From Bacteroidia bacterium (GTDB lineage Bacteria > Bacteroidota > Bacteroidia > Flavobacteriales > Flavobacteriaceae): a DNA stretch of 64,000 nucleotides. The translations under genes were made by a program, and so were the position numbers. The notes below the pieces were generated by a model, which had not been told where the DNA came from, made no database searches, and was given only the letters and a program-made list of their open reading frames with translations. Of this stretch, positions 1 to 64,000 are shown in pieces. The DNA lies in the NCBI GenBank assembly GCA_030428865.1, contig JAUIEK010000002.1:1-64000 (forward strand), in the 5' to 3' direction. Within the stretch, counting starts at the first letter, position 1. Each line of letters starts with the position of its first letter.

Positions 1-210
1 GTTTTTGAAATAGACAAGCAAGAAATGTATGATATGACGAGTAATGTTTTCTCTATTTCTGAAGAAGTAGTGATTTCAGAGAAAAACTTTACTAGGTTAA
101 ACATCTGGCTTCGAAAAAATGGTTTTACAGTAGAGGAGGTAAACTACGCTGAAATTGCTAAGCAAGAAGGATTGCTTCGTTGTTCTACACTTCCTTTAAT
201 AAGAGATTAA
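1..210 (+). CDS. DDAH/arginine-deiminase-like amidinohydrolase, 3' end only
   Basis: The reading frame is open from base 1, so the 5' end lies outside the window; about 69 codons are visible. The C-terminus carries GLLRCSTLPLIRD, which resembles the catalytic-cysteine end of the guanidine-modifying (DDAH/arginine deiminase) superfamily, where the Cys attacks the guanidinium carbon of arginine or methylarginine. It lies on the same strand as ctlX, another member of the superfamily, 4 kb downstream, so both may serve arginine/citrulline catabolism. The substrate cannot be told from this fragment. Confidence 0.7.
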   Translation, partial: VFEIDKQEMYDMTSNVFSISEEVVISEKNFTRLNIWLRKNGFTVEEVNYAEIAKQEGLLRCSTLPLIRD

Positions 211-224
211 ATAGAAAATTAAAA

Positions 225-245
225 GCTGTAGTTTAATACTACAAC
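225..245 (-). terminator. possible rho-independent terminator of TlpA copy 1
   Basis: A short hairpin (TGTAGT, 5-nt loop, ACTACA, with one mismatch and a further G-C pair) lies between two convergent genes. Read on the minus strand it is followed by a T-rich stretch (CTTTTAATTTT). The stem is weak, so this is a modest call. Confidence 0.35.
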
Positions 246-254
246 TTTGTGAAA

Positions 255-1520
255 TTATTTAGAAGTTATCTCGAATATTTCGATAACTTCTTTTTCCTTT
301 TTTACTTCAATATTTCGTGTTTTTAAAAAAGCAATAATATCTTTAGCATTTGCTTTATCAATATCTCCTAATTCTCTATTGTAGATATACTTGTCTTTTA
401 AAGATTTATCAGCAATAAAATATTCGTTGGTTATTATTTCTAAACGAGAAATATATTTAGTAACGGCTTTGTATGCGTGTTTTGTACCATTTTCAATTTG
501 GCTTGCTGTAATTACATTTTCATTTTTCTTTTTTAATGTTAGTTTGTTAACTAGTTCAATAGTTTTAACTTTTTTAAAGTTTAAAGATAAACTCTCTAAT
601 AAAGTTTCTTGAATTTCTTTAAATGCAGCTTCTATGCTAGGGCTTTTTTTAAGATAAACCACATCATATCCGCCTAGTTTTTTTGTTTTGTTTTTTACCC
701 AAATGTGAGATGAAAGATTATTTAAAAATTTAAATGTATTTTCTAAGGTGCCTGCATAATGTGTTATGCCGACGAGGTCTCTATTTTTATATTTATTACT
801 CCAACCCCATGATTTACCTCTTGAAGTAATGGTTTTCTCAAGAGTGGGTCTAATAATAAATTGATACTTGTCAAAATAAGTTTTACTACGGTGTTCTCTA
901 GGAATATATCTTCTAAGTGATTTATCTACTCTGTTGTATAAGGGATCTTCACCTGGTGCAAAACCTCCGCTTGTTACTAACACAAGATCTTTATTATTTT
1001 TTTTAGTTTCTTTGTATTCATTAAGAGTAGAAACAGAATCGGTGCTTAATACTTCTTCTATTAGTTTGTCACTAACAAAATTACCTTCATAAACAACATT
1101 ACCTTTCCTATTAATAATAAACATTTGAGGTCTGCCAGTTACTTTGTAGTTTTTAAACTCTTCTCCATTATCATCTCTACCTACCCAAAAATCAACACCT
1201 ACTTTTTTAAGGAAATTTTCTAATTTGTTTTTTTTATCATCTGTTATAGCAATGTATTGTACACCTTTATCTTTATATTTATTACTCAGTTTATTGTTTT
1301 CAGGGAATGCCTCTACACAAGGATTACACCATGTTGCCCAAAAATCTAGAACAACAACTTTTCCTTTTAACGATTGTAATGTGGGAATCTTGTTGTCAGA
1401 TTTATTATAGATAGCTTCCAAATTAATTTCAGGAGCTTTCTCGCCAACTAATCGAAAACTCTGAGCAATACCGTTAAATACGTTGAATAATACTACTAAT
1501 GTTAGAATTACTTTTTTCAT
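255..1520 (-). CDS. TlpA-like thioredoxin-fold protein, copy 1
   Basis: A predicted exported protein of 421 residues. It has an N-terminal signal peptide (cleavage likely before Gln in GIAQS), then a TlpA/ResA-type thioredoxin domain (about residues 25-165) with the redox motif WCNPC and a PQMFIIN segment that supplies the cis-Pro region. A long C-terminal extension follows (about 190-421); its last part faintly resembles DUF3738-type repeats, which is only a guess. A periplasmic thiol-disulfide role is inferred from the CxxC motif. I chose the ATG giving MKKVILT because the second copy starts there; the frame extends three codons further to a TTG. It is about 190 bp downstream of its paralogue on the same strand and lies in a module with a LuxR-type regulator. 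Residues in the middle differ strongly from copy 2, while about 83 residues behind them are identical. Confidence 0.85.
   Translation of the reverse strand: MKKVILTLVVLFNVFNGIAQSFRLVGEKAPEINLEAIYNKSDNKIPTLQSLKGKVVVLDFWATWCNPCVEAFPENNKLSNKYKDKGVQYIAITDDKKNKLENFLKKVGVDFWVGRDDNGEEFKNYKVTGRPQMFIINRKGNVVYEGNFVSDKLIEEVLSTDSVSTLNEYKETKKNNKDLVLVTSGGFAPGEDPLYNRVDKSLRRYIPREHRSKTYFDKYQFIIRPTLEKTITSRGKSWGWSNKYKNRDLVGITHYAGTLENTFKFLNNLSSHIWVKNKTKKLGGYDVVYLKKSPSIEAAFKEIQETLLESLSLNFKKVKTIELVNKLTLKKKNENVITASQIENGTKHAYKAVTKYISRLEIITNEYFIADKSLKDKYIYNRELGDIDKANAKDIIAFLKTRNIEVKKEKEVIEIFEITSK
514..767 (-). repeat. 254-bp block identical to 1973-2226
   Basis: Line-by-line comparison shows no difference between this block and 1973-2226, while the sequence on both sides differs at many positions. 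The block encodes the segment from YAGTLENTF to KNENVIT of the C-terminal domain. Such a perfectly matched island inside a diverged duplication suggests gene conversion or a recent crossover. Confidence 0.9.
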
Positions 1521-1607
1521 TATTATCAAAAATTAAATTAATTATACTGAGTGCGAATGTAATCCGTCGATATAATAATTATTTTTTTAAGTAGAATGAA
1601 AAAAGAT

Positions 1608-1672
1608 TTAGTACTCGTTTAAATTAGTACTAGTACCTATCAATTGAGTGATCTCACCTTGGTTTTTGGCAT
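1608..1672 (-). pseudogene. orphan 3' tail of a LuxR-type regulator gene
   Basis: On the minus strand this spacer reads KNQGEITQLIGTSTNLNEY and a stop codon, matching the C-terminus of the intact regulator at 3054-4109 (KNRGEITQLMGTSTNLNEY). It is the leftover of the regulator's 3' end carried along by the tandem duplication. It has no start codon or remaining HTH, so it is not expected to make a functional protein. Substitutions relative to the intact gene show that the duplication is not brand new. Confidence 0.85.
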
Positions 1673-1713
1673 CATTTTTTAGGAGCTTATTTCTTCTCCT
1701 TTTTTTTGTAAAA

Positions 1714-2967
1714 TCATTTAGAAGTTATCTCAAATATTTCTATAGCTTCTTTTTTCCTTTTTACTTCAATATTTCGTGTTTTTAAAAAAGCGATAATATC
1801 TTTAGCATTTGCTCTCCGAATAGGTCCTAATTCTTTATTATAAATATACTTGTCATTTAAAGATTTATCAGCAATAAAATATTCATTGGTTATATTCTCT
1901 AAATGAGAAATATAATCAGTAATAGTTTTATATGCGTGTTTTGTACCATTTTCAATTTGATTTACTGTAATCACATTTTCATTTTTCTTTTTTAATGTTA
2001 GTTTGTTAACTAGTTCAATAGTTTTAACTTTTTTAAAGTTTAAAGATAAACTCTCTAATAAAGTTTCTTGAATTTCTTTAAATGCAGCTTCTATGCTAGG
2101 GCTTTTTTTAAGATAAACCACATCATATCCGCCTAGTTTTTTTGTTTTGTTTTTTACCCAAATGTGAGATGAAAGATTATTTAAAAATTTAAATGTATTT
2201 TCTAAGGTGCCTGCATAATGTGTTATTCCTACGTAATCTCCCATTTTATCTTTAGTTGATGCATTTACAGAAGTTATAGTTTTCCCAAGAGTAGGTCTGA
2301 TAATAAAATGGTATTTTCCGTAATTAGTACTAGATTTGTTTTCATAAAAAGCTCTTGCATTAACTGTATTATTTACTCCATTGTATAAAGGGTCATCTCC
2401 GGCACCAAAGCGCGCATTTGTAAGTTGTATACGATCTTTATCTTTTTGCATAACCTCTCTAAGTTCGGTTTGAAGGGAAACAGAATCAGTACTTAATACT
2501 TCTTCTATTAATTTTTCACTAACAAATTTACCTTCATAAACAACTTTCCCTTTTCTATTAATAATAAACATTTGAGGGATTCCATATACTTTGTAGTTTT
2601 TAAACTCTTCTCCATTATCATCTCTACCTACCCAAAAATCAACATCTACCTTTTTAAGAAAATTTTCTAATCTGTTTTTTTTGTCGTCTGTTATGGCAAT
2701 GTATTGTACACCTTTATCTTTATATTTATTACTCAGCTTATTGTTTTCAGGGAATGCTTCTACACAAGGATTACACCATGTTGCCCAAAAATCTAAAACA
2801 ACAACTTTTCCTTTTAATGATTGTAGCGTAGGAATTTTACCATCAGGTTTATTGTAAATAGCTTCCAAATTAATTTCAGGAGCTTTTTCGCCAACCAAAC
2901 GAAAACTCTGGGCAATACCGTTAAATACGTTGAATAATACTACTAATGTTAGAATTACTTTTTTCAT
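1714..2967 (-). CDS. TlpA-like thioredoxin-fold protein, copy 2
   Basis: A paralogue of the gene at 255-1520, 417 residues, with the same order: signal peptide ending GIAQS, TlpA-type thioredoxin domain with WCNPC, then a long C-terminal extension. The thioredoxin part is nearly the same as in copy 1. Residues of about 170-240 differ a lot (for example DDPLYNGVNNTVNARAF here), and the following 83 residues are identical. It starts 86 bp downstream of the LuxR-type regulator gene on the same strand, so it is the first TlpA gene after the regulator. A periplasmic redox role follows from the CxxC motif; the partner or substrate is unknown. The variable middle could be a partner-binding surface, which is inference. 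Confidence 0.85.
   Translation of the reverse strand: MKKVILTLVVLFNVFNGIAQSFRLVGEKAPEINLEAIYNKPDGKIPTLQSLKGKVVVLDFWATWCNPCVEAFPENNKLSNKYKDKGVQYIAITDDKKNRLENFLKKVDVDFWVGRDDNGEEFKNYKVYGIPQMFIINRKGKVVYEGKFVSEKLIEEVLSTDSVSLQTELREVMQKDKDRIQLTNARFGAGDDPLYNGVNNTVNARAFYENKSSTNYGKYHFIIRPTLGKTITSVNASTKDKMGDYVGITHYAGTLENTFKFLNNLSSHIWVKNKTKKLGGYDVVYLKKSPSIEAAFKEIQETLLESLSLNFKKVKTIELVNKLTLKKKNENVITVNQIENGTKHAYKTITDYISHLENITNEYFIADKSLNDKYIYNKELGPIRRANAKDIIAFLKTRNIEVKRKKEAIEIFEITSK
1973..2226 (-). repeat. 254-bp block identical to 514-767
   Basis: Partner of the identical block in TlpA copy 1. Identity stops abruptly on both sides: at ATTACA versus ATCACA on the left, and at TGTTATGCC versus TGTTATTCC on the right. 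Confidence 0.9.
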
Positions 2968-3053
2968 TTTATCAAAAAATTAAATTATTTATATCGAGTA
3001 CGAATGTAATCCGTCTATGCAATAATTTTTTTTTGAGCGGAATGAAAAAAGGT

Positions 3054-4109
3054 TTAGTACTCGTTTAAATTAGTACTAGTACCCATCAGCTGAGTAATCT
3101 CACCTCTATTTTTAACTTCTAACTTCTTGTAAATGTTTGAAATATGTGTTTTTATTGTAGAAACTTCTATATGTAGTTCAGATGCAATTTCTTTATTTTG
3201 ATATCCTTTGTTAATGAGTTTTACTATTTCTTTTTCTCTTTTTGTAAGTTGATTTAAAGAGATTGAATTTTTTCTTCCCTTTTTTCTTCTAATTACGAAC
3301 CATGTAAAGAATGCAATTGGTAAAATAAGAATCGAAACTACAATATACACTCGAGCAGAAGACTTGTCATCATTTAGTAAATCATTTTTATACTTAATCA
3401 TGCCAATTTGCTTTTTAAAAGCTTCTATGTAAGGATTGTTGTTATTTTTAAACTTTTCACTAATAAGAGTCTCATAAAAAGAAGAGTTTTTCAAATAATC
3501 TTTTTCTAAGTCATTAATATTTTGAAGTACAAGAATGTTTACTAAAGGTGAGTCGCTAGACATACAAAACTCTCTTATTTTATCTGCTCTTTTTTCATTA
3601 ATTAAAGAACTGTTCTTCATTAAATCTGGTTTTGAATAATTAAATTTATCAATGCTTAAAGATGATTCAAGTTCTCTTATCTCGTCATTTATTTTATTTA
3701 GATCTCCAGAAACCTCATAATCTGATGGGCTTAAACTAAAATCTGGAGCAGATACATGAATTTTTGAATGATTGTTTGCGATAAGTAGTAAGTAATTTTT
3801 AGGTTTTATAGAAAAGAAAACCGTATGTGTATCTTCCGTATCTGTTAAATGTAGCCTAATTATACTGTTCGATTCAGGAAGTATGTTGCCTTTAAAAATA
3901 AAATTTCCTTCTTTATCTATAGTGGTTGTACTTATAATCTGACCTAAATGTATATAATTGAATTTTTCATAAGGATCAATAAGAGACAGATGAATTTTAT
4001 TCTTCCAGATGCTATCATAATTTTTTAAAGTTCCAGATATTTCGTACTGAGCAAAAACAGATTGCAATGAACAATAAAAGCACAAAAAAAATAATATAGC
4101 TCTAAGCAT
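3054..4109 (-). CDS. membrane-tethered LuxR-type regulator with exported N-terminal domain
   Basis: 351 residues. It starts with a signal peptide (cleavage likely before Gln in VFAQYE). An exported domain follows, whose first part (ISGTLKNY, later TTIDKEGNFIFKGN) resembles the DUF4369 domain often found in front of TlpA-type thioredoxins in Bacteroidota. A helical stretch leads to one transmembrane segment (about 253-273, VYIVVSILILPIAFFTWFVI), a basic RRKKGRK stop-transfer, and a C-terminal LuxR/GerE helix-turn-helix (about 285-345, LTKREKEIVKLI to KLEVKNRGEI). This is the layout of a one-component transmembrane sensor: exported sensing part, cytoplasmic DNA-binding part. It sits directly upstream of two TlpA-like genes on the same strand, so it probably controls or senses their activity (inference). 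The DUF4369 similarity is by eye only. Confidence 0.8.
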   Translation of the reverse strand: MLRAILFFLCFYCSLQSVFAQYEISGTLKNYDSIWKNKIHLSLIDPYEKFNYIHLGQIISTTTIDKEGNFIFKGNILPESNSIIRLHLTDTEDTHTVFFSIKPKNYLLLIANNHSKIHVSAPDFSLSPSDYEVSGDLNKINDEIRELESSLSIDKFNYSKPDLMKNSSLINEKRADKIREFCMSSDSPLVNILVLQNINDLEKDYLKNSSFYETLISEKFKNNNNPYIEAFKKQIGMIKYKNDLLNDDKSSARVYIVVSILILPIAFFTWFVIRRKKGRKNSISLNQLTKREKEIVKLINKGYQNKEIASELHIEVSTIKTHISNIYKKLEVKNRGEITQLMGTSTNLNEY

Positions 4110-4212
4110 TTTTAATCATAAATTAAGAAAGAACAAAGAAAACGAACTAACAAGAGTAATACAAATGGAATTTCTTTTTTAAAATTCTAAACAACATCAT
4201 CACAAAAATCAA

Positions 4213-4220
4213 TAATTTTG
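4213..4220 (+). promoter_or_regulatory. candidate -7 box of ctlX
   Basis: TAATTTTG matches the Bacteroidota TAnnTTTG box and lies 24 bp before the ctlX start codon. I see no convincing TTG box at the usual distance upstream, so the call rests on one element. Confidence 0.4.
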
Positions 4221-4244
4221 TTCGAGTTTATAGGATAAGATTAA

Positions 4245-5180
4245 ATGAAACAAATTACCAATTCAATATTAATGATTCGCCCTATTCATTTTAGAATGAA
4301 TGAGCAAACAGCTGTTAACAATTATTATCAAAAAGTCCTTGATGATTTACTGCCAAATACTGTCAATAAAAAAGCGCAAGAGGAATTTGATGCATGCGTA
4401 GAAAAATTGTCGTCTTACGGAATAGAAGTAATTGTAGTTTCTGATACAGAACAGTACGATACGCCAGATTCGATTTTTCCTAATAATTGGATTTCATTTC
4501 ATCAAGATGGAACAGTTGCTTTGTATCCTATGTTTGCAGAAAACAGAAGAAAAGAAAGGAGAGAAGATGTTTTAGATACATTAGAAGAAAAAGGGTTTGT
4601 AATCGAAAATGTGGTTGATTATACAACTGCAGAAGAAGAGCATATTTTCTTAGAAGGAACAGGTAGTTTGTTGTTAGATAGAGTAAATAAAAAAGCGTAC
4701 TGTGCCTTATCTCCTAGAGCGGATGAAGATTTGTTTATCGAATTCTGTGAAGATTTTGAATATACTCCTGTTGTTTTTTCGGCTAATCAAACTGTTAATA
4801 ATGAGAGAAAGGCAATTTATCATACCAATGTAATGATGTGCCTTGCAGAAACCTTTTCAGTAATCTGTTTAGATAGTATAGATGATAAGAAAGAAAGAAA
4901 AAATGTTATTAAGCACCTAAAAGAAGATAAAAAGGAAATTATAGAAATTTCGGAAGAGCAGGTAAATAATTTCGCAGGAAATATGCTTCAGGTTTTAGGC
5001 GCAAATGATCAGTCGTATTTAGTAATGAGTCAAGCTGCGTACGATAGTTTAACGCCTCGGCAAATAAAATCAATAGAAAAACATTGCCCTATTATTTCAA
5101 GTTCCTTAGATGTTGTGGAAGCCTGTGGCGGTGGAAGTGCTAGATGCATGATGGCAGAAGTTTTTTTGCCTAAAAAATAA
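4245..5180 (+). CDS. ctlX: citrulline utilization hydrolase CtlX type
   Basis: 311 residues of a guanidine-modifying-enzyme superfamily protein. Diagnostic pieces are FPNNWISFH, the EGTGSLLLDR segment, YHTNVMM (with the catalytic His) and the C-terminal GGGSARCMMAE with the catalytic Cys. This set is typical of the CtlX group annotated as citrulline utilization hydrolases; the reaction is hydrolysis at a ureido or guanidino carbon, with citrulline or arginine derivatives as likely substrates. No transmembrane or export signal is seen, so it should be cytoplasmic. It is read in the same direction as the amidinohydrolase fragment at the window start; the opposite-strand TlpA/LuxR module lies between them. 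The exact substrate cannot be read from sequence. Confidence 0.85.
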   Translation: MKQITNSILMIRPIHFRMNEQTAVNNYYQKVLDDLLPNTVNKKAQEEFDACVEKLSSYGIEVIVVSDTEQYDTPDSIFPNNWISFHQDGTVALYPMFAENRRKERREDVLDTLEEKGFVIENVVDYTTAEEEHIFLEGTGSLLLDRVNKKAYCALSPRADEDLFIEFCEDFEYTPVVFSANQTVNNERKAIYHTNVMMCLAETFSVICLDSIDDKKERKNVIKHLKEDKKEIIEISEEQVNNFAGNMLQVLGANDQSYLVMSQAAYDSLTPRQIKSIEKHCPIISSSLDVVEACGGGSARCMMAEVFLPKK

Positions 5181-5265
5181 TTTACTTAATTTACAAGTTT
5201 TGAAATTGGGTTTCCTTGGCTTATTCATTTGATTAAAGAGATAGATATAGCCTTACAGTTGAATT

Positions 5266-5940
5266 ATGAAACTATTATTACTAGCAATAGCGCCAGCTAT
5301 GGTTATTATTGCTTACATCTACATAAAAGATAAATTTGAAAAAGAGCCGTTGCGGTTACTTTTAAAAAATTTCTTTCTTGGCGCCACTGTTAGTGTGCTT
5401 ATTACTTTCATTTTTGGAACATTTGTAGGAAATGTACTTCCTGTTACTGATGAGTTAAGCATTACTCAAATGGCTATTAAGGCATTTATTACTGTAGCCT
5501 TTGTAGAAGAGTTCTCTAAATACATCGTTGTTAGGTTTGTAGCACAAAGAAATAAAGAGTTTAATGAGCCTTTTGATGGAATTGTGTATGCCGTAATGGT
5601 TTCAATGGGATTTGCCACGTTAGAAAATGTGTTGTATGTATTTCAGTACGGTTATTCTACAGGAATTTTAAGAGCTTTTACATCTGTTCCTGCTCATGCA
5701 ACCTTTGCTATTTTAATGGGGTATTTTATGGGGAAAGCAAAGTTTTCCGATCACAGGTTTCAGCTAAACATGCTAGGGTTATTTGTTGCTACAGTATTTC
5801 ATGGAGCGTATGATTTTTTCCTGTTCATTAATTTTATTCCAGGAATAGCAATAGGTGCTTTTATTTCGTTAATAATCGGAATTTACTTTTCTAGAAAAGC
5901 AATCAAATACCATCAAAATAAATCTCATTTTAAACCTTAA
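5266..5940 (+). CDS. prsW: PrsW-family intramembrane metalloprotease
   Basis: 224 residues and about seven hydrophobic segments, as expected for PrsW/CAAX-protease-like membrane proteins. It keeps the family's glutamate motif EEFSKY (about 80), NEPFDGIVYA followed by FATLENVLYV, and the later metal-binding histidines in PAHATFA and FHGAYDF. PrsW in Bacillus cuts an anti-sigma factor inside or next to the membrane; the target here is unknown, and the nearest ECF sigma gene in the window is 56 kb away. It ends in a 4-bp convergent overlap with the phosphatase gene. A start at the ATG at 5266 leaves an 85-bp spacer after ctlX. Confidence 0.85.
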   Translation: MKLLLLAIAPAMVIIAYIYIKDKFEKEPLRLLLKNFFLGATVSVLITFIFGTFVGNVLPVTDELSITQMAIKAFITVAFVEEFSKYIVVRFVAQRNKEFNEPFDGIVYAVMVSMGFATLENVLYVFQYGYSTGILRAFTSVPAHATFAILMGYFMGKAKFSDHRFQLNMLGLFVATVFHGAYDFFLFINFIPGIAIGAFISLIIGIYFSRKAIKYHQNKSHFKP

Positions 5941-7565
5941 TTCTTAAGCACTTCTGAAATTACTTTTCCAGTTGTTCCGTTAGGAAATTCAACTGATAAT
6001 AGCTTTGCTAAAGTTGGCGCGATATCTTTTATGTAGTATCTTTTTGACGAGCTTCCTTTTTCAATTCCCCAGCCATAAAAGATAATAGGAACATGTGTGT
6101 CGTAAGAGTATCCTGATCCGTGCGATGTTCCTTTTTTACTGCCGCTAGATAAAGTTGCCGGATTAGGAATCAAAATCACATCTCCAGAAAACTTTTGATT
6201 GTATCCTTCTTGTATTTTATGGAGCACTCCATCTGTAAATTGAGTGGTTTGTAGTGTATGAGCAGTAACAGCTTTATAAATTCCTTTATAATTAATAGAT
6301 TGCTCTACTAAATAATCTGCCACTTCTTTGGTTGATAGTTTCAGCTTTACTAGTTCTTCTTTATTTAAAAATATTTGATAGTTAGAAATATTTTCAATGA
6401 TATTTTCATTTCCAAACCTCTCTTTACAAAGTGTTTTAATCCATTGCATAAAAGCCTTTCCGTCAAAATAATGAGCAGGAATTCTCAACGATTGAAGATA
6501 AGCAGGAACTTGAACTACTCCATGATCTGCTGTAAGAAAGATTGTATATTTTCCCTTTCCTACTTTGGTATCTAAAAAGCTTATGAAATCAGCTAAATCT
6601 TTGTCAAATCGTAGATATGTGTCTTCTATTTCAACAGCATCAGGACCATATCTATGACCCACATAATCAGTGCTAGAAAAACTAACGGCTAAGAAATCTG
6701 TCCATTTACTTTTCCCTAGTTCCTCGCCTTCTATTGCTGCTTTCGCAAAATCAAACGTGAGTGTATTGCCAAATGGAGTTGATTTTATGATTTCAAAATT
6801 TCCATTTTCTTTTCTAAGTTTAGGAAGATTATGAGGGAAAACTGGTCTTTTTTCATCATGAAAAGTACCTTCATATTCATTGTCATCGCTAATGCTTAGT
6901 TCATAACTGTTTATATTATGTAACGTTTTCCAAGGTTTAGAAAGATATTGATTTGCTTTGTTGTTTGCATTGAAATCGTTAACCCATTTAGGTAGTTTTT
7001 GTAAGTAAAAAGAACTGCTAATCCATTTGTTTTCATTTCTTCCCTCATACCAATAAGCAGCATCAGCAGTGTGACCAGCCGGTAAAATAGAAGAACGATC
7101 TTTTATGGCGATTCCAATAGTTTTTCCTTTTAAATTTTGAGCTAACTTTAATTGATCTGTTATGGTGGTAGTTTGCATTCTGTACGGAGATTTTTGACCG
7201 CTCTTACTAGAAACACCAATAGATTGATATCGAGAATCGTCTACACAATAAATCTCTTTTTTTTCGTATTTATCATACCAATTATTTCCAACAATACCAT
7301 GGTTTTTAGGAGTTGTTCCAGTATAAACAGATGTATGTCCAACAGCTGTGTAAGTTGGTATATAATCAAAGTTTGCATTATCTAATAAAAAACCATCTCT
7401 AATAAGTTTATTAAAACCATCGTCTCCGTATCGCTCTTTAAAACGAGTTAAATAATCATATCGCATCTGATCAACAACAATACCTACAACTAGTTTAGGT
7501 CTTTTTTCTTGACTAATGGCAGATGTAAATACTAGAAAACAAATCAATATTGCAAATCTTCTCAT
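5937..7565 (-). CDS. pafA: PafA-type alkaline phosphatase
   Basis: 542 residues with a signal peptide and a mature start at Gln (AISQEK), so it should be exported. It follows the flavobacterial PafA monoesterase: metal-binding Asp in VGIVVDQMRYDY, the Thr nucleophile in IPTYTAVGHTS (about T73), the Asn of GIVGNNW about 21 residues later, and the KDR pair (about K155, R157) equivalent to the Lys/Arg that contact phosphate in PafA. Later metal ligands are visible in STDYVGHRYGPD and FLTADHGVVQVP. It probably frees phosphate from organic monoesters in the periplasm. The gene is on its own between prsW (convergent) and mlaE (divergent). Confidence 0.85.
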   Translation of the reverse strand: MRRFAILICFLVFTSAISQEKRPKLVVGIVVDQMRYDYLTRFKERYGDDGFNKLIRDGFLLDNANFDYIPTYTAVGHTSVYTGTTPKNHGIVGNNWYDKYEKKEIYCVDDSRYQSIGVSSKSGQKSPYRMQTTTITDQLKLAQNLKGKTIGIAIKDRSSILPAGHTADAAYWYEGRNENKWISSSFYLQKLPKWVNDFNANNKANQYLSKPWKTLHNINSYELSISDDNEYEGTFHDEKRPVFPHNLPKLRKENGNFEIIKSTPFGNTLTFDFAKAAIEGEELGKSKWTDFLAVSFSSTDYVGHRYGPDAVEIEDTYLRFDKDLADFISFLDTKVGKGKYTIFLTADHGVVQVPAYLQSLRIPAHYFDGKAFMQWIKTLCKERFGNENIIENISNYQIFLNKEELVKLKLSTKEVADYLVEQSINYKGIYKAVTAHTLQTTQFTDGVLHKIQEGYNQKFSGDVILIPNPATLSSGSKKGTSHGSGYSYDTHVPIIFYGWGIEKGSSSKRYYIKDIAPTLAKLLSVEFPNGTTGKVISEVLKN

Positions 7566-7671
7566 TCAGATAAGGTTTTAATGCATCAAAAGTAATTATT
7601 TTGATATTACCGTAAACAACTTAACAGTGTATTAATGATATTTTAATACTTTAGCACAACAAAATGCATGC

Positions 7672-8412
7672 ATGAACTACATTAGCCACACAGGAAAGTA
7701 CTTTATGATGTTGAGCCAAATCTTCAAAAAACCACAAAAAGGCAATGTGTTTTGGGCTCAAATCATGCGAGAAATAGACGAACTAGGATTAAAATCTTTA
7801 GGCATTATTATGTTTATTTCATTTTTTATTGGTGGTGTTATTGCATTACAAACAGCATTGAATTTAGAGAGTCCTTTTATTCCTAAATCGCTTATTGGTT
7901 TTGCAGCAAAACGTTCTGTTATTTTAGAATTTGCTCCTACATTTTGTTCAATTATTTTAGCAGGAAAAGTAGGGTCTTATATAACTTCAAGTATTGGAAC
8001 AATGCGTGTTACTGAGCAGATAGATGCACTAGAAGTTATGGGAATTAATTCTCTTAATCACCTGGTTTTACCAAAAATTATAGCAACTGTTTTTTTCTAC
8101 CCTTTTTTGATTTTACTTGCCATGTTTTTAGGGATTTTTGGCGGATGGACAGCAGGAGTTCTTTCAGGATTATTTTCAGGGATTGATTATATAACAGGAT
8201 TACAAACAGATTTTAATCCTTTTTTAATTACATATGCAACTATTAAAACGTTGGTTTTTGCTTTTCTAATAGCTACAGTTCCTTCCTATCATGGCTATTA
8301 TGTTGATGGAGGTTCTATTGAAGTAGGTAAAGCCAGTACAAAATCTGTTGTATGGACAATTATCATTATTGTAATTGCTAATTATTTTCTAACACAGATG
8401 TTGCTTACGTAG
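7672..8412 (+). CDS. mlaE: MlaE-type ABC transporter permease
   Basis: 246 residues, an integral membrane permease of the MlaE/YrbE family, with about five transmembrane segments and the family signature around GKVGSYITSSIGTMRVTEQIDALEVMG. In the Mla system this permease works with an ATPase (MlaF) and a lipid-binding MCE protein (MlaD) to move phospholipid between the membranes and so keep the outer membrane asymmetric. The ATPase gene follows after one base; no MCE gene is present in this window. Three ATGs lie close together at 7664, 7668 and 7672, but only the one at 7672 is in frame. Confidence 0.88.
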   Translation: MNYISHTGKYFMMLSQIFKKPQKGNVFWAQIMREIDELGLKSLGIIMFISFFIGGVIALQTALNLESPFIPKSLIGFAAKRSVILEFAPTFCSIILAGKVGSYITSSIGTMRVTEQIDALEVMGINSLNHLVLPKIIATVFFYPFLILLAMFLGIFGGWTAGVLSGLFSGIDYITGLQTDFNPFLITYATIKTLVFAFLIATVPSYHGYYVDGGSIEVGKASTKSVVWTIIIIVIANYFLTQMLLT

Positions 8413-8413
8413 A

Positions 8414-9178
8414 ATGATAGAAGTAAAAGATTTACATAAAGGGTTTGGAGAAGTAAAAGTGCTAAAAGGAATTTCTGCTGATTTTGAACCTGGAAAAACT
8501 TCTCTAATTATTGGGCAAAGCGGATCGGGAAAAACAGTTTTTTTAAAAAATCTGATAGGCCTGCATATGCCAGATAAAGGAAGTATTATTTTTAATGATA
8601 GGAATAGTACAGAATTCTCTACACAGCAACGAAGAGAATGGAGAAAGGAAATCGGAATGGTTTTTCAAGGTAGCGCATTGTTTGATTCTCAAACGGTAGA
8701 AGAAAATGTAATGTTTCCTTTAAAAATGTTTCAGAATGACCCAGAAGATGTAATGCTAGATAGAGTAAATGTAGTATTAAAGCGTGTGAATCTAGAAAAT
8801 TCGAATCAAAAATTTCCCGCAGAGCTTTCTGGAGGAATGCAAAAACGTGTTGCAATTGCTCGTGCTATTGTAATGAATCCGAAATATTTATTCTGTGATG
8901 AACCCAACTCAGGTTTGGATCCTAACACAGCAATTCTTATCGATAATTTAATACAAGAAATTACACACGAGTATAATATAACTACTGTTATCAATACGCA
9001 TGATATGAATTCTGTAATGGAGATTGGAGAAAAAATAGTTTTTTTAAAAGATGGTTTAAAAGCTTGGGAAGGAACTAGTAAAGAAATATTTAGAACTGAT
9101 AACGAGTCGGTTGTGAATTTTGTTTATAGTTCTAAGCTATACAAAAAAGTACGATCTGCGTATTTAAATGAAAACTAA
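8414..9178 (+). CDS. mlaF: MlaF-type ABC transporter ATP-binding protein
   Basis: 254 residues with the full ABC ATPase set: Walker A GQSGSGKT, Q-loop in MVFQGSALFDSQTVEENV, signature LSGGMQKRVAIARAI, Walker B LFCDEPNSGLDP and the switch His in INTHDM. The SALFDSQTVEENV form is typical of MlaF. It is translationally coupled to mlaE (1-bp gap) and should supply energy for phospholipid transport at the inner membrane. Confidence 0.9.
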   Translation: MIEVKDLHKGFGEVKVLKGISADFEPGKTSLIIGQSGSGKTVFLKNLIGLHMPDKGSIIFNDRNSTEFSTQQRREWRKEIGMVFQGSALFDSQTVEENVMFPLKMFQNDPEDVMLDRVNVVLKRVNLENSNQKFPAELSGGMQKRVAIARAIVMNPKYLFCDEPNSGLDPNTAILIDNLIQEITHEYNITTVINTHDMNSVMEIGEKIVFLKDGLKAWEGTSKEIFRTDNESVVNFVYSSKLYKKVRSAYLNEN

Positions 9179-9214
9179 ATGTTTAATTGGCTTGTTTTTT
9201 TAAACAAATGCTCA

Positions 9215-9222
9215 TATATTTG
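9215..9222 (+). promoter_or_regulatory. candidate -7 box of tRNA-Lys
   Basis: TATATTTG fits TAnnTTTG and lies 20 bp before the mature tRNA. A TTG at 9192-9194 lies 20 bp upstream, slightly further than usual. Transcription would start near 9229. Confidence 0.5.
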
Positions 9223-9241
9223 CACCCGCTAAGAAAAAGAT

Positions 9242-9314
9242 GACCGGGTAGCTCAGTTGGTAGAGCATCTCCCTTTTAAGGAGAGGGTCCTGGGTTCGAG
9301 CCCCAGCCCGGTCA
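9242..9314 (+). tRNA. tRNA-Lys (anticodon TTT)
   Basis: A complete cloverleaf can be drawn by hand: acceptor GACCGGG/CCCGGTC with discriminator A, D-stem GCTC/GAGC, anticodon stem TCTCC/GGAGA with loop CTTTTAA, and T-stem CTGGG/CCCAG with loop TTCGAGC. The anticodon TTT (9275-9277) reads AAA/AAG lysine codons. The 3' CCA is not encoded. Confidence 0.97.
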
Positions 9315-9408
9315 CATTTTACTTTCTATTCAATTTCAACAAATTTAAATTTCTGTTCTTCGTATTAAGAATATTTTGTTTTACTTTTAGCTAAAAAAGT
9401 TAAACAAA

Positions 9409-11802
9409 ATGAGGTTTTTATTTTCCATCTTTTTTTTATTGCTAGCTCTATCATCTATTGCGCAAGGAACAGTGAAAGGAAGAGTAATTGATAGGCTAAC
9501 CAGAGAAGAATTGCCATACGTTAACATAATTGTTTATGGAACTCAAATAGGAACAACTACCAATGAAAAAGGTGAGTTTGAAATTAAAAATGCTCCTTTT
9601 GGCTATTTAAAGATTCAGGTATCTTACGTAGGATATCAAACCCTAGTAACAGATGATTACCTCGTTACAAAAGAAAAATCCCCTTTCGTTTTAGTTGAAT
9701 TAGAAGAGAAAACTGCTGAGCTCGAAGAAATTGTCATCAGAAAAAAACTTTTTAAGAAGAAGACAGAAAGTCCATTATCTGTACAAAGTTTAGGTTTAGC
9801 CGAAATAGAAAGAAACCCAGGAGGAAACAGAGATATTTTAAAAGTAATTCAATCATTACCAGGTGTGGCGTCAAATCCAGGATTTAGAAATGATATCATT
9901 ATTCGAGGAGGAGCGCCCTCGGAAAATAAATTTTTTATTGATGGAATTGAAGTGCCTGTCATTAATCATTTTCAAACACAAGGTGCTTCGGGTGGGCCAG
10001 TTGGAATAATCAATACAGATTTAATTCGAAATGTCGATTTTTATTCGAGTGCCTTCCCTTCAAATAGAGGAAATACACTCAGTTCTTTAATTGAATTTAC
10101 TCAAAAAAGAGGAAATCCTAACAGATTGCAAGTAAGAGCTACTTTAGGAACCTCAGATGCAGGAGTTACACTAGATGGTCCATTAGGCTCAAAAACTACC
10201 TTTATGGCTTCTGTTAGGCAGTCGTATTTGCAGCTTTTATTTCGGCTTATTAAATTACCATTTTTACCAACGTATAACGACTTTCAATTTAACGTAAATA
10301 GTCAACTAACAGAAAATAGTGAATTATCAATTTTAGGCATTGGAGCAATTGATGATTTTGTATTGAATCAAGATGTAAATGATGGAGTAAATGATGAAGA
10401 AACGTTAAAAAGAAACAATTATCTATTAGCAAACTTGCCAGAGCAAAGTCAGTGGAATTATACAGTTGGTGTTAACTATAAGAGATATACCAAAAATTCA
10501 ACACAGCAATTTATTTTTAGTAGAAACGAGTGGAGTAATTCATCTATAAAGTATAGCGAAAATACAGGAAGTGTAGATGATTTACTCTTGGATTATAAAT
10601 CCAAAGAAACCGAGAATAAATTTCGGTATGAAAATAAACTCCGAAAAAACACGTATACGTTTGACTTTGGTATGGGTTTAGAACAAGCGAATTATTTTAA
10701 TAAAACTTTTCAGCGATTAGCCAATTCATCTGGTGTTTCAACTCAAGATTATGAAACAAACTTAGATGTGTTTAAGTATGCGTTATTTGGTCAAATTTCT
10801 ACTAATTATTTTAATGAAAGATTAGGTGTTTCTTTAGGAATTCGGTTAGACGCAAATGATTATAATGCTGAAATGAAAAACCCATTCAATCAATTTTCTC
10901 CTAGAATAAGTGTCAATTATGCGTTAGATGAAAGTTGGTCTTTAAACTCTTCTGTAGGCTTGTATAATCAGTTGCCAGCATATACAATTTTAGGATTTAG
11001 AGATAATGAAGGAAACTTAGTAAATCAATCAAATGTGAAATTTATTCAAGCTACACATTATGTGTCAGGAATAGATTATAGGCCTTCAGAAACTACAAAA
11101 ATTACATTAGAAGGGTTTTACAAAGATTATAAAAATTACCCGTTTTCAGTTAGAGATCAGATTAGCTTGGCGAATTTAGGATCTGATTTTGGCGTGATAG
11201 GTAATGAAGAGATTACATCTAATTCTGATGGAAGAGCTTATGGATTTGAGTTTTTGTGGCAGAAAAAATCATACGAAGGTTTGTACGGAATTTTATCTTA
11301 CACATTTGTAAGAAGTGAGTTTAAAGGAAACACGGGTAATTATATTCCTTCAACATGGGATAATAGGCATTTACTCACATTTACAGGAGGAAAAAAATTA
11401 AAGAAAAATTGGGAAGTTGGAGTTAAATATCGGTTAGTAGGAGGAAGGCCTTATACTCCTTATGATATGGATGCTTCTACTTTAATTGCAAACTACGACG
11501 TTTCTAACCAAGGGATTTTAAATTATACACGTTTAAACAATTTGCGATTTAAAACGTTTAATCAATTAGACATTCGAATTGATAAAACATGGTTTTGGAA
11601 AAAGTTTTCTTTAAATGCCTACATAGACATTCAAAATGTGACCAACTCAGAAGCAGTAGAACAACCTTTTTTAGTGCAAGTTTTAGACAATGAGGGTAAC
11701 CCAATAATTGACCCGAATGATAATAGCAGATATGTATTAGAAGAACTAGAAAACACAAGCGGAACAGTGTTGCCTAGATTTGGTTTTATAGTTGATTTTT
11801 AA
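9409..11802 (+). CDS. TonB-dependent receptor with carboxypeptidase-like N-terminal domain
   Basis: 797 residues. Order: signal peptide with Q start (SSIAQGT); a CarboxypepD_reg-like beta-sandwich (about 20-110, GTVKGRVIDRLTREELPYVN, NEKGEFEI); a plug domain (about 125-230, SLPGVASNPGFRNDIIIRGG, FIDGIEVPV); and a long outer-membrane beta-barrel ending in an aromatic residue (GFIVDF). It takes up an unknown substrate with TonB energy. No SusD-like partner is next to it, so a polysaccharide-uptake pair is unlikely. It follows tRNA-Lys and overlaps the convergent DUF389 gene by 4 bp. Confidence 0.85.
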   Translation: MRFLFSIFFLLLALSSIAQGTVKGRVIDRLTREELPYVNIIVYGTQIGTTTNEKGEFEIKNAPFGYLKIQVSYVGYQTLVTDDYLVTKEKSPFVLVELEEKTAELEEIVIRKKLFKKKTESPLSVQSLGLAEIERNPGGNRDILKVIQSLPGVASNPGFRNDIIIRGGAPSENKFFIDGIEVPVINHFQTQGASGGPVGIINTDLIRNVDFYSSAFPSNRGNTLSSLIEFTQKRGNPNRLQVRATLGTSDAGVTLDGPLGSKTTFMASVRQSYLQLLFRLIKLPFLPTYNDFQFNVNSQLTENSELSILGIGAIDDFVLNQDVNDGVNDEETLKRNNYLLANLPEQSQWNYTVGVNYKRYTKNSTQQFIFSRNEWSNSSIKYSENTGSVDDLLLDYKSKETENKFRYENKLRKNTYTFDFGMGLEQANYFNKTFQRLANSSGVSTQDYETNLDVFKYALFGQISTNYFNERLGVSLGIRLDANDYNAEMKNPFNQFSPRISVNYALDESWSLNSSVGLYNQLPAYTILGFRDNEGNLVNQSNVKFIQATHYVSGIDYRPSETTKITLEGFYKDYKNYPFSVRDQISLANLGSDFGVIGNEEITSNSDGRAYGFEFLWQKKSYEGLYGILSYTFVRSEFKGNTGNYIPSTWDNRHLLTFTGGKKLKKNWEVGVKYRLVGGRPYTPYDMDASTLIANYDVSNQGILNYTRLNNLRFKTFNQLDIRIDKTWFWKKFSLNAYIDIQNVTNSEAVEQPFLVQVLDNEGNPIIDPNDNSRYVLEELENTSGTVLPRFGFIVDF

Positions 11803-13214
11803 GGATATTCTCTTTTTAAAACTAGCGTATCTAACTTTAAACGCGTTTTTAACCAAAGAGCTAATTTTTTATCTGTTTTTTGAGCTTCTGAAATTGTATC
11901 GTACCAACGAATAGTTGCAGTAGGAATTGTATCAATAGTATTAAAATTGGTTATTAATGTTTTAGAAAAACTAATAGACTGTAATCCTTCATAATTTATT
12001 TTGGCTTCTTGTGTAACTTGATAAAAAGGAATTTGTGTTTCAGTTAATCTTGCCAAAGCATCAGTAAGCTCACGAATTTTGTTATCCTTTTCTTGTAAAC
12101 TTTCTTCTTTTAAAGCAATAATTCGTTGATTTTTTGAGTATAAATCTTCAATCGATTTTAGTTTATCTAACAACTCTAGATTTTTATCATCTTGAGTAAT
12201 TTTAAGAGTTGTATTTTCTAGACCATAAGAAGGCAATTTTTCTTCCCATTCTGCTTTTTTACTAGGAGTCAAATTATTTCCTAAAACAACCAGGTTAATT
12301 TGTTTGTTTTTATAATCAATTTTTGTGTCAATAATTCCAGCGCCTGTGCTTTCTTTGAGATCAGTAATAAAATCTTCACAATTTTGAATGTGTCTGTTTT
12401 CTTCAAAAAGTAAATAAAACTGATAGATACTAAATGAAAAGATTATTAAGGCAATAATAGAAGCCAGTTGAGCAATTCGTCTTCTACTTGCTGAATTGAT
12501 GTATTTAACAACAGGAAAGCGTAAAAATTTTACAATAACAAAAGTAGCAAGTGCAATAAAGATTGTGTTGATAATGAACAAAAACATAGCTCCGCCAAAG
12601 TAGGATAGATTTCCAACGGCCAATCCGTAACCTGCTGTACAAAGCGGAGGCATTAGAGCGGTTGCAATAGCGATACCAGCAATTGCGTTTGTGAGTTCTC
12701 TTCTTCTACTCAATGCAATAATTAAAGCCAAACCGCCAGTAATAGCAATTAAAACATCTCGAACGTCTGGTTTGGTTCTGGCATAGAGTTCAGGAGTTAG
12801 TTCTTGAAAAAGAGGAATACTAAAAAATAGGAATGATGTAGTAACGCTCAATCCAATCATAATTCCCAAATTAACTAAAGAACGTTTAAGCGTATCGATG
12901 TCATTAATCCCAATAGAAAGACCAAACCCTAAAATTGGCCCCATTAAAGGAGAAACTAACATGGCACCAATTACAACTGCAGTAGAACTAACATTTAAAC
13001 CAATGGAAGCAATAATAATAGAAAAGATTAATATCCAGGCCGTATGATTTTTAACAGGAATTCCATCCTTAATTTTTTGAATGGTTTCTTGCTTATCTGT
13101 TCCTTCTTTAATATCAAGAAGGTTAATTAAAAAGTCTTTTAAACTAGAGAATAAGCTTTTAAAATCACGTTTTACGTTTTCTTGTTTTTGGTCTACTTGA
13201 GGGTCTTTATCCAT
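11799..13214 (-). CDS. DUF389 membrane protein
   Basis: 471 residues. A cytoplasmic N-terminal stretch is followed by about six transmembrane segments that carry the conserved DUF389 core (GLNVSSTAVVIGAMLVSPLMGPI, then GIAIATALMPPLCTAGYG), and a C-terminal soluble part with a predicted coiled coil (ESLQEKDNKIRELTDALARL). The family is widespread but its biochemical role is not established. It lies 6 bp downstream of the mannose-1-phosphate guanylyltransferase gene and is probably the last gene of that operon. Confidence 0.85.
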   Translation of the reverse strand: MDKDPQVDQKQENVKRDFKSLFSSLKDFLINLLDIKEGTDKQETIQKIKDGIPVKNHTAWILIFSIIIASIGLNVSSTAVVIGAMLVSPLMGPILGFGLSIGINDIDTLKRSLVNLGIMIGLSVTTSFLFFSIPLFQELTPELYARTKPDVRDVLIAITGGLALIIALSRRRELTNAIAGIAIATALMPPLCTAGYGLAVGNLSYFGGAMFLFIINTIFIALATFVIVKFLRFPVVKYINSASRRRIAQLASIIALIIFSFSIYQFYLLFEENRHIQNCEDFITDLKESTGAGIIDTKIDYKNKQINLVVLGNNLTPSKKAEWEEKLPSYGLENTTLKITQDDKNLELLDKLKSIEDLYSKNQRIIALKEESLQEKDNKIRELTDALARLTETQIPFYQVTQEAKINYEGLQSISFSKTLITNFNTIDTIPTATIRWYDTISEAQKTDKKLALWLKTRLKLDTLVLKREYP

Positions 13215-13220
13215 ATAATT

Positions 13221-14297
13221 TTAAACTAAATCACTTCCAAACTTTTCTTTTACTTCTGCTGCAATTTGTTTGATATCTTGTTCATTTTCTTTGGGGCAAA
13301 TAAGCAAAACATCTTCTTTTTCCACAACAATGTAGTCATTTAATCCTTGAATAACAACACGTTTTCCATTCTGTGTACAAACCATGTTTCTTTTAGCATC
13401 TCTAAAGAGAAAAGTTCCGCCAACTGTGGCGTTTCCATCACTAGATTTCTCAAGTTTTTCATATAAAGAACCCCAAGTGCCTAAATCGTTCCAACCAAAA
13501 TTAACGGGTAAAACATGAACATTAGCTGCTTTTTCCATAATTCCAAAATCGATTGAAATATTTTCTGCCCTGTGATAGTTGTTTTTGATGAAAGATTTTT
13601 CAACTGTTGAGTTGTATGTTTTCTCTTTATTGAATAAATGATGCATATCTGGTAAAAAATCTTTAAAAGCGTTGATAATGCTTTTTACAGACCATACAAA
13701 AATTCCGGCATTCCATAAGTAATTACCACTTTCTAGAAACTGTTTGGCTGTTTCAAGATTCGGTTTTTCTGTAAAGTTTTTTACCTTTTTTATAGCGGTT
13801 TGTTCTTTTTCAAATTGAATATAACCATAACCTGTATTAGGTGAACTAGGCTTGATTCCTAATGTCATTAAAAGATCATTTTGAGAACAAGCAGAAAAAG
13901 AAGTTTCAATATTTTTAAGAAATTCATTTTCATTATCAATCCAATGATCAGAAGGAGCAACCAACATAACTGCATCTGGATTTTTCTCCTGAATCTTTAA
14001 AGCAGCGTATAAAACACAAGGAGCTGTATTTCTCATAACAGGCTCTAAAAGAAGTTGTTCTTTTTGAAAACCAGGTAATTGCTCAAGCACTAAGTCTTGA
14101 TATTTTTCGTTAGTGGCTATCAAGATATTTTCGCTAGGAATAAGCTTATTTATTCGATAATAAGTTTTTTGAATTAAAGACTCTCCTGTACCCAGCATAT
14201 CATGAAATTGCTTAGGAAAGTTTTGTGTGCTAATTGGCCAAAAACGAGAGCCAACACCACCTGCCATTATTACTGTATAATACTGCTTATTTTTCAT
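13221..14297 (-). CDS. manC: mannose-1-phosphate guanylyltransferase
   Basis: 358 residues of a sugar-nucleotidyltransferase. It has the nucleotide-binding loop MAGGVGSRFWPIS, the FPKQF segment, the product-binding VKNFTEKPN motif, and GWNDLGTWGSLYE near the C-terminus. It makes GDP-mannose from mannose-1-phosphate and GTP for glycan synthesis. The length fits the short form without the C-terminal phosphomannose isomerase cupin. Its start overlaps the end of the SprT-like gene by 11 bp. Confidence 0.88.
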   Translation of the reverse strand: MKNKQYYTVIMAGGVGSRFWPISTQNFPKQFHDMLGTGESLIQKTYYRINKLIPSENILIATNEKYQDLVLEQLPGFQKEQLLLEPVMRNTAPCVLYAALKIQEKNPDAVMLVAPSDHWIDNENEFLKNIETSFSACSQNDLLMTLGIKPSSPNTGYGYIQFEKEQTAIKKVKNFTEKPNLETAKQFLESGNYLWNAGIFVWSVKSIINAFKDFLPDMHHLFNKEKTYNSTVEKSFIKNNYHRAENISIDFGIMEKAANVHVLPVNFGWNDLGTWGSLYEKLEKSSDGNATVGGTFLFRDAKRNMVCTQNGKRVVIQGLNDYIVVEKEDVLLICPKENEQDIKQIAAEVKEKFGSDLV

Positions 14298-14883
14298 ACA
14301 CTATAACTTCTGCATTTTGATTAAAAAGATACCTCTTTTTTGAATTTAATTCTACACATTCAAACCGTGTTCTTCTTTTTTCTCCTTTGCTATACAATCT
14401 GTTTTGAAACCAAAATCTAGAACCTAAAGAAAGTTCAAAGATAAAATTCTTACCAGTTGTAGGAATGTTATTTCTTAAAGCTAACGATAATTTTACGTCA
14501 CTATCTGTGCTTGCTTTAGGATTTTTCAGATACTTTGCTAAGTAGGGTAAAATGGCATCAGGAAAAATAGCTGGATGCAAAAAAGGAAGCATTAGATTTT
14601 TAAATATTAATTTCCATTCTTTTCCATGAGGTTTAACTTTTCCATGTTTTTGAAAAGTAATATGATGTGCTATTTCGTGTATAAGTGTAAGAAGAAATTG
14701 ATTAGGGTTTAAACTTTTATTAATTGTAATTAGAAATTGCCTATTATTCAACCTTCTATAATCTCCATGTTTTGTTTTCCGTTGATTGACTATTTTGATT
14801 TGAACTTCTTTATAATCAGATAGTAATTTCTTAACTAACTCTATTGAGTTCTCAGGAAGATATTGCTCAACTTCTGTGTTCAT
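14287..14883 (-). CDS. SprT-like zinc metalloprotease domain protein
   Basis: 198 residues. The zinc-protease motif HEIAHH is followed at the expected distance by HGKEWK, which would give the third ligand, as in SprT/Spartan-type domains. The C-terminal part holds basic strands (RTRFECVELNSKKRYLFN) without the Cys-rich zinc ribbon of some members. Function in bacteria is not settled; Spartan in eukaryotes degrades DNA-protein crosslinks. The gene is tightly packed between an SDR gene (3-bp gap) and manC (11-bp overlap). Confidence 0.8.
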   Translation of the reverse strand: MNTEVEQYLPENSIELVKKLLSDYKEVQIKIVNQRKTKHGDYRRLNNRQFLITINKSLNPNQFLLTLIHEIAHHITFQKHGKVKPHGKEWKLIFKNLMLPFLHPAIFPDAILPYLAKYLKNPKASTDSDVKLSLALRNNIPTTGKNFIFELSLGSRFWFQNRLYSKGEKRRTRFECVELNSKKRYLFNQNAEVIVYEK

Positions 14884-14886
14884 TAA

Positions 14887-15567
14887 CTAAGGAGTGGAGT
14901 TTGATACTTGCAATACTTTACCATTGTAGTATTTATTTCCTGTCAAAGCAAAATCATAAATATATTCCGCCATTTCTATAGCTGATAGAGAAGCTTGATA
15001 ACCAGGAAAAGCTTCTTCTAACATTTCTGTTTGTACAGCGCCAAGAGCAAGAACGTTAAATGATATTCCGCTGTTTTTATATTCTTCTGCTAAAAGTTCA
15101 GATAAAGTAATAATAGCACCTTTTGCTGAACTGTATGCAGCTAATCCAGGGAATTTCATGCCTCCTTGAATGCCTCCCATACTGCTAATTGTTATAACAT
15201 GGCTATTTTTATTCAGAAAAGGAATTAGCTTTTGTGTGAGCATAGCCACTCCAAAAACATTGACTTGATATACTTTCAAAAAATCTTCGTATGATAAATC
15301 TTCAAAAGGTTTATTAACAAGCATTCCTGCATTATGAATTATAATGTCAACTTTCTTCCACTCACTTTGCACAAAATGAGTAACTGCACCAATATCAGCC
15401 TTACTAGATAAATCTAAAGGAAGAGCATTTATATTGCTCAATTTAAGATTATTAATGGGTTTTGTATTTCTAGATAAAGCCAATACTTGATAACCATTAT
15501 TAGCAAACAGTTTCGCCAACTCAAACCCAATACCTCTGCTGGTTCCTGTAATTACTACGTTTTTCAT
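14887..15567 (-). CDS. short-chain dehydrogenase/reductase
   Basis: 226 residues from the ATG giving MKNVVITG; the frame reaches a TTG three codons earlier. The cofactor loop TGTSRGIGFELA, NAGMLV, the catalytic Ser (ISSMGG) and YSSAK (Tyr and Lys) are all present, so it is an intact classical SDR. The substrate is unknown. It is probably the first gene of the SDR-SprT-manC-DUF389 run. Confidence 0.85.
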   Translation of the reverse strand: MKNVVITGTSRGIGFELAKLFANNGYQVLALSRNTKPINNLKLSNINALPLDLSSKADIGAVTHFVQSEWKKVDIIIHNAGMLVNKPFEDLSYEDFLKVYQVNVFGVAMLTQKLIPFLNKNSHVITISSMGGIQGGMKFPGLAAYSSAKGAIITLSELLAEEYKNSGISFNVLALGAVQTEMLEEAFPGYQASLSAIEMAEYIYDFALTGNKYYNGKVLQVSNSTP

Positions 15568-15617
15568 AACGTTCAAATGCTTATGGAAGGCAAGCTACTT
15601 AAAAAATTTTATAAAAA

Positions 15618-17129
15618 TTAAAATTCAGTATGCTGATAAGCTCCTAAATCTGGATTTTGAGTTCTGTTGATGCCCAAAATATCAAAAGGAACCTGTTGTG
15701 CAAAATTTATATTACCAAGATTGATGACATCGCTTTCATTTCCAATAATAAAATCATTTTGCTGCGGATTTCTAAAATGAGGATTTCCATTCAAGAGAAT
15801 GCTTTGATAGAATGAAGCGTTATTAAAATCTAGTTCAGGAATATTAGCATACTCATTGTTAATATCATTAAATTGGATTAGACAATTAGAAACCGAAAAG
15901 TTAAAAAGGCTATTCCCTGCATTTTCTGCTATAAATTCAATATTTTGATTTCCTGTTATGATGCAATTTCTAAAAAATGCTGATCGTAAATCTCTAGTTT
16001 CAATAATAGTATCTCCAGAATCGTTTGTGTAAGTAAAAAAGTTATTAATTAAAACACTTGGTAATGAGCGAAAGCTATTGTTCCAGTAATTTGCAAATGT
16101 AGAATGAATAAACTCATAATCTCCTCCTTGAGTACAGGCTAAAGAAGCTTCTCCTGCACTTCCAATTACTAAGTTTTCGCCATAAATATTTGCTTCTCTT
16201 GCTAAGATTCCAAAATTAGAATGATTGTAAATCTCCGTATTTCTGAGGATAAGTGTTCTTGTGTTTTCGGAATCATCAGAATCAACTAAAACACCAGCAA
16301 TTCCATTTTTAATTATGGCATGATTGATTTCATTTTCTCTACTTCCAGCTCGCATCCATATCGTTCCCCATTGTCCAGGAACGTTGCTAAAAAAATGCTC
16401 TAATCGATCTCCTTCAAAAACCACTTTTTCTTCTAGCGTTCCGTTAACTCTTAAAGAAGCATCTCTATCTATAATTAATCCAGAATTGTTGTGAAAATAA
16501 ATTCTAGCTCCAGCTTCAATTGTTAATGTTTGGTTTGTTCCAACAGCTGCGTATCCGTAAATAACATAGGGTTTTTCATTTGTGAATTGAAGCTCAGCAT
16601 CAATTAAAAATCGACCCTGAATAGAAGTTGTTTCTCCGTCTAATGTTAAAACATCTATTTCCATAGAAACTGGATCTCTTGCTGGATAGATAAAATGAGC
16701 ATCTTGAACCAAAGTAACAAGGTCTACATCTTGCTGATTTATTCCTTCGTCAAATAATATTTTATCAGTATAGATAGGATCTGCAACAGAATTAATATCA
16801 ATGGTTGTTTCTACAAAAATAAAAATACTGTCTTTCGCTAAAATATCAATGTTTTCGAAAGATTTCCCAGGAATTCCATCTACGTTAAGACGATAATTAG
16901 ATTGATTTCCGTTCTCAAGCCTTATGCTAGGAATGGTAATCGCATCATTACTTCGATTATATACTTTTAGGTTATACGTTGCTGAGCCAATGTTAGTGAA
17001 AATAGTATCTAAATATACTGTGTCTTTAGAGAAAACGAGTTGCCCAGTGCTAGGATTAGTACTGAAATCTTTTCTACACGAACTGATAGCAAGTATTAGA
17101 AAAACAATAAAACCAAAAGCGTATCGCAT
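15618..17129 (-). CDS. predicted right-handed beta-helix lipoprotein
   Basis: 503 residues. A lipoprotein signal (AISSC, then RKD) puts it in the outer envelope. The first 130 residues look like an Ig-like/DUF1573-like domain (DTVYLDTIFTNIGSATYNLKVYN with SNDAITIPSI). The rest is rich in short strands with Asn turns (NHAIIKNGIAGVLVDSDDSE, LILRNTEIYNHSNFGILAR), as in parallel beta-helix proteins; the end DLGAYQHTEF is common in such Bacteroidota proteins. No catalytic site is recognised. It is on the same strand as, and 28 bp downstream of, the glutaminyl cyclotransferase gene. Confidence 0.7.
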   Translation of the reverse strand: MRYAFGFIVFLILAISSCRKDFSTNPSTGQLVFSKDTVYLDTIFTNIGSATYNLKVYNRSNDAITIPSIRLENGNQSNYRLNVDGIPGKSFENIDILAKDSIFIFVETTIDINSVADPIYTDKILFDEGINQQDVDLVTLVQDAHFIYPARDPVSMEIDVLTLDGETTSIQGRFLIDAELQFTNEKPYVIYGYAAVGTNQTLTIEAGARIYFHNNSGLIIDRDASLRVNGTLEEKVVFEGDRLEHFFSNVPGQWGTIWMRAGSRENEINHAIIKNGIAGVLVDSDDSENTRTLILRNTEIYNHSNFGILAREANIYGENLVIGSAGEASLACTQGGDYEFIHSTFANYWNNSFRSLPSVLINNFFTYTNDSGDTIIETRDLRSAFFRNCIITGNQNIEFIAENAGNSLFNFSVSNCLIQFNDINNEYANIPELDFNNASFYQSILLNGNPHFRNPQQNDFIIGNESDVINLGNINFAQQVPFDILGINRTQNPDLGAYQHTEF

Positions 17130-17157
17130 ACTGAGTTATAACTGAATAATCAAGAAA

Positions 17158-18201
17158 TTATTTTTTAATGAGTTCTATTTCGAAAAGAGTATTCCAGTTT
17201 TTACCCGTAACAAATAAACGATTTGTAGATACATCGTAAGCTATTCCGTTTAAAACATCATCATCAGGATCTAGATTTTGAGTTTTCTCAACCTGATTTT
17301 TTAAAGAGGTCAAATCAGCAATTCCTTCTACAACTCCCGTTTTAGGATCAATAATGACAATTACATTTTGCTGCCACTTGTTTGCATAGAGTTTCCCATT
17401 AACTACTTCAAGTTCATTTAAATCGCCAACAGAACGTTTGTTGGTGTATACTTGAACGCTTCGTTTTTCTTTTCCTGTTTCAGGATCTAAAAACCAAATT
17501 TTATGAGTACCATCAGATTTTATTAGCTCTGATTGATTATGGGTTAATCCCCAACCTTCCTTACTTTTTTTGTAGTTAAACTCTTTCTCTAATTCAAATG
17601 TGTCTAGGGAGTAAACAAATCCTTTATTAGATTTCCAGGTTAAGAAGTATATTTTGCCATTAAAAATAGTCATTCCTTCGCCAAAATATCGCTCGTCTAG
17701 GTTTACTTTTTGTAAAACTTTACCTGATTTTAATTCTACTTTTCTTAAAGAAGACTGTCCATTTTTTCCTGTGGTTTCATATAAAAAACCGTTGTAATAT
17801 TCTAAGCCTTGTGTGTACGCACTCTCATCATGAGGATAACTATTTATGATTTTGTAATCATAAACTTCAGGTGGATTTTTAGCCAGCACTTCAAAAGAAG
17901 AGTTTACACGTTTACTTTTGTTTTCACCGTAATAAACCATTGCAGAGATAAGATGTTTGCCCACACCATAGTCATTTGTTTTTATTGAAGCTTGAAGATT
18001 CGTTGATGGTATTTCTTTTCCATTAACAAAAAAGATAGCTTTTTCTATGGGTTTATTATTTTTTTCTGATACGTTAATACCAAACTCTTCTGCTAATGTT
18101 GCTTTTTCTTTTGCGGCTATTTTAAATCGATGCGTAGCTTCGCAAGAGACTAACAAAATGATAGTGAGCGATAAAAGAAAAAAAGACTTAATTATTTTCA
18201 T
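17158..18201 (-). CDS. glutaminyl-peptide cyclotransferase lipoprotein
   Basis: 347 residues. A lipobox (LLVSC) is followed by a short Ig-like region and then the beta-propeller glutamine cyclotransferase domain of the plant/bacterial type (NSYPHDESAYTQGLEYYNG, YFGEGMTIFNGKIY, LNELEVVNGKLYANKW, DDVLNGIAYD). The enzyme turns N-terminal Gln into pyroglutamate. As an envelope lipoprotein it can reach exported proteins, and the signal-peptidase-I substrates in this window have Gln at the predicted mature N-terminus. It is probably the first gene of a two-gene unit with the beta-helix lipoprotein. Confidence 0.88.
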   Translation of the reverse strand: MKIIKSFFLLSLTIILLVSCEATHRFKIAAKEKATLAEEFGINVSEKNNKPIEKAIFFVNGKEIPSTNLQASIKTNDYGVGKHLISAMVYYGENKSKRVNSSFEVLAKNPPEVYDYKIINSYPHDESAYTQGLEYYNGFLYETTGKNGQSSLRKVELKSGKVLQKVNLDERYFGEGMTIFNGKIYFLTWKSNKGFVYSLDTFELEKEFNYKKSKEGWGLTHNQSELIKSDGTHKIWFLDPETGKEKRSVQVYTNKRSVGDLNELEVVNGKLYANKWQQNVIVIIDPKTGVVEGIADLTSLKNQVEKTQNLDPDDDVLNGIAYDVSTNRLFVTGKNWNTLFEIELIKK

Positions 18202-18239
18202 GTAGATAGATTTTATACAAATAAAACAAATTATATAAT

Positions 18240-18268
18240 TTGAAAATTGAAAAAAAGGGTTAAATTTG
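18240..18268 (+). promoter_or_regulatory. promoter of ribosomal protein L31 gene
   Basis: TTG at 18240-18242, an 18-bp spacer and TAAATTTG at 18261-18268 match the Bacteroidota consensus TTG-N17-19-TAnnTTTG. Transcription should start near 18275, leaving a leader of about 95 nt before rpmE. Confidence 0.7.
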
Positions 18269-18277
18269 CAACCTCAA

Positions 18278-18329
18278 AAAGTTAACTCAGGCTTTTTGAT
18301 GGTCTCTAAGAGAAAGCTTTACCAACTTT
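18278..18329 (+). promoter_or_regulatory. structured mRNA leader of the L31 gene
   Basis: The leader can fold by pairing AAAGTT (18278-18283) with AACTTT (18324-18329), GGT (18301-18303) with ACC (18321-18323), and CTC with GAG at the tip (18304-18312), leaving a bulge on the 5' side. Ribosomal protein genes often have such leaders for autogenous control; that use is inference here. Confidence 0.35.
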
Positions 18330-18370
18330 ATCTTAGTAATAAGTAACAAAAGTATTTAAAAGTAAGAGAA

Positions 18371-18622
18371 ATGAAAAAAGGAATTCATCCAGAAAATTAC
18401 AGAATGGTAGCATTTAAAGATATGTCTAACGGAGATGTGTTTTTAACCCGTTCTACAGCAAATACAAAAGAGACTTTAGATGTTGATGGTGTTGAGTATC
18501 CTTTAGTAAAGCTAGAGATATCTAGAACTTCACACCCTTTTTACACTGGTAAGTCTAAACTTGTAGATACAGCAGGACGTATTGATAAGTTTAAGAACAA
18601 ATACGCTAAATTCAAAAAGTAA
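18371..18622 (+). CDS. rpmE2: 50S ribosomal protein L31 type B
   Basis: 83 residues starting [10 protein letters not shown]. It lacks the CxxC zinc pairs of type A L31 and has the longer type B form ([21 protein letters not shown]). It is part of the large ribosomal subunit, near the central protuberance. The gene stands alone with its own promoter and a strong terminator. Confidence 0.95.
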
Positions 18623-18647
18623 TTTAGAATTGATTGATATAAAAAAA

Positions 18648-18672
18648 GCCTCGACATTGTCGAGGCTTTTTT
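18648..18672. terminator. bidirectional rho-independent terminator
   Basis: A perfect 8-bp stem (GCCTCGAC / GTCGAGGC, 3-nt loop) is flanked by A-runs on the left and T-runs on the right. It can stop both the L31 transcript (plus) and the gcvP transcript (minus), which converge here. Confidence 0.9.
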
Positions 18673-18687
18673 GATTTATATACTTAC

Positions 18688-21537
18688 TTACACTTCCATA
18701 TAATCTTCAATAGGATTGCAAGAACAGATTAAATTTCTGTCTCCAAAAGCTTCGTCCACACGTCTTACGGTTGGCCAAAACTTGTTTTCAGAAACATAAT
18801 TTAAAGGAAATGCAGCTTCTTGTCTAGAATAAGGAAAATCCCATTCATCTGCTGTAATCATAGCCATTGTGTGTGGTGCATTTTTTAATACGTTATTTGG
18901 GTCTTCTTTTTTTGCAAAAGCAATTTCTTTTCTGATAGAAATCATTGCATCACAAAAACGATCTAATTCTGCTTTATTTTCAGATTCTGTTGGTTCAATC
19001 ATCATTGTTCCAGCAACAGGGAATGAAACTGTAGGAGCATGAAACCCATAATCCATTAATCGTTTGGCAATATCTACTACTTCGATGCCTTGCTCTTTAA
19101 ACTCTCTGCAGTCAATAATCATTTCGTGAGCAGCTCTGCCCATTTCTCCAGTATAAAGCGTGTTATAATGACCTTTCAGCCGCTCTTTTATATAATTTGC
19201 ATTAAGAATGGAAATTTCAGTAGATTTTTTCAATCCTTCTGCTCCTAACATTTTTATATATCCGTAAGAAATAAGACAAGCTAACGCACTACCCCAAGGA
19301 GCTGCAGAAATAGCAGAAATAGCATTATCTCCTCCTGTTGCAATTACTGGGTTTGATGGTAAAAAAGGAACTAGTTGTGGAGCAACACAGATAGGACCAA
19401 CTCCTGGTCCACCACCACCATGAGGAATAGCAAACGTTTTGTGTAGGTTTAGATGGCAAACATCAGCACCAATCGTAGCAGGATTGGTTAATCCAACTTG
19501 TGCATTCATGTTTGCGCCATCCATATAAACTTGTCCGCCATTATCATGAATAATCTGTGTGATTTCTCTAATGGCACTTTCATATACTCCATGAGTAGAA
19601 GGATATGTCACCATTAATGCCGCTAAATTTTCTTTGTGTTCAATTGCTTTTGCACGTAAATCTTCTACATCAATATTCCCGTTTTCTGCAGTTTTTGTAA
19701 CTACAACTTTCATTCCTGCCATTACAGCAGAAGCTGGATTAGTACCATGAGCAGAAGCAGGAATTAAACAAATATTTCTGTGATGATCTCCATTGTTTTG
19801 GTGATATGCTCTAATTGTCATTAAACCAGCAAATTCTCCTTGCGCTCCAGAGTTGGGTTGCAATGACGTTCCTGCAAAACCTGTGATTTTATTAAGCTGT
19901 TCTTCTAACTTTTTCAAAACTTCTTGGTAACCTTGTGCTTGCTCTAGAGGAACAAATGGATGAATATTACCCCAATTAGTTAAACTCAATGGTAGCATTT
20001 CAGAAGCGGCATTTAGCTTCATGGTACAAGATCCAAGAGAAATCATAGAATGATTTAATGCTAAATCTTTTCGTTCCAATCGTTTTATATAACGCATCAT
20101 CTCTGTTTCTGAATGATATGTGTTAAAAACCTCATGATCTAGAAAAGATGTATCTCTTTTTATTGAATTGGGAATTAAATTTACTTCAGATAACTTAGTA
20201 ACTTCAGAAAAAGACAAATTAAATGCTTCAGAAAAGACAGTAAGAATGTTATTTATCTCTTTTAGTCCAACTGCCTCATTTAAAGAGATAGAAACTAAAG
20301 TATCATTAATGTAATTAAAATTGATTTTATGTTTCTCTGCAACAGGTTTTAGCGTTTTAGTGTCTGCTTCAATCTGTATGGTATCAAAATAATGAGAGTT
20401 GATTTGCTTAAAACCTAAATCACTTAAAGCTTTTGCCAGTGTAGTTGCGCTATTGTGCACTTTATTAGCAATGAAAGTCAATCCTTCTTTTCCATGATAT
20501 ACAGCATACATTCCTGCCATAACAGCCAATAAAACTTGCGCAGTACAGATGTTAGAGGTTGCTTTTTCGCGTTTTATATGTTGTTCTCTGGTTTGTAGAG
20601 CCATGCGAAGAGCACGATTTCCATCACGATCTTTAGTAACTCCAATAATCCTACCAGGAATACTTCTTTTGTATTTTTCTTTCGTTGCAAAATATCCTGC
20701 GTGTGGACCTCCATACCCTAAAGGAATTCCGAAACGTTGCGTAGTTCCTACAACAACATCAGCTCCAAATTCTGCAGGGGCTTTTAATTTTACTAAAGAC
20801 AAAATATCAGCAGCTACTGCAACTTTTATTTCATTTTTATTAGCTTTTGCTACAAACTCCGCATAATCATAAACTTGCCCATGTTTTCCAGGGTATTGAA
20901 CAATTGCGCCAAAAAAATCAGATGAAAAATCAAATTCTTGATGATTTCCTATAACTAATTCAATTCCTATTGGAATTGCTCTAGTTTGTAATACAGATAG
21001 AGTTTGTGGTAAAATTTCTTCTGAAACAAAAAACTTATTTACATTATTTTTTTTCTGGTCTCGTTCTCTAACATCAAACAACAAGGCCATTGCCTCAGCT
21101 GCTGCAGTAGATTCATCTAGCAAAGAAGCATTTGCTAGTTCCATTCCTGTTAAATCACAAACCATGGTTTGAAAATTTAATAAGGCTTCTAATCTACCTT
21201 GAGCAATCTCTGCTTGATACGGCGTGTAAGCAGTATACCAACCTGGGTTTTCTAAGATGTTTCGTTTGATTACACTTGGTAAAATAGCTTCATGATATCC
21301 CAGACCAATGTAGGTTTTAAATACGCTATTTTTTTTAGAGAGTTCTTCAATATGATTAAGATATTCATATTCGCTCATAGGAGCATCTAAGTTTAAAGAT
21401 TTCTTTAAACGAATATCATCAGGAATTGTCTCAAAAATTAACTGGTCTAAATTCTGTAATCCAATGGTTTGTAACATTTCGTTTTGTTCCTGTTCACTAG
21501 GTCCAATATGTCTTCTTTGAAACGAATTTGTGTTCAT
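18688..21537 (-). CDS. gcvP: glycine dehydrogenase (decarboxylating), P-protein
   Basis: 949 residues, the full length of a single-chain P-protein in which the two ancestral halves are fused. It decarboxylates glycine using PLP and passes the aminomethyl group to the lipoyl H-protein. The PLP lysine is in LNLHKTFAIPHGGGGPGVGP (about 697); HNSATTLAKAL and the N-terminal RRHIGPSE are typical. The T and H protein genes are not in this window. It is a single gene with its own terminator. Confidence 0.95.
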   Translation of the reverse strand: MNTNSFQRRHIGPSEQEQNEMLQTIGLQNLDQLIFETIPDDIRLKKSLNLDAPMSEYEYLNHIEELSKKNSVFKTYIGLGYHEAILPSVIKRNILENPGWYTAYTPYQAEIAQGRLEALLNFQTMVCDLTGMELANASLLDESTAAAEAMALLFDVRERDQKKNNVNKFFVSEEILPQTLSVLQTRAIPIGIELVIGNHQEFDFSSDFFGAIVQYPGKHGQVYDYAEFVAKANKNEIKVAVAADILSLVKLKAPAEFGADVVVGTTQRFGIPLGYGGPHAGYFATKEKYKRSIPGRIIGVTKDRDGNRALRMALQTREQHIKREKATSNICTAQVLLAVMAGMYAVYHGKEGLTFIANKVHNSATTLAKALSDLGFKQINSHYFDTIQIEADTKTLKPVAEKHKINFNYINDTLVSISLNEAVGLKEINNILTVFSEAFNLSFSEVTKLSEVNLIPNSIKRDTSFLDHEVFNTYHSETEMMRYIKRLERKDLALNHSMISLGSCTMKLNAASEMLPLSLTNWGNIHPFVPLEQAQGYQEVLKKLEEQLNKITGFAGTSLQPNSGAQGEFAGLMTIRAYHQNNGDHHRNICLIPASAHGTNPASAVMAGMKVVVTKTAENGNIDVEDLRAKAIEHKENLAALMVTYPSTHGVYESAIREITQIIHDNGGQVYMDGANMNAQVGLTNPATIGADVCHLNLHKTFAIPHGGGGPGVGPICVAPQLVPFLPSNPVIATGGDNAISAISAAPWGSALACLISYGYIKMLGAEGLKKSTEISILNANYIKERLKGHYNTLYTGEMGRAAHEMIIDCREFKEQGIEVVDIAKRLMDYGFHAPTVSFPVAGTMMIEPTESENKAELDRFCDAMISIRKEIAFAKKEDPNNVLKNAPHTMAMITADEWDFPYSRQEAAFPLNYVSENKFWPTVRRVDEAFGDRNLICSCNPIEDYMEV

Positions 21538-21652
21538 TTAAAAAGGGTGTTTAAAATCGGGTATCAAAAATAACGAAAAAAGCTGCATGATTTACGGAAT
21601 AAAAACGGAAAATGAATAAGTTCAAAAAGCTAAAAAGTTTGGCTATTTTTGT

Positions 21653-22471
21653 GTGGTGCAAGTATTTAAAAGTTTATTTCGATTTTATATTCATGCTAGT
21701 ATTCATGTAGCATTGGCAGTAATTTCCTTAGTTAAAATTACTGAGTTATACTTTTTGCTTACTAGTAATCCTTACTTAGAATGGTTTATATTTTTTAGTA
21801 CTGTATCGGGCTATAATTTTGTGAAGTATTTTCAGGTAGCTAAATGGCAGCATAGAGGTTTGCCAAGAAGTATAAAAACAATACAAATTTTTTCTTTTAT
21901 CTGTTTTTTAGGAATGTGCTTTTTTGGATATCACCTAAAGATTAATGCATTACTACTGTTCATTCCTTTTGCAGTTTTAACATTTTTCTATTCTATTCCT
22001 TTTTTATTAAAATCGACAAAAAGTTTGCGTACAGTTAGTTTTTTAAAAGTTCTTATTGTGTCAGTTGTTTGGTCTGGTGTTACAAGTTTAATTCCTCTAT
22101 TTATCAATTTTGATGATATGTTGCCTGCACATATATATCATTTTACACAAAGAGTACTATTCATTATTGTTTTGATGATTCCTTTTGAAATTCGTGATCT
22201 TCCCTACGACAAAGGTTCGTTAAAAACACTACCACAAGTTTTCGGAATAGAACAAACTAAGAAAATTGGTTTTGTTTTGTTACTTTTCTGTGTTGTACTT
22301 GAATTTTTCATTACACAAAACTATTTACAGAGAAATGTGTTTTTGGGAGTTTTTATTGTAACGCTTTTCTTTTTGATGAGATCATCAGAAAAACAAAAAG
22401 CATTTTATAGTTCATTTTGGGTAGAATCGATTCCCATTTTTTGGTATTGTGCGCTTTTGATAATTTCTTAA
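21653..22471 (+). CDS. UbiA-superfamily-like membrane protein
   Basis: 272 residues with about eight hydrophobic segments. The second Asp-rich motif of UbiA prenyltransferases is recognisable (EIRDLPYDKGSLKTLPQVFG), but at the place of the first motif (NDxxDxxxD) the protein has GYNFVKYFQVAKW, which lacks the aspartates that bind Mg-diphosphate. It may therefore have lost prenyl transfer or use a different chemistry. No in-frame ATG lies near the N-terminus: the start must be GTG at 21653 or 21656. It is read towards the serine-synthesis fusion gene, 67 bp away. Confidence 0.65.
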   Translation: MVQVFKSLFRFYIHASIHVALAVISLVKITELYFLLTSNPYLEWFIFFSTVSGYNFVKYFQVAKWQHRGLPRSIKTIQIFSFICFLGMCFFGYHLKINALLLFIPFAVLTFFYSIPFLLKSTKSLRTVSFLKVLIVSVVWSGVTSLIPLFINFDDMLPAHIYHFTQRVLFIIVLMIPFEIRDLPYDKGSLKTLPQVFGIEQTKKIGFVLLLFCVVLEFFITQNYLQRNVFLGVFIVTLFFLMRSSEKQKAFYSSFWVESIPIFWYCALLIIS

Positions 22472-22538
22472 AACATAAACTAAGAAGTTCTCGTTTTACT
22501 TTGTACATTGCCCTTAATTCTCAATTAGATTTTATACG

Positions 22539-24431
22539 ATGATTCCCGTAAAAAGAAATTATGTTTTTGACTTTGATAGTACGCTTACAAGAGTAGAAGC
22601 GTTAGATGTTTTAGCAGAAATAACACTAGCAAGTAATCCTAAAAAAGAAGAAATTGTACAAGAAATAATCGAGATTACAAATCTTGGTATTGATGGAGAA
22701 ATATCGTTTACAGAATCTTTGGAAAGGCGGATTAAGTTGCTAGAAGCAAAGAAGTCTGATTTACCATTTTTAATAGATAAATTAAAGCAGAAAGTATCGA
22801 AGTCTATCGAAGATAATAAGAATTTTTTTGAGGAATTTTCGGATGATATTTATGTGATTTCTTGTGGGTTTAAGGAGTTTATAGATGAGATTGTAAAAGA
22901 TTACAACATACCATCTTCTCGTGTTTATGCAAATACATTTGAATATGATAAACACGATCGAATCATTGGTTTTGATACTAAGAATGTCTTGTCTTCTCAT
23001 AATGGAAAAATTGCTTGTTTAAAACAACTTGATTTAGAAGGAGAAGTTCAAGTTATTGGAGATGGTTACAGTGATTATGTAACAAAAGAAGCAGGTGTTG
23101 CAGATAAGTTTTTTGCATATACAGAGAATGTAAAAAGAGAAAAAGCGGTTTCAAAAGCAGATCATGTTACTCCAAACTTAGATGAGTTTTTGTACGTGAA
23201 TAAATTACCACGTAATATTTCGTATCCTAAAAATCGAATCAAAATTTTATTGCTCGAGAATGTACATCCAAATGCATTTAAAAAGTTTTCTAAAGATGGA
23301 TTTACAGTAGAAACTGTATCAACAAGTCTATCCGAAGATGAGTTGATAGACAAATTACAAGGAGTACACGTTTTAGGAATTCGATCAAAAACTCAGGTTA
23401 CGAGAAAAGTTATCCAATCAGCAAAAAAACTAATGACAATTGGAGCATTTTGTATAGGAACCAAGCAAATAGATTTAGATGCTTGTAAGGAAAATGGAAT
23501 CGTAGTTTTTAATGCTCCATATAGTAATACACGATCAGTTGTAGAGCTAGCTATGGGAGAAATTATTATGTTGTTAAGAAGTGTTTTTCAAAGAAGTACA
23601 GAAATGCACAAAGGTTTTTGGAATAAAACTGCAAAAGGAGCGCGTGAGGTTCGTGGTAAAAAACTAGGAATCATAGGTTATGGTAATATAGGAAAGCAAA
23701 TGTCTATACTGGCAGAAGCAATGGGAATGGATGTGTACTATTACGACATAGAAGATAAATTAGCTTTAGGGAATACTACCCGAATTCATAAATTAGAAGA
23801 CTTGTTATCTATTTGTGATGTTGTTACGCTTCATATGGATGATAATCCTGCAAATAAAAACTTCATTTCAAAGAAAGAATTAGACTTGTGCAAAGATGGG
23901 GCTTTGCTAGTAAACTTATCCAGAGGTTTTGTGGTTGATATTCAGGCATTAAAAGAAGCGCTGCAATCAGGTAAACTAGCTGGAGCAGCTGTAGACGTTT
24001 ATCCGAAAGAACCAAAATCAAATGGTGATTTTTATACAGAATTACAAGGACTAGATAATGTGATTTTGACGCCACATATTGGTGGAAGTACAGAAGAAGC
24101 GCAGGTAGATATTGCCGATTTTGTTCCTGGAAAAATCATGGGATATATCAATTCAGGAAATACGGTAGATGCTGTCAATTTTCCTAATATTAGATTACCT
24201 CGTCAAACCAATGCACATCGGTTTTTACACATTCATAAAAATATGCCAGGAATAATGGCAAAAATAAACGGTGTATTAGCTGATTTTAAATTAAACATCA
24301 CAGGACAATATTTATCTACCGATCCTAAAGTAGGATATGTAATTACAGATGTAGATAAAGAATATAACAAGCAAGTAATAAAAGCACTTAAAAAAATAGA
24401 GGGAACAATTAAGTTTCGGGTACTATATTAA
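22539..24431 (+). CDS. serA: phosphoserine phosphatase-phosphoglycerate dehydrogenase fusion
   Basis: 630 residues. Residues of about 1-205 form an HAD-type phosphatase like SerB: DFDSTLT (Asp nucleophile), SCGFKEF, and GDGYSDY. A short linker leads to a complete D-3-phosphoglycerate dehydrogenase (about 235-545): GIRSKTQV, FNAPYSNTRSVVELAMGE, the NAD loop GIIGYGNIGKQM, NLSRGFVVD, and the catalytic His in LTPHIGGSTEEAQ. A C-terminal ACT domain (about 555-630, HIHKNMPGIMAKIN) may sense serine. One chain would then catalyse the first and last steps of serine synthesis; the aminotransferase SerC is not in the window. There is no stop or frameshift at the joint, so the fusion is real in this sequence. 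Confidence 0.88.
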   Translation: MIPVKRNYVFDFDSTLTRVEALDVLAEITLASNPKKEEIVQEIIEITNLGIDGEISFTESLERRIKLLEAKKSDLPFLIDKLKQKVSKSIEDNKNFFEEFSDDIYVISCGFKEFIDEIVKDYNIPSSRVYANTFEYDKHDRIIGFDTKNVLSSHNGKIACLKQLDLEGEVQVIGDGYSDYVTKEAGVADKFFAYTENVKREKAVSKADHVTPNLDEFLYVNKLPRNISYPKNRIKILLLENVHPNAFKKFSKDGFTVETVSTSLSEDELIDKLQGVHVLGIRSKTQVTRKVIQSAKKLMTIGAFCIGTKQIDLDACKENGIVVFNAPYSNTRSVVELAMGEIIMLLRSVFQRSTEMHKGFWNKTAKGAREVRGKKLGIIGYGNIGKQMSILAEAMGMDVYYYDIEDKLALGNTTRIHKLEDLLSICDVVTLHMDDNPANKNFISKKELDLCKDGALLVNLSRGFVVDIQALKEALQSGKLAGAAVDVYPKEPKSNGDFYTELQGLDNVILTPHIGGSTEEAQVDIADFVPGKIMGYINSGNTVDAVNFPNIRLPRQTNAHRFLHIHKNMPGIMAKINGVLADFKLNITGQYLSTDPKVGYVITDVDKEYNKQVIKALKKIEGTIKFRVLY

Positions 24432-24475
24432 TAGATTGATTTATCAAAAGCCACTTAAAAATTCTTTTCTAGAAG

Positions 24476-24507
24476 AGATTGTTCTATATTTGAGAACAAT
24501 CTTTTTG
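24476..24507 (+). promoter_or_regulatory. inverted repeat over the kyn operon promoter / serA terminator
   Basis: Perfect 10-bp arms AGATTGTTCT (24476-24485) and AGAACAATCT (24493-24502) flank a 7-nt spacer, followed by a short T run. TATATTTG (24485-24492), a perfect TAnnTTTG box, lies exactly between the arms and 19 bp before the kynU start. The element can be a terminator for the upstream gene, an operator over the kyn promoter, or both. Confidence 0.65.
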
Positions 24508-24511
24508 TTTA

Positions 24512-25774
24512 ATGGAATACCAAAATTCACTTGACTTTGCAAAACAGTTAGATAAAGAAGATTCCCTTGCTAATTTTCGGCAAAAATTTCATATTCCAAA
24601 AGATGATAACGGAAATGAATGGTTATATTTTACAGGGAATTCTCTAGGCTTACAACCTAAAATTACACAACAATACATACAACAAGAATTAGATGATTGG
24701 GCTAAGTATGGAGTAGAAGGTCATTTTATGGCAAAAAACCCCTGGATGCCGTATCATGAATTTTTAACAGAACCAATGGCTCGGATTGTAGGAGCAAAAC
24801 CAATAGAAGTAGTAGTTATGAATACGCTTACTACTAACTTGCATTTATTGATGACTTCTTTTTATCAGCCTACAAAAACCAAATACAAAATTGTTATTGA
24901 AAGTGATGCTTTTCCTTCAGATCGATATGCGGTTCAATCTCAATTAGCAATTCATGGATTTGATGCCAACGAAGGATTGATTGAATGGAAACCTAGAGAA
25001 GGAGAGGAGTTGTTGCAAATAGAAGATTTAGAACAAATTTTAAATGACCAAGGAGATGAAATAGCTTTGCTACTAATTGGTGGAGTAAACTATTATACAG
25101 GTCAGTATTTAGATCTAAAAAAAATAGCAGAACTAGCACATGCAAAACAATGTTTTGTTGGAATTGATTTAGCTCACGGAGCGGGAAATATTCAGCCAAA
25201 TTTACATGAATCGGGAGTTGATTTTGCAGCTTGGTGTACTTATAAATATTTAAATTCAGGTCCAGGAAGTTTATCAGGAATATTTGTGCATGAAAAGCAT
25301 GCTTATAATAAAGAATTGCCTCGTTTTGCAGGTTGGTGGAATCATAATAAAGAAACGCGATTTAATATGAGACAGCCTTTTAACGTTATGCCAGGAGCAG
25401 AAGGTTGGCAATTGAGTAATCCACCTATTTTATCGATGGCAGCAATTCGAGCTTCTCTAACAATTTTTGATGGAGTAGGAATGAATGCGCTAAGAAAAAA
25501 ATCATTGTTGCTTACAGGTTATTTTGAATATTTGTTACAGCAAATAGATTCGGAAAATATCAAGATAATTACTCCTAAAAACCCAGAAGAAAGAGGTTGT
25601 CAACTATCTATTCAGGTAAAAAATGCAGATAAAAAATTGCATCAAAAACTAACTGAAAAAAATGTAATTACTGATTGGCGAGAACCTGATGTAATTCGTT
25701 GTGCACCGGTTCCTTTATATAATTCTTTTGAGGATGTTTTTAACATGGTAACAATTTTAAAAACTCTTATCTAA
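24512..25774 (+). CDS. kynU: kynureninase
   Basis: 420 residues of a PLP enzyme of the aminotransferase class V fold. The PLP lysine is in WCTYKYLNSGPGS (about 245), with LIGGVNYYTGQYLD and IDLAHGAGN in front of it. It cleaves kynurenine or 3-hydroxykynurenine to anthranilate or 3-hydroxyanthranilate plus alanine; next to kmo the hydroxylated substrate is likely. It is the first gene of the kynurenine operon, with a very short leader (about 12-15 nt) behind the palindromic promoter. kmo starts directly after its stop codon. Confidence 0.93.
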   Translation: MEYQNSLDFAKQLDKEDSLANFRQKFHIPKDDNGNEWLYFTGNSLGLQPKITQQYIQQELDDWAKYGVEGHFMAKNPWMPYHEFLTEPMARIVGAKPIEVVVMNTLTTNLHLLMTSFYQPTKTKYKIVIESDAFPSDRYAVQSQLAIHGFDANEGLIEWKPREGEELLQIEDLEQILNDQGDEIALLLIGGVNYYTGQYLDLKKIAELAHAKQCFVGIDLAHGAGNIQPNLHESGVDFAAWCTYKYLNSGPGSLSGIFVHEKHAYNKELPRFAGWWNHNKETRFNMRQPFNVMPGAEGWQLSNPPILSMAAIRASLTIFDGVGMNALRKKSLLLTGYFEYLLQQIDSENIKIITPKNPEERGCQLSIQVKNADKKLHQKLTEKNVITDWREPDVIRCAPVPLYNSFEDVFNMVTILKTLI

Positions 25775-27154
25775 ATGAATCAATCGGATAGTATATTAAT
25801 TATAGGAGCAGGGTTATGTGGTTCATTATTAGCCTTACGCTTGGCTCAAAGAGGACATAAAGTGATGGTTTACGAAAGTAGACCAGATATGAGAAAAACA
25901 CAAGTCGAAGCCGGACGATCTATTAATTTAGCTCTATCAGATAGAGGTCTTAGAGCGCTTAGATTAGTTGGTGTAGAAAAGCTAACAAAAGAGATTTGTA
26001 TTCCTATGAAAGGCCGATTAATACATGATGAGAAAGGAAATACATTCGAATCTAATTACTCGGGCAGAGAGGGAGAGTACATCAACTCAATTTCTCGTGG
26101 AGATTTAAATCGGATTTTGTTAGAAGAAGCAGATAAAAATGACAATGTAACACTTAATTTTAATTGTAAATGCTTACATGTAGATCATGAAAATTCATCC
26201 GCAACTTTTTTAGATATTGAAAATAAAAAAGAGTTTACAGTAAAAACAGATGTGGTTTTTGGTGCGGATGGAGCTGGATCTGTGGTAAGAAAGAGTTTTG
26301 AAGGACTAGCTAATTTCGATTTTACTATTTCTCAAGACTTTTTAACTCACGGATACAAAGAACTAGAAATCCCTGCGGATACTTTTGGTAAACACCAAAT
26401 TAGTAAAGATCATTTGCACATTTGGCCAAGAGGAGATTATATGTTGATTGCTTTGCCTAACACAGACGGAAGTTTTACCGTAACACTTTTTTTAAGTTAC
26501 AATGAAGGAGAATATAGTTTTAACAATTTAGTTACTAAAGAAAAGATTACTTCTTTTTTTAAGCAGCAATTTCCAGATGCGTTAGAATTAATTCCAGATG
26601 TTTTAGCTGAATTTAAAAATAATCCAACAGGCAAATTAGGAACAGTAAAATGCTACCCTTGGTCTTATAAAAACAGCTTATTACTTGGCGATGCTGCTCA
26701 TGCTGTTGTTCCTTTTTATGGACAAGGAATGAATGCTTCTTTTGAAGATGTTTTGGTGTTAGATGAAGTGATTACTCAAAATAAAGGAGAAAGTTGGCAA
26801 GTTGTTTTTGAAAAATTCCAAAAAATCAGAAAACCCGATGCAGATGCGATAGCTGATTTGGCCATTGATAACTATTATGAAATGCGAGATCATGTAGCTA
26901 ATAAAGATTTTAAGTTAAAGAGAAAGATAGAGATGGCTTTGGAAAAAACATTCCCAAACCAATACGCCTCTAAATACTCCTTGGTAACATTTAACGAATT
27001 TATTGGTTATCATGAAGCAATGACAAGAGGTAGAAAACAAGATGATGTATTACTTAGCATGATTGAAAAAAATGAAATTAAAGAGTCAGTAACTCATTCA
27101 GAAACTGAATTAAGAGAGGTGTTAGAAAGAATTATTCAAGAAACTAATGAATAG
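25775..27154 (+). CDS. kmo: kynurenine 3-monooxygenase
   Basis: 459 residues of an FAD-dependent aromatic hydroxylase. The FAD loop IIGAGLCGSLLALRLAQRG is at the N-terminus, AGRSINLALSDRG is typical of KMO, and LLGDAAHAVVPFYGQGMNA is the second FAD-binding motif. It makes 3-hydroxykynurenine with NADPH and oxygen. The C-terminal region is soluble-looking rather than the membrane anchor of the eukaryotic enzyme. It has no gap to kynU and overlaps the next gene by 8 bp, so the three are translationally linked. Confidence 0.93.
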   Translation: MNQSDSILIIGAGLCGSLLALRLAQRGHKVMVYESRPDMRKTQVEAGRSINLALSDRGLRALRLVGVEKLTKEICIPMKGRLIHDEKGNTFESNYSGREGEYINSISRGDLNRILLEEADKNDNVTLNFNCKCLHVDHENSSATFLDIENKKEFTVKTDVVFGADGAGSVVRKSFEGLANFDFTISQDFLTHGYKELEIPADTFGKHQISKDHLHIWPRGDYMLIALPNTDGSFTVTLFLSYNEGEYSFNNLVTKEKITSFFKQQFPDALELIPDVLAEFKNNPTGKLGTVKCYPWSYKNSLLLGDAAHAVVPFYGQGMNASFEDVLVLDEVITQNKGESWQVVFEKFQKIRKPDADAIADLAIDNYYEMRDHVANKDFKLKRKIEMALEKTFPNQYASKYSLVTFNEFIGYHEAMTRGRKQDDVLLSMIEKNEIKESVTHSETELREVLERIIQETNE

Positions 27155-27677
27155 GTATATTGTTTTGCTCCGCGGAATTAACGTATCTGGAAAAAACAAA
27201 CTTCCAATGCAGAAATTACGAGAGATGCTCAACAAAATGAATTATAAAAATGTAAAAACCTATATTCAGAGTGGAAATATCATTTTAGATACGAATGAGG
27301 AAGAAAAGAAAACACTTGAAAACAAAATCAAAGAAGCTATTAAAAATCAATTTGGATATGACGTTCCTGTTCTTGTAAAAACAATACAGGACGTGAAAAA
27401 AACAATCAAAGAAAATCCTTATCCTATTAGCGACGAAAAAGTTGTGGCAGTTGTTTTTTTAAGTGATGTTTCACCTTCTATTAAAACTATTAAAATTGAT
27501 AAAGCTGAAAATGATGAGTTCACCATTTCAAATGATGTGATTTATCTTTATTGCCCAAATGGATTTGGAAGAAGTAAATTAACAGTTAATGTTTTTGAGA
27601 AAAAGTTAGGCTTAACAGCTACTTCTCGAAATTGGAAAACAACAAATAAATTATTAGAATTAGCTAATACAAAATAG
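27147..27677 (+). CDS. DUF1697 domain protein
   Basis: 176 residues, nearly all DUF1697 ([25 protein letters not shown], then YIQSGNIIL and a C-terminal [15 protein letters not shown]). The family has no proven function. Here it overlaps kmo by 8 bp and ends 1 bp before the deaminase gene, so it is co-translated with kynurenine degradation enzymes. That tight packing may mean a supporting role in the pathway, or simply a passenger gene. Confidence 0.85.
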
Positions 27678-27678
27678 C

Positions 27679-28080
27679 ATGCCAGATAAAGTAACACCAA
27701 GAGGAGCGTATCCTCACGTAAAAGTAGCAGGAGATTTTATTTTTGTTTCAGGAACCAGTTCAAGGAAACCAGATAATTCAATTGAAGGAGTAGAAATAAT
27801 TGATAAAATGGGAACCAAATTTCTTGACATAAAACAACAAACACGTGCAGTTTTGGAAAATATAAATAGTAATTTACAAAAAGTTGGAGCTAGTTTAAAA
27901 GATGTTGTTGAGGTTTCTACTTTTTTAGTAAATATGAATGATTTTGCTGGTTATAATGAAGTGTATGCTGAGTTTTTTTCTCCAGAAACAGGCCCGGCAA
28001 GAACTACGGTAGCGGTTCATCAATTACCACATCCAGATTTAGTGATTGAAATAAAAGTTGTGGCATATAAAAAACAATGA
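27679..28080 (+). CDS. RidA-family deaminase, probable 2-aminomuconate deaminase
   Basis: 133 residues of the YjgF/YER057c/RidA fold. The substrate-binding Arg is in GPARTTVAV, and [14 protein letters not shown] and [16 protein letters not shown] are family segments. In kynurenine or aminophenol meta-cleavage pathways a RidA-type protein removes ammonia from 2-aminomuconate; the gene neighbourhood (aldehyde dehydrogenase next, with 4-bp overlap) supports that role here. By sequence alone it could be a general enamine deaminase. Confidence 0.82.
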
Positions 28081-29525
28081 AAAACGTTTTAAATTACATA
28101 AATGGAGAATACTTGCCTCCTGTTGCTGACAGGTGGATTGATAATTACAATCCGTCTAGTGGAGAGGTTTATGGACAGATTCCCGATTCTGATAAAGAAG
28201 ATGTAGCGTTAGCATATCAAGCAGCTAAAGAAGCTTTTTCTAGTTGGAGCAACACTACGTTAGAAGAACGTTCTCAAATTCTGCTAAAAATCTCACAACT
28301 TATTTTAGATAATTTAGATGAATTAGCAAAAGCAGAAACACTTGATAACGGAAAACCTATTTCATTATCAAAAAATGTAGATATTCCCAGAGCAGCTTCA
28401 AATTTTTCTTTTTTTGCTAAAGCAATTACCCAATTTGCATCAGAAGCGCATGAAAGTGTTGGTTTACAAGCGATGAATTATACTATGCGTCAACCAATAG
28501 GAGTAGTTGGCTGTATTTCTCCTTGGAATCTTCCTCTGTATTTATTCACATGGAAAATTGCTCCCGCGCTTGCTGCAGGAAATTGTGTAGTTGCCAAACC
28601 TAGTGAGGTTACACCTATGACAGCTTATTTGTTAGGAAAAATATGCAATGAAGCTGGGCTCCCAAAAGGAGTACTTAATATTGTTAATGGACTAGGTCAT
28701 ACAACAGGTCAAGCTATTGTAGATCATCCTAATATTAAAGCAATTTCGTTTACAGGAGGAACAAAAACAGGCGCTCAAATAGCTAAGTTGGCAGCTCCTA
28801 TGTTCAAAAAATTATCGTTAGAATTAGGAGGTAAAAACCCCAATATTATTTTTTCAGATTGCAATTATGAAGAAATGCTACAAACAACAGTTCGTTCTTC
28901 CTTTGCAAATCAAGGACAAATTTGCCTGTGTGGAAGTCGAATTTTTGTAGAAAAACCGATCTATGAAAAGTTTAAAAAAGACTTTGTAGAGGCAGTTTCT
29001 ATGTTAAAAATTGGAAATCCTTTTAATACTGATTCAGATTTAGGAGCGCTGGTTTCTAAAGAGCATTTAGAAAAAGTAAAATCATATATAGAAAGCGCAA
29101 AAGATTTTGGTGGAGAAATTTTGTTTGGCGGTAAAACGGTAAATGTTGCAAACCATGAAAATGGGTATTATTTACAACCAACAATTATTGAGGTTAAAAG
29201 CAATCAATGTAAATTAAATCAAGAAGAAATATTTGGTCCTGTGGTAACAATTATGCCTTTTGATTCAGAGGAGGAAGTTTTAGAAATGGCGAACGATGTT
29301 TCATATGGTTTATCTGCCACTTTATGGACACAAAATTTAGATCGAACCATGCGAATGACCAAACGATTACAAGCAGGAATAGTTTGGGTAAACACATGGG
29401 TGTTACGTGATTTGCGTACACCTTTTGGAGGAGTAAAGTCATCTGGAGTAGGAAGAGAAGGCGGTTTTGAAGCGTTACGATTTTTTACTGAACCTAAAAA
29501 TATTTGTATAAAATACCAAGAATGA
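28077..29525 (+). CDS. aldehyde dehydrogenase, probable 2-aminomuconic semialdehyde dehydrogenase
   Basis: 482 residues of an NAD-dependent ALDH. The glutamate motif [10 protein letters not shown] and the cysteine motif [10 protein letters not shown] are present, as are [19 protein letters not shown] and the C-terminal [15 protein letters not shown]. The closest recognised group is 2-hydroxymuconic/2-aminomuconic semialdehyde dehydrogenases. In this operon it would oxidise 2-aminomuconate semialdehyde to 2-aminomuconate, the substrate of the RidA protein encoded just before it. It overlaps both neighbours by ATGA. Confidence 0.88.
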
Positions 29526-30310
29526 ATCTAGAATTACAAAATAAAAATGCATTAGTGTGTGGTAGCACACAAGGAATTGGGAAAGCAACTGCAATAATGT
29601 TAGCAAATGAAGGAATGAATGTTACTTTATCAGCTAGAAATAAAGAAAAATTACAAGAAGTAATAGCTGAGCTTCCAACAAGTAACAATCAAGAGCATTC
29701 TTTTTTACAAGCTGATTTCTCTAATCCAGAGCAGGTGCAAAAAGCAGTTCAAAATCATATTGAAGGAAAACATGGTTTTCATGTATTAGTCAATAATACA
29801 GGAGGTCCAAAAAGTGGACTCATTCACAAGGCGTCTACTCAAGAATTTTCAGATGCTTTTCAAATGCATGTTGTAACAAATCAACTATTAACACAAGCTG
29901 TTATTCCTTTTATGAAAGAAGAGGGTTTTGGTAGAATTATTAATGTGATTTCTACTTCTGTAAAAGAGCCTATTCCAGGTCTTGGTGTTAGTAATACAAT
30001 TAGAAATGCTGTGGCAAATTGGGCAAAAACGTTGGCTGGAGAATTGGCAGAATTTGGTATTACTGTTAATAATGTGTTACCTGGCTTTACAGATACAGCT
30101 CGATTGGATCAAATAATAAAAATAAAAGCAAAGAATGCAAATACATCTGAGGAAGAAATGACTCAGATTATGAAAAATTATGTGCCTGCAAAACGATTTG
30201 CAAAGCCAGAAGAAACAGCTTCTGCTATTGCTTTTTTGGCAAGCGGTGTGGCGAGTTACATAACAGGAATTAACCTTCCTGTAGATGGAGGAAGAACCAA
30301 GTCTTTGTAA
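29522..30310 (+). CDS. atypical SDR-family protein lacking the catalytic Tyr-Lys pair
   Basis: 262 residues. The Rossmann loop CGSTQGIGKATA and the VNNTGGP segment mark it as an SDR, and GINLPVDGGR is the usual C-terminal end. At the YxxxK site, however, it reads GLGVSNTIRNAVANWAKTLA, so the catalytic Tyr and Lys are replaced. This pattern fits the BKR-like atypical SDR subgroup, whose chemistry is unclear. The ATG at 29522 overlaps the aldehyde dehydrogenase stop (ATGA), which decides this start over one six codons upstream. Its step in kynurenine breakdown is unknown. Confidence 0.85.
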   Translation: MNLELQNKNALVCGSTQGIGKATAIMLANEGMNVTLSARNKEKLQEVIAELPTSNNQEHSFLQADFSNPEQVQKAVQNHIEGKHGFHVLVNNTGGPKSGLIHKASTQEFSDAFQMHVVTNQLLTQAVIPFMKEEGFGRIINVISTSVKEPIPGLGVSNTIRNAVANWAKTLAGELAEFGITVNNVLPGFTDTARLDQIIKIKAKNANTSEEEMTQIMKNYVPAKRFAKPEETASAIAFLASGVASYITGINLPVDGGRTKSL

Positions 30311-30313
30311 TTT

Positions 30314-30337
30314 TAAAACTAAAACTAAAACTAAAAC
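30314..30337 (+). repeat. (TAAAAC)4 tandem hexamer repeat
   Basis: Four perfect copies of TAAAAC fill the 30-bp spacer between the SDR gene and the dioxygenase gene, ending 3 bp before its ATG. A-rich sequence in this place can help ribosome binding in Bacteroidota, and the copy number could change by slippage. Confidence 0.9.
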
Positions 30338-30340
30338 ATC

Positions 30341-30871
30341 ATGAGTCATCTTGTTCAACCTTTAAATTTTAAAAAATGGATTGACGAGCATCGTCATTTA
30401 TTAAAACCTCCAGTAGGAAATAAGTGTGTGTGGGAAAATGGAGAATATATTGTAATGGTAGTTGGCGGGCCTAACAGTAGAAAAGATTATCATTATAACG
30501 AAACACCAGAATTTTTTTATCAAGTAGAGGGAGATATGGTGTTAAAAATCATTAATAATAAAGGTGAACAAGAAGATGTAGAGATAAAAGAAGGAGATAT
30601 TTATCTGTTACCAGCTAAAGTACCACATTCACCACAAAGAAAAGTGAATACGGTAGGTTTGGTTATAGAATATCCAAGACCAGAAGGTGTGATGGATGCA
30701 TTGGAATGGTATTGTGAAAACTGTGGCAATCCTCTTTATAGAGAAGAATTTGCACTTAATAATATTGAAACAGACATGCCTATCATTTTTGATAAGTACT
30801 ATTCCAATACAGAAAAATGCACCTGTAATAATTGTGGTACGGTTATGAAAGCACCTCAAAAACTATCGTAG
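30341..30871 (+). CDS. nbaC: 3-hydroxyanthranilate 3,4-dioxygenase
   Basis: 176 residues of a cupin dioxygenase. Iron ligands are visible as the His and Glu of DYHYNETPEFFYQ and the His of KVPHSPQR. The C-terminus carries two CxxC pairs (CENCGNP and CNNCG), the rubredoxin-like metal site of bacterial and fungal forms. It opens the ring of 3-hydroxyanthranilate to give 2-amino-3-carboxymuconate semialdehyde. Its gene directly abuts the ACMSD gene, whose enzyme uses the product. Confidence 0.93.
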   Translation: MSHLVQPLNFKKWIDEHRHLLKPPVGNKCVWENGEYIVMVVGGPNSRKDYHYNETPEFFYQVEGDMVLKIINNKGEQEDVEIKEGDIYLLPAKVPHSPQRKVNTVGLVIEYPRPEGVMDALEWYCENCGNPLYREEFALNNIETDMPIIFDKYYSNTEKCTCNNCGTVMKAPQKLS

Positions 30872-31954
30872 ATGAAAAGAAAACTTCGTATTAACGGTCA
30901 TTCACACTTACTGCCTTATCCAGAAGAAATTCCGCAGTATATGAAAGAAAAAGGAATTTTTTGGGTAGATGAAGGAAGGAAGTTCATGCTTCAGAAAGAT
31001 TGGAGCAGACCTGTTACAGATTCTAGTTTTTTCTTAAATGAAAAACTGGAGTGGATGGATAAATATAATATTGATCATGCAGTTGTATTGAATTTATCTC
31101 AGTTATATGGTAATGGACTCAGACTTGAAGAAATGAAGCAGGCTTTGCGTTTTCAAAATGATTTTAATGCCCGCATTCAGCATGATCATCCTGCTAAATT
31201 TTCTTGCGGATTTGTAGTGCATCCAGGTTTTGTAAGAGGAGCTTGCTGGGAAATAGAACGTTGTGTAGAGGAGTTAGGTATGCGATTGTTATGCTTACCA
31301 ACACATTATATGGATACGATTGGTACTTGGCGTTGTATTTTTGATGAAGAAAATGAACCAATTTTTGAACTAGCTAGTAAATATAATCTTGCAGTAGAAA
31401 TACATCCGTATGATGGTGAAAAGTTTATCAAGTTAGAAAACACTGCTTGGCGATTTCATTTAATTTGGATGTTGGCTCAATGTGCAGATGCGTATCATTT
31501 TTTAACACTTAACGGCTATCAAGATAAGTTTCCGAACATGCGGGTTTGTTTTGCTCATGGAGGTCAGTTAGCTCAGATTAATTTAGGAAGAAGAATTCAA
31601 GGGTTTGATGGAAGGCCTGATCTGTTTGAAGGAAAAGAGCACCCAAGAAAAGCCGTAGGGCATAAAAATATTTTCTTTGATACTTTGGTGCATGATACAG
31701 GTTCATTAGAACTTCTCATAAAAAACCAAGGCATAAAACAAGTGGTGATGGGATTGGATGATCCGTATCCTTTAGGAGAAATGGAAAGCGCTCCTCAGTC
31801 TTCATACCCAGGAAAAATATTAGACTTAGCTATTGAAAAAGGCATTATTAATGATCAAGATCAAGATCAAATATGGGAAGATAATGTATTGCAATGGTTG
31901 TTTGGAGATGATCAAAAAGGAAAACAAGATCTAATTGATAGAATATTAAAATAA
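30872..31954 (+). CDS. nbaD: aminocarboxymuconate-semialdehyde decarboxylase
   Basis: 360 residues of an amidohydrolase-fold decarboxylase. Zinc ligands are expected in GHSHLLP (HxH), VEIHPYDG and the Asp of GLDDPYPLGE; FAHGGQ is also typical. It decarboxylates ACMS to 2-aminomuconate semialdehyde and so takes carbon away from quinolinate formation towards full degradation. It starts directly after the dioxygenase stop and ends directly at the SGNH hydrolase start. Confidence 0.92.
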   Translation: MKRKLRINGHSHLLPYPEEIPQYMKEKGIFWVDEGRKFMLQKDWSRPVTDSSFFLNEKLEWMDKYNIDHAVVLNLSQLYGNGLRLEEMKQALRFQNDFNARIQHDHPAKFSCGFVVHPGFVRGACWEIERCVEELGMRLLCLPTHYMDTIGTWRCIFDEENEPIFELASKYNLAVEIHPYDGEKFIKLENTAWRFHLIWMLAQCADAYHFLTLNGYQDKFPNMRVCFAHGGQLAQINLGRRIQGFDGRPDLFEGKEHPRKAVGHKNIFFDTLVHDTGSLELLIKNQGIKQVVMGLDDPYPLGEMESAPQSSYPGKILDLAIEKGIINDQDQDQIWEDNVLQWLFGDDQKGKQDLIDRILK

Positions 31955-32638
31955 ATGAAAAGAACGGTATTTTTTGTAACTATTCTTTTTATAACATTAA
32001 GCTTAAATGCTCAAAAAATTCTATTTGTAGGCAATAGCCTTACTTATTATAATAATCTTCCAAAAATTTTAGAACTAGTAGCTAAAGAGTATGGAGTAGA
32101 TATAAAAACAGAAAGTTTATGCTATCCTAATTATGCTTTAATAGATCATTTGGAAGATGGTCTTTTACAGCAATATTTGGTTAAGAATCAATATGATTAT
32201 GTAATTATACAACAAGGTCCTTCTTCTCAAGAAAAAGGGAAAAAAATGTTATTGAGAGACGGCGCAGTTATAAAGTCTTTGTGCGAAAAACAAAAATCTC
32301 AATTAGGATATTTTATGGTATGGCCTTCAAAACAGTACTATTTTACATTTGATAAGGTAATTGAAAATCATCAATTGGCTGCTAAATCAACAAAATCTTT
32401 ATTATTTCCGGTAGGCTTAGTTTGGAAAGAATACAATGAATTAAAAAGAAAAGAAAGTTTGTACGGTCCAGACGGATTTCATCCTTCATCAGCAGGAAGT
32501 TTTTTGGCTGCATTAGTTATATTCCATCAAATAGAACCAAAAAAGAACCTTCATCAATTAACCATTAATAACTTAAAAAAATGGATAAAAAATGAAGGAA
32601 CATTAAAAGAAATAATTCAATTAGTTGAGAAACATTAG
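31955..32638 (+). CDS. exported SGNH/GDSL-type hydrolase
   Basis: 227 residues with a signal peptide (mature start at Gln, SLNAQK). Block I is FVGNSLTYYNN (Ser nucleophile) and block V is DGFHPSSAGS (Asp-His), with YVIIQQGPSSQ in between, so it is a probable esterase or lipase-like hydrolase acting outside the cytoplasm. It shares zero spacing with the ACMSD gene and is thus the last gene of the kynurenine operon, although its link to the pathway is not obvious. Confidence 0.82.
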   Translation: MKRTVFFVTILFITLSLNAQKILFVGNSLTYYNNLPKILELVAKEYGVDIKTESLCYPNYALIDHLEDGLLQQYLVKNQYDYVIIQQGPSSQEKGKKMLLRDGAVIKSLCEKQKSQLGYFMVWPSKQYYFTFDKVIENHQLAAKSTKSLLFPVGLVWKEYNELKRKESLYGPDGFHPSSAGSFLAALVIFHQIEPKKNLHQLTINNLKKWIKNEGTLKEIIQLVEKH

Positions 32639-32640
32639 AA

Positions 32641-33267
32641 TTATTTGCTACAACTTTGTTTTAAAACTTGCTCAGCTCTACTCTTGCCCCAAGAAGGTTC
32701 AAAATTTTCTTTTTGATCTTCTTTTTCAGCAAGTTCCAAAGCTCTTTTGATGTCTTTACAATATGGTTCAATGGGCTTGCCAAAAAACTGGGCAGAGCCC
32801 ATATCCCATTCAGCTTTTTGTAAAATTACTCTTGGGTTATTTGGAGCCAACTCAATAGCTTTTGCAAAAATTTCAGAATTTTTCATAGATAAAGACATGC
32901 CATATTTTTGACCGTCAAAAGCAATAAAAGCTGTATTTCTTAGTGCTTGCATAATCATAATTTCTGGGTTGTTAGATGATAACTCATCAGCTTTATCTAA
33001 ATGTAGTTTGGCTTTATCAAGTTTTGCTTGTAAAGCAGCTTCATCTTTAATACCAAAAGAACTAATAATATTAACGTATGCCACATAATAAGCAGGAATC
33101 CAATTTTTTTTCTCTGCATTCGCAATTCGTTCAAATAGATTGGAAGCCTCGGTTATCTTACCTTCTTTCCAGAAAGAGAATGCTTTTTCCATTCCTTTTT
33201 CGTACTGAGATTGTGCACTTACTCCTAAGGAGAACAACATTATGGCACACAAGAATAATTTTTTCAT
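32641..33267 (-). CDS. exported TPR-like protein
   Basis: 208 residues with a signal peptide (GVSAQSQ). The rest is helical with TPR-like spacing (KGMEKAFSFWKEGKITEASNLFERI, AKLHLDKADELSSNNPEIMI, FAKAIELAPNNPRVILQKAEWDMG). Such proteins mediate protein contacts. It is the last gene of a run with a DUF2141 protein and a TonB receptor. It has no recognised enzymatic motif. Confidence 0.7.
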   Translation of the reverse strand: MKKLFLCAIMLFSLGVSAQSQYEKGMEKAFSFWKEGKITEASNLFERIANAEKKNWIPAYYVAYVNIISSFGIKDEAALQAKLDKAKLHLDKADELSSNNPEIMIMQALRNTAFIAFDGQKYGMSLSMKNSEIFAKAIELAPNNPRVILQKAEWDMGSAQFFGKPIEPYCKDIKRALELAEKEDQKENFEPSWGKSRAEQVLKQSCSK

Positions 33268-33290
33268 AATTGATAATTTTAAATAATTGG

Positions 33291-33722
33291 TTAGTTGATT
33301 TTTACGGTTACTGTTTTATTTTGATCGATCTTAATTTTAGCATTGTTAAAAGAAGGCGGACCAAAACGTCCTTTTTGATTATTAGAGAAAGCGTAAGGTT
33401 CTTTCGGAATCCCGATAAAATTTTTGTCTAGTTTACTGTTTCCATTAACATCATGAAACATAGAAAAAGCGTACTCTCCTTTTTCTATATTTTTAAAAGT
33501 AATAGTTACTTTTTTATCTTGAATAACTACTTTTTTACTTTTATAAGCCTGATGCATAAATTTTTCTTCGTCATTGAACAAAGACAAAAACAAAAAACCT
33601 TTTTGATGTTTTTTTATCGTTATTTCTATAGATAAATCTACCGTCTCTTTTTCTTCTTGTGCATGTAGAAAAGTGCTTGCTGCAATTAATAAAGTAGAGA
33701 TAATGAGTTGTAATTTTTTCAT
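33291..33722 (-). CDS. DUF2141 exported protein
   Basis: 143 residues with a signal peptide (FLHAQEE). The core HDVNGNSKLDKNFIGIPKEPYAFSNN with GRFGPPSFNNA is the DUF2141 signature. The family is common in Bacteroidota and has no established function. It lies between a TPR-like protein gene (23-bp gap) and a TonB receptor gene (91 bp), all on one strand. Confidence 0.85.
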   Translation of the reverse strand: MKKLQLIISTLLIAASTFLHAQEEKETVDLSIEITIKKHQKGFLFLSLFNDEEKFMHQAYKSKKVVIQDKKVTITFKNIEKGEYAFSMFHDVNGNSKLDKNFIGIPKEPYAFSNNQKGRFGPPSFNNAKIKIDQNKTVTVKIN

Positions 33723-33813
33723 CTTCTTAAGATTGGAATCAAATATCTTTTATTTTTCTTGTAGATTAATATTGTATTTGCTGAGCTGTTGGTTTTTACT
33801 TCTAAATTGTAAT

Positions 33814-35970
33814 TTATAAGCTATCTAATTGATTTGATTTTTTATCATCACTAATCGTCCAAAAAAATCCGACAAAGAAAAACTGATCAGCATTAGGTAC
33901 AATTGCTTGTCTTTCAAAAACTCCATTCATGTTTGGTTGATTTGCATAATTATATCCAAAAACGTTTTTAGTTCCTAAAACATTGTTGATGGAAAAATAT
34001 AAAATCTTCTGCTGACTAATTAAATACGCCCAGTTAAAACTAATTGAATTATAGCTTTTTGTTTGCTGATTTAAAAACCCAGCTTGATTAGGATCAGTAT
34101 AACTTCTGCCAGAAGCAAAACTATAACTAAATCCTAACTGACTTTTCCATTTTTCTACCCAATGTTTAGTGACAAGTGAAAAATTATGTTTTGAAGCAAA
34201 ATTGGGTGTAGCCGCTGTAGGATAATTTCTAAAATCTCTTTCGGTATCTAGAAAAGAATAAGAAATCCAATAATCAATATTTTTTATGTTTTTATTATCT
34301 CTCCAAAAAAGATCTACACCTTTTGCAGAACCAAATCCATTGTTGTTATAATTACTATAAATAGTAGCTTGATCTGTATCAAACTTAATAAGATTGTTGT
34401 AATCTTTATAGTAGGCTTCAATTCGTAATATTTGTTTGTTTTTTACATACTGATAGTTGGCAATCCAATGCGTTGCATTTTCAGCTTTTAAACCGTTATC
34501 AAATTTTACATAATTAGTCAACGGATTTTGGTAAAACTGACCATAAGCAATAGAAAATTGTGAATTATCTCCAGATTTATAAGCGATAGAAGCTCTTGGA
34601 GAAACAGTTGTTTGGTTTAGTAATTCAGAATGTTCCATTCGTACGCCTAATTTAGTAGCTAACTTTTTTGAGAAAAATATATCTGCTTCGGTAAAGACTC
34701 CAGAAATACTATTTTGAAATCTAAGAGAAGAGCTTCCATTGGTTGTACTAATAAATTCCTCATTAAAATCAGTTAAAAAATATTCAGCTCCAAAAAATAA
34801 TTTAAAACGATTGGAAAAACGTTTCTTTAATTTCATTTTTATATGTGCTGCACTTTCAGCGTTTTTTACTAAATCATCTCCAAGGTTAATATGATTATTA
34901 TCATTAGAGATAGAAAACCCCGAGCTTAATGTCCAATTATTTTTTAGAAAACCATTATAAGAACCATTGAAGTATAAATTTCTATTTTGAAGCCCAAATC
35001 GGAATCCATTTTCAAAGTTTATATCTTGTTGAATCAGATTAAAATCAGTGTAGGAAAAAGCTCCATAAAGTTTTATGAGTCCGTCTTCTTTTAATTTATG
35101 ACGATACACCATTTCTCCGCTAGCAGCCTGTATGGGTTTATTCCATGTATTTCTGTCTGGAAAAACTTCCAAATACGGAGCTAAATTGATGTAAGAAGTA
35201 TTAATACTAAAAGATCCTTTGTCCCATTTTTGGGTGTTTCCAACTCCAACTCCAACTGTCATTAAAGCTACATCTGTTTTTTCTTGTATAGGTTCATCAA
35301 TAGTACTTAAAGACAAAACACTAGATAAAGCCTGTCCATATTCAGCAGAGTAACCACCTGTTGAAAATGAAATTCCTTTAAACAAAAAAGGGGAAAATCG
35401 TCCTCTTGTAGGAATGTTATTTGCTGTTGGAGTAAACGGTGTAAATACACGCATGCCATCAATAAAGATTTGTGTTTCTTCGGCAGCACCACCTCTTACA
35501 AACAATCTACCATCTTCTGCTACTGTAGCTGTTCCAGGTAAAGTTTGTAATGCGCCAACAAAATCTCCTAAAGCACTAGCAGTAGTAACTACATCTAGTG
35601 GTTTTAAAGCAGTTACTTTGGCGTTATCACCTGCTTCAAAAGTGCCTGCATTAATAATTACAGCATCTAAGGTATTTACATCTTCTTTTAGTTTAATCTT
35701 GATGTCTTTAAAAGTAGAAATGTTTCCAGTAATTCTTTTTTCTTCAAAGGAAATAAATGAAATGACAAGTGTTTGAATTCCTTTTTCAGATGATTGAAAA
35801 GAAAAGACCCCTTTTTCATCGGTAGAACTTCCATCATAAGTTCCGTCTAAATATACATTTGCTCCAAAGATAGGATTGCCTTTTGAGTCTGTAACAATTC
35901 CATTTATTTGCTGTTGAGCTATTATCTGGAAGGAAAAAAAGATAATAATTAAAAAAAATAGATTTTTCAT
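33814..35970 (-). CDS. TonB-dependent receptor with carboxypeptidase-like N-terminal domain
   Basis: 718 residues. Order: signal peptide with Q start (IIAQQQ); CarboxypepD_reg-like domain (about 20-105, GIVTDSKGNPIFGANVYLDG); plug (about 115-225, LQTLPGTATVAEDGRLFVRGG, IFIDGMRVFTP); outer-membrane beta-barrel. The substrate is unknown. It is unlike the receptor at 9.4 kb in the plug sequence. As the first gene of a three-gene run it may export or take up something together with the DUF2141 and TPR-like proteins. Confidence 0.85.
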   Translation of the reverse strand: MKNLFFLIIIFFSFQIIAQQQINGIVTDSKGNPIFGANVYLDGTYDGSSTDEKGVFSFQSSEKGIQTLVISFISFEEKRITGNISTFKDIKIKLKEDVNTLDAVIINAGTFEAGDNAKVTALKPLDVVTTASALGDFVGALQTLPGTATVAEDGRLFVRGGAAEETQIFIDGMRVFTPFTPTANNIPTRGRFSPFLFKGISFSTGGYSAEYGQALSSVLSLSTIDEPIQEKTDVALMTVGVGVGNTQKWDKGSFSINTSYINLAPYLEVFPDRNTWNKPIQAASGEMVYRHKLKEDGLIKLYGAFSYTDFNLIQQDINFENGFRFGLQNRNLYFNGSYNGFLKNNWTLSSGFSISNDNNHINLGDDLVKNAESAAHIKMKLKKRFSNRFKLFFGAEYFLTDFNEEFISTTNGSSSLRFQNSISGVFTEADIFFSKKLATKLGVRMEHSELLNQTTVSPRASIAYKSGDNSQFSIAYGQFYQNPLTNYVKFDNGLKAENATHWIANYQYVKNKQILRIEAYYKDYNNLIKFDTDQATIYSNYNNNGFGSAKGVDLFWRDNKNIKNIDYWISYSFLDTERDFRNYPTAATPNFASKHNFSLVTKHWVEKWKSQLGFSYSFASGRSYTDPNQAGFLNQQTKSYNSISFNWAYLISQQKILYFSINNVLGTKNVFGYNYANQPNMNGVFERQAIVPNADQFFFVGFFWTISDDKKSNQLDSL

Positions 35971-36140
35971 TTAGTCACTTTTTGTTTTATTGACAGAGCA
36001 AAAGTGTAACAAAGAAAAGAATTACAATAAGAACACTAGCTCAGTTGTAGAAAATTGGTGATGAATCGTTTTAGCTTAAAAAATAAGATATGGTTATTCT
36101 AGATTTTCTATATTTAGAAAAATTTTTTAAAACACATATT

Positions 36141-36350
36141 ATGAGAAAATTAGGATCTTTAATGTTCTTTCTAGGCATTTTTGCAATCATTTTAAACTTT
36201 GTGGGTAGAGTGCCTAGGTTGTTAATGTGGATTTATACATGGGGAGAAACAGTAGCATGGGTTATTAAAATTGCATTTATTGTTGTTGGTGCAGTACTGT
36301 ATTTTATGGGATCTTCTGGAGAGTCAGAAGAGGCAAGTTCAGAGGGTTAG
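36141..36350 (+). CDS. small membrane protein
   Basis: 69 residues from the ATG at 36141 (MRKLGSLMFFLG). Two hydrophobic helices (about 5-22 and 36-55) are separated by a short loop with RVPRLLMWIYTWGE; the tail is acidic (GESEEASSEG). I do not recognise a family. The frame goes on 17 codons upstream to another ATG, but that extension is not hydrophobic or signal-like, so the shorter form is preferred. It converges on dnaK, with a strong terminator between them. Confidence 0.65.
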   Translation: MRKLGSLMFFLGIFAIILNFVGRVPRLLMWIYTWGETVAWVIKIAFIVVGAVLYFMGSSGESEEASSEG

Positions 36351-36382
36351 AAAATTTTAGCAATAATAAAAGGAAATAAAAA

Positions 36383-36409
36383 AGCTCGAGCATTGCTCGA
36401 GCTTTTTTT
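36383..36409. terminator. bidirectional rho-independent terminator
   Basis: A perfect 9-bp stem (AGCTCGAGC / GCTCGAGCT, loop ATT) is flanked by an A-run and a T-run, so it can end both the small membrane-protein transcript and the dnaK transcript. Confidence 0.9.
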
Positions 36410-36426
36410 AGGAACTAATCAAGTAA

Positions 36427-38331
36427 TTATTTTACTTCTTCAAAGTCTACATCTTCAACGTTGTCTCCTTCATTTTTACTATCATTGACTGGCTGCTCTT
36501 GTTGTGCATTTCCACCAGCTTGTGACTCTTGTTGTGCTTTGTACATTTCTTCAGAAGCGGCTTTCCACGCTTCATTAATCTTGTCCATTGCAGCATCAAT
36601 TTGATCAAGATCTTTTGATTCGTGAGCTTTTTTCAATTCTTCTAAAGCACTCTCAATAGGCTCTTTTTTATCAGCAGATAATTTATCTCCAAATTCTTTT
36701 AATTGCTTTTCTGTTTGGAAAATCATTGCATCAGCACTGTTTATTTTTTCAACAGATTCTTTTGCTTTCTTATCTGCTTCAGCATTTGCTTCGGCATCAG
36801 CTTTCATTTTTTCAATTTCTTCTTCAGATAATCCAGATGAAGCTTCAATTCGAATGTTTTGAGATTTACCTGACGCTTTATCTGCAGCAGAAACATTAAT
36901 AATACCATTTGCATCAATATCAAACGTAACCTCAATTTGAGGAACACCTCTTGGTGCAGGCGGAATTCCATCTAAATGGAAACGTCCTATTGTTTTATTA
37001 TCTGCAGCCATAGCTCTTTCTCCTTGCAGTACATGGATTTCAACAGAAGGTTGATTGTCTGCAGCTGTAGAGAAAACTTGTGATTTTTTAGTAGGAATAG
37101 TAGTGTTTGCCTCTATAAGCTTAGTAAACACATTTCCCATTGTTTCAATACCTAATGATAAAGGTGTAACGTCTAATAAAAGTACATCTTTTACATCTCC
37201 CGTTAATACTCCTCCTTGAATAGCAGCACCAAGAGCAACTACTTCATCAGGATTTACTCCTTTACTAGGAGATTTACCAAAGAATTTTTGAACTGCTTCT
37301 TGTACAGCAGGAATTCTAGTTGATCCTCCAACTAAAATAATTTCATCAATATCAGAAGTTGTTAAATCAGCATTTTTTAAAGCCGTTTCACAAGGAGCAA
37401 TTGTTCTTTTTACTAAATCATCAATTAATTGCTCAAATTTAGCCTTACTTAGTGTTCTTACTAAGTGTTTTGGTCCGCTAGAAGTAGCTGTTATATAAGG
37501 TAGGTTTATTTCGGTAGATGCAGAGCTAGATAATTCAATCTTAGCCTTTTCAGCAGCCTCTTTTAAACGTTGTAAAGCCATTGGATCTTTTCTTAAATCC
37601 ATGTTTTCTTCTGCTTTAAACTCGTCGGCTAACCAATTAATGATTTTTTCATCTACATCGTCACCACCTAAATGTGTATCTCCATCGGTAGCTAATACCT
37701 CAAAAACACCATCACCTAATTCTAAAATAGATACATCGTGCGTACCACCACCAAAGTCAAAAACTACAATTTTTTTATCTTGTGAGGCTTTGTCTAAACC
37801 ATAAGCTAAAGCAGCTGCAGTAGGCTCATTAATAATTCTGCTAACTTTTAAACCCGCAATTTCACCAGCTTCTTTTGTAGCTTGTCTTTGCGCATCATTA
37901 AAGTAAGCTGGTACAGTAACAACAGCTTCGCTAACAGATTGACCTAAATAATCTTCTGCAGTTTTCTTCATTTTTTGCAATATCATCGCAGAGATTTCTT
38001 GAGGTGTGTACAAACGTCCGTCAATATCTACACGAGGTGTGTCATTATCTCCCTTTACCACATTGTAAGGTACTCTTTCAGCTTCTTTTTTAGATTCAGA
38101 AAATTTATTTCCCATAAATCGCTTAATCGAGTAGATTGTGTTCTTTGGGTTTGTCACTGCCTGACGTTTTGCAGGATCGCCAACCTTACGCTCACCACCT
38201 TCAACAAACGCAACGATAGATGGAGTAGTTCTTTTTCCTTCAGCATTAGGAATTACTACTGGCTCGTTTCCTTCCATTACAGAAACACACGAGTTAGTTG
38301 TTCCTAAGTCTATTCCTATAATTTTACTCAT
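36427..38331 (-). CDS. dnaK: chaperone protein DnaK (Hsp70)
   Basis: 634 residues. The ATPase signatures [34 protein letters not shown] and [14 protein letters not shown] are present; the substrate-binding domain starts after [18 protein letters not shown]; the C-terminus is acidic and ends DVDFEEVK. It folds proteins in the cytoplasm with DnaJ and GrpE, whose genes are not next to it here. It is a single gene with its own terminator. Confidence 0.97.
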
Positions 38332-38378
38332 AACTATTATTATTTTTTAATTCGTAATCTTTAGTTTGAACTCATTTA

Positions 38379-38394
38379 GACAATATATGTGCCA
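38379..38394 (-). promoter_or_regulatory. sigma-54-like -24/-12 element upstream of dnaK
   Basis: On the minus strand the sequence reads TGGCACATATATTGTC. The GG and the -12 dinucleotide are spaced as in the sigma-54 consensus TGGCAC-N5-TTGC, except that the last pair is GT instead of GC. A start near 38368 would give a leader of about 37 nt. No clear TAnnTTTG box is seen on this side. A chance match in AT-rich DNA is possible. Confidence 0.3.
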
Positions 38395-38515
38395 CAAGGA
38401 AAATGGCTTATTGATTATGACAGATAGTGAAATACAGTGATTTTTAAATGACATGTTGGCATATTTTTGTGTTTTTCTTTCTTATAAAGAAATGCTTAAC
38501 TGGTAAAGTTTGTAG

Positions 38516-38523
38516 TATCTTTG
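38516..38523 (+). promoter_or_regulatory. candidate -7 box of the DUF2853-sdaA unit
   Basis: TATCTTTG matches TAnnTTTG and lies 30 bp before the DUF2853 start codon, a normal leader length. No clear TTG box is visible upstream. Confidence 0.5.
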
Positions 38524-38553
38524 GTTTCTTAAGAAATAATTAATTTAGAACTT

Positions 38554-38892
38554 ATGAGTAAGTTTGATGAAAAAGTTGCTTTTTACCAAGAAGCCATGGA
38601 AAAATTAGGGCTTTTTTGTGATTATGCTTTATTAGAAAAGATAACAAAGGGCTTAGGGCCTTCAATATTTAAAAGAGATGCAGAATCAGTTTCAGCTTCT
38701 GATGAGAAGGAATTAGAAACGGTGAAAAACAACTTCTTAATTAAGAAACTATCACTAGAAGATAGTCCTGTTTTAGATAAAGCTATCCAGACAGTGGCAG
38801 AAAAAATGGGTAAAACGAATCGAGTAAAATACAGAGCTATTTTTTACTATTTATTGGTTGAGGAACTAGATCAGGAATCAAAATTTCTATAA
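38554..38892 (+). CDS. DUF2853 family protein
   Basis: 112 residues, small, soluble and mostly helical (FYQEAMEKLGLFCDYALLEKITKGLGPSIF, VAEKMGKTNRVKYRAIFYYLLVEEL). It matches what I know of the DUF2853 family, which has no assigned function. It ends one base before the serine dehydratase start, so both are likely translated from one mRNA. Confidence 0.75.
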   Translation: MSKFDEKVAFYQEAMEKLGLFCDYALLEKITKGLGPSIFKRDAESVSASDEKELETVKNNFLIKKLSLEDSPVLDKAIQTVAEKMGKTNRVKYRAIFYYLLVEELDQESKFL

Positions 38893-38893
38893 A

Positions 38894-40318
38894 GTGTCAC
38901 AGTTTATTAGTGTTTTTGATATGCTCAAGATAGGAATTGGGCCATCAAGTTCTCATACATTAGGTCCTTGGAGAGCAGCTTTAGCATGGATATCAAAGCT
39001 AAAGGAAACACATGTTTTTTTGTTAGTTGATAGAGTGAAAATAGATCTGTATGGCTCTTTATCACTCACAGGAAAAGGGCATGCAACAGATTCCGCTGTG
39101 TATCTTGGTTTGAGTGGAACCGATCCAGAGCGAATACCAACAGAAGCAATAGACATTATTATTAATAATATCAAACAGCACGAAAAACTATCTTTTAACA
39201 ACGAAAAACAAATCTCTTTTTATCAAGAAGATATTCAGTTTAATAGAGAGTTTCTGCCTTTTCATCCAAACGGAATTACTTTTACAGCCTACCATGAAGA
39301 AAAAGTAATTTCTCAAGAAACGTATTATTCTATCGGAGGAGGTTTTATTGTTCAAGAAGATGATAACTTGGCAGATGATATAGAAATTTCTAAGCAAAAT
39401 TTTCCATATCCTGTTAACAAAGCCGTTCAACTTGAAGAATATTGTGAGCGAGACAATCTCTTAATATCAGATGCTGTTTATGCGAATGAATTAGTCTTGA
39501 GATCGGGAGAAGAAATAGATTCTGAATTATTCAGAATATGGCAAACCATGTTAGAGTCCATGTACATAGGTTGTCACACACAAGGAAAATTACCTGGCGG
39601 GCTTAACGTGAAAAGACGTGCTTTTGAAACACATCAAAAGTTGATAAAAGAAGCTATATACAACGATGTAGATGAGTGGATTACAGCTATTAGAAGCACA
39701 GAAGTTAAATTTCGGGAAATTTTAAAATGGGTAAGTTGTTTTGCATTGGCCGTTAATGAGGTTAATGCATCTTTAGGAAGAGTAGTTACAGCGCCAACGA
39801 ACGGAAGTGCAGGAGTAATTCCTGCTGTTTTAATGTATTACATGGTTATTGAAAATCATGAAGCTGATTTTAGTCATATCAAACGATTTTTATTAGTTGC
39901 AGGAGAAATTGGCAGCATTTTTAAAAAAAATGCGACAATTTCGGCGGCGATGGGAGGTTGTCAGGCAGAGATTGGTGTTTCTTCGGCAATGGCAGCCGCG
40001 GCTTTGACTGAATTGTTAGGAGGAAGTGTATCGCAGTGTTTAGTAGCTGCAGAAATAGCTATGGAACATCATTTGGGGTTAACGTGTGATCCTATTGCAG
40101 GGTTGGTTCAAGTTCCTTGTATTGAAAGGAATTCAATGGGAGCTATTAAAGCAATTCATGCAGCTGAGTTGGCATTAGAAACCAATCCGAAAGAATCATT
40201 AGTGCCATTAGATTCTGTAATTAGCACTATGTGGGAAACAGCGAAAGATATGAACAAGAACTACAAGGAAACTTCTGAAGGAGGATTAGCTGTAACCGTT
40301 CGTTTAGCAGATTGTTAA
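38894..40318 (+). CDS. sdaA: L-serine ammonia-lyase, single-chain iron-sulfur type
   Basis: 474 residues of the [4Fe-4S] serine dehydratase. The beta-domain motif IGPSSSHTLGPW is at the N-terminus; cluster cysteines are expected in GGCQAEIG, TCDPIAG and VPCIERNSMGA. It turns L-serine into pyruvate and ammonia. The start is a GTG one base after the upstream stop; it gives MSQFISVFDMLKIG, which fits homologues, while the next ATG would remove the conserved FISVFD. The gene ends one base before the convergent yaaA stop. Confidence 0.92.
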   Translation: MSQFISVFDMLKIGIGPSSSHTLGPWRAALAWISKLKETHVFLLVDRVKIDLYGSLSLTGKGHATDSAVYLGLSGTDPERIPTEAIDIIINNIKQHEKLSFNNEKQISFYQEDIQFNREFLPFHPNGITFTAYHEEKVISQETYYSIGGGFIVQEDDNLADDIEISKQNFPYPVNKAVQLEEYCERDNLLISDAVYANELVLRSGEEIDSELFRIWQTMLESMYIGCHTQGKLPGGLNVKRRAFETHQKLIKEAIYNDVDEWITAIRSTEVKFREILKWVSCFALAVNEVNASLGRVVTAPTNGSAGVIPAVLMYYMVIENHEADFSHIKRFLLVAGEIGSIFKKNATISAAMGGCQAEIGVSSAMAAAALTELLGGSVSQCLVAAEIAMEHHLGLTCDPIAGLVQVPCIERNSMGAIKAIHAAELALETNPKESLVPLDSVISTMWETAKDMNKNYKETSEGGLAVTVRLADC

Positions 40319-40319
40319 C

Positions 40320-41078
40320 TTATCTAATGAATACAAATTCTTTTTCAGAAGACATTTGCTCATTAAACTCATAGTTATCTACATTAAAGCCTTTTAGTTT
40401 GTTTAAAGTATTAACGTTATTATCTATAATATGGCGAACCATTAATCCACGAGCTTTTTTTGCAAAGGTCATAATGGTTTTATACTCACCGTTTTTTAAA
40501 TCTTTAAAAACAGGAGTAATCATAGGAACTTTTAATGTTTTTATAGGAATCGCTTTAAAATACTCTGCACTTGCTAAGTTAATTACGTATTCAGTATCAG
40601 ATAATTCGTTGTTCAACGATTCTGCAAGCATGTTTCCCCAAAACTGATATAAATTTTCCTTTCTTCCTACTTTTAGCTTTGTCCCCATTTCTAAACGGTA
40701 AGGTCGTATCAAGTCTAAAGGTTTTAGTAAGCCATATAAACCTGATAAAATTCGTAAGTGTTCTTGTAAAAAAGGAAGTTTATCTTTTGAGAGTGAGTTT
40801 GCATCAAGTCCTCTATAAACTTCACCTGTAAAAGCATAGACAGCCTGTTTTGCATTATCTGGAGAGAATGGTGTTTTCCAACCTTGATTTCGATTATAGT
40901 TCAAATCAGCTAAAGCAGGAGAAAGCCCCATTAATTCACCCAACTTTTTTCTTGAAATCGTTTTTAATTTTTTATTCAATTTTTCTGCTTGTTCAAGAAA
41001 AATTGGTTGTGTGTGTAGGCTTGTAGGTGCTTTTTTTTCAAAGTCTAAAGACTTAGCTGGAGAAATAATGATTTTCAT
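40320..41078 (-). CDS. yaaA: peroxide stress protein YaaA family
   Basis: 252 residues beginning MKIIISPAKSLDFEKKAP, then LGELMGLSPALADLNYNR and YRLEMGTKLKVG, all typical of the YaaA/UPF0246 family. In E. coli YaaA lowers damage by peroxide and free iron. No export signal. It is a single gene. Confidence 0.92.
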   Translation of the reverse strand: MKIIISPAKSLDFEKKAPTSLHTQPIFLEQAEKLNKKLKTISRKKLGELMGLSPALADLNYNRNQGWKTPFSPDNAKQAVYAFTGEVYRGLDANSLSKDKLPFLQEHLRILSGLYGLLKPLDLIRPYRLEMGTKLKVGRKENLYQFWGNMLAESLNNELSDTEYVINLASAEYFKAIPIKTLKVPMITPVFKDLKNGEYKTIMTFAKKARGLMVRHIIDNNVNTLNKLKGFNVDNYEFNEQMSSEKEFVFIR

Positions 41079-41148
41079 AGATTCGGTTTTCTTCCGTAAA
41101 AATACGGTTATAATAACTGAATGACAAAATTCAAATTACTACAAAAAA

Positions 41149-42171
41149 CTACGAATTGTTAGAGTACTCAGAATATGTTCGCCATTTTTCAAGGCACTTT
41201 TCCATATCATCAGGAATTGGAGAATCGAACTGTAAAAACTTTCCTGTGGTAGGATGTGTAAACCCTAATGTTTTCGCATGCAAAGCTTGTCTTGGTAGTA
41301 CTTTAAAACAGTTTTCTACAAATTGTTTGTATTTGGTAAATGTAGTTCCTTTTAAAATTTGATTTCCACCATATCGTTCATCATTAAATAACGTATGCCC
41401 AATATGTTTAAAGTGTGCTCGTATTTGGTGTGTCCTCCCAGTTTCTAGTTTACACTCAACTAAAGTTACGTAAGTAAGCCGTTCAATAACTTTAAAATGG
41501 GTAATGGCGGATTTTCCATATTCACCATCGGGAAAAACATCCATTTGTAACCTGTTTTTAAAACTACGCCCAATGTGTCCTTCAATAATTCCAGTATCTT
41601 CTTGTATGTTTCCCCAAACTAGAGCGTAATATTTCCGTTCAGTTGTTCTATCGAAAAACTGTTTGGATAAATGTGCCATAGCAAATTCTGTTTTGGCAAT
41701 TACAAGCAAGCCACTAGTGTCTTTATCAATTCTGTGAACCAAACCAGGTCTTTCGTTACTGTTTGTTGGAAGATTTTCTATATGATGAATTAACCCGTTA
41801 ACGAGTGTGCCTGAATAATTTCCATGACCTGGATGAACAACCATGCCAGCAGATTTGTTAATTACAATCACTTCTTTATCTTCAAAAATAATATCTAGCG
41901 GAATGTCTTCCGCAACCAACAAGTTCTCATGAGGAGGATGAGCCAATACAACTCTAACAACGTCTTTAGGTTTTACTTTATAGTTAGATTTTACAACTTG
42001 ATCATTTACTAAAATATTGCCTGCTTTTGCTGCTTGTTGTATTTTATTTCTAGTTGCGTTTTCAATAAAGTTCATAAGAAATTTATCAACGCGCAAAGGA
42101 ACTTGACCATCACTGGCTGTAAACCGAAAATGTTCGTAAAGCTCTTCGTTTTCTATTAAATCTTCTTGCAT
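41149..42171 (-). CDS. rluD: RluA/RluD-family pseudouridine synthase
   Basis: 340 residues. An N-terminal S4 RNA-binding domain (about 20-75, RVDKFLMNFIENATRNKIQQ) is followed by the catalytic domain with the Asp motif GLVHRIDKDTSGLLVIAK. It isomerises uridines in rRNA; RluD-type activity on 23S rRNA is likely but the exact positions cannot be read. It lies 15 bp downstream of the PASTA protein gene on the same strand. Confidence 0.87.
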   Translation of the reverse strand: MQEDLIENEELYEHFRFTASDGQVPLRVDKFLMNFIENATRNKIQQAAKAGNILVNDQVVKSNYKVKPKDVVRVVLAHPPHENLLVAEDIPLDIIFEDKEVIVINKSAGMVVHPGHGNYSGTLVNGLIHHIENLPTNSNERPGLVHRIDKDTSGLLVIAKTEFAMAHLSKQFFDRTTERKYYALVWGNIQEDTGIIEGHIGRSFKNRLQMDVFPDGEYGKSAITHFKVIERLTYVTLVECKLETGRTHQIRAHFKHIGHTLFNDERYGGNQILKGTTFTKYKQFVENCFKVLPRQALHAKTLGFTHPTTGKFLQFDSPIPDDMEKCLEKWRTYSEYSNNS

Positions 42172-42186
42172 TATAATAGTAAATTA

Positions 42187-42735
42187 CTATCCTCCACTAC
42201 CAAGAACCAAATCAATTACAGAATTTTTAGGAAGTTTGGCTCCAGGCTTAATTTCGTTTCCTTTGTATTTTAAACCCCTAACAACATCTTTTCCAATATC
42301 TGGGATATAAGAAAAATTTCCAATTTTAAATCCAACAGATCGAAGCTGTGTTAAAGCTTGTCTTTTTGTTTTTCCGTTTAAGTCAGGTACTGTAACATCT
42401 CTATATTTAGAAGGATTTAACGTTAAATAAATCTTGCGTTTTTCCTTTACAAAATCACCAGCTTCTGGTGTTTGTTCTATCACAGATTTTTTAGGATATG
42501 TAGGATTATAATATGCAGAGTCAATAACAATGTAGGAAAGGTCTAATTCTTTGAGTTTGACCTCGGTTTCTTCAATAGATAACTTATGAAGATCTGGAAC
42601 TTGAATTTTCTGATCGTGATTGGTTGTATAGCCTAGCCACCATTGCATGCTAAATACAAAAATGAACAAACCAACAACAGCAATAGCAATTTGAATAAGA
42701 AATTTACGACTTTTAATAAACTGAAACCAACTCAT
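42187..42735 (-). CDS. PASTA-domain membrane protein
   Basis: 182 residues. One transmembrane segment (about 11-31) near the N-terminus is followed by PASTA repeats outside the membrane (IQVPDLHKLSIEETEVKLKE, later VTVPDLNGKTKRQALTQL, and a last one ending GAKLPKNSVIDLVLGSGG). PASTA domains bind muropeptides and occur in kinases and penicillin-binding proteins, but no catalytic domain is present here. It is divergent from ddl, another cell-wall gene, across a 116-bp spacer. Confidence 0.87.
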   Translation of the reverse strand: MSWFQFIKSRKFLIQIAIAVVGLFIFVFSMQWWLGYTTNHDQKIQVPDLHKLSIEETEVKLKELDLSYIVIDSAYYNPTYPKKSVIEQTPEAGDFVKEKRKIYLTLNPSKYRDVTVPDLNGKTKRQALTQLRSVGFKIGNFSYIPDIGKDVVRGLKYKGNEIKPGAKLPKNSVIDLVLGSGG

Positions 42736-42827
42736 AATTTTTTACCTGTATGAATAGAGCAAATGTACATAAAATTCAATGGAACATTATTTAATTATTC
42801 GTAACTACAAAACAATGAATTTTTAGC

Positions 42828-42835
42828 TAAGTTTG
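42828..42835 (+). promoter_or_regulatory. candidate -7 box of ddl
   Basis: TAAGTTTG matches TAnnTTTG and lies 16 bp before the ddl start, giving a leader of about 10 nt. No clear TTG box upstream. Confidence 0.45.
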
Positions 42836-42851
42836 TGTGTTAACTTAATCA

Positions 42852-43829
42852 ATGAAAAAAAATATTGCCATAATTATGGGTGGTTATTCATCAGAGTATG
42901 AAATCTCCCTCAAAAGCGGTCAGGTTGTTTTTAGTGAATTAGAAAACACAGATTTTAATGTATACCAAGTTCATATATTCCGAGACAAATGGGTTTTGGT
43001 AATTGATGATGTAGAGTATCCAATTAATAAACACGATTTTTCTACCATAATTAACAGCAAAAAAATCACATTTGATTGTGTTTTTAATGCCATACATGGA
43101 ACTCCAGGAGAAGATGGTAAGCTTTTAGCTTACTTAGAACTGTTGGGTATTCCGCATACATCAGCTCCTTTTTATCAAATGGCGTTAACATTTAACAAAA
43201 GAGATACATTAAGTGTTGTTCGAGCATATGGTATTAATGTGGCAACTTCTGTGTATTTAGATAAAGGAGACAAAATAGACGCAACAAAAATTATCAACAA
43301 AGTTGGTCTGCCTTGTTTTGTAAAGCCTAACAAAGCAGGTTCTAGTTTCGGAATTAGTAAGGTATATGATAAGGATAATCTACATCTTGCTATTGATAAA
43401 GCATTCCAAGAAGATTCAGAAATATTAATTGAATCTTTTTTAGATGGCACAGAGGTTTCCGTTGGAGTAATTGAATATAATAAGAAGATAGAGGTATTAC
43501 CTATCACGGAAATAGTTTCTGATAATGATTTCTTTGATTATGAGGCTAAATACTTAGGAGAATCTCAAGAAATAACACCTGCTAGAATTTCTGAGGAAGA
43601 AAAGGTAAAAGTTGAAGAAGTGGCTAAAAAAGTATATAAGGTTTTGAATATGAAAGGGTTTTCTAGGTCAGAATATATTTTAGTAAATGGAGAGCCGTAT
43701 TTTTTAGAACTAAATTCAGTTCCTGGCTTAACGAAAGAGAGCATATTGCCACAACAGGCAGCAGTAGCAGGAATTACTCTTAAAGACTTATTTTTAAATG
43801 CTGTAAGGCAAGCACTTGATTCATTTTAG
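42852..43829 (+). CDS. ddl: D-alanine--D-alanine ligase
   Basis: 325 residues of an ATP-grasp ligase. The N-terminal MGGYSSEYEISLKSG, the ATP-binding VKPNKAGSSFGISKV, and the C-terminal FLELNSVPGLTKES are family motifs. It joins two D-Ala residues for peptidoglycan. coaD follows after 12 bp and is probably in the same operon. Confidence 0.94.
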   Translation: MKKNIAIIMGGYSSEYEISLKSGQVVFSELENTDFNVYQVHIFRDKWVLVIDDVEYPINKHDFSTIINSKKITFDCVFNAIHGTPGEDGKLLAYLELLGIPHTSAPFYQMALTFNKRDTLSVVRAYGINVATSVYLDKGDKIDATKIINKVGLPCFVKPNKAGSSFGISKVYDKDNLHLAIDKAFQEDSEILIESFLDGTEVSVGVIEYNKKIEVLPITEIVSDNDFFDYEAKYLGESQEITPARISEEEKVKVEEVAKKVYKVLNMKGFSRSEYILVNGEPYFLELNSVPGLTKESILPQQAAVAGITLKDLFLNAVRQALDSF

Positions 43830-43841
43830 TATCTTAGCATT

Positions 43842-44300
43842 ATGAGAAAAGCTGTGTTTCCAGGCTCTTTTGATCCTATTACGTTAGGTCATGTAGATAT
43901 TATAACAAGAGCATTACCTCTGTTTGATGAAATTGTGATAGCAATTGGAATAAACGCCGAAAAAAACTACATGTTTAATGCAGAGGAAAGAATGAGGTTC
44001 ATTCAAAATACATTTTCTGAGGAAAAAAAAATAAGTGTAGAAGTATACAAAACATTAACAGTTGATTATTGTAAGGAAATCAATGCTGATTTTATTTTAC
44101 GAGGCTTAAGAAATCCAGCAGACTTCGAGTTTGAAAAAGCTATCGCTCAAACAAATCGAAAACTATCAGGAATAGAAACCGTTTTCCTTTTAACAAGTGC
44201 AGAAACTTCTTACATCAGTTCATCTATTGTTAGAGATATACTTAAAAACGGAGGAGATGCTTCTAAGTTTGTTCCTAATTCAGTAGCTTCAAAAATTTAG
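43842..44300 (+). CDS. coaD: pantetheine-phosphate adenylyltransferase
   Basis: 152 residues, the usual length. PGSFDPITLGHVDII carries the TxGH nucleotidyl-transfer motif, and SYISSSIVRDIL the C-terminal ISSxxxR motif. It makes dephospho-CoA from phosphopantetheine and ATP. It lies between ddl and a peptidase gene (6-bp gap). Confidence 0.95.
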   Translation: MRKAVFPGSFDPITLGHVDIITRALPLFDEIVIAIGINAEKNYMFNAEERMRFIQNTFSEEKKISVEVYKTLTVDYCKEINADFILRGLRNPADFEFEKAIAQTNRKLSGIETVFLLTSAETSYISSSIVRDILKNGGDASKFVPNSVASKI

Positions 44301-44306
44301 TTTTTT

Positions 44307-46052
44307 ATGAAAAAAATAATTGTGTGTTGCTTTTTTGCAATAACAATCTTCGCTTGTAAGCAAAAAGATGAATCAGTTTTAGACTTTACAACACAATTTG
44401 AAAAATCTGATGGAACAGAAACTCCAGAATACAAAGATGTAATTTCTTACTATAAAAAGTTAGCAAAGACGTATGATGAAATTTCAATTCATTCAATAGG
44501 AAAGACTGATTCAGGAGAACCTTTGCATGTTGTTATTTTTAACACAGATGGAGCAAGACAACTTTCAGAGATTAACAACACAACTAAAAATACGTTACTG
44601 ATTAACAATGGAATTCATCCAGGAGAATCGGATGGTATTGATGCTTCTATGATGTTGTTACGCAATATTGTTCAAAATGATTCTCTCAAAACAAAATATC
44701 AAAATACTATTATCTGTATAATTCCTGTATATAATGTAGGAGGTGCTTTAAACAGAAATTCTCATACAAGAGCGAATCAAAACGGACCAAAAGAGTATGG
44801 ATTTAGAGGAAATGCCCAAAATTATGATTTGAATAGAGATTTTATAAAACAAGACACTAAAAATGCAGCTACATTTGCTAAGATTTTTCATGCTATAAAT
44901 CCAGATGTATTTATTGATAATCACGTAAGCAACGGAGCAGATTATCAATATGCGATTACACATTTATTTACACAACATAACAAATTAGGAGGAGATTTAG
45001 GTTTGCTCTTAGAAAATGATATGAGGCCTTTTATAGAAGAGTCATTAAGCCAGAAAGAGATTCCAATCACTCCGTATGTAAATGTTTGGGGAACTACTCC
45101 AGAGAATGGTTGGTCTCAATTTTTTGATTCACCAAGGTATTCAACAGGTTATACAACCTTGTTTCATACTTTAGGGATGATGGTAGAAACACATATGCTA
45201 AAACCCTATAAAGTTAGAGTTGAACAAACGTATGAATTGTTATTTTCTGCATTAGATTTTATTGAGCAAAAAGGCGATAAAATTAAGATGATGCGTAAAA
45301 ATACGGTAGAAGAAATTTTACAAAAAAGAGAATATACAATTGCTTACGATGTTGATAGATCAAATCCATCTCGATTTAATTTTAAAGGATATAAGGCGGC
45401 ATATATAGATAGCAAAATAACATCAGGAAAACGATTGTTTTACGATCGTTCAAAACCCTATGAAAAAACAATTAATTACTACAATAATTATACATCAAGC
45501 AAAGAGATAACCATTCCTAAAGCGTACATTGTTAAAAATGGATGGAATAAAGTAAAAGAACGGCTAGATAACAATCAAATTCAATATACTGTTCTTGAAA
45601 AGGATACAGTAATTTCTGTAGAAACTATGCGTATTGTAGATTTTAAAACTCGCAATGCATATGAAGGTCATTATATGCATTACAATACTGAAATTAGCAG
45701 AAAGCAGAGGCAGATTCAATTTCAAAAAGGAGATTTACTTATTCCGACCAATCAATATGGAATTCGATACATTATAGAAACGCTAGAGCCAGAAGCACCA
45801 GATTCTTTTTTCAATTGGAATTTTTTTGATACGGTATTGCAGCAAAAAGAAGGTTATTCTGCGTATGTTTTTGAAGATATTGCCGAAGAGTTCTTGAAGA
45901 GTAATCCAGCTATAAAAGAAGAATTAGATACCAAAATAGTAGAAGATGCAGATTTTGCTAAAAATCCGCAAGCCCAGTTAAATTTTATCTATAAAAAAAG
46001 TCCTCATTACGAGAAAGCACATATGCTCTTGCCTGTTTTTAAAGTCTATTAA
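44307..46052 (+). CDS. M14-family metallocarboxypeptidase lipoprotein
   Basis: 581 residues. A lipobox (IFAC) is followed by KQKDE, a K-D-E pattern like the surface-export signals known for Bacteroidota lipoproteins. The M14 zinc site is visible as HPGE (about 98) and the His of FIDNHVSNGAD, with NYDLNRDF supplying the substrate Arg and the catalytic Glu expected in MMVETHMLKPY. It probably trims peptides outside the cell. The C-terminal 250 residues have no recognised domain. Confidence 0.85.
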   Translation: MKKIIVCCFFAITIFACKQKDESVLDFTTQFEKSDGTETPEYKDVISYYKKLAKTYDEISIHSIGKTDSGEPLHVVIFNTDGARQLSEINNTTKNTLLINNGIHPGESDGIDASMMLLRNIVQNDSLKTKYQNTIICIIPVYNVGGALNRNSHTRANQNGPKEYGFRGNAQNYDLNRDFIKQDTKNAATFAKIFHAINPDVFIDNHVSNGADYQYAITHLFTQHNKLGGDLGLLLENDMRPFIEESLSQKEIPITPYVNVWGTTPENGWSQFFDSPRYSTGYTTLFHTLGMMVETHMLKPYKVRVEQTYELLFSALDFIEQKGDKIKMMRKNTVEEILQKREYTIAYDVDRSNPSRFNFKGYKAAYIDSKITSGKRLFYDRSKPYEKTINYYNNYTSSKEITIPKAYIVKNGWNKVKERLDNNQIQYTVLEKDTVISVETMRIVDFKTRNAYEGHYMHYNTEISRKQRQIQFQKGDLLIPTNQYGIRYIIETLEPEAPDSFFNWNFFDTVLQQKEGYSAYVFEDIAEEFLKSNPAIKEELDTKIVEDADFAKNPQAQLNFIYKKSPHYEKAHMLLPVFKVY

Positions 46053-46088
46053 ATTCATTAAATTGTACTTCCAATTTCTATAAGTATA

Positions 46089-46550
46089 ATGAAAACACTT
46101 TCCATTAATGGCAAGTCTTATCAGATAGATGTGCCAGACTCCATGCCTTTGCTATGGGCAATTCGTGATATTATTGGTTTAACGGGAACTAAGTTTGGTT
46201 GTGGTGTTGCACAATGCGGAGCATGTTCAATTTTAATTAATGGTGTTTCCGTTCGATCTTGCAGTACACAAGTAAGCCAGGCAATTGGTAAAGAAGTAAC
46301 AACAATTGAAGGAAGTTCCCCAAACTTGGAATACCTTAGAAAAGCTTGGGAAGAAATCAATGTGCCTCAATGTGGTTATTGTCAATCTGGTCAGCTTATT
46401 TCAGCGACTGCATTATTAGATTCCTCAGAAAATCCAACAGATGAAGATATTGACAGAATGATGAATGGTAACATATGTAGATGCGGAACATATACACGAA
46501 TTCGAAAAGCAATTCATAGAGCAGTAGAACTTAAAAATGAGAAACTATGA
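46089..46550 (+). CDS. (2Fe-2S) subunit of a molybdenum hydroxylase
   Basis: 153 residues with two [2Fe-2S] binding sets: GCGVAQCGACSILI (ferredoxin-like) and PQCGYCQSGQ with ICRCGTYTRI (helical domain). It resembles IorA-type small subunits of isoquinoline oxidoreductase and aldehyde oxidases. It passes electrons from the molybdenum subunit encoded next, with 4-bp overlap. Confidence 0.92.
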   Translation: MKTLSINGKSYQIDVPDSMPLLWAIRDIIGLTGTKFGCGVAQCGACSILINGVSVRSCSTQVSQAIGKEVTTIEGSSPNLEYLRKAWEEINVPQCGYCQSGQLISATALLDSSENPTDEDIDRMMNGNICRCGTYTRIRKAIHRAVELKNEKL

Positions 46551-48745
46551 AGCGCAGAGATTTTGTAAAAATATTTGGATTGGCTTCTGGTGGATTAATT
46601 CTAGGATGTAATGTTTCTTCAGATAAGTTGATGGTAAACTCTCTAGAAGATGGAATTTCCTTTGTCCCAAATCTGTTTATACAGCTTCAGAAAGATGGAA
46701 AAGTAACCATTGTAGTTACACGTTCTGAAATGGGACAAGGCATTCGTACATCGATGGCTTCTGCTATTGCAGATGAAATGGAGGCCGATTGGAATTTTGT
46801 CTCAGTAAAACAAGCAACTGGTGATGTTAAGTTTGGAGATCAAAATACAGATGGTTCGCGAAGTATTAGAACACTATTGCATCCCATGCGAAAGATGGGA
46901 GCGATGGCAAAAATTATTTTGGAAAAGACTGCTGCAAAAAAATGGAATGTTTCTCAATCTGAATGCAAAGCAGAAAATCATTATGTAATTCATGTCAAAT
47001 CAAATCAAAAGTTATTTTTTGGAGATTTAGTTGATGAAGCAAGAAAAATTGCTATTCCTAATGAAAATGAATTAACTCTAAAACAGAAAAAAGATTTTAA
47101 ATATATCGGTAAAAACCTAAAGAGTATTGATATAAAAGATTTTACTACAGGTAAAGCAATTTATGGTTTAGACGCTAGGTTGCCTAATATGAAATTCGCA
47201 GCTATTACAAGATGCCCTGTAACATACGGAACTGTAAAGAATTACGATGATAGTGATGCAAAATCTATTTTTGGAGTTGAAAAGGTTGTAAAACTCGATC
47301 CATTAAAACCAAGTGTTGGAGAGCAATTTTTTGGAATGCTTGGCGGTGTTGCCGTAGTTGCCAGTAATACATGGTCTGCTTTTCAAGGTAAAAACAACTT
47401 AGATATTGAATGGAATTTTAGTGAAAATGAGTCGTACGATTCAAGTTCTTTTAACGATACATTAGTAAAACGAGTAGAAAAACAAGCTAAGGTTGTTCCG
47501 CCAAGCAAAGGAAATGTAGAAAAAGCATTTAAAGAAGGGAATCAAGTTGTAGAAGCAACGTATTCGATGCCGCACTTGGCACATGCTCCTATGGAAGTTC
47601 CAAATGCAGTAGCTTGGTTTCAAGATCAAAAGTGCGAAGTTTGGGCTCCTGTGCAAAATCCACAAAGTGTTCGTGCAGAAATTGCTCGCTTTTTTGAGTT
47701 GGAATTAGAAAATGTTACGGTAAATGTAACACTTCTAGGTGGTGCATTTGGTAGAAAATCAAAAGCAGATTTTGTTATTGAGGCGGTTGTACTATCTAAA
47801 GAAGTAAAAGCGCCTGTTCAAGTTGTTTGGTCTCGAGAAGACGATATTCAAAATGGGTTTTATCATGCACAAAGTGCTCAGTATTTTAAAGGATCGTTAG
47901 ATAAAAACGGAGACGTAACAGGCTGGTTGTATAGAGCTGCATTTCCTTCTATTACTTCATTATTTAAACCAATGTCAGATTATGTGGCTGGTTTTGAGTT
48001 GGGAATGGGTTTTAATAATTTGCCCTACCAAATAGACAATATACAGATAGAAAATGCGAAAGCAGAATCACACGTTAGAATAGGTTGGTTACGATCGGTT
48101 TCTAATATTATTAGCGGTTTTGGAGTTAATTCTTTTGTAGACGAATTGGCAGTGGCTTCAGGAAAAGACGGAATCGATTTTCGATTAAATTTGATTGGGA
48201 AAGACAGAGAAATAAAAAAACGATTTCAGCATACATTTAGTTCAGCTCGGTTAAAAAATGTTCTGCTAAAAGTCAAAAAGCTTTCTAATTGGGGAAAAGA
48301 GTTACCTAACGGACACGGAATGGGAGTTGCTCTTCACTACAGTTTTTACAGCTATGTAGCTTCTGTTGTTGAGGTTTCTGTAATTAACAATAAAGTAAAA
48401 GTTGAAAATATTTATTCTATAATAGATTGCGGATTGTATGTAAATAAAGACAACGTGATTAATCAAATGGAAGGCGCTGCTATTTTTGGAATGTCTATAG
48501 CTTTATACGGAAAAATATCGATGAAAAATGGAGCTGTAGAACAAAGTAATTTTCATGATTATCAAATGACGCGAATAAAAGATGCTCCTAATATTAAAAT
48601 TGAAATCATTGATAATGATCAAGAACCAACAGGCGTAGGAGAGCCTGGAGTTCCGCCAATTGCGACAGCTATTTGCAATGCTATTTTTAATGCAACAGGA
48701 AAACGAATTCGAAAGTTGCCATTATTAGAACATGGAATGGTTTAA
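46547..48745 (+). CDS. molybdopterin-binding subunit of a xanthine dehydrogenase-like hydroxylase
   Basis: 732 residues. The N-terminus has a twin-arginine-type start ([16 protein letters not shown]) followed by a possible lipobox (LILGC), which suggests folded export to the periplasm. The rest is an IorB-type molybdenum subunit: [34 protein letters not shown], and [17 protein letters not shown] with the catalytic Glu. No FAD subunit is present, as in Ior-type enzymes that use other acceptors. Substrate unknown; N-heterocycles or aldehydes are typical. Confidence 0.87.
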
Positions 48746-49177
48746 TTAATCTTGAGAATAAATCTGCGTTTACAGTCAATGTCAGATTGATAATAATTCA
48801 TCTTAAAATTATTATGAGTGAGTTTAATTTTCCAATCAACCATTGTAAAATTCATGAAAATCATTAATGAAGACCAAGCAAAAATTAACCAGCCGAATAT
48901 ATACATCACCTTTTTTAATGACTTCTTTTTAATATTGTTTAATAGCGAAATTATTCCGATAATTAATATCGCCCAGAATAATACATTTCCTATAAAACCA
49001 AGTAAATAAATTTCTCCAGACATGGAGTAAGGCCAAGTTTTATCAGTTTCTTGTACAAATGGGAATCCATAAAATTTTGGGCCACCGTCAGTATAATCAC
49101 ATATGTATTCAAAGTTTAAAAATCCATCAGTTACAAATCCAAGAGCAGCTATTATTGAAAATATTGTTTTTTTTCAT
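48742..49177 (-). pseudogene. small membrane protein gene, frame shifted in a poly-A tract after the start
   Basis: A minus-strand frame of about 143 codons has no usable start: it opens with a stop and then reads KKTIFSIIAALGFVTDG, followed by ...TWPYSMSGEIYLLGFIGN... and about three transmembrane segments. Just upstream is ATG followed by eight A (plus-strand T run 49167-49174). With seven A the ATG would be in frame and give MKKTIFSIIAALG. With eight the frame is lost after two codons. A shorter product of 93 residues could start at the inner Met (49023). I do not know the family. It overlaps the end of the molybdenum subunit gene by 4 bp on the opposite strand. Confidence 0.75.
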
Positions 49178-49191
49178 GGATTTAAAGTTTA

Positions 49192-49554
49192 TTACATGTT
49201 TCTCTTGTGCCAATCTTCAAGCCACATTCGAAAGCCCATAGCTTTTACGCCTAAATTTTTATTTTGCGCTGCAATCTTAATAATATTTAGTGCTTTTTCC
49301 TTTACCCTAGAATCAACCGAAAGCTTTTCAAGGATATGGATAGCAGCCCATAAATTAATTTGTTGATCTTCGATGTTAAGAAGTTTTATGAAGTGTTTGA
49401 CAGCTTTGTCAATAAACCTAATTTCCTCAACAATCTCAATCATTCTATCAACAGATTTGTTGTTGTTTTTAACAGAATTGAAATCACTGTAATCTGTTTT
49501 AAAACAGATGATGGCTAGCTCTTTATATTCTTCAATTAAATCTTCCATGTTCAA
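49192..49554 (-). CDS. DUF2019-like helical-repeat protein
   Basis: 120 residues, all helical and HEAT-like. The C-terminal half (INLWAAIHILEKL, then GVKAMGFRMWLEDWHKRNM) resembles DUF2019 proteins, which are found near toxin-immunity and other accessory genes; the function is unknown. Two starts (49554, 49548) are possible. It is on the same strand as, and 14 bp before, the frameshifted membrane-protein gene. Confidence 0.65.
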   Translation of the reverse strand: MNMEDLIEEYKELAIICFKTDYSDFNSVKNNNKSVDRMIEIVEEIRFIDKAVKHFIKLLNIEDQQINLWAAIHILEKLSVDSRVKEKALNIIKIAAQNKNLGVKAMGFRMWLEDWHKRNM

Positions 49555-49560
49555 GCTAAA

Positions 49561-51189
49561 TCAAAACTTATATTCAGATAATGATTTCTCAAACTTTTCA
49601 GGATTCGCAGCTAAATGATAACGAGGATCATCTATGGCTTCTTCAATTACTTGATGAAATTTAGGGCTGGCTTTGTATAGTAATCTTTTACAATCTGTAC
49701 TCAAATGTTTTAATGTAATTTTTTTGCCAGCAGTTTCATATTTTTCAACCAGGTTATAAATAGCTTCTAAAGCAGAGTGGTCAGAAATACGAGATTCAAC
49801 AAAGTCAATTTCTACATTTTTTGGATCATTTTTCACATCAAATTTTTCGTTAAAAGCGCTAATGCTACCGAAGAATAAAGGTCCCCAAATTTCATATACT
49901 TTGGTTCCGTCTTCCTTAATTCGTTTTCTTGCACGAATACGCTTGGCATTTTCCCATGAAAACACCAATGCACTTACAATTACACCAGTAATTACAGCAA
50001 TTGCTAAATCAAAAATTACAGTTAAACCAGATACTAATATGAGTACAATTACATCTGCAACTGGTATCTTGTTTATAATTCTAAAACTAGACCAAGCAAA
50101 GGTTCCAATAACTACCATAAACATAACACCAACTAATGCAGCTATAGGAACTTGCTCTATGTATGAAGATGCAAATAGAATAAACATTAACAACATAATT
50201 GCTGCAACTATACCAGATAATCTGCCTCTACCACCACCTTTAATATTGATGATAGATTGACCAATCATAGCACAACCGCCCATTCCGCCAAATAATCCTG
50301 TAATAATATTGGCGCCTCCTTGTGCCATACATTCACGGTTTGTATTTCCTCTGGTTTCTGTTAATTCGTCAATTAAATTTAGAGTCATTAAAGATTCAAT
50401 TAAACCAATAGCAGCTAAAATTAATGCGTAAGGAAAAATGAATTTGAAAGTTTCTAAGTTTAACGGAATTTTTGAAAATGTTTCTAAAACAGGCGTAGGG
50501 AAATTTCCTTTTAATCCACTACCTCCACCATCTCTAATAAAAGAACCTACAGTTGCTACATCAAGATTTGAAAAAATAACAATACCCGAAACAACAAGAA
50601 TAGCAATTAAAGCTTCAGGTAGTTTTTTGGTTGCTTTTATTTTTGGCAACCCCCACATAATTAGCATGGTTAAAGAAACGAATCCAACCATTAACCAAAG
50701 AGATTGACCTTGTAACCACATTTTTTCCCCTCCAATATTTGTTTTAAACATGCCCAATTGTGATAGGAAAATAACAATAGCAAGACCATTTACAAAACCC
50801 ATCATAACAGGATGCGGAATTAATCGTACAAACTTTCCTAACTTTAGAACCCCAGCCAAAAACTGGATAATTCCCATTAAAATTACGGTTAAGAATAGAT
50901 AATATAATCCAAGGTTTTCTCCCTCAACTCCCATTGCATTTCCTTCACTAACTAAACTTACCATTACAACAGCAAGAGCTCCTGTTGCGCCAGAAATCAT
51001 TCCAGGTCTTCCTCCAAAAATAGAGGTAATGAGTCCGATCATAAATGCAGCATACAAACCAACCATAGGATCAACACCTGCTACAAAAGCAAATGCTACT
51101 GCTTCTGGAACTAGGGCTAAAGCCACAGTAATTCCAGACAAAACATCATTTCTCACATTTTTGACTCTTTTTCGGATAAACTCTGTCAT
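49561..51189 (-). CDS. SulP-family anion transporter
   Basis: 542 residues from the ATG giving MTEFIRKRV; the frame reaches a TTG two codons earlier. Some ten or more transmembrane segments with VALALVPEAVAFAFVAGVDP, GRPGMISGATGALAV and GGMGGCAMIGQSIINIKGGG are SulP-type, and a C-terminal STAS-like domain (about 425-525) is present. The family moves sulfate or bicarbonate with Na+ or H+. The exact anion cannot be told; no carbonic anhydrase is next to it. It lies 6 bp upstream of the DUF2019-like gene. Confidence 0.87.
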   Translation of the reverse strand: MTEFIRKRVKNVRNDVLSGITVALALVPEAVAFAFVAGVDPMVGLYAAFMIGLITSIFGGRPGMISGATGALAVVMVSLVSEGNAMGVEGENLGLYYLFLTVILMGIIQFLAGVLKLGKFVRLIPHPVMMGFVNGLAIVIFLSQLGMFKTNIGGEKMWLQGQSLWLMVGFVSLTMLIMWGLPKIKATKKLPEALIAILVVSGIVIFSNLDVATVGSFIRDGGGSGLKGNFPTPVLETFSKIPLNLETFKFIFPYALILAAIGLIESLMTLNLIDELTETRGNTNRECMAQGGANIITGLFGGMGGCAMIGQSIINIKGGGRGRLSGIVAAIMLLMFILFASSYIEQVPIAALVGVMFMVVIGTFAWSSFRIINKIPVADVIVLILVSGLTVIFDLAIAVITGVIVSALVFSWENAKRIRARKRIKEDGTKVYEIWGPLFFGSISAFNEKFDVKNDPKNVEIDFVESRISDHSALEAIYNLVEKYETAGKKITLKHLSTDCKRLLYKASPKFHQVIEEAIDDPRYHLAANPEKFEKSLSEYKF

Positions 51190-51241
51190 AATCAATGAAT
51201 TTTAAAAAGTGGCAAAGATAGAGTTTTGCTATAAAAGATAT

Positions 51242-51832
51242 TCAGAGAGCATCAAATACTAACTTGATGTTAGCATAGGTGTTCTGTAGAGCTGTTTGGG
51301 TTTGTTCGTAATTTTTAAAAATAACCTCTGTTATTCCTTCTTCTAGTTGAGGAATAAGTATTTCTTTTGGAGTAGAGCGCATCAGATACCAATGCGTTTC
51401 TTTTAATTTATATTCATAATCCTGATAAAAAATATGATAAGTAGTTAGCAAAAATCGATCAAGTTTTACATTGTGAATGCCACATTCTTCCTGTACTTCT
51501 CTTGTAGCTGCTTCTTCAATGTTCTCTCCTTTTTCAACTCCGCCTTTTGGTAAATCCCATTTATCATTTCTGTAGATAAACAAAAATTCTTGTTGTTCAT
51601 TAACAACCAACCCGCCAGCAGCAACCACTTTTGAGAAGTGAGATTGAAAGTTGCTCCAAGACTCTTGCAAATCTTTACATATAAATATAATACCGTTTAG
51701 GTTTTCGTTTTGTAGTTTATGGACAGCTTCATCTAAAACTAATTCTCCATATTGGCAGTAAGGAAAATCTAACGTTTTTTGCAGTTTATCTGTTAAAATT
51801 ATAGGTTTATCATTAACAAAAACTTTATACAT
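51242..51832 (-). CDS. NUDIX hydrolase
   Basis: 196 residues from the ATG giving MYKVFVNDKPIIL. The Nudix box is GGVEKGENIEEAATREVQEECG. An N-terminal domain of about 65 residues precedes the catalytic domain, as in other Bacteroidota members. It hydrolyses a nucleoside-diphosphate-linked compound; the substrate is unknown. The frame goes on 22 codons upstream, but those codons would lie inside pyrE, so the later start is chosen. It starts 10 bp from the divergent pyrE start. Confidence 0.85.
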   Translation of the reverse strand: MYKVFVNDKPIILTDKLQKTLDFPYCQYGELVLDEAVHKLQNENLNGIIFICKDLQESWSNFQSHFSKVVAAGGLVVNEQQEFLFIYRNDKWDLPKGGVEKGENIEEAATREVQEECGIHNVKLDRFLLTTYHIFYQDYEYKLKETHWYLMRSTPKEILIPQLEEGITEVIFKNYEQTQTALQNTYANIKLVFDAL

Positions 51833-51835
51833 TTG
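51828..51835 (+). promoter_or_regulatory. candidate -7 box of pyrE
   Basis: TACATTTG matches TAnnTTTG, covers the NUDIX start codon on the other strand, and ends 7 bp before the pyrE ATG. A start of transcription at about 51842 would make the pyrE mRNA leaderless or nearly so. Confidence 0.4.
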
Positions 51836-51842
51836 CTGCGGT

Positions 51843-52481
51843 ATGATTTTACACAAAGATACAGCAAAAAAAACAGCGGAACTTTTATTGCAAATCAAGG
51901 CTATAAAGTTGAATCCCGCTAAACCATATATTTGGGCTTCAGGATGGAAGTCTCCTATTTATTGCGATAACAGAGTTGCTTTGTCTTTCCCTTCGGTTCG
52001 AGTATTTTTACGATCAGAAATAGCAAGGTTAATAGAAACTAAATTTGGAAAGCCTGATGTTATTGCAGGTGTTGCAACAGGTGCAATTGCAATAGGAGTT
52101 TTGGTGGCAGAACAATTAGGGTTGCCTTTTGTATATGTTAGGCCAGAATCCAAAAAACATGGTAGGAAAAATCAAATTGAAGGTTTTTTGGAAAAAGGAC
52201 AGAATGTAGTTGTGGTAGAAGATTTGATTAGCACAGGTAAAAGTAGTTTACAAGCAGTTGCTGCTTTAAAAGAAGCAGGAGCTGTAATTAAAGGAATGGC
52301 TGCTATTTTTACATATGAGTTTGAGGTAGCAAAAAAGAATTTTAAAGAAGATAAGATTAACCTAATAACACTAAGTAGTTATTCATATTTATTAGAGCAA
52401 GCAGTAGATAGTAAGTATATATCTGAAAAAGAAGTAGACTTGCTTGCCTCATGGAGAGAAAACCCTAGTGAATGGAAATAA
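51843..52481 (+). CDS. pyrE: orotate phosphoribosyltransferase
   Basis: 212 residues. YIWASGWKSPIYCDNR at the N-terminus and the PRPP loop VVVVEDLISTGKSSLQAV are family motifs. It makes orotidine monophosphate in pyrimidine synthesis. The N-terminus MILHKDTAKKTAELLLQIKAIKLNP fits other Bacteroidota PyrE proteins, so the start is well supported. Confidence 0.95.
   Translation: MILHKDTAKKTAELLLQIKAIKLNPAKPYIWASGWKSPIYCDNRVALSFPSVRVFLRSEIARLIETKFGKPDVIAGVATGAIAIGVLVAEQLGLPFVYVRPESKKHGRKNQIEGFLEKGQNVVVVEDLISTGKSSLQAVAALKEAGAVIKGMAAIFTYEFEVAKKNFKEDKINLITLSSYSYLLEQAVDSKYISEKEVDLLASWRENPSEWK
51854..51861 (-). promoter_or_regulatory. candidate -7 box of the NUDIX gene
   Basis: On the minus strand TATCTTTG matches TAnnTTTG, inside codons 4-7 of pyrE. 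Transcription would start near 51847, giving a leader of about 15 nt for the NUDIX gene. Confidence 0.4.
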
Positions 52482-52488
52482 AGAAATT

Positions 52489-52878
52489 ATGAATATAGAA
52501 GGAGCAAGAGTTAGTACAACAAAATCAACAAAGGAGTTGTTTGATTTTTTTATAAATGTTAAAAATTTTGAGCAACTAATGCCAGAAAATACTCAGAAGT
52601 TTGAAGTAGAAGGAGAGTCATTTTTATTTGCGCTAAAAGGAATGCCAGAAATTCGGATGGTATTAAAAGAAAAAACACCTAATTCGCAAGTTGTTTTAGG
52701 TTCGGCTAGTAGTAAGTTGTCATTTTTTTTAACAGCTCAAATTACAGAAGCACCAGAAAACAAATCTGATGCACAATTGATTTTTAAAGGAGATTTTAAC
52801 TCAATGATGGCAATGATGGTCAAAAAACCTCTCACATCTTTTATTAATACATTAACACAGAACATAGCTAAATTGTAG
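52489..52878 (+). CDS. SRPBCC-fold protein
   Basis: 129 residues from the ATG 7 bp after the pyrE stop (MNIEGARVSTTKS). The pattern STKELFDFFINVKNFEQLMPEN at the start, strands in the middle and the C-terminal helix KKPLTSFINTLTQNIAKL fit the START/SRPBCC ligand-binding fold. Ligand unknown. The frame also extends 15 codons upstream into pyrE, which I do not use. It overlaps birA by 11 bp at the 3' ends. Confidence 0.75.
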   Translation: MNIEGARVSTTKSTKELFDFFINVKNFEQLMPENTQKFEVEGESFLFALKGMPEIRMVLKEKTPNSQVVLGSASSKLSFFLTAQITEAPENKSDAQLIFKGDFNSMMAMMVKKPLTSFINTLTQNIAKL

Positions 52879-53605
52879 CAAGAGTTACCTCTTTAGTATC
52901 AAATTCTGTGTAGCTTTCATCTTCTAATTTTACAATTAGTTTTCCTTCTTTGGAAACACTTGAGATTACTCCCATAAATTTTTGCTGATTTGAATTGATA
53001 AAAACACTAGGGATGTTTTTTCTATACAAAGAAGCAAGATATTCTTGATAGATACTCTCTAGTTTTTCTTGTTGCAAAGCCTGTAATTGTTTTTGTATAT
53101 TATCTGTAAGAGATTCTAGTATGTCATTAAGGTTGAACTCTTTTCCTAAAATATTTTTTAAGGAATTTGCATGAGGTAAATCAGCAGGGAAAACCTCTTG
53201 GTTTACATTTAATCCAACTCCAATAATAGCGTTTTTGATGTATTGTTTTTGAAAAGTAGTTTCAATTAACAACCCGCAAACTTTTTTATTATCTGCCATT
53301 ATGTCGTTTGGCCATTTAACTTTTAAATTAGGAACACATAAGCTCTCTAATGTCTTAAAAACGGCTAGAGAAATAGCGAAATTTAAGTATGGTTTTTGTT
53401 GGATTTCTAAATCGGAAAAATGTTTAAATATACTGAAAGTCAAGTTTTTAAAAGGTTCTGAAAACCAAGACTTGTTTACTTGTCCTCTTCCTTTTGTTTG
53501 AGAGTTAGCAACCACAACAGTAAAATCTTCTAATAATGTATTTCGTGCCAATTCTTTTAAAAAAGAATTAGTAGAATCGATGGCATTAAGTTTGATTATT
53601 TTCAA
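52868..53605 (-). CDS. birA: biotin--[acetyl-CoA-carboxylase] ligase
   Basis: 245 residues: the ligase domain only, with no N-terminal DNA-binding domain. The biotinyl-AMP loop TKGRGQVNKSWFSEPFKNL, VKWPNDIMAD and GVGLNVNQE are conserved. It attaches biotin to carboxyl carrier proteins but should not act as a repressor. Confidence 0.92.
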   Translation of the reverse strand: MKIIKLNAIDSTNSFLKELARNTLLEDFTVVVANSQTKGRGQVNKSWFSEPFKNLTFSIFKHFSDLEIQQKPYLNFAISLAVFKTLESLCVPNLKVKWPNDIMADNKKVCGLLIETTFQKQYIKNAIIGVGLNVNQEVFPADLPHANSLKNILGKEFNLNDILESLTDNIQKQLQALQQEKLESIYQEYLASLYRKNIPSVFINSNQQKFMGVISSVSKEGKLIVKLEDESYTEFDTKEVTLATI

Positions 53606-53663
53606 CTGTAAAGTAAACTATAAAGCGAGCGTGAAAATACGTTAAAGACTTACAAAAAAGTAA

Positions 53664-53671
53664 TAACTTTG
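53664..53671 (+). promoter_or_regulatory. candidate -7 box of the rsfS-ftsH run
   Basis: TAACTTTG matches TAnnTTTG and ends 22 bp before rsfS. The upstream element is weak (TTA at 53642-53644). Confidence 0.45.
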
Positions 53672-53693
53672 CTATAAACTTATAAATTTTTTA

Positions 53694-54062
53694 ATGACTA
53701 AAAAAACGGTTAGTATAGATGAATTAATCTCTGTTATTATTAAAGCAATTGACAACGTGAAAGGAGAAGATATTCAGCTATTGGATTTAAGAGAAATTGA
53801 TAATACAGTTTGTGACTATTTTATTATTTGCTCTGGAAATTCAAACACACAAGTAAATGCCATCTCAGGAGCAATTCAGAAAATTGTTAGTAAAGAACTT
53901 AAAGACAAGCCCTGGCATGTAGAGGGGCAAAATAATTCCGAATGGGTTTTAATGGATTATGTTAATGTTGTAGTGCATATTTTTCAAAAGCATGTGCGTG
54001 AATTTTACGACATAGAAAGCCTTTGGGGAGATGCAAAAGTTACCCAAATAAACCCAGTTTAA
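53694..54062 (+). CDS. rsfS: ribosomal silencing factor RsfS
   Basis: 122 residues of the Iojap/RsfS family (ELISVIIKAIDNVKGEDIQLLDLREI, CDYFIICSGNSNTQVNAI, KPWHVEG, WVLMDYVNVVVHIF). It binds ribosomal protein L14 and blocks subunit joining in starvation. It is the first gene of the run leading to ftsH and phospholipid genes; the gap to ftsH is 23 bp. Confidence 0.93.
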   Translation: MTKKTVSIDELISVIIKAIDNVKGEDIQLLDLREIDNTVCDYFIICSGNSNTQVNAISGAIQKIVSKELKDKPWHVEGQNNSEWVLMDYVNVVVHIFQKHVREFYDIESLWGDAKVTQINPV

Positions 54063-54085
54063 TTTAAAATTTGATAGAAAAACGA

Positions 54086-56041
54086 ATGAGCGATAATAAA
54101 AATACAAACCCAAATGCGCCTAAACTCAAGTTTAATATGTACTGGATTTATGGCATTATTCTTATTGCATTTATTGGTATTAGTTTCTTAAATAATGGTG
54201 TTTTATCAGCCAAGAAAATATCTACAAATAAATTTTTTGAAATCTTAGAATCCAATGATATAGCTAAGATTTTAATCATCAACAAAAATATAGCGGAAGT
54301 ATATATTAAGCCTGAATCTTTAGATAAGGAAAAATATAAGTCAATAACCAATTCTGCCTTCTTTAGAAAAGGTTCTCCTTTATATGAATATAATTTTGGT
54401 GATTTACAGAATTTCGAGAACAGATTAATGAATTATAAAGAAAGATACGATTTGGATTTTGATACAAATTCAGACAGTAGAGGCAGTTTCTTAGATTCAG
54501 TTATAAGTTTCTTACCATTTATACTTTTAATTGCCATTTGGATATTCTTTATGAGAAGAATGTCTGGAGCTGGTTCTGGAGGAGGAGCTGGAGGTCAGAT
54601 TTTTAATATAGGAAAATCTAAAGCTCGTCTTTTTGATAAAAACACAAAGGTAAAAACAAGCTTCAAAGATGTAGCAGGTTTAGAAGGAGCAAAAGAAGAA
54701 GTACAAGAAATAGTAGATTTTCTAAAAAGTCCAGAAAAATATACGGCATTAGGAGGTAAAATTCCAAAAGGAGCATTATTAGTTGGTCCTCCAGGTACGG
54801 GTAAAACTTTACTGGCAAAAGCAGTTGCGGGTGAGGCGGGAGTTCCATTCTTTTCTTTGTCAGGTTCTGATTTTGTAGAAATGTTTGTAGGAGTGGGAGC
54901 TTCTAGAGTTAGAGATCTTTTTAAGCAAGCACAACAAAAGGCGCCTTCTATCATTTTTATTGATGAAATTGATGCAATTGGTAGAGCCAGAGGAAAAAAC
55001 AGTATGACAGGAGGCAATGACGAAAGAGAAAATACCCTTAATCAGTTACTGACAGAAATGGATGGATTTGGTACTGATACAAATGTGATTGTATTGGCAG
55101 CTACTAACCGTGCAGATGTTCTTGATAAAGCCCTTATGCGTGCTGGTCGTTTTGATCGTCAAGTTTATGTAGATCTACCAGATTTAAACGAACGAAAAGC
55201 CATTTTTGAGGTGCATATCAAAACTTTAAAACTAGCAAAAGATGTTAATTTAGAGTTTTTAGCTCAGCAAACTCCAGGTTTCTCAGGTGCAGATATTGCA
55301 AATATGTGTAATGAAGCCGCATTAAATGCAGCTAGAAAAGACAAGAAATCAATTCATCATCAAGATTTTTTAGATGCAGTAGATAGAATTATAGGCGGAC
55401 TGGAAAAGAAGAATAAAGTTATTACACCTAAAGAAAAAAAGACAATCGCTTACCATGAGGCAGGTCATGCAACTGTGAGTTGGATGTTAGAACATGCAGC
55501 TCCTCTTGTAAAAGTAACTATAGTTCCTCGAGGGCAGAGTTTGGGTGCTGCTTGGTATTTGCCAGCAGAGAGAATGATTGTTCAAACTGAGCAAATGCTA
55601 GATGAAATGTGTGCAACATTAGGTGGTAGAGCGGCAGAAAAACTAATGTTTAATAAGATATCTACAGGTGCACTAAATGATTTGGAGAAAGTAACAAAGC
55701 AAGCAAGAGCCATTGTTACTATTTATGGTCTTAATGATAAGGTGGGTAATATTACTTATTATGACTCATCAGGAATGGATTCTTTTGTAAAGCCTTATAG
55801 TGAAGAGACAGCAAAAACAATTGATGAAGAGATTCGTAATATGGTTGAGGCTCAATACCAAAGAGCAATTAAAATTTTAGGAGACAATAAAGATAAATTA
55901 ATTACCTTGGCTGAGTTGCTTCTAGAAAAAGAGGTAATCTTTAAGGACGATCTTGAGAGAATCTTTGGAAAGAGACCTTTTGAAGAAGAGTTACTTAAAG
56001 AAAGAGAAGATTCAAAAGAGGAGGCGACAGAAGCAAATTAA
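54086..56041 (+). CDS. ftsH: ATP-dependent zinc metalloprotease FtsH
   Basis: 651 residues from the ATG giving MSDNKNTNP; a TTG five codons earlier is less likely. Two transmembrane segments (about 17-34 and 140-158) enclose an outside domain. Then come the AAA ATPase (Walker A GPPGTGKT about 234, Walker [35 protein letters not shown]) and the zinc protease with HEAGH (about 456). It degrades membrane and regulatory proteins. Confidence 0.96.
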
Positions 56042-56046
56042 TTTTA

Positions 56047-56634
56047 ATGAGTTTTTTTAAAAAGCTGTTTAACAAAGTATCATCAAAAGAGAAAAGAGCA
56101 AAAGAAGAAGAGGTTTTTTTGTCTTTTGATGATGCTTTTGTCCATAATTTTATACAAAAAGGAGGTAAATTTTTATATTGTACTGCAGCAAAGGAGGTTG
56201 AGTCTAATCTGGAAAAGATTATACAAGAAAACAATTGGTCTAAAATTGTTTGTGTGAATAATGATTTATCTACTTACATCCAAAGATCTGAAGCAAAAGT
56301 GATAAGTCAATATTCTAATAATCTTCCTTTTTTTACTACTTGTGAGCACTTGATTTCAGATAACGGAGATATATTATTTTCGTCCAATCAAATTGGCAGT
56401 GAAAAATTGGCTAATATGAGTAAAAATTTTATTGTTTTTGCAACTACAAGTCAATTAGTAAAAGATACAGGACAAGGCTTAACAGGAATTAAATCTAACG
56501 CAAAAGGAGTTATTCCTACAAATATTAGCGCAATAAAGAATTACCAAATTCAACAAGATTCTTCTGATGATTTTTTGAGTTACGGAAACAGTAATTCAAA
56601 AAACTTATATTTGCTACTGCTAGAAGATTTTTAG
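56047..56634 (+). CDS. LUD-domain (LutC/YkgG-like) protein
   Basis: 195 residues. The core TTCEHLISDNGDILFSSNQIGSEKLANMSKN followed by FIVFATTSQLVKD is the LUD (DUF162) pattern of LutC and related proteins. LutC works with LutA and LutB in lactate oxidation, but neither gene is here. Instead it sits 5 bp after ftsH and 1 bp before cdsA, so its role is probably different. No signal or membrane segment. Confidence 0.8.
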   Translation: MSFFKKLFNKVSSKEKRAKEEEVFLSFDDAFVHNFIQKGGKFLYCTAAKEVESNLEKIIQENNWSKIVCVNNDLSTYIQRSEAKVISQYSNNLPFFTTCEHLISDNGDILFSSNQIGSEKLANMSKNFIVFATTSQLVKDTGQGLTGIKSNAKGVIPTNISAIKNYQIQQDSSDDFLSYGNSNSKNLYLLLLEDF

Positions 56635-56635
56635 A

Positions 56636-57436
56636 ATGCAAAACCTTTACTTAAGAGGAATTTCAGGCCTTGTTTATGTTCTCCTCTTTACTTTTTCTAT
56701 TTTATACTCAGAGGAATCGTACCTTTTTATAACGTATTTTTTTGGCTTAGTGTGCATTAGAGAATTTATGCATTTAACGTCTTTTAAAAATATAATTCCA
56801 TATCTATTATTTACTGTTATAACGTATTTTATTTTATTTAAAAGAGACTTCATTCAAGGAGAGTTATTGTTTTTAATAATTACCCTTTCAGGCTCTGTAC
56901 AATTGATTATTCAATTATTTTTTCAACAAAAGAAAAAATATCCTAATACGTTATTTCAAAAGTTTGATATAAGTTTACGATACTTAATTTTTTCATTAGC
57001 GTTTCTATTGTATCTGCCATTTTACAATAACTCTTATAACCCATATACCGTATTATCTCTTGTAATATTAATATGGAGTAATGATAGTTTTGCTTTTTTA
57101 ATTGGTAAGAATTTTGGAAAACACAAATTACTTTCTAATGTTTCTCCTAAGAAAACAATAGAAGGGTTTATTGGAGGAATTGTTTTTACGCTTTTTACAT
57201 CTTATATTATTTCTTTATATCTAGATCATTTTTCATTGTTTCATTGGCTAATAATTGGGCTGATTGCGTCTGTATTAGGCACTATTGGAGACTTAGTAGA
57301 GTCTAAATTTAAAAGGCAAGCGAAAGCAAAAGATAGTGGGCATATCATGCCTGGACATGGAGGATTATTAGATAGATTAGACAGCTTGTTGTTTGTTGCT
57401 CCATTTGTATATTTGTACATACATTACATAATTTAA
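56636..57436 (+). CDS. cdsA: phosphatidate cytidylyltransferase
   Basis: 266 residues with about seven to eight transmembrane segments. The family signature lies near the C-terminus: LVESKFKRQAKAKDSGHIMPGHGG with LLDRLDS, preceded by NDSFAFLIGKNFGKHKL and SPKKTIEGFIGG. It makes CDP-diacylglycerol, the common precursor of phospholipids. psd follows after one base. Confidence 0.93.
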   Translation: MQNLYLRGISGLVYVLLFTFSILYSEESYLFITYFFGLVCIREFMHLTSFKNIIPYLLFTVITYFILFKRDFIQGELLFLIITLSGSVQLIIQLFFQQKKKYPNTLFQKFDISLRYLIFSLAFLLYLPFYNNSYNPYTVLSLVILIWSNDSFAFLIGKNFGKHKLLSNVSPKKTIEGFIGGIVFTLFTSYIISLYLDHFSLFHWLIIGLIASVLGTIGDLVESKFKRQAKAKDSGHIMPGHGGLLDRLDSLLFVAPFVYLYIHYII

Positions 57437-57437
57437 T

Positions 57438-58097
57438 ATGTTTCACTTTCATAAGGAAGGCTATAAGATCATAGCCGTTACAGCTTTAATTACATTTGGC
57501 GGAATTTTACTAGCTCATTATTATATCGGGAATTTTTGGTTGATGAAATCTGTTCAGCTAGTACTCTTAGTGTTTTTAGTTTTAATTCTTCAATTTTTTA
57601 GAAACCCAAAACGCTTAACGCAGATTAATGACGATCAAATTATAGCCCCTGTAGATGGTAAAGTTGTGGTAATTGAAGAGGTAGAAGAAACAGAGTATTT
57701 TAAAGATAAACGATTACAAGTATCAATCTTTATGTCTCCTATCAATGTTCATGTAACACGCTATGCGTTAAGTGGAGTTGTAAAATACAGTAAATATCAT
57801 CCAGGAAAATACTTAGTAGCTTGGCACCCAAAAGCTTCTACAGATAATGAAAGAACAACTATTGTGGTAGAAAACAATACATTTGGAGAAGTTTTATACA
57901 GGCAAATAGCAGGAGCATTGGCTAAAAGAATTGTAAATTACGCTGTAGAAGGACAAAAAGTTATTCAAGGTACAGATGCAGGGTTTATTAAATTTGGAAG
58001 TAGAGTAGATGTTTTTCTTCCTTTAGGAACGCCGCTTCGAGTAAAATTAGGGGATAAAGTAAAAGGAGGAATTCAAGTAATTGCAGAAAAGAAATAA
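57438..58097 (+). CDS. psd: phosphatidylserine decarboxylase (archaetidylserine-type short form)
   Basis: 219 residues. Segments PVDGKVVVIEEVEET, MSPINVHVTRYALSG and the self-cleavage site FIKFGSRVDVFLP are present; cleavage at Gly-Ser would make the pyruvoyl group. It turns phosphatidylserine into phosphatidylethanolamine. One or two hydrophobic segments at the N-terminus (about 10-50) anchor it. Its stop overlaps the ACBP start by one base (TAATG). Confidence 0.93.
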   Translation: MFHFHKEGYKIIAVTALITFGGILLAHYYIGNFWLMKSVQLVLLVFLVLILQFFRNPKRLTQINDDQIIAPVDGKVVVIEEVEETEYFKDKRLQVSIFMSPINVHVTRYALSGVVKYSKYHPGKYLVAWHPKASTDNERTTIVVENNTFGEVLYRQIAGALAKRIVNYAVEGQKVIQGTDAGFIKFGSRVDVFLPLGTPLRVKLGDKVKGGIQVIAEKK

Positions 58098-58375
58098 TGC
58101 TATCAAAACTAGACACACAATTCGAAAAAGCTTTTAATCAACTATCTGATTTTAATAAAGCGTTGCCACCTGATGTAATGCTCAAATTATATGCCTTCTA
58201 CAAACAAGCAACAACAGGAGACTCCATACAGTTTAATGAAGAGTCAGATATGAAAGACGCATTTAAGTTTAACGCTTGGACACAGTTAAATGGAATGACT
58301 AAGAATAAAGCAAAAAAGGAATATATAGCGTTAGCAAATTCAATTTTAGAAACAAAATTAAAATCGAAATTATGA
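58097..58375 (+). CDS. acyl-CoA-binding protein
   Basis: 92 residues, the usual size of ACBP. FEKAFNQLSDFNKALPPDVMLKLYAFYKQAT and FNAWTQLNGMTKNKAKKEYIAL carry the conserved Tyr, Lys and Trp that hold the CoA head group. It carries or protects long-chain acyl-CoA. The domain is best known from eukaryotes. Its overlap with psd and the next gene places it in phospholipid metabolism. Confidence 0.92.
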   Translation: MLSKLDTQFEKAFNQLSDFNKALPPDVMLKLYAFYKQATTGDSIQFNEESDMKDAFKFNAWTQLNGMTKNKAKKEYIALANSILETKLKSKL

Positions 58376-58998
58376 AAAAAACTGGCAAATTATTAGTGAT
58401 CCTTTTTATAGGAGTTCAATTATTAGCTTGTAAAACAGATAAAAAAGAGGCGTCAGAATCACAACCGAAAACCACGCAAAAGTCTAACGCAGCCTATGTG
58501 TTAAATGATGCCAAGAAAAGTGTTGAATGGATTGCTTATAAAACAACAGAAAAAATACCTGTAAAAGCAAAGTTTAAAAAAGTAAATATTACTGGTGGAG
58601 GAGAAGGGAACACAGTTAAAGAAGCAATAAACAATGCAGAATTTTCGATTCCTGTTAGCTCAATTTTTACGGCTGATACAAGTAGAGATTATAAAATAAG
58701 AAAGTTCTTTTTTGGCGTGATGGAAAACACCAATTTCCTGTCAGGAAAACTAATGATTGATACTGATTCTACAGGTTACGCAAACATTACAATGAATGGA
58801 ATTACTAAAAAATTACCATTTGATTATACTATTCAGAGTAAAGAATTCAAAATGGAAGCTACAATGAATATTTTGAATTGGAATGCTCAATCATCAATAG
58901 ATTCACTAAATGCTGCCTGCAAAGAACTTCATAAAGGTCTTGATGGGGTTAGCAAAACATGGTCTGAAGTGGCGATTAAAGCGACAGTTACGTTTTAA
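58372..58998 (+). CDS. YceI-family lipoprotein
   Basis: 208 residues. A lipobox (QLLAC, then KTDKKE) is followed by a YceI-like beta-barrel (SVEWIAYKTTEKIPVKAKFKKVNI, then NTNFLSGKLMID). YceI proteins bind isoprenoid or other lipids in the periplasm. It overlaps the ACBP gene by ATGA and ends the run. Confidence 0.82.
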   Translation: MKKTGKLLVILFIGVQLLACKTDKKEASESQPKTTQKSNAAYVLNDAKKSVEWIAYKTTEKIPVKAKFKKVNITGGGEGNTVKEAINNAEFSIPVSSIFTADTSRDYKIRKFFFGVMENTNFLSGKLMIDTDSTGYANITMNGITKKLPFDYTIQSKEFKMEATMNILNWNAQSSIDSLNAACKELHKGLDGVSKTWSEVAIKATVTF

Positions 58999-59055
58999 TA
59001 AGAACTAAGAAAAAAATCAAATCTGAGTTACAAAGCTGCAATAATATTGTGGCTT

Positions 59056-59949
59056 TTACTTATTAGAGAGTTCTGTTAAGGCTTTGTTTAAAGAAGGAAA
59101 GTTAAAACCAAAACCATTATCGATAAGTTTTTGAGACGAAACTCTAGATCCTTTTAATAAAATTACTGCCATTTTGCCAAAAAATAACTTTAATAAAAAA
59201 GCAGGAATACCAATTTTTAAAAAAGGTCTACCAAACTTTTTAGCAAGTATTTTTGAAAAAGAAAAATTTGTATGATGTTCTGGAGCAACTGCATTAAAAG
59301 TTCCAGTAATTTTTCCTTCAATAATTTCTGTATAAATTTTACAAAGATCCTCAATATGAATCCAGGGCATAAACTGTTTACCAGAACCTAAAGGTGTTAT
59401 AATTGGAGTAATCATCTTTGATAAAGCGCCACCTTTTTCACTTAAAACAACACCTGTTCTTACAATGCTAGTGTCAATCCTTAGTGTTTCAAATTGTAGA
59501 GCAGTTTTTTCCCATTCTTTGCATACCGTGCCTAAAAAATCATTAGCAGTTTTGTCATTTTCTTTAAAAATAATATCCGTTGTTATGTTTCCATAATATC
59601 CTGTTCCAGAAGCAGTAATGAAACCTTTTAGCGGAATTTTTAATTCTTTTACTTTATCAAATAAAAGTTGCGTACTTTTTACTCGGCTATCTAGAATTTC
59701 TTGTTTTCGTTTTTTGCTCCATCGCTTTTCTGCTACACCAGCTCCAGCCAAATGAATTATAAAATCTATACCTTTTAAAGCCTTATCATCTATTTCGTTG
59801 TTGTTAACATCCCATAAAAAAGTTTGTATATCTTTTCGTTGATTACTTTTTCTACTGAGAATAGAAACTTTATATCCTTTTTCTAGTAGTTTAGGAATTA
59901 AAGCTTGCCCTACTAAACCTGTACCTCCTGTAATTAGAATGTTTGCCAT
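59056..59949 (-). CDS. TIGR01777-family NAD(P)-dependent epimerase-like protein
   Basis: 297 residues of an extended SDR. Cofactor loop ILITGGTGLVGQAL, HLAGAGVAEKRWSKKRKQEILDSRV (typical of TIGR01777), and TASGTGYYG with the catalytic Tyr. Members such as YfcH are often linked to cell division inhibition in old annotation; the reaction is unknown. It lies 9 bp downstream of the next gene on the same strand. Confidence 0.88.
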   Translation of the reverse strand: MANILITGGTGLVGQALIPKLLEKGYKVSILSRKSNQRKDIQTFLWDVNNNEIDDKALKGIDFIIHLAGAGVAEKRWSKKRKQEILDSRVKSTQLLFDKVKELKIPLKGFITASGTGYYGNITTDIIFKENDKTANDFLGTVCKEWEKTALQFETLRIDTSIVRTGVVLSEKGGALSKMITPIITPLGSGKQFMPWIHIEDLCKIYTEIIEGKITGTFNAVAPEHHTNFSFSKILAKKFGRPFLKIGIPAFLLKLFFGKMAVILLKGSRVSSQKLIDNGFGFNFPSLNKALTELSNK

Positions 59950-59958
59950 ATCTAACTG

Positions 59959-61296
59959 TCATTTATCAAACTTCCAGAAAGGAATAGTAATCCATCTTCT
60001 GTTTAAGGTATCTTTTTTGTTTTTACGGATGTATTTTCGCATAATTTTTAGCAAATGCTCTCCTTCTTCTAGCTTTTTTATATTGATATAGGTCTCGAAC
60101 CCTAAGTTTTTATGGTTGTCTGTTGTAGAAATAAAGTGAGAGTTATATGATGCGGTATCAATTTTAAGGGAATATATTTCATTAAAAGTTTTATATAGAG
60201 CTCTTTGAAGACTGTCTCTTTTTTTTCTAGAAATGTTTGCTCTATTCGAAAAGTAAATTTCAGATCTTAATCCTCTTTCATCTATGTCAGGTTTTAGGCC
60301 AGGATTGTAGCTATACAAGCGATCTTCCATATCTTCATCAAAAACAATAAACACTTTTAGATAATTATCTGTTATAACTTTTGATTGGATGGTTGCTTGT
60401 TTAATAAAATCATTATCCTTGATAATTAAATCTTCGTAATTACCTAGATTGGCATGGTAGCTTGAAGAGTTTTTCTTTATATCAATATAATTTGAGTTGT
60501 TATACTTAAAGCTACTTAAGTACAAGATTCCTATATACACAGGAACTAAAATAAAGCTAAGACGTTTGCCAAATTTATTGTCAAGAAAATTGTAAACTAA
60601 AGGTCTGTACAGAAAAGATAAAGTGACAATACTAAATATTCTATATACAGGAAAGTAAAGTTTACTTGTCCACTTTTTTCGCTTTAAAAAACCTTGCGTA
60701 ATAAAGTCAATAAAAGTTAAAAGCATTCCAAGTAAAGTGAATAGAATTAGGCAAACACCAGTGATATTAAGAACATTTTCTAATGCTCCTGTGTAATCAT
60801 TGTTTAAAAAGACAAAAACAATAATGAGTATAAGAACAATAAAAAGGAGGCTTGCCAGAAAATAAAAAACAAAAAGAAAAGAAATAGCAAAAAGAATACT
60901 ACAGTAATCTTCTAAGGTAGCAATGTATTTATCAAAAGAGCCAATTTTTTTCTTAAGGTAATTTGTGAATTTTGTGGAGTACTTTAACTCATTATAATCA
61001 ATATCTCCAGAAACATACCGCAACCCAAGTGCGCCAATCCATAAGCCACGTAAAATAACATGAATTAGTAGATTAGAAATTAAAATCCAACAACAAACTT
61101 CTGCAGCAAACCATAGTAAGGTTTCCACTAATCTACTTTTATGATGTGCAATATCTAGTTGTAAATCAATATGGCCAATGGCAGAGAATAATCCGAAAAT
61201 AGCAAAACCAGAAATAAGTAATTCTAGTTGCCAGCTTTCTTGTTGTAATTTATCTAGAAGTTGTTTAAAAGAAGAATGATTGTAATCTTTGCTCAT
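59959..61296 (-). CDS. large membrane protein of unknown function
   Basis: 445 residues. Hydrophobic segments lie at about 25-45, 63-85, 130-160, 175-200, 215-235 and 243-262; then a soluble C-terminal domain of about 180 residues (DNDFIKQATIQSKV, IFVFDEDMEDRLYSYNPGLKPDIDERGLRSE, ending RRWITIPFWKFDK) follows. I recognise no family. It starts 91 bp downstream of the DUF6249 gene, beyond a terminator, so it probably has its own promoter; it forms a pair with the TIGR01777 epimerase gene. Confidence 0.75.
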   Translation of the reverse strand: MSKDYNHSSFKQLLDKLQQESWQLELLISGFAIFGLFSAIGHIDLQLDIAHHKSRLVETLLWFAAEVCCWILISNLLIHVILRGLWIGALGLRYVSGDIDYNELKYSTKFTNYLKKKIGSFDKYIATLEDYCSILFAISFLFVFYFLASLLFIVLILIIVFVFLNNDYTGALENVLNITGVCLILFTLLGMLLTFIDFITQGFLKRKKWTSKLYFPVYRIFSIVTLSFLYRPLVYNFLDNKFGKRLSFILVPVYIGILYLSSFKYNNSNYIDIKKNSSSYHANLGNYEDLIIKDNDFIKQATIQSKVITDNYLKVFIVFDEDMEDRLYSYNPGLKPDIDERGLRSEIYFSNRANISRKKRDSLQRALYKTFNEIYSLKIDTASYNSHFISTTDNHKNLGFETYINIKKLEEGEHLLKIMRKYIRKNKKDTLNRRWITIPFWKFDK

Positions 61297-61340
61297 AGTA
61301 AACTAAATTACCTAAATATACAGACTTTATGTAAAACAAA

Positions 61341-61366
61341 AAACATCGCATTTGCGATGTTTTTTT
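61341..61366 (-). terminator. rho-independent terminator of the DUF6249 gene
   Basis: A stem ACATCGC/GCGATGT with a 4-nt loop is flanked by A-runs and T-runs. It lies 22 bp downstream of the DUF6249 gene on the minus strand, in front of the next gene. Confidence 0.8.
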
Positions 61367-61387
61367 ACCAGTTTTATGAGTGTTTTT

Positions 61388-61732
61388 TTATTCTTTATCT
61401 AACTTTTTAGTAAGTGTAAAGCCTACGAATAATCCAATTCCTGCGGTTAAAAAGATAACTCCTGGGTATAAAGCTTCTTCATCAACGTTAAGTATGTTAT
61501 CTAGAAGCATTGCAGTTAATATCCCAGTGCCAATGCCTGTTAAAAGAACAGAAAGGTTTAAGATAAAAACTTTCCAAAATGGTGCAGGATTTTTTTCTGC
61601 TCCTTTTGCAAAAATAGAAGCATCAGCTCCTTTTTCTATTAATGCCAATCGCTCCTTATTTCTTGTAGAGAAGAATAAATAGAAAACTCCAAAGATAGAT
61701 CCAAATATAATTGCTAAAACGGCAACTTCCAT
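61388..61732 (-). CDS. DUF6249-like membrane protein
   Basis: 114 residues. One transmembrane segment at the N-terminus (about 3-21) is followed by NKERLALIEKGADASIF (an ERLALIEKG pattern common in DUF6249) and two more transmembrane segments (about 52-74 and 87-106). No function is known. It is divergent from the ECF sigma gene across 139 bp with a shared palindromic promoter region, so it may be controlled by, or modulate, this sigma factor. Confidence 0.8.
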   Translation of the reverse strand: MEVAVLAIIFGSIFGVFYLFFSTRNKERLALIEKGADASIFAKGAEKNPAPFWKVFILNLSVLLTGIGTGILTAMLLDNILNVDEEALYPGVIFLTAGIGLFVGFTLTKKLDKE

Positions 61733-61775
61733 AATTTTTATTTTTTAAGGTTTATTAATGATATTTGCTTGGTAT

Positions 61776-61860
61776 GACAGTTCTATAAATAAAAAGGTTA
61801 CAATTATTACAAAAAAATATTTTTTAAATTTAATGTAACCTTTATAAGTTTAAACACGTC
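61776..61860. promoter_or_regulatory. divergent ECF-type promoter pair with palindromic -35 elements
   Basis: Perfect inverted arms AAAGGTTACA (61793-61802) and TGTAACCTTT (61834-61843) are 31 bp apart. On the plus strand GTAACC is followed after exactly 16 bp by CGTC (61857-61860), 11 bp before the sigma gene start. On the minus strand GTAACC is followed after exactly 16 bp by TGTC (61779-61776), pointing to the DUF6249 gene. The spacing and box type fit ECF promoters (AAC-containing -35, CGTC-like -10). Confidence 0.65.
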
Positions 61861-61871
61861 ATTATAGTATA

Positions 61872-62453
61872 ATGACCAACAACAGCGACCAACCTTATAT
61901 TGACAAAGTGCTAAACGGAGATGTCAATGCTTTTTCTATTTTAATAGAAAAGTATAAAGACCTGGTTTTTTCTTTAGCCATAAAAATTGTTAAGAATAGA
62001 GAAGAAGCAGAAGAGGTAGCTCAAGATAGTTTTATCAAGGCGTATAAATCTTTAAACCGATTTAAAGGAGATTCAAAATTTTCTACTTGGCTATATAAGA
62101 TAACGTTTAACAATTGCATGGATGTTGTTAAAAAGAAAGAAAGAAAATACAATACAGTTAAAATAGATGATGTAACCGAAAACAAAATAGAATCAGTAGA
62201 AAATACATTAGACTTTATAGAAAGAAAAGAGAGAGCAAAAATTATAGAAAGTTGCTTAAGTTTATTGCCAGATGAAGAAAGAACAATTTTATGGTTATTC
62301 TATTTTCAAGAAAATAGCCTCAAAGAAATTGTAAATATCATGTCTTTATCAGAAGCAAATGTTAAAGTAAAGTTACACAGAGCTAGAAAACGACTGTTAA
62401 CTGTTGTAAAAGAAAATGTAGAACCTGAAATTATTGATAAATATGGGAACTAG
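61872..62453 (+). CDS. ECF RNA polymerase sigma factor
   Basis: 193 residues with sigma region 2 (LIEKYKDLVFSLAIKIVKNREEAEEVAQDSFIKAYKSL, then FSTWLYKITFNNCMD) and region 4 (LPDEERTILWLFYFQ, then LSEANVKVKLHRARKRL). It has no region 3 or N-terminal part, as usual for ECF sigma factors. The next gene overlaps it by 11 bp and codes for a membrane protein that may be its anti-sigma factor. It probably activates its own promoter. Confidence 0.93.
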   Translation: MTNNSDQPYIDKVLNGDVNAFSILIEKYKDLVFSLAIKIVKNREEAEEVAQDSFIKAYKSLNRFKGDSKFSTWLYKITFNNCMDVVKKKERKYNTVKIDDVTENKIESVENTLDFIERKERAKIIESCLSLLPDEERTILWLFYFQENSLKEIVNIMSLSEANVKVKLHRARKRLLTVVKENVEPEIIDKYGN

Positions 62454-62853
62454 CAAAGAGAATAAGTTATTAGACGCTTTTACTAAAAAGTATTTTAACG
62501 ATATTAATCTAGAAAATACTTCTGATGATTTTACCAAAAATGTATTAGATCGTATTGCTTTAGAAAAGATGGTTGTAAAAAAACACAAACCTTTGATATC
62601 TTGGAAAATATGGAGTGTTATCTGTCTAGTTATTTTTGGATTAATAATATTCCCGTTTCAAAATTCTGAAGGCAGTATTTTGTCAAAAGTTTCTTTTGAT
62701 TTTTCATTATCAGAATGGTTTTCAAAAGTGTTTACTGTTTTTGATTTCTCAGTTTCTTCTATTACTTTCTATGGTATATTATTCTTTGGAATAATGATTA
62801 GTTTTCAGGTTTTTTATCTAAAAGGATATTTCAATCGTAAAATTTCATTTTAA
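62443..62853 (+). CDS. membrane protein, possible anti-sigma factor
   Basis: 136 residues from the ATG giving MGTSKENKLL, which overlaps the sigma gene by 11 bp; a start three codons earlier is possible. The cytoplasmic part (about 1-45) is followed by two transmembrane segments (about 52-70 and 103-125). The position right after an ECF sigma gene and the membrane topology suggest an anti-sigma role. No known zinc anti-sigma motif is visible. Confidence 0.65.
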   Translation: MGTSKENKLLDAFTKKYFNDINLENTSDDFTKNVLDRIALEKMVVKKHKPLISWKIWSVICLVIFGLIIFPFQNSEGSILSKVSFDFSLSEWFSKVFTVFDFSVSSITFYGILFFGIMISFQVFYLKGYFNRKISF

Positions 62854-62857
62854 AAAA

Positions 62858-62886
62858 AATCCTCTGAATTTTCAGAGGATTTTTTG
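62858..62886. terminator. bidirectional rho-independent terminator
   Basis: An 11-bp perfect stem (AATCCTCTGAA / TTCAGAGGATT, 2-nt loop) is flanked by eight A on the left and TTTTT on the right. It separates the sigma operon from the convergent htpG gene. Confidence 0.9.
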
Positions 62887-62894
62887 ATTATCAT

Positions 62895-64000
62895 TTATTT
62901 TATCAATTCATAACTTCGTTTTACAAAGTCTGTTAATTCTTCTCCGTGGAGTAAATTCTGAGATAATTTAGCCAGATCAAAAGCTTGTTTTATTAAGCGT
63001 TTGCGCTTTTGTTCTGTTTTCGTATTTAGAATTTGACTAACAAGCTCATGATTGGTGTTTACAACTAAATTGTACATTTCAGGCAGATTGCCCATTCCCA
63101 TCATTCCGCCGCCAGTTGCACTCATTTCTTTCATTCTTCTCATAAACTCAGGAACTGTAATTAAGAAAGGAGAAGCGTTAGAATCCATTGCTTCTAATTG
63201 AACTGTGTAAGTTTCCTTTGGCACACTTTCTTCAATCATAGGTTTTAGTTTCTCTTTTTCTTCATCAGATAGTTTGCTAATTACATTATCATCTTTTTTA
63301 ATCAGATTGTCAATATGATCAGAATCTACACGAGTAAAACGAATTTTTTCTTCTGATGTTTCCAGTTTTTGCATTAAGTGAGAAACAATAGGAGAATCTA
63401 ACAATAAAACCTCATAACCTTTGTTCTTCGCCTCTTGAATGTAACTGTGTTGCGCATCTTTGTTTGCTGCATACAGAATAATGTGATTTCCTTCTTTATC
63501 TGTTTGCGCATCTTTCGTTTCTTTAAGAAACTCTTCAAACGTGTAAAATTTATCATCAACAGATGGATACAAAGCAAACTTTTTCGCTTTATCAAAGAAT
63601 TTCTCTTCCGATAACATTCCGTATTCGATAATTACTTTAATATCATTCCATTTTTTCTCAAAATCTTCTCGATTATTTTTAAATAGAGAACTTAGTTTAT
63701 CAGCTACTTTTTTAGTGATATAACCTGATATTTTTTTAACAGCTCCGTCGGCCTGTAAATAACTACGAGATACATTTAGCGGAATATCTGGAGAATCTAT
63801 AACACCTTTTAGCATTTGTAAAAAGTCAGGAACGATTCCTTCTACATTATCAGTAACAAAAACCTGATTTTGGTAGAGCTGAATTCTATCCTTTTGTACA
63901 TCTAGGTTTTGTGTTAGTTTAGGGAAATATAATATTCCAGTAAGATTAAAAGGATAATCTACATTTAGATGAATATGAAATAACGATTCTTCAAACTGCA
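62895..64000 (-). CDS. htpG: chaperone protein HtpG (Hsp90), C-terminal part
   Basis: The frame is open to the window end, so the N-terminal ATPase domain lies outside. About 368 codons of the middle and C-terminal domains are seen: VPDFLQMLKGVIDSPDIPLNVSRSYLQ, IKVIIEYGMLSEEKFFDKAKKFALYPS, YIQEAKNKGYEVLLLDSPI, and the dimerisation end. It is a cytosolic ATP-dependent chaperone. A strong terminator follows it. Confidence 0.94.
   Translation of the reverse strand, partial: QFEESLFHIHLNVDYPFNLTGILYFPKLTQNLDVQKDRIQLYQNQVFVTDNVEGIVPDFLQMLKGVIDSPDIPLNVSRSYLQADGAVKKISGYITKKVADKLSSLFKNNREDFEKKWNDIKVIIEYGMLSEEKFFDKAKKFALYPSVDDKFYTFEEFLKETKDAQTDKEGNHIILYAANKDAQHSYIQEAKNKGYEVLLLDSPIVSHLMQKLETSEEKIRFTRVDSDHIDNLIKKDDNVISKLSDEEKEKLKPMIEESVPKETYTVQLEAMDSNASPFLITVPEFMRRMKEMSATGGGMMGMGNLPEMYNLVVNTNHELVSQILNTKTEQKRKRLIKQAFDLAKLSQNLLHGEELTDFVKRSYELIK

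Follow-up and report, generated by a model that had tools for sequence, protein, structure and literature searches.

We identified two outward-facing copies of the motif TGTAACC-N17-GTC within positions 61776-61860 of the window (the whole 64-kb stretch of DNA analysed here), one ahead of an ECF sigma factor gene and the other ahead of a divergent gene of the DUF6249 family. Judged from sequence comparison, the locus very probably constitutes a self-contained, autoregulated ECF module of ~1.5 kb, with two back-to-back promoters, an anti-sigma factor and the divergent DUF6249 gene. In the mechanism that we propose, some signal would release the sigma factor from a membrane anti-sigma factor, the product of the next gene downstream, and the freed sigma factor would bring RNA polymerase to the two near-identical promoters. 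The sigma-side promoter would drive the sigma and anti-sigma genes, i.e. a positive autoregulation with built-in inhibition, and the opposite promoter would drive the divergent membrane protein DUF6249. The latter would act as a dedicated third component of the module (a sensor, effector or feedback element) and not as one target among many.

The paired boxes and the sigma gene

The putative sigma-side ECF promoter (61834-61860, plus strand) consists of a -35 box TGTAACC (61834-61840) and a -10 box CGTC (61857-61860), and the putative DUF6249-side promoter (61776-61802, minus strand) of TGTAACC (61802-61796) and TGTC (61779-61776); both are conserved in relatives. The first-pass annotation had described a perfect 10-bp inverted repeat at this position, and the letters agree: AAAGGTTACA (61793-61802) is the exact reverse complement of TGTAACCTTT (61834-61843). 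The arms span 61793-61843, comprise the two -35 boxes plus AAA/TTT, and are separated by an A/T-rich stretch of 31 bp. The outward spacing could likewise be read as described, since GTAACC ends at 61840 on the plus strand and at 61796 on the minus strand and is followed in each case by 16 bp and then by CGTC or TGTC, respectively. Known ECF promoters, including autoregulated ones, combine an AAC-containing -35 box with a GT-containing -10 box at a spacing of 16-17 bp. The boxes reported here have the AAC, the GT and the 16-17 bp spacing and are conserved ahead of the sigma gene, and they are probably used as promoters by this same sigma factor.

The 64-kb window contains two copies of TGTAACC-N17-GTC, each of them at this locus, against a mean of 0.04 copies in shuffled versions of the window (0 out of 100 shuffles reached two copies). 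The same two copies are the only exact ones in the whole genome (2.26 Mb, 9 contigs). The looser search that had been suggested, GTAACC-N15-17-YGTC, gave three places, two of them here, and its reversed control gave 26. Ordinary sigma-70 promoters were found 11 times in the region versus 8.5 expected, with a consensus that is reported not to suit the phylum (PMC9723704).

The sigma gene (61872-62453, plus strand) encodes a protein of 193 aa with sigma-70 regions 2 and 4 only (Pfam Sigma70_r2, 1.5e-16; Sigma70_r4_2, 1e-12), the domain content and length (~190 aa) of an ECF sigma factor, and its relatives in the PDB are SigH, SigW and RpoE. Its ATG at 61872 lies 11 nt past GTC. On the minus strand, the DUF6249 gene (61388-61732) encodes a membrane protein of 114 aa with three hydrophobic stretches, and its ATG at 61732 lies 43 nt past GTC. 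The gene downstream of the sigma gene (62443-62853, plus strand; 11-bp overlap) encodes a probable membrane anti-sigma factor of 136 aa with two hydrophobic stretches. Intrinsic terminator-like stems, each with a T-run, lie past DUF6249 (61338-61365, minus strand, 12 pairs) and past the sigma/anti-sigma operon (62854-62885, plus strand, 14 pairs); they close both units and so delimit a module of ~1.5 kb with two outward units. The stretch adjoining DUF6249 (59959-61296) encodes a 445-aa membrane protein with no match in Pfam or NCBIfam.

The distance from GTC to the sigma ATG was 9-12 nt in 43 out of 50 loci of the genus and in 59 out of 63 loci of the family. Transcription from ECF promoters usually starts 6-9 nt past the -10 box, so this distance would leave a leader of 0-5 nt. 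The sigma mRNA may thus be near-leaderless, with its start within a few nucleotides of the start codon, and the spacing in relatives fits the earlier suggestion to that effect. In the deeper clade with A as third -35 base (A-type, see below) the box mostly lies further from the conserved sigma residues, and the near-leaderless reading may therefore fail there. Leaderless transcripts make up 5.5% of the mapped mRNAs of F. psychrophilum (PMC9723704).

Seven of the 50 genus loci (L011, L013, L015, L017, L022, L025 and L039) have ACG, ACA, CTA or TCA at the conserved sigma start in place of ATG, GTG or TTG. In these seven loci the next ATG lies 100-125 nt past the box, and codons 2-33 are conserved with third-position bias. 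Codon 3 is ATT in all seven, so translation of a near-leaderless mRNA could begin at this AUU.

Conservation in the genus, family and phylum

The genus, as grouped here, comprised 97 genomes, and the sigma gene (E <= 1e-30) was present in 51 of them. We examined 50 loci from 50 of these 51 genomes; in the 51st (G079, locus L066) the sigma gene is broken into two frames, and both boxes and DUF6249 are still there. GTAACC-N17-GTC preceded the sigma gene in all 50 loci, and the opposite box was located at most 200 bp from the sigma gene in 42 of them. In the remaining eight the box still precedes DUF6249: seven have DUF6249 further away from the sigma gene, with a box of its own, and the eighth (L019) has a DUF6249-side spacer that is one base shorter. 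The DUF6249 box was present in 50/50 loci, including those in which the genes have moved apart. GTAACC and GTC are set by the search pattern itself in these genus statistics; the T flanking GTAACC on each side, which the pattern does not set, was invariant in the 48 distinct genus sequences, and the spacer columns were variable in the same sequences.

For the family we used 149 genomes, one per genus, 66 of which (the window's own included) carried the sigma gene (E <= 1e-40). With the window's own locus excluded, the sigma-side box, scored with a spacer of 16-18 before GTC, was found in 64 out of 65 loci, the opposite box in 61 and a divergent DUF6249 gene in 62. The sole locus without a sigma-side box (L135, genome G118) has DUF6249, the sigma gene and the downstream gene all in one direction, with a box preceding DUF6249. 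A comparison of relatives, which had been proposed as a check, shows the boxes kept, with nearly always constant spacing, where the sigma gene occurs. Both boxes, DUF6249 and the sigma gene occur together in 79 of 80 named loci, including L309 and L310 of F. aquidurense.

Across the phylum, DUF6249 was found in 62 of the 198 genomes (57 over the cut-off), so most of the sampled genomes are without it. The 58 loci that we considered include 57 over the Pfam cut-off and one below it (G420, L194); one further genome over the cut-off (G221) was left out since its locus is already in the family set (L088). An ECF sigma gene was located near DUF6249 in 57 of the 58 loci, 50 times divergent and 7 times in the same direction. 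Leaving the third -35 base open, we detected boxes on both strands in 43 of the 50 divergent loci, 11 of which come from the same family as the window and overlap in kind with the earlier sets; outside that family both boxes were present in 32 out of 39. Dinucleotide shuffles of the 50 divergent gaps gave a mean of 0.01 gaps with both boxes (largest, 1), and control stretches of equal length, taken further downstream, contained one lone box and zero pairs. The open-third-base pattern was fixed after inspection of the first 30 phylum loci, and among the 28 loci fetched later both boxes were found in 22 of the 24 divergent ones. By this pattern, the other seven divergent loci had neither box (L146, L147, L149, L152, L155 and L188) or one box only (L172). 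The first-pass annotation had proposed a self-activated ECF sigma factor that also drives the divergent DUF6249 gene, and had made this proposal depend on conservation of the arms and boxes; their presence in 50/50 genus loci, 64/65 family loci (sigma side) and 43/50 phylum pairs argues in its favour.

Among these 43 loci, the two strands had T/T as third -35 base in 35, A/A in seven and A/C in one, and in one clade both -35 boxes are mostly TGAAAC. On the sigma tree, the eight loci whose sigma-side box has A cluster as one group (support 94/89, not starred), which points to a single joint T-to-A change. A repeated co-evolution of the third -35 base (42/43 loci concordant) was considered and rejected, since the tree shows one change. 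In 35 of the 43 loci the sigma-side box and the opposite box nearest to it had spacers of equal length, and in eight the lengths differed; five of the 35 matched loci were one base shorter on both strands and one was a base longer. Finally, the DUF6249 side carries a tandem pair of boxes in nine of the 43 loci, which come from families f15 and f33 (L162, L163, L168, L169, L178, L180, L182, L184 and L185).

The downstream protein, DUF6249 and known ECF systems

The 136-aa downstream protein had no match in Pfam or NCBIfam, and the Flavobacteriaceae protein alone gave nothing significant against known anti-sigma factors (RsiW, E 0.87). Its counterparts in other classes of the phylum are longer, and a profile of 26 of them matched RsiW (5.7e-10), DdvA (1.2e-4) and RsrA (0.004). 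At E <= 0.01, 8 of the 26 counterparts matched zf-HC2 and 4 matched RseA_N, some of them under the Pfam cut-off. A profile of 94 Flavobacteriaceae proteins matched the profile of the 26 counterparts with 97.3% probability (E 2e-11), its columns 11-73 aligning onto counterpart columns 43-103. The downstream protein is thus homologous to class I (ASDI) anti-sigma factors, solely via its other-class homologues, and it probably is the anti-sigma factor of the sigma protein, which it would inhibit.

The complete four-helix class I domain was not recovered in Flavobacteriaceae. The alignment begins at counterpart column 43 and the part before the first hydrophobic stretch is shorter (median of 49 residues versus 78 in other classes), which suggests a class I domain without its start. 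From the alignment, we read the retained part as helices 3 and 4; class I factors use helix 1 for the contact with sigma region 4 and helix 4 for that with region 2 (PMC7406223). The HxxxCxxC zinc motif, which is optional in class I, was present in 0 of the 94 Flavobacteriaceae proteins and in 7 of the 26 other-class proteins. A structure model of the downstream protein showed helices at residues 4-20 and 28-42, with low overall confidence (pTM 0.39), and a structure search with this model returned no useful fold match.

The DUF6249 assignment is clear by Pfam (PF19762, 5.8e-15; 55.6 bits versus a cut-off of 33). The structure model of the protein has three helices, and a conserved RNxER..LI segment follows the first hydrophobic stretch; as a guess, this segment could lie on the cytoplasmic side and face the anti-sigma factor. 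DUF6249 exceeded the cut-off in 56 genus genomes, namely 51/51 sigma-positive ones and 5/46 others, with thresholds that differ in kind (E <= 1e-30 for the sigma gene, Pfam cut-off for DUF6249). Our literature search with "DUF6249" returned a plant kinase family only, and with "PF19762" nothing.

We also observed other arrangements of these genes. A divergent DUF6249 gene occurs in five sigma-negative genus genomes (L054-L058) with no ECF gene in the surrounding stretch, and in one locus (L210) a single box precedes a tandem pair of DUF6249 genes, with a short ECF-like gene on the divergent side. Six loci (L059, L062 and L064; L060, L061 and L063) have DUF6249-like and ECF genes in one direction, the DUF6249-like genes being weak matches of which 2/6 pass the cut-off. 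One layout comprises the sigma gene, a membrane gene with a CxxC-type segment and a DUF6249-like gene, followed in L059 and L064 by PF00144; this membrane gene, whose segment was identified by eye, had no anti-sigma Pfam match. The other layout comprises a DUF6249-like gene, the sigma gene and a short membrane gene.

The constant company of an ECF sigma gene (57/58 phylum loci, in more than one layout) and the better conservation of DUF6249 (mean column identity of 51%, versus 31% for the downstream protein) would fit a different division of labour, in which DUF6249 is the main inhibitor or receptor setting sigma activity and the downstream protein is accessory. We consider this improbable, though it deserves some weight: it is the counterparts of the downstream gene that match class I anti-sigma factors, and a structure search with the DUF6249 model gave no useful match and no anti-sigma fold, although a missing match proves little. 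We infer instead that DUF6249 is the dedicated third component of the module.

The module resembles the RpoE-RseA and SigW-RsiW operons in its two-domain sigma factor, its downstream membrane anti-sigma gene and its autoregulated promoter. It differs from them in a second, mirrored promoter that faces the conserved DUF6249 gene, in the Flavobacteriaceae anti-sigma domain being shortened at its start, and in a strict motif found nearly only at the module; it is otherwise an autoregulated ECF/anti-sigma module of a known kind. According to its low-confidence model, the downstream protein may also resemble class II (CnrY-type) factors, with a short two-helix cytosolic part before the membrane part; the two helices of CnrY bind like class I helices 1 and 4 (PMC7406223). 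Unlike CnrY, the Flavobacteriaceae protein has class I homologues at the same locus in other classes, so any likeness to CnrY would be convergent. The SM6 promoter motif of F. psychrophilum is similar in its CGT -10 box, its attribution to ECF factors and a copy ahead of a sigma/anti-sigma pair, but SM6 drives T9SS and other genes, and the available part of its account makes no link to the present motif or to DUF6249 (PMC9723704). In literature on ECF factors in Bacteroidetes and Flavobacterium, the module was absent among the matches listed.

A recognised class I anti-sigma factor has been reported near only 6% of Bacteroidetes ECF factors, with no conserved one for ECF03, the RpoE-like group of Bacteroidetes, and anti-sigma domains under 50 residues were set aside in that survey (PMC7406223). 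The downstream gene encodes such a short domain, tied by homology to full-length ones, and, if the bolder reading given below is true, a cut-down class I protein in Flavobacteriaceae would explain some of the anti-sigma factors that seem to be missing in Bacteroidota. With this short domain and with promoters proposed to the base, the regulation of a little-studied type of sigma factor becomes directly testable; the motif can be used for reporters, and DUF6249, a family of unknown function, is tied to ECF signalling.

Motif copies away from the locus

With one mismatch allowed, the window's own genome contained 54 matches (the two exact ones included) versus 84 for the control, so no further target can be singled out there. 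In 61 Flavobacterium genomes, the strict motif had 29 copies in 16 genomes (reversed control, 15), and 27 of the 29 copies, in 15 genomes, were at this locus. A stricter motif had 101 copies in the 97 genus genomes (reversed control, 5), 93 of them at this locus, and the strictest genus pattern matched just one of the two boxes in the window. Copies of the strict motif are nearly confined to the module. Off-locus sites in the three surveys numbered 19, versus 28 reversed-control matches, and showed no excess by number (9 versus 8; 2 versus 15 in Flavobacterium; 8 versus 5 in the genus), which points to the module itself as the constant target.

A bolder reading, which we offer tentatively, is that the three proteins form an almost closed circuit, recurring in different parts of the phylum. 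The only constant targets of the sigma factor would be its own operon and DUF6249, the latter would in turn influence the anti-sigma/sigma pair, serving as its dedicated sensor or as a feedback element, and the Flavobacteriaceae anti-sigma factor would be a class I protein cut to about two helices.

The boxes could also be real ECF promoters that are read by another or by several ECF factors, i.e. cross-regulation in place of autoregulation, and the seven ECF factors of F. psychrophilum, whose expression overlaps and whose regulons may do so too (PMC9723704), lend this some plausibility. We regard it as quite unlikely, because the stricter motif tracks this particular sigma gene (at least one match in 50/51 genus genomes with the gene versus 1/46 without it), the off-locus sites do not exceed the reversed-pattern controls, and the -35 base changes in line with the sigma tree in both boxes, as one event. 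An operator for a dimeric repressor or activator between two ordinary promoters, although the window does hold a perfect 10-bp inverted repeat, was rejected as extremely improbable, since across 42 genus loci the two -35 boxes lie between 31 and 129 bp apart (which indicates two distinct -35 elements instead of a single symmetric site), the arms separate entirely where the genes do, and an operator would not need the GTC that follows each arm at a fixed outward distance. Autoregulation by the adjacent sigma factor is thus the reading that we retain.

Regarding the individual off-locus sites, 8 of the 19 fall inside open reading frames. Among the other 11, two have no assigned gene (L199 and L371), one precedes a CAAX-protease-like gene (L376) and one the gene after the module (L209). 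The same site in two related genomes (L374 and L375) lies ahead of an alpha/beta hydrolase, and five sites (L226, L227, L354, L372 and L373) precede PF00144 genes (beta-lactamase-family serine hydrolases), one of them via a DUF4440 gene. The hydrolase-linked extra boxes concern secreted or membrane products in single or closely related genomes, and envelope hydrolases have perhaps been added to the targets in places.
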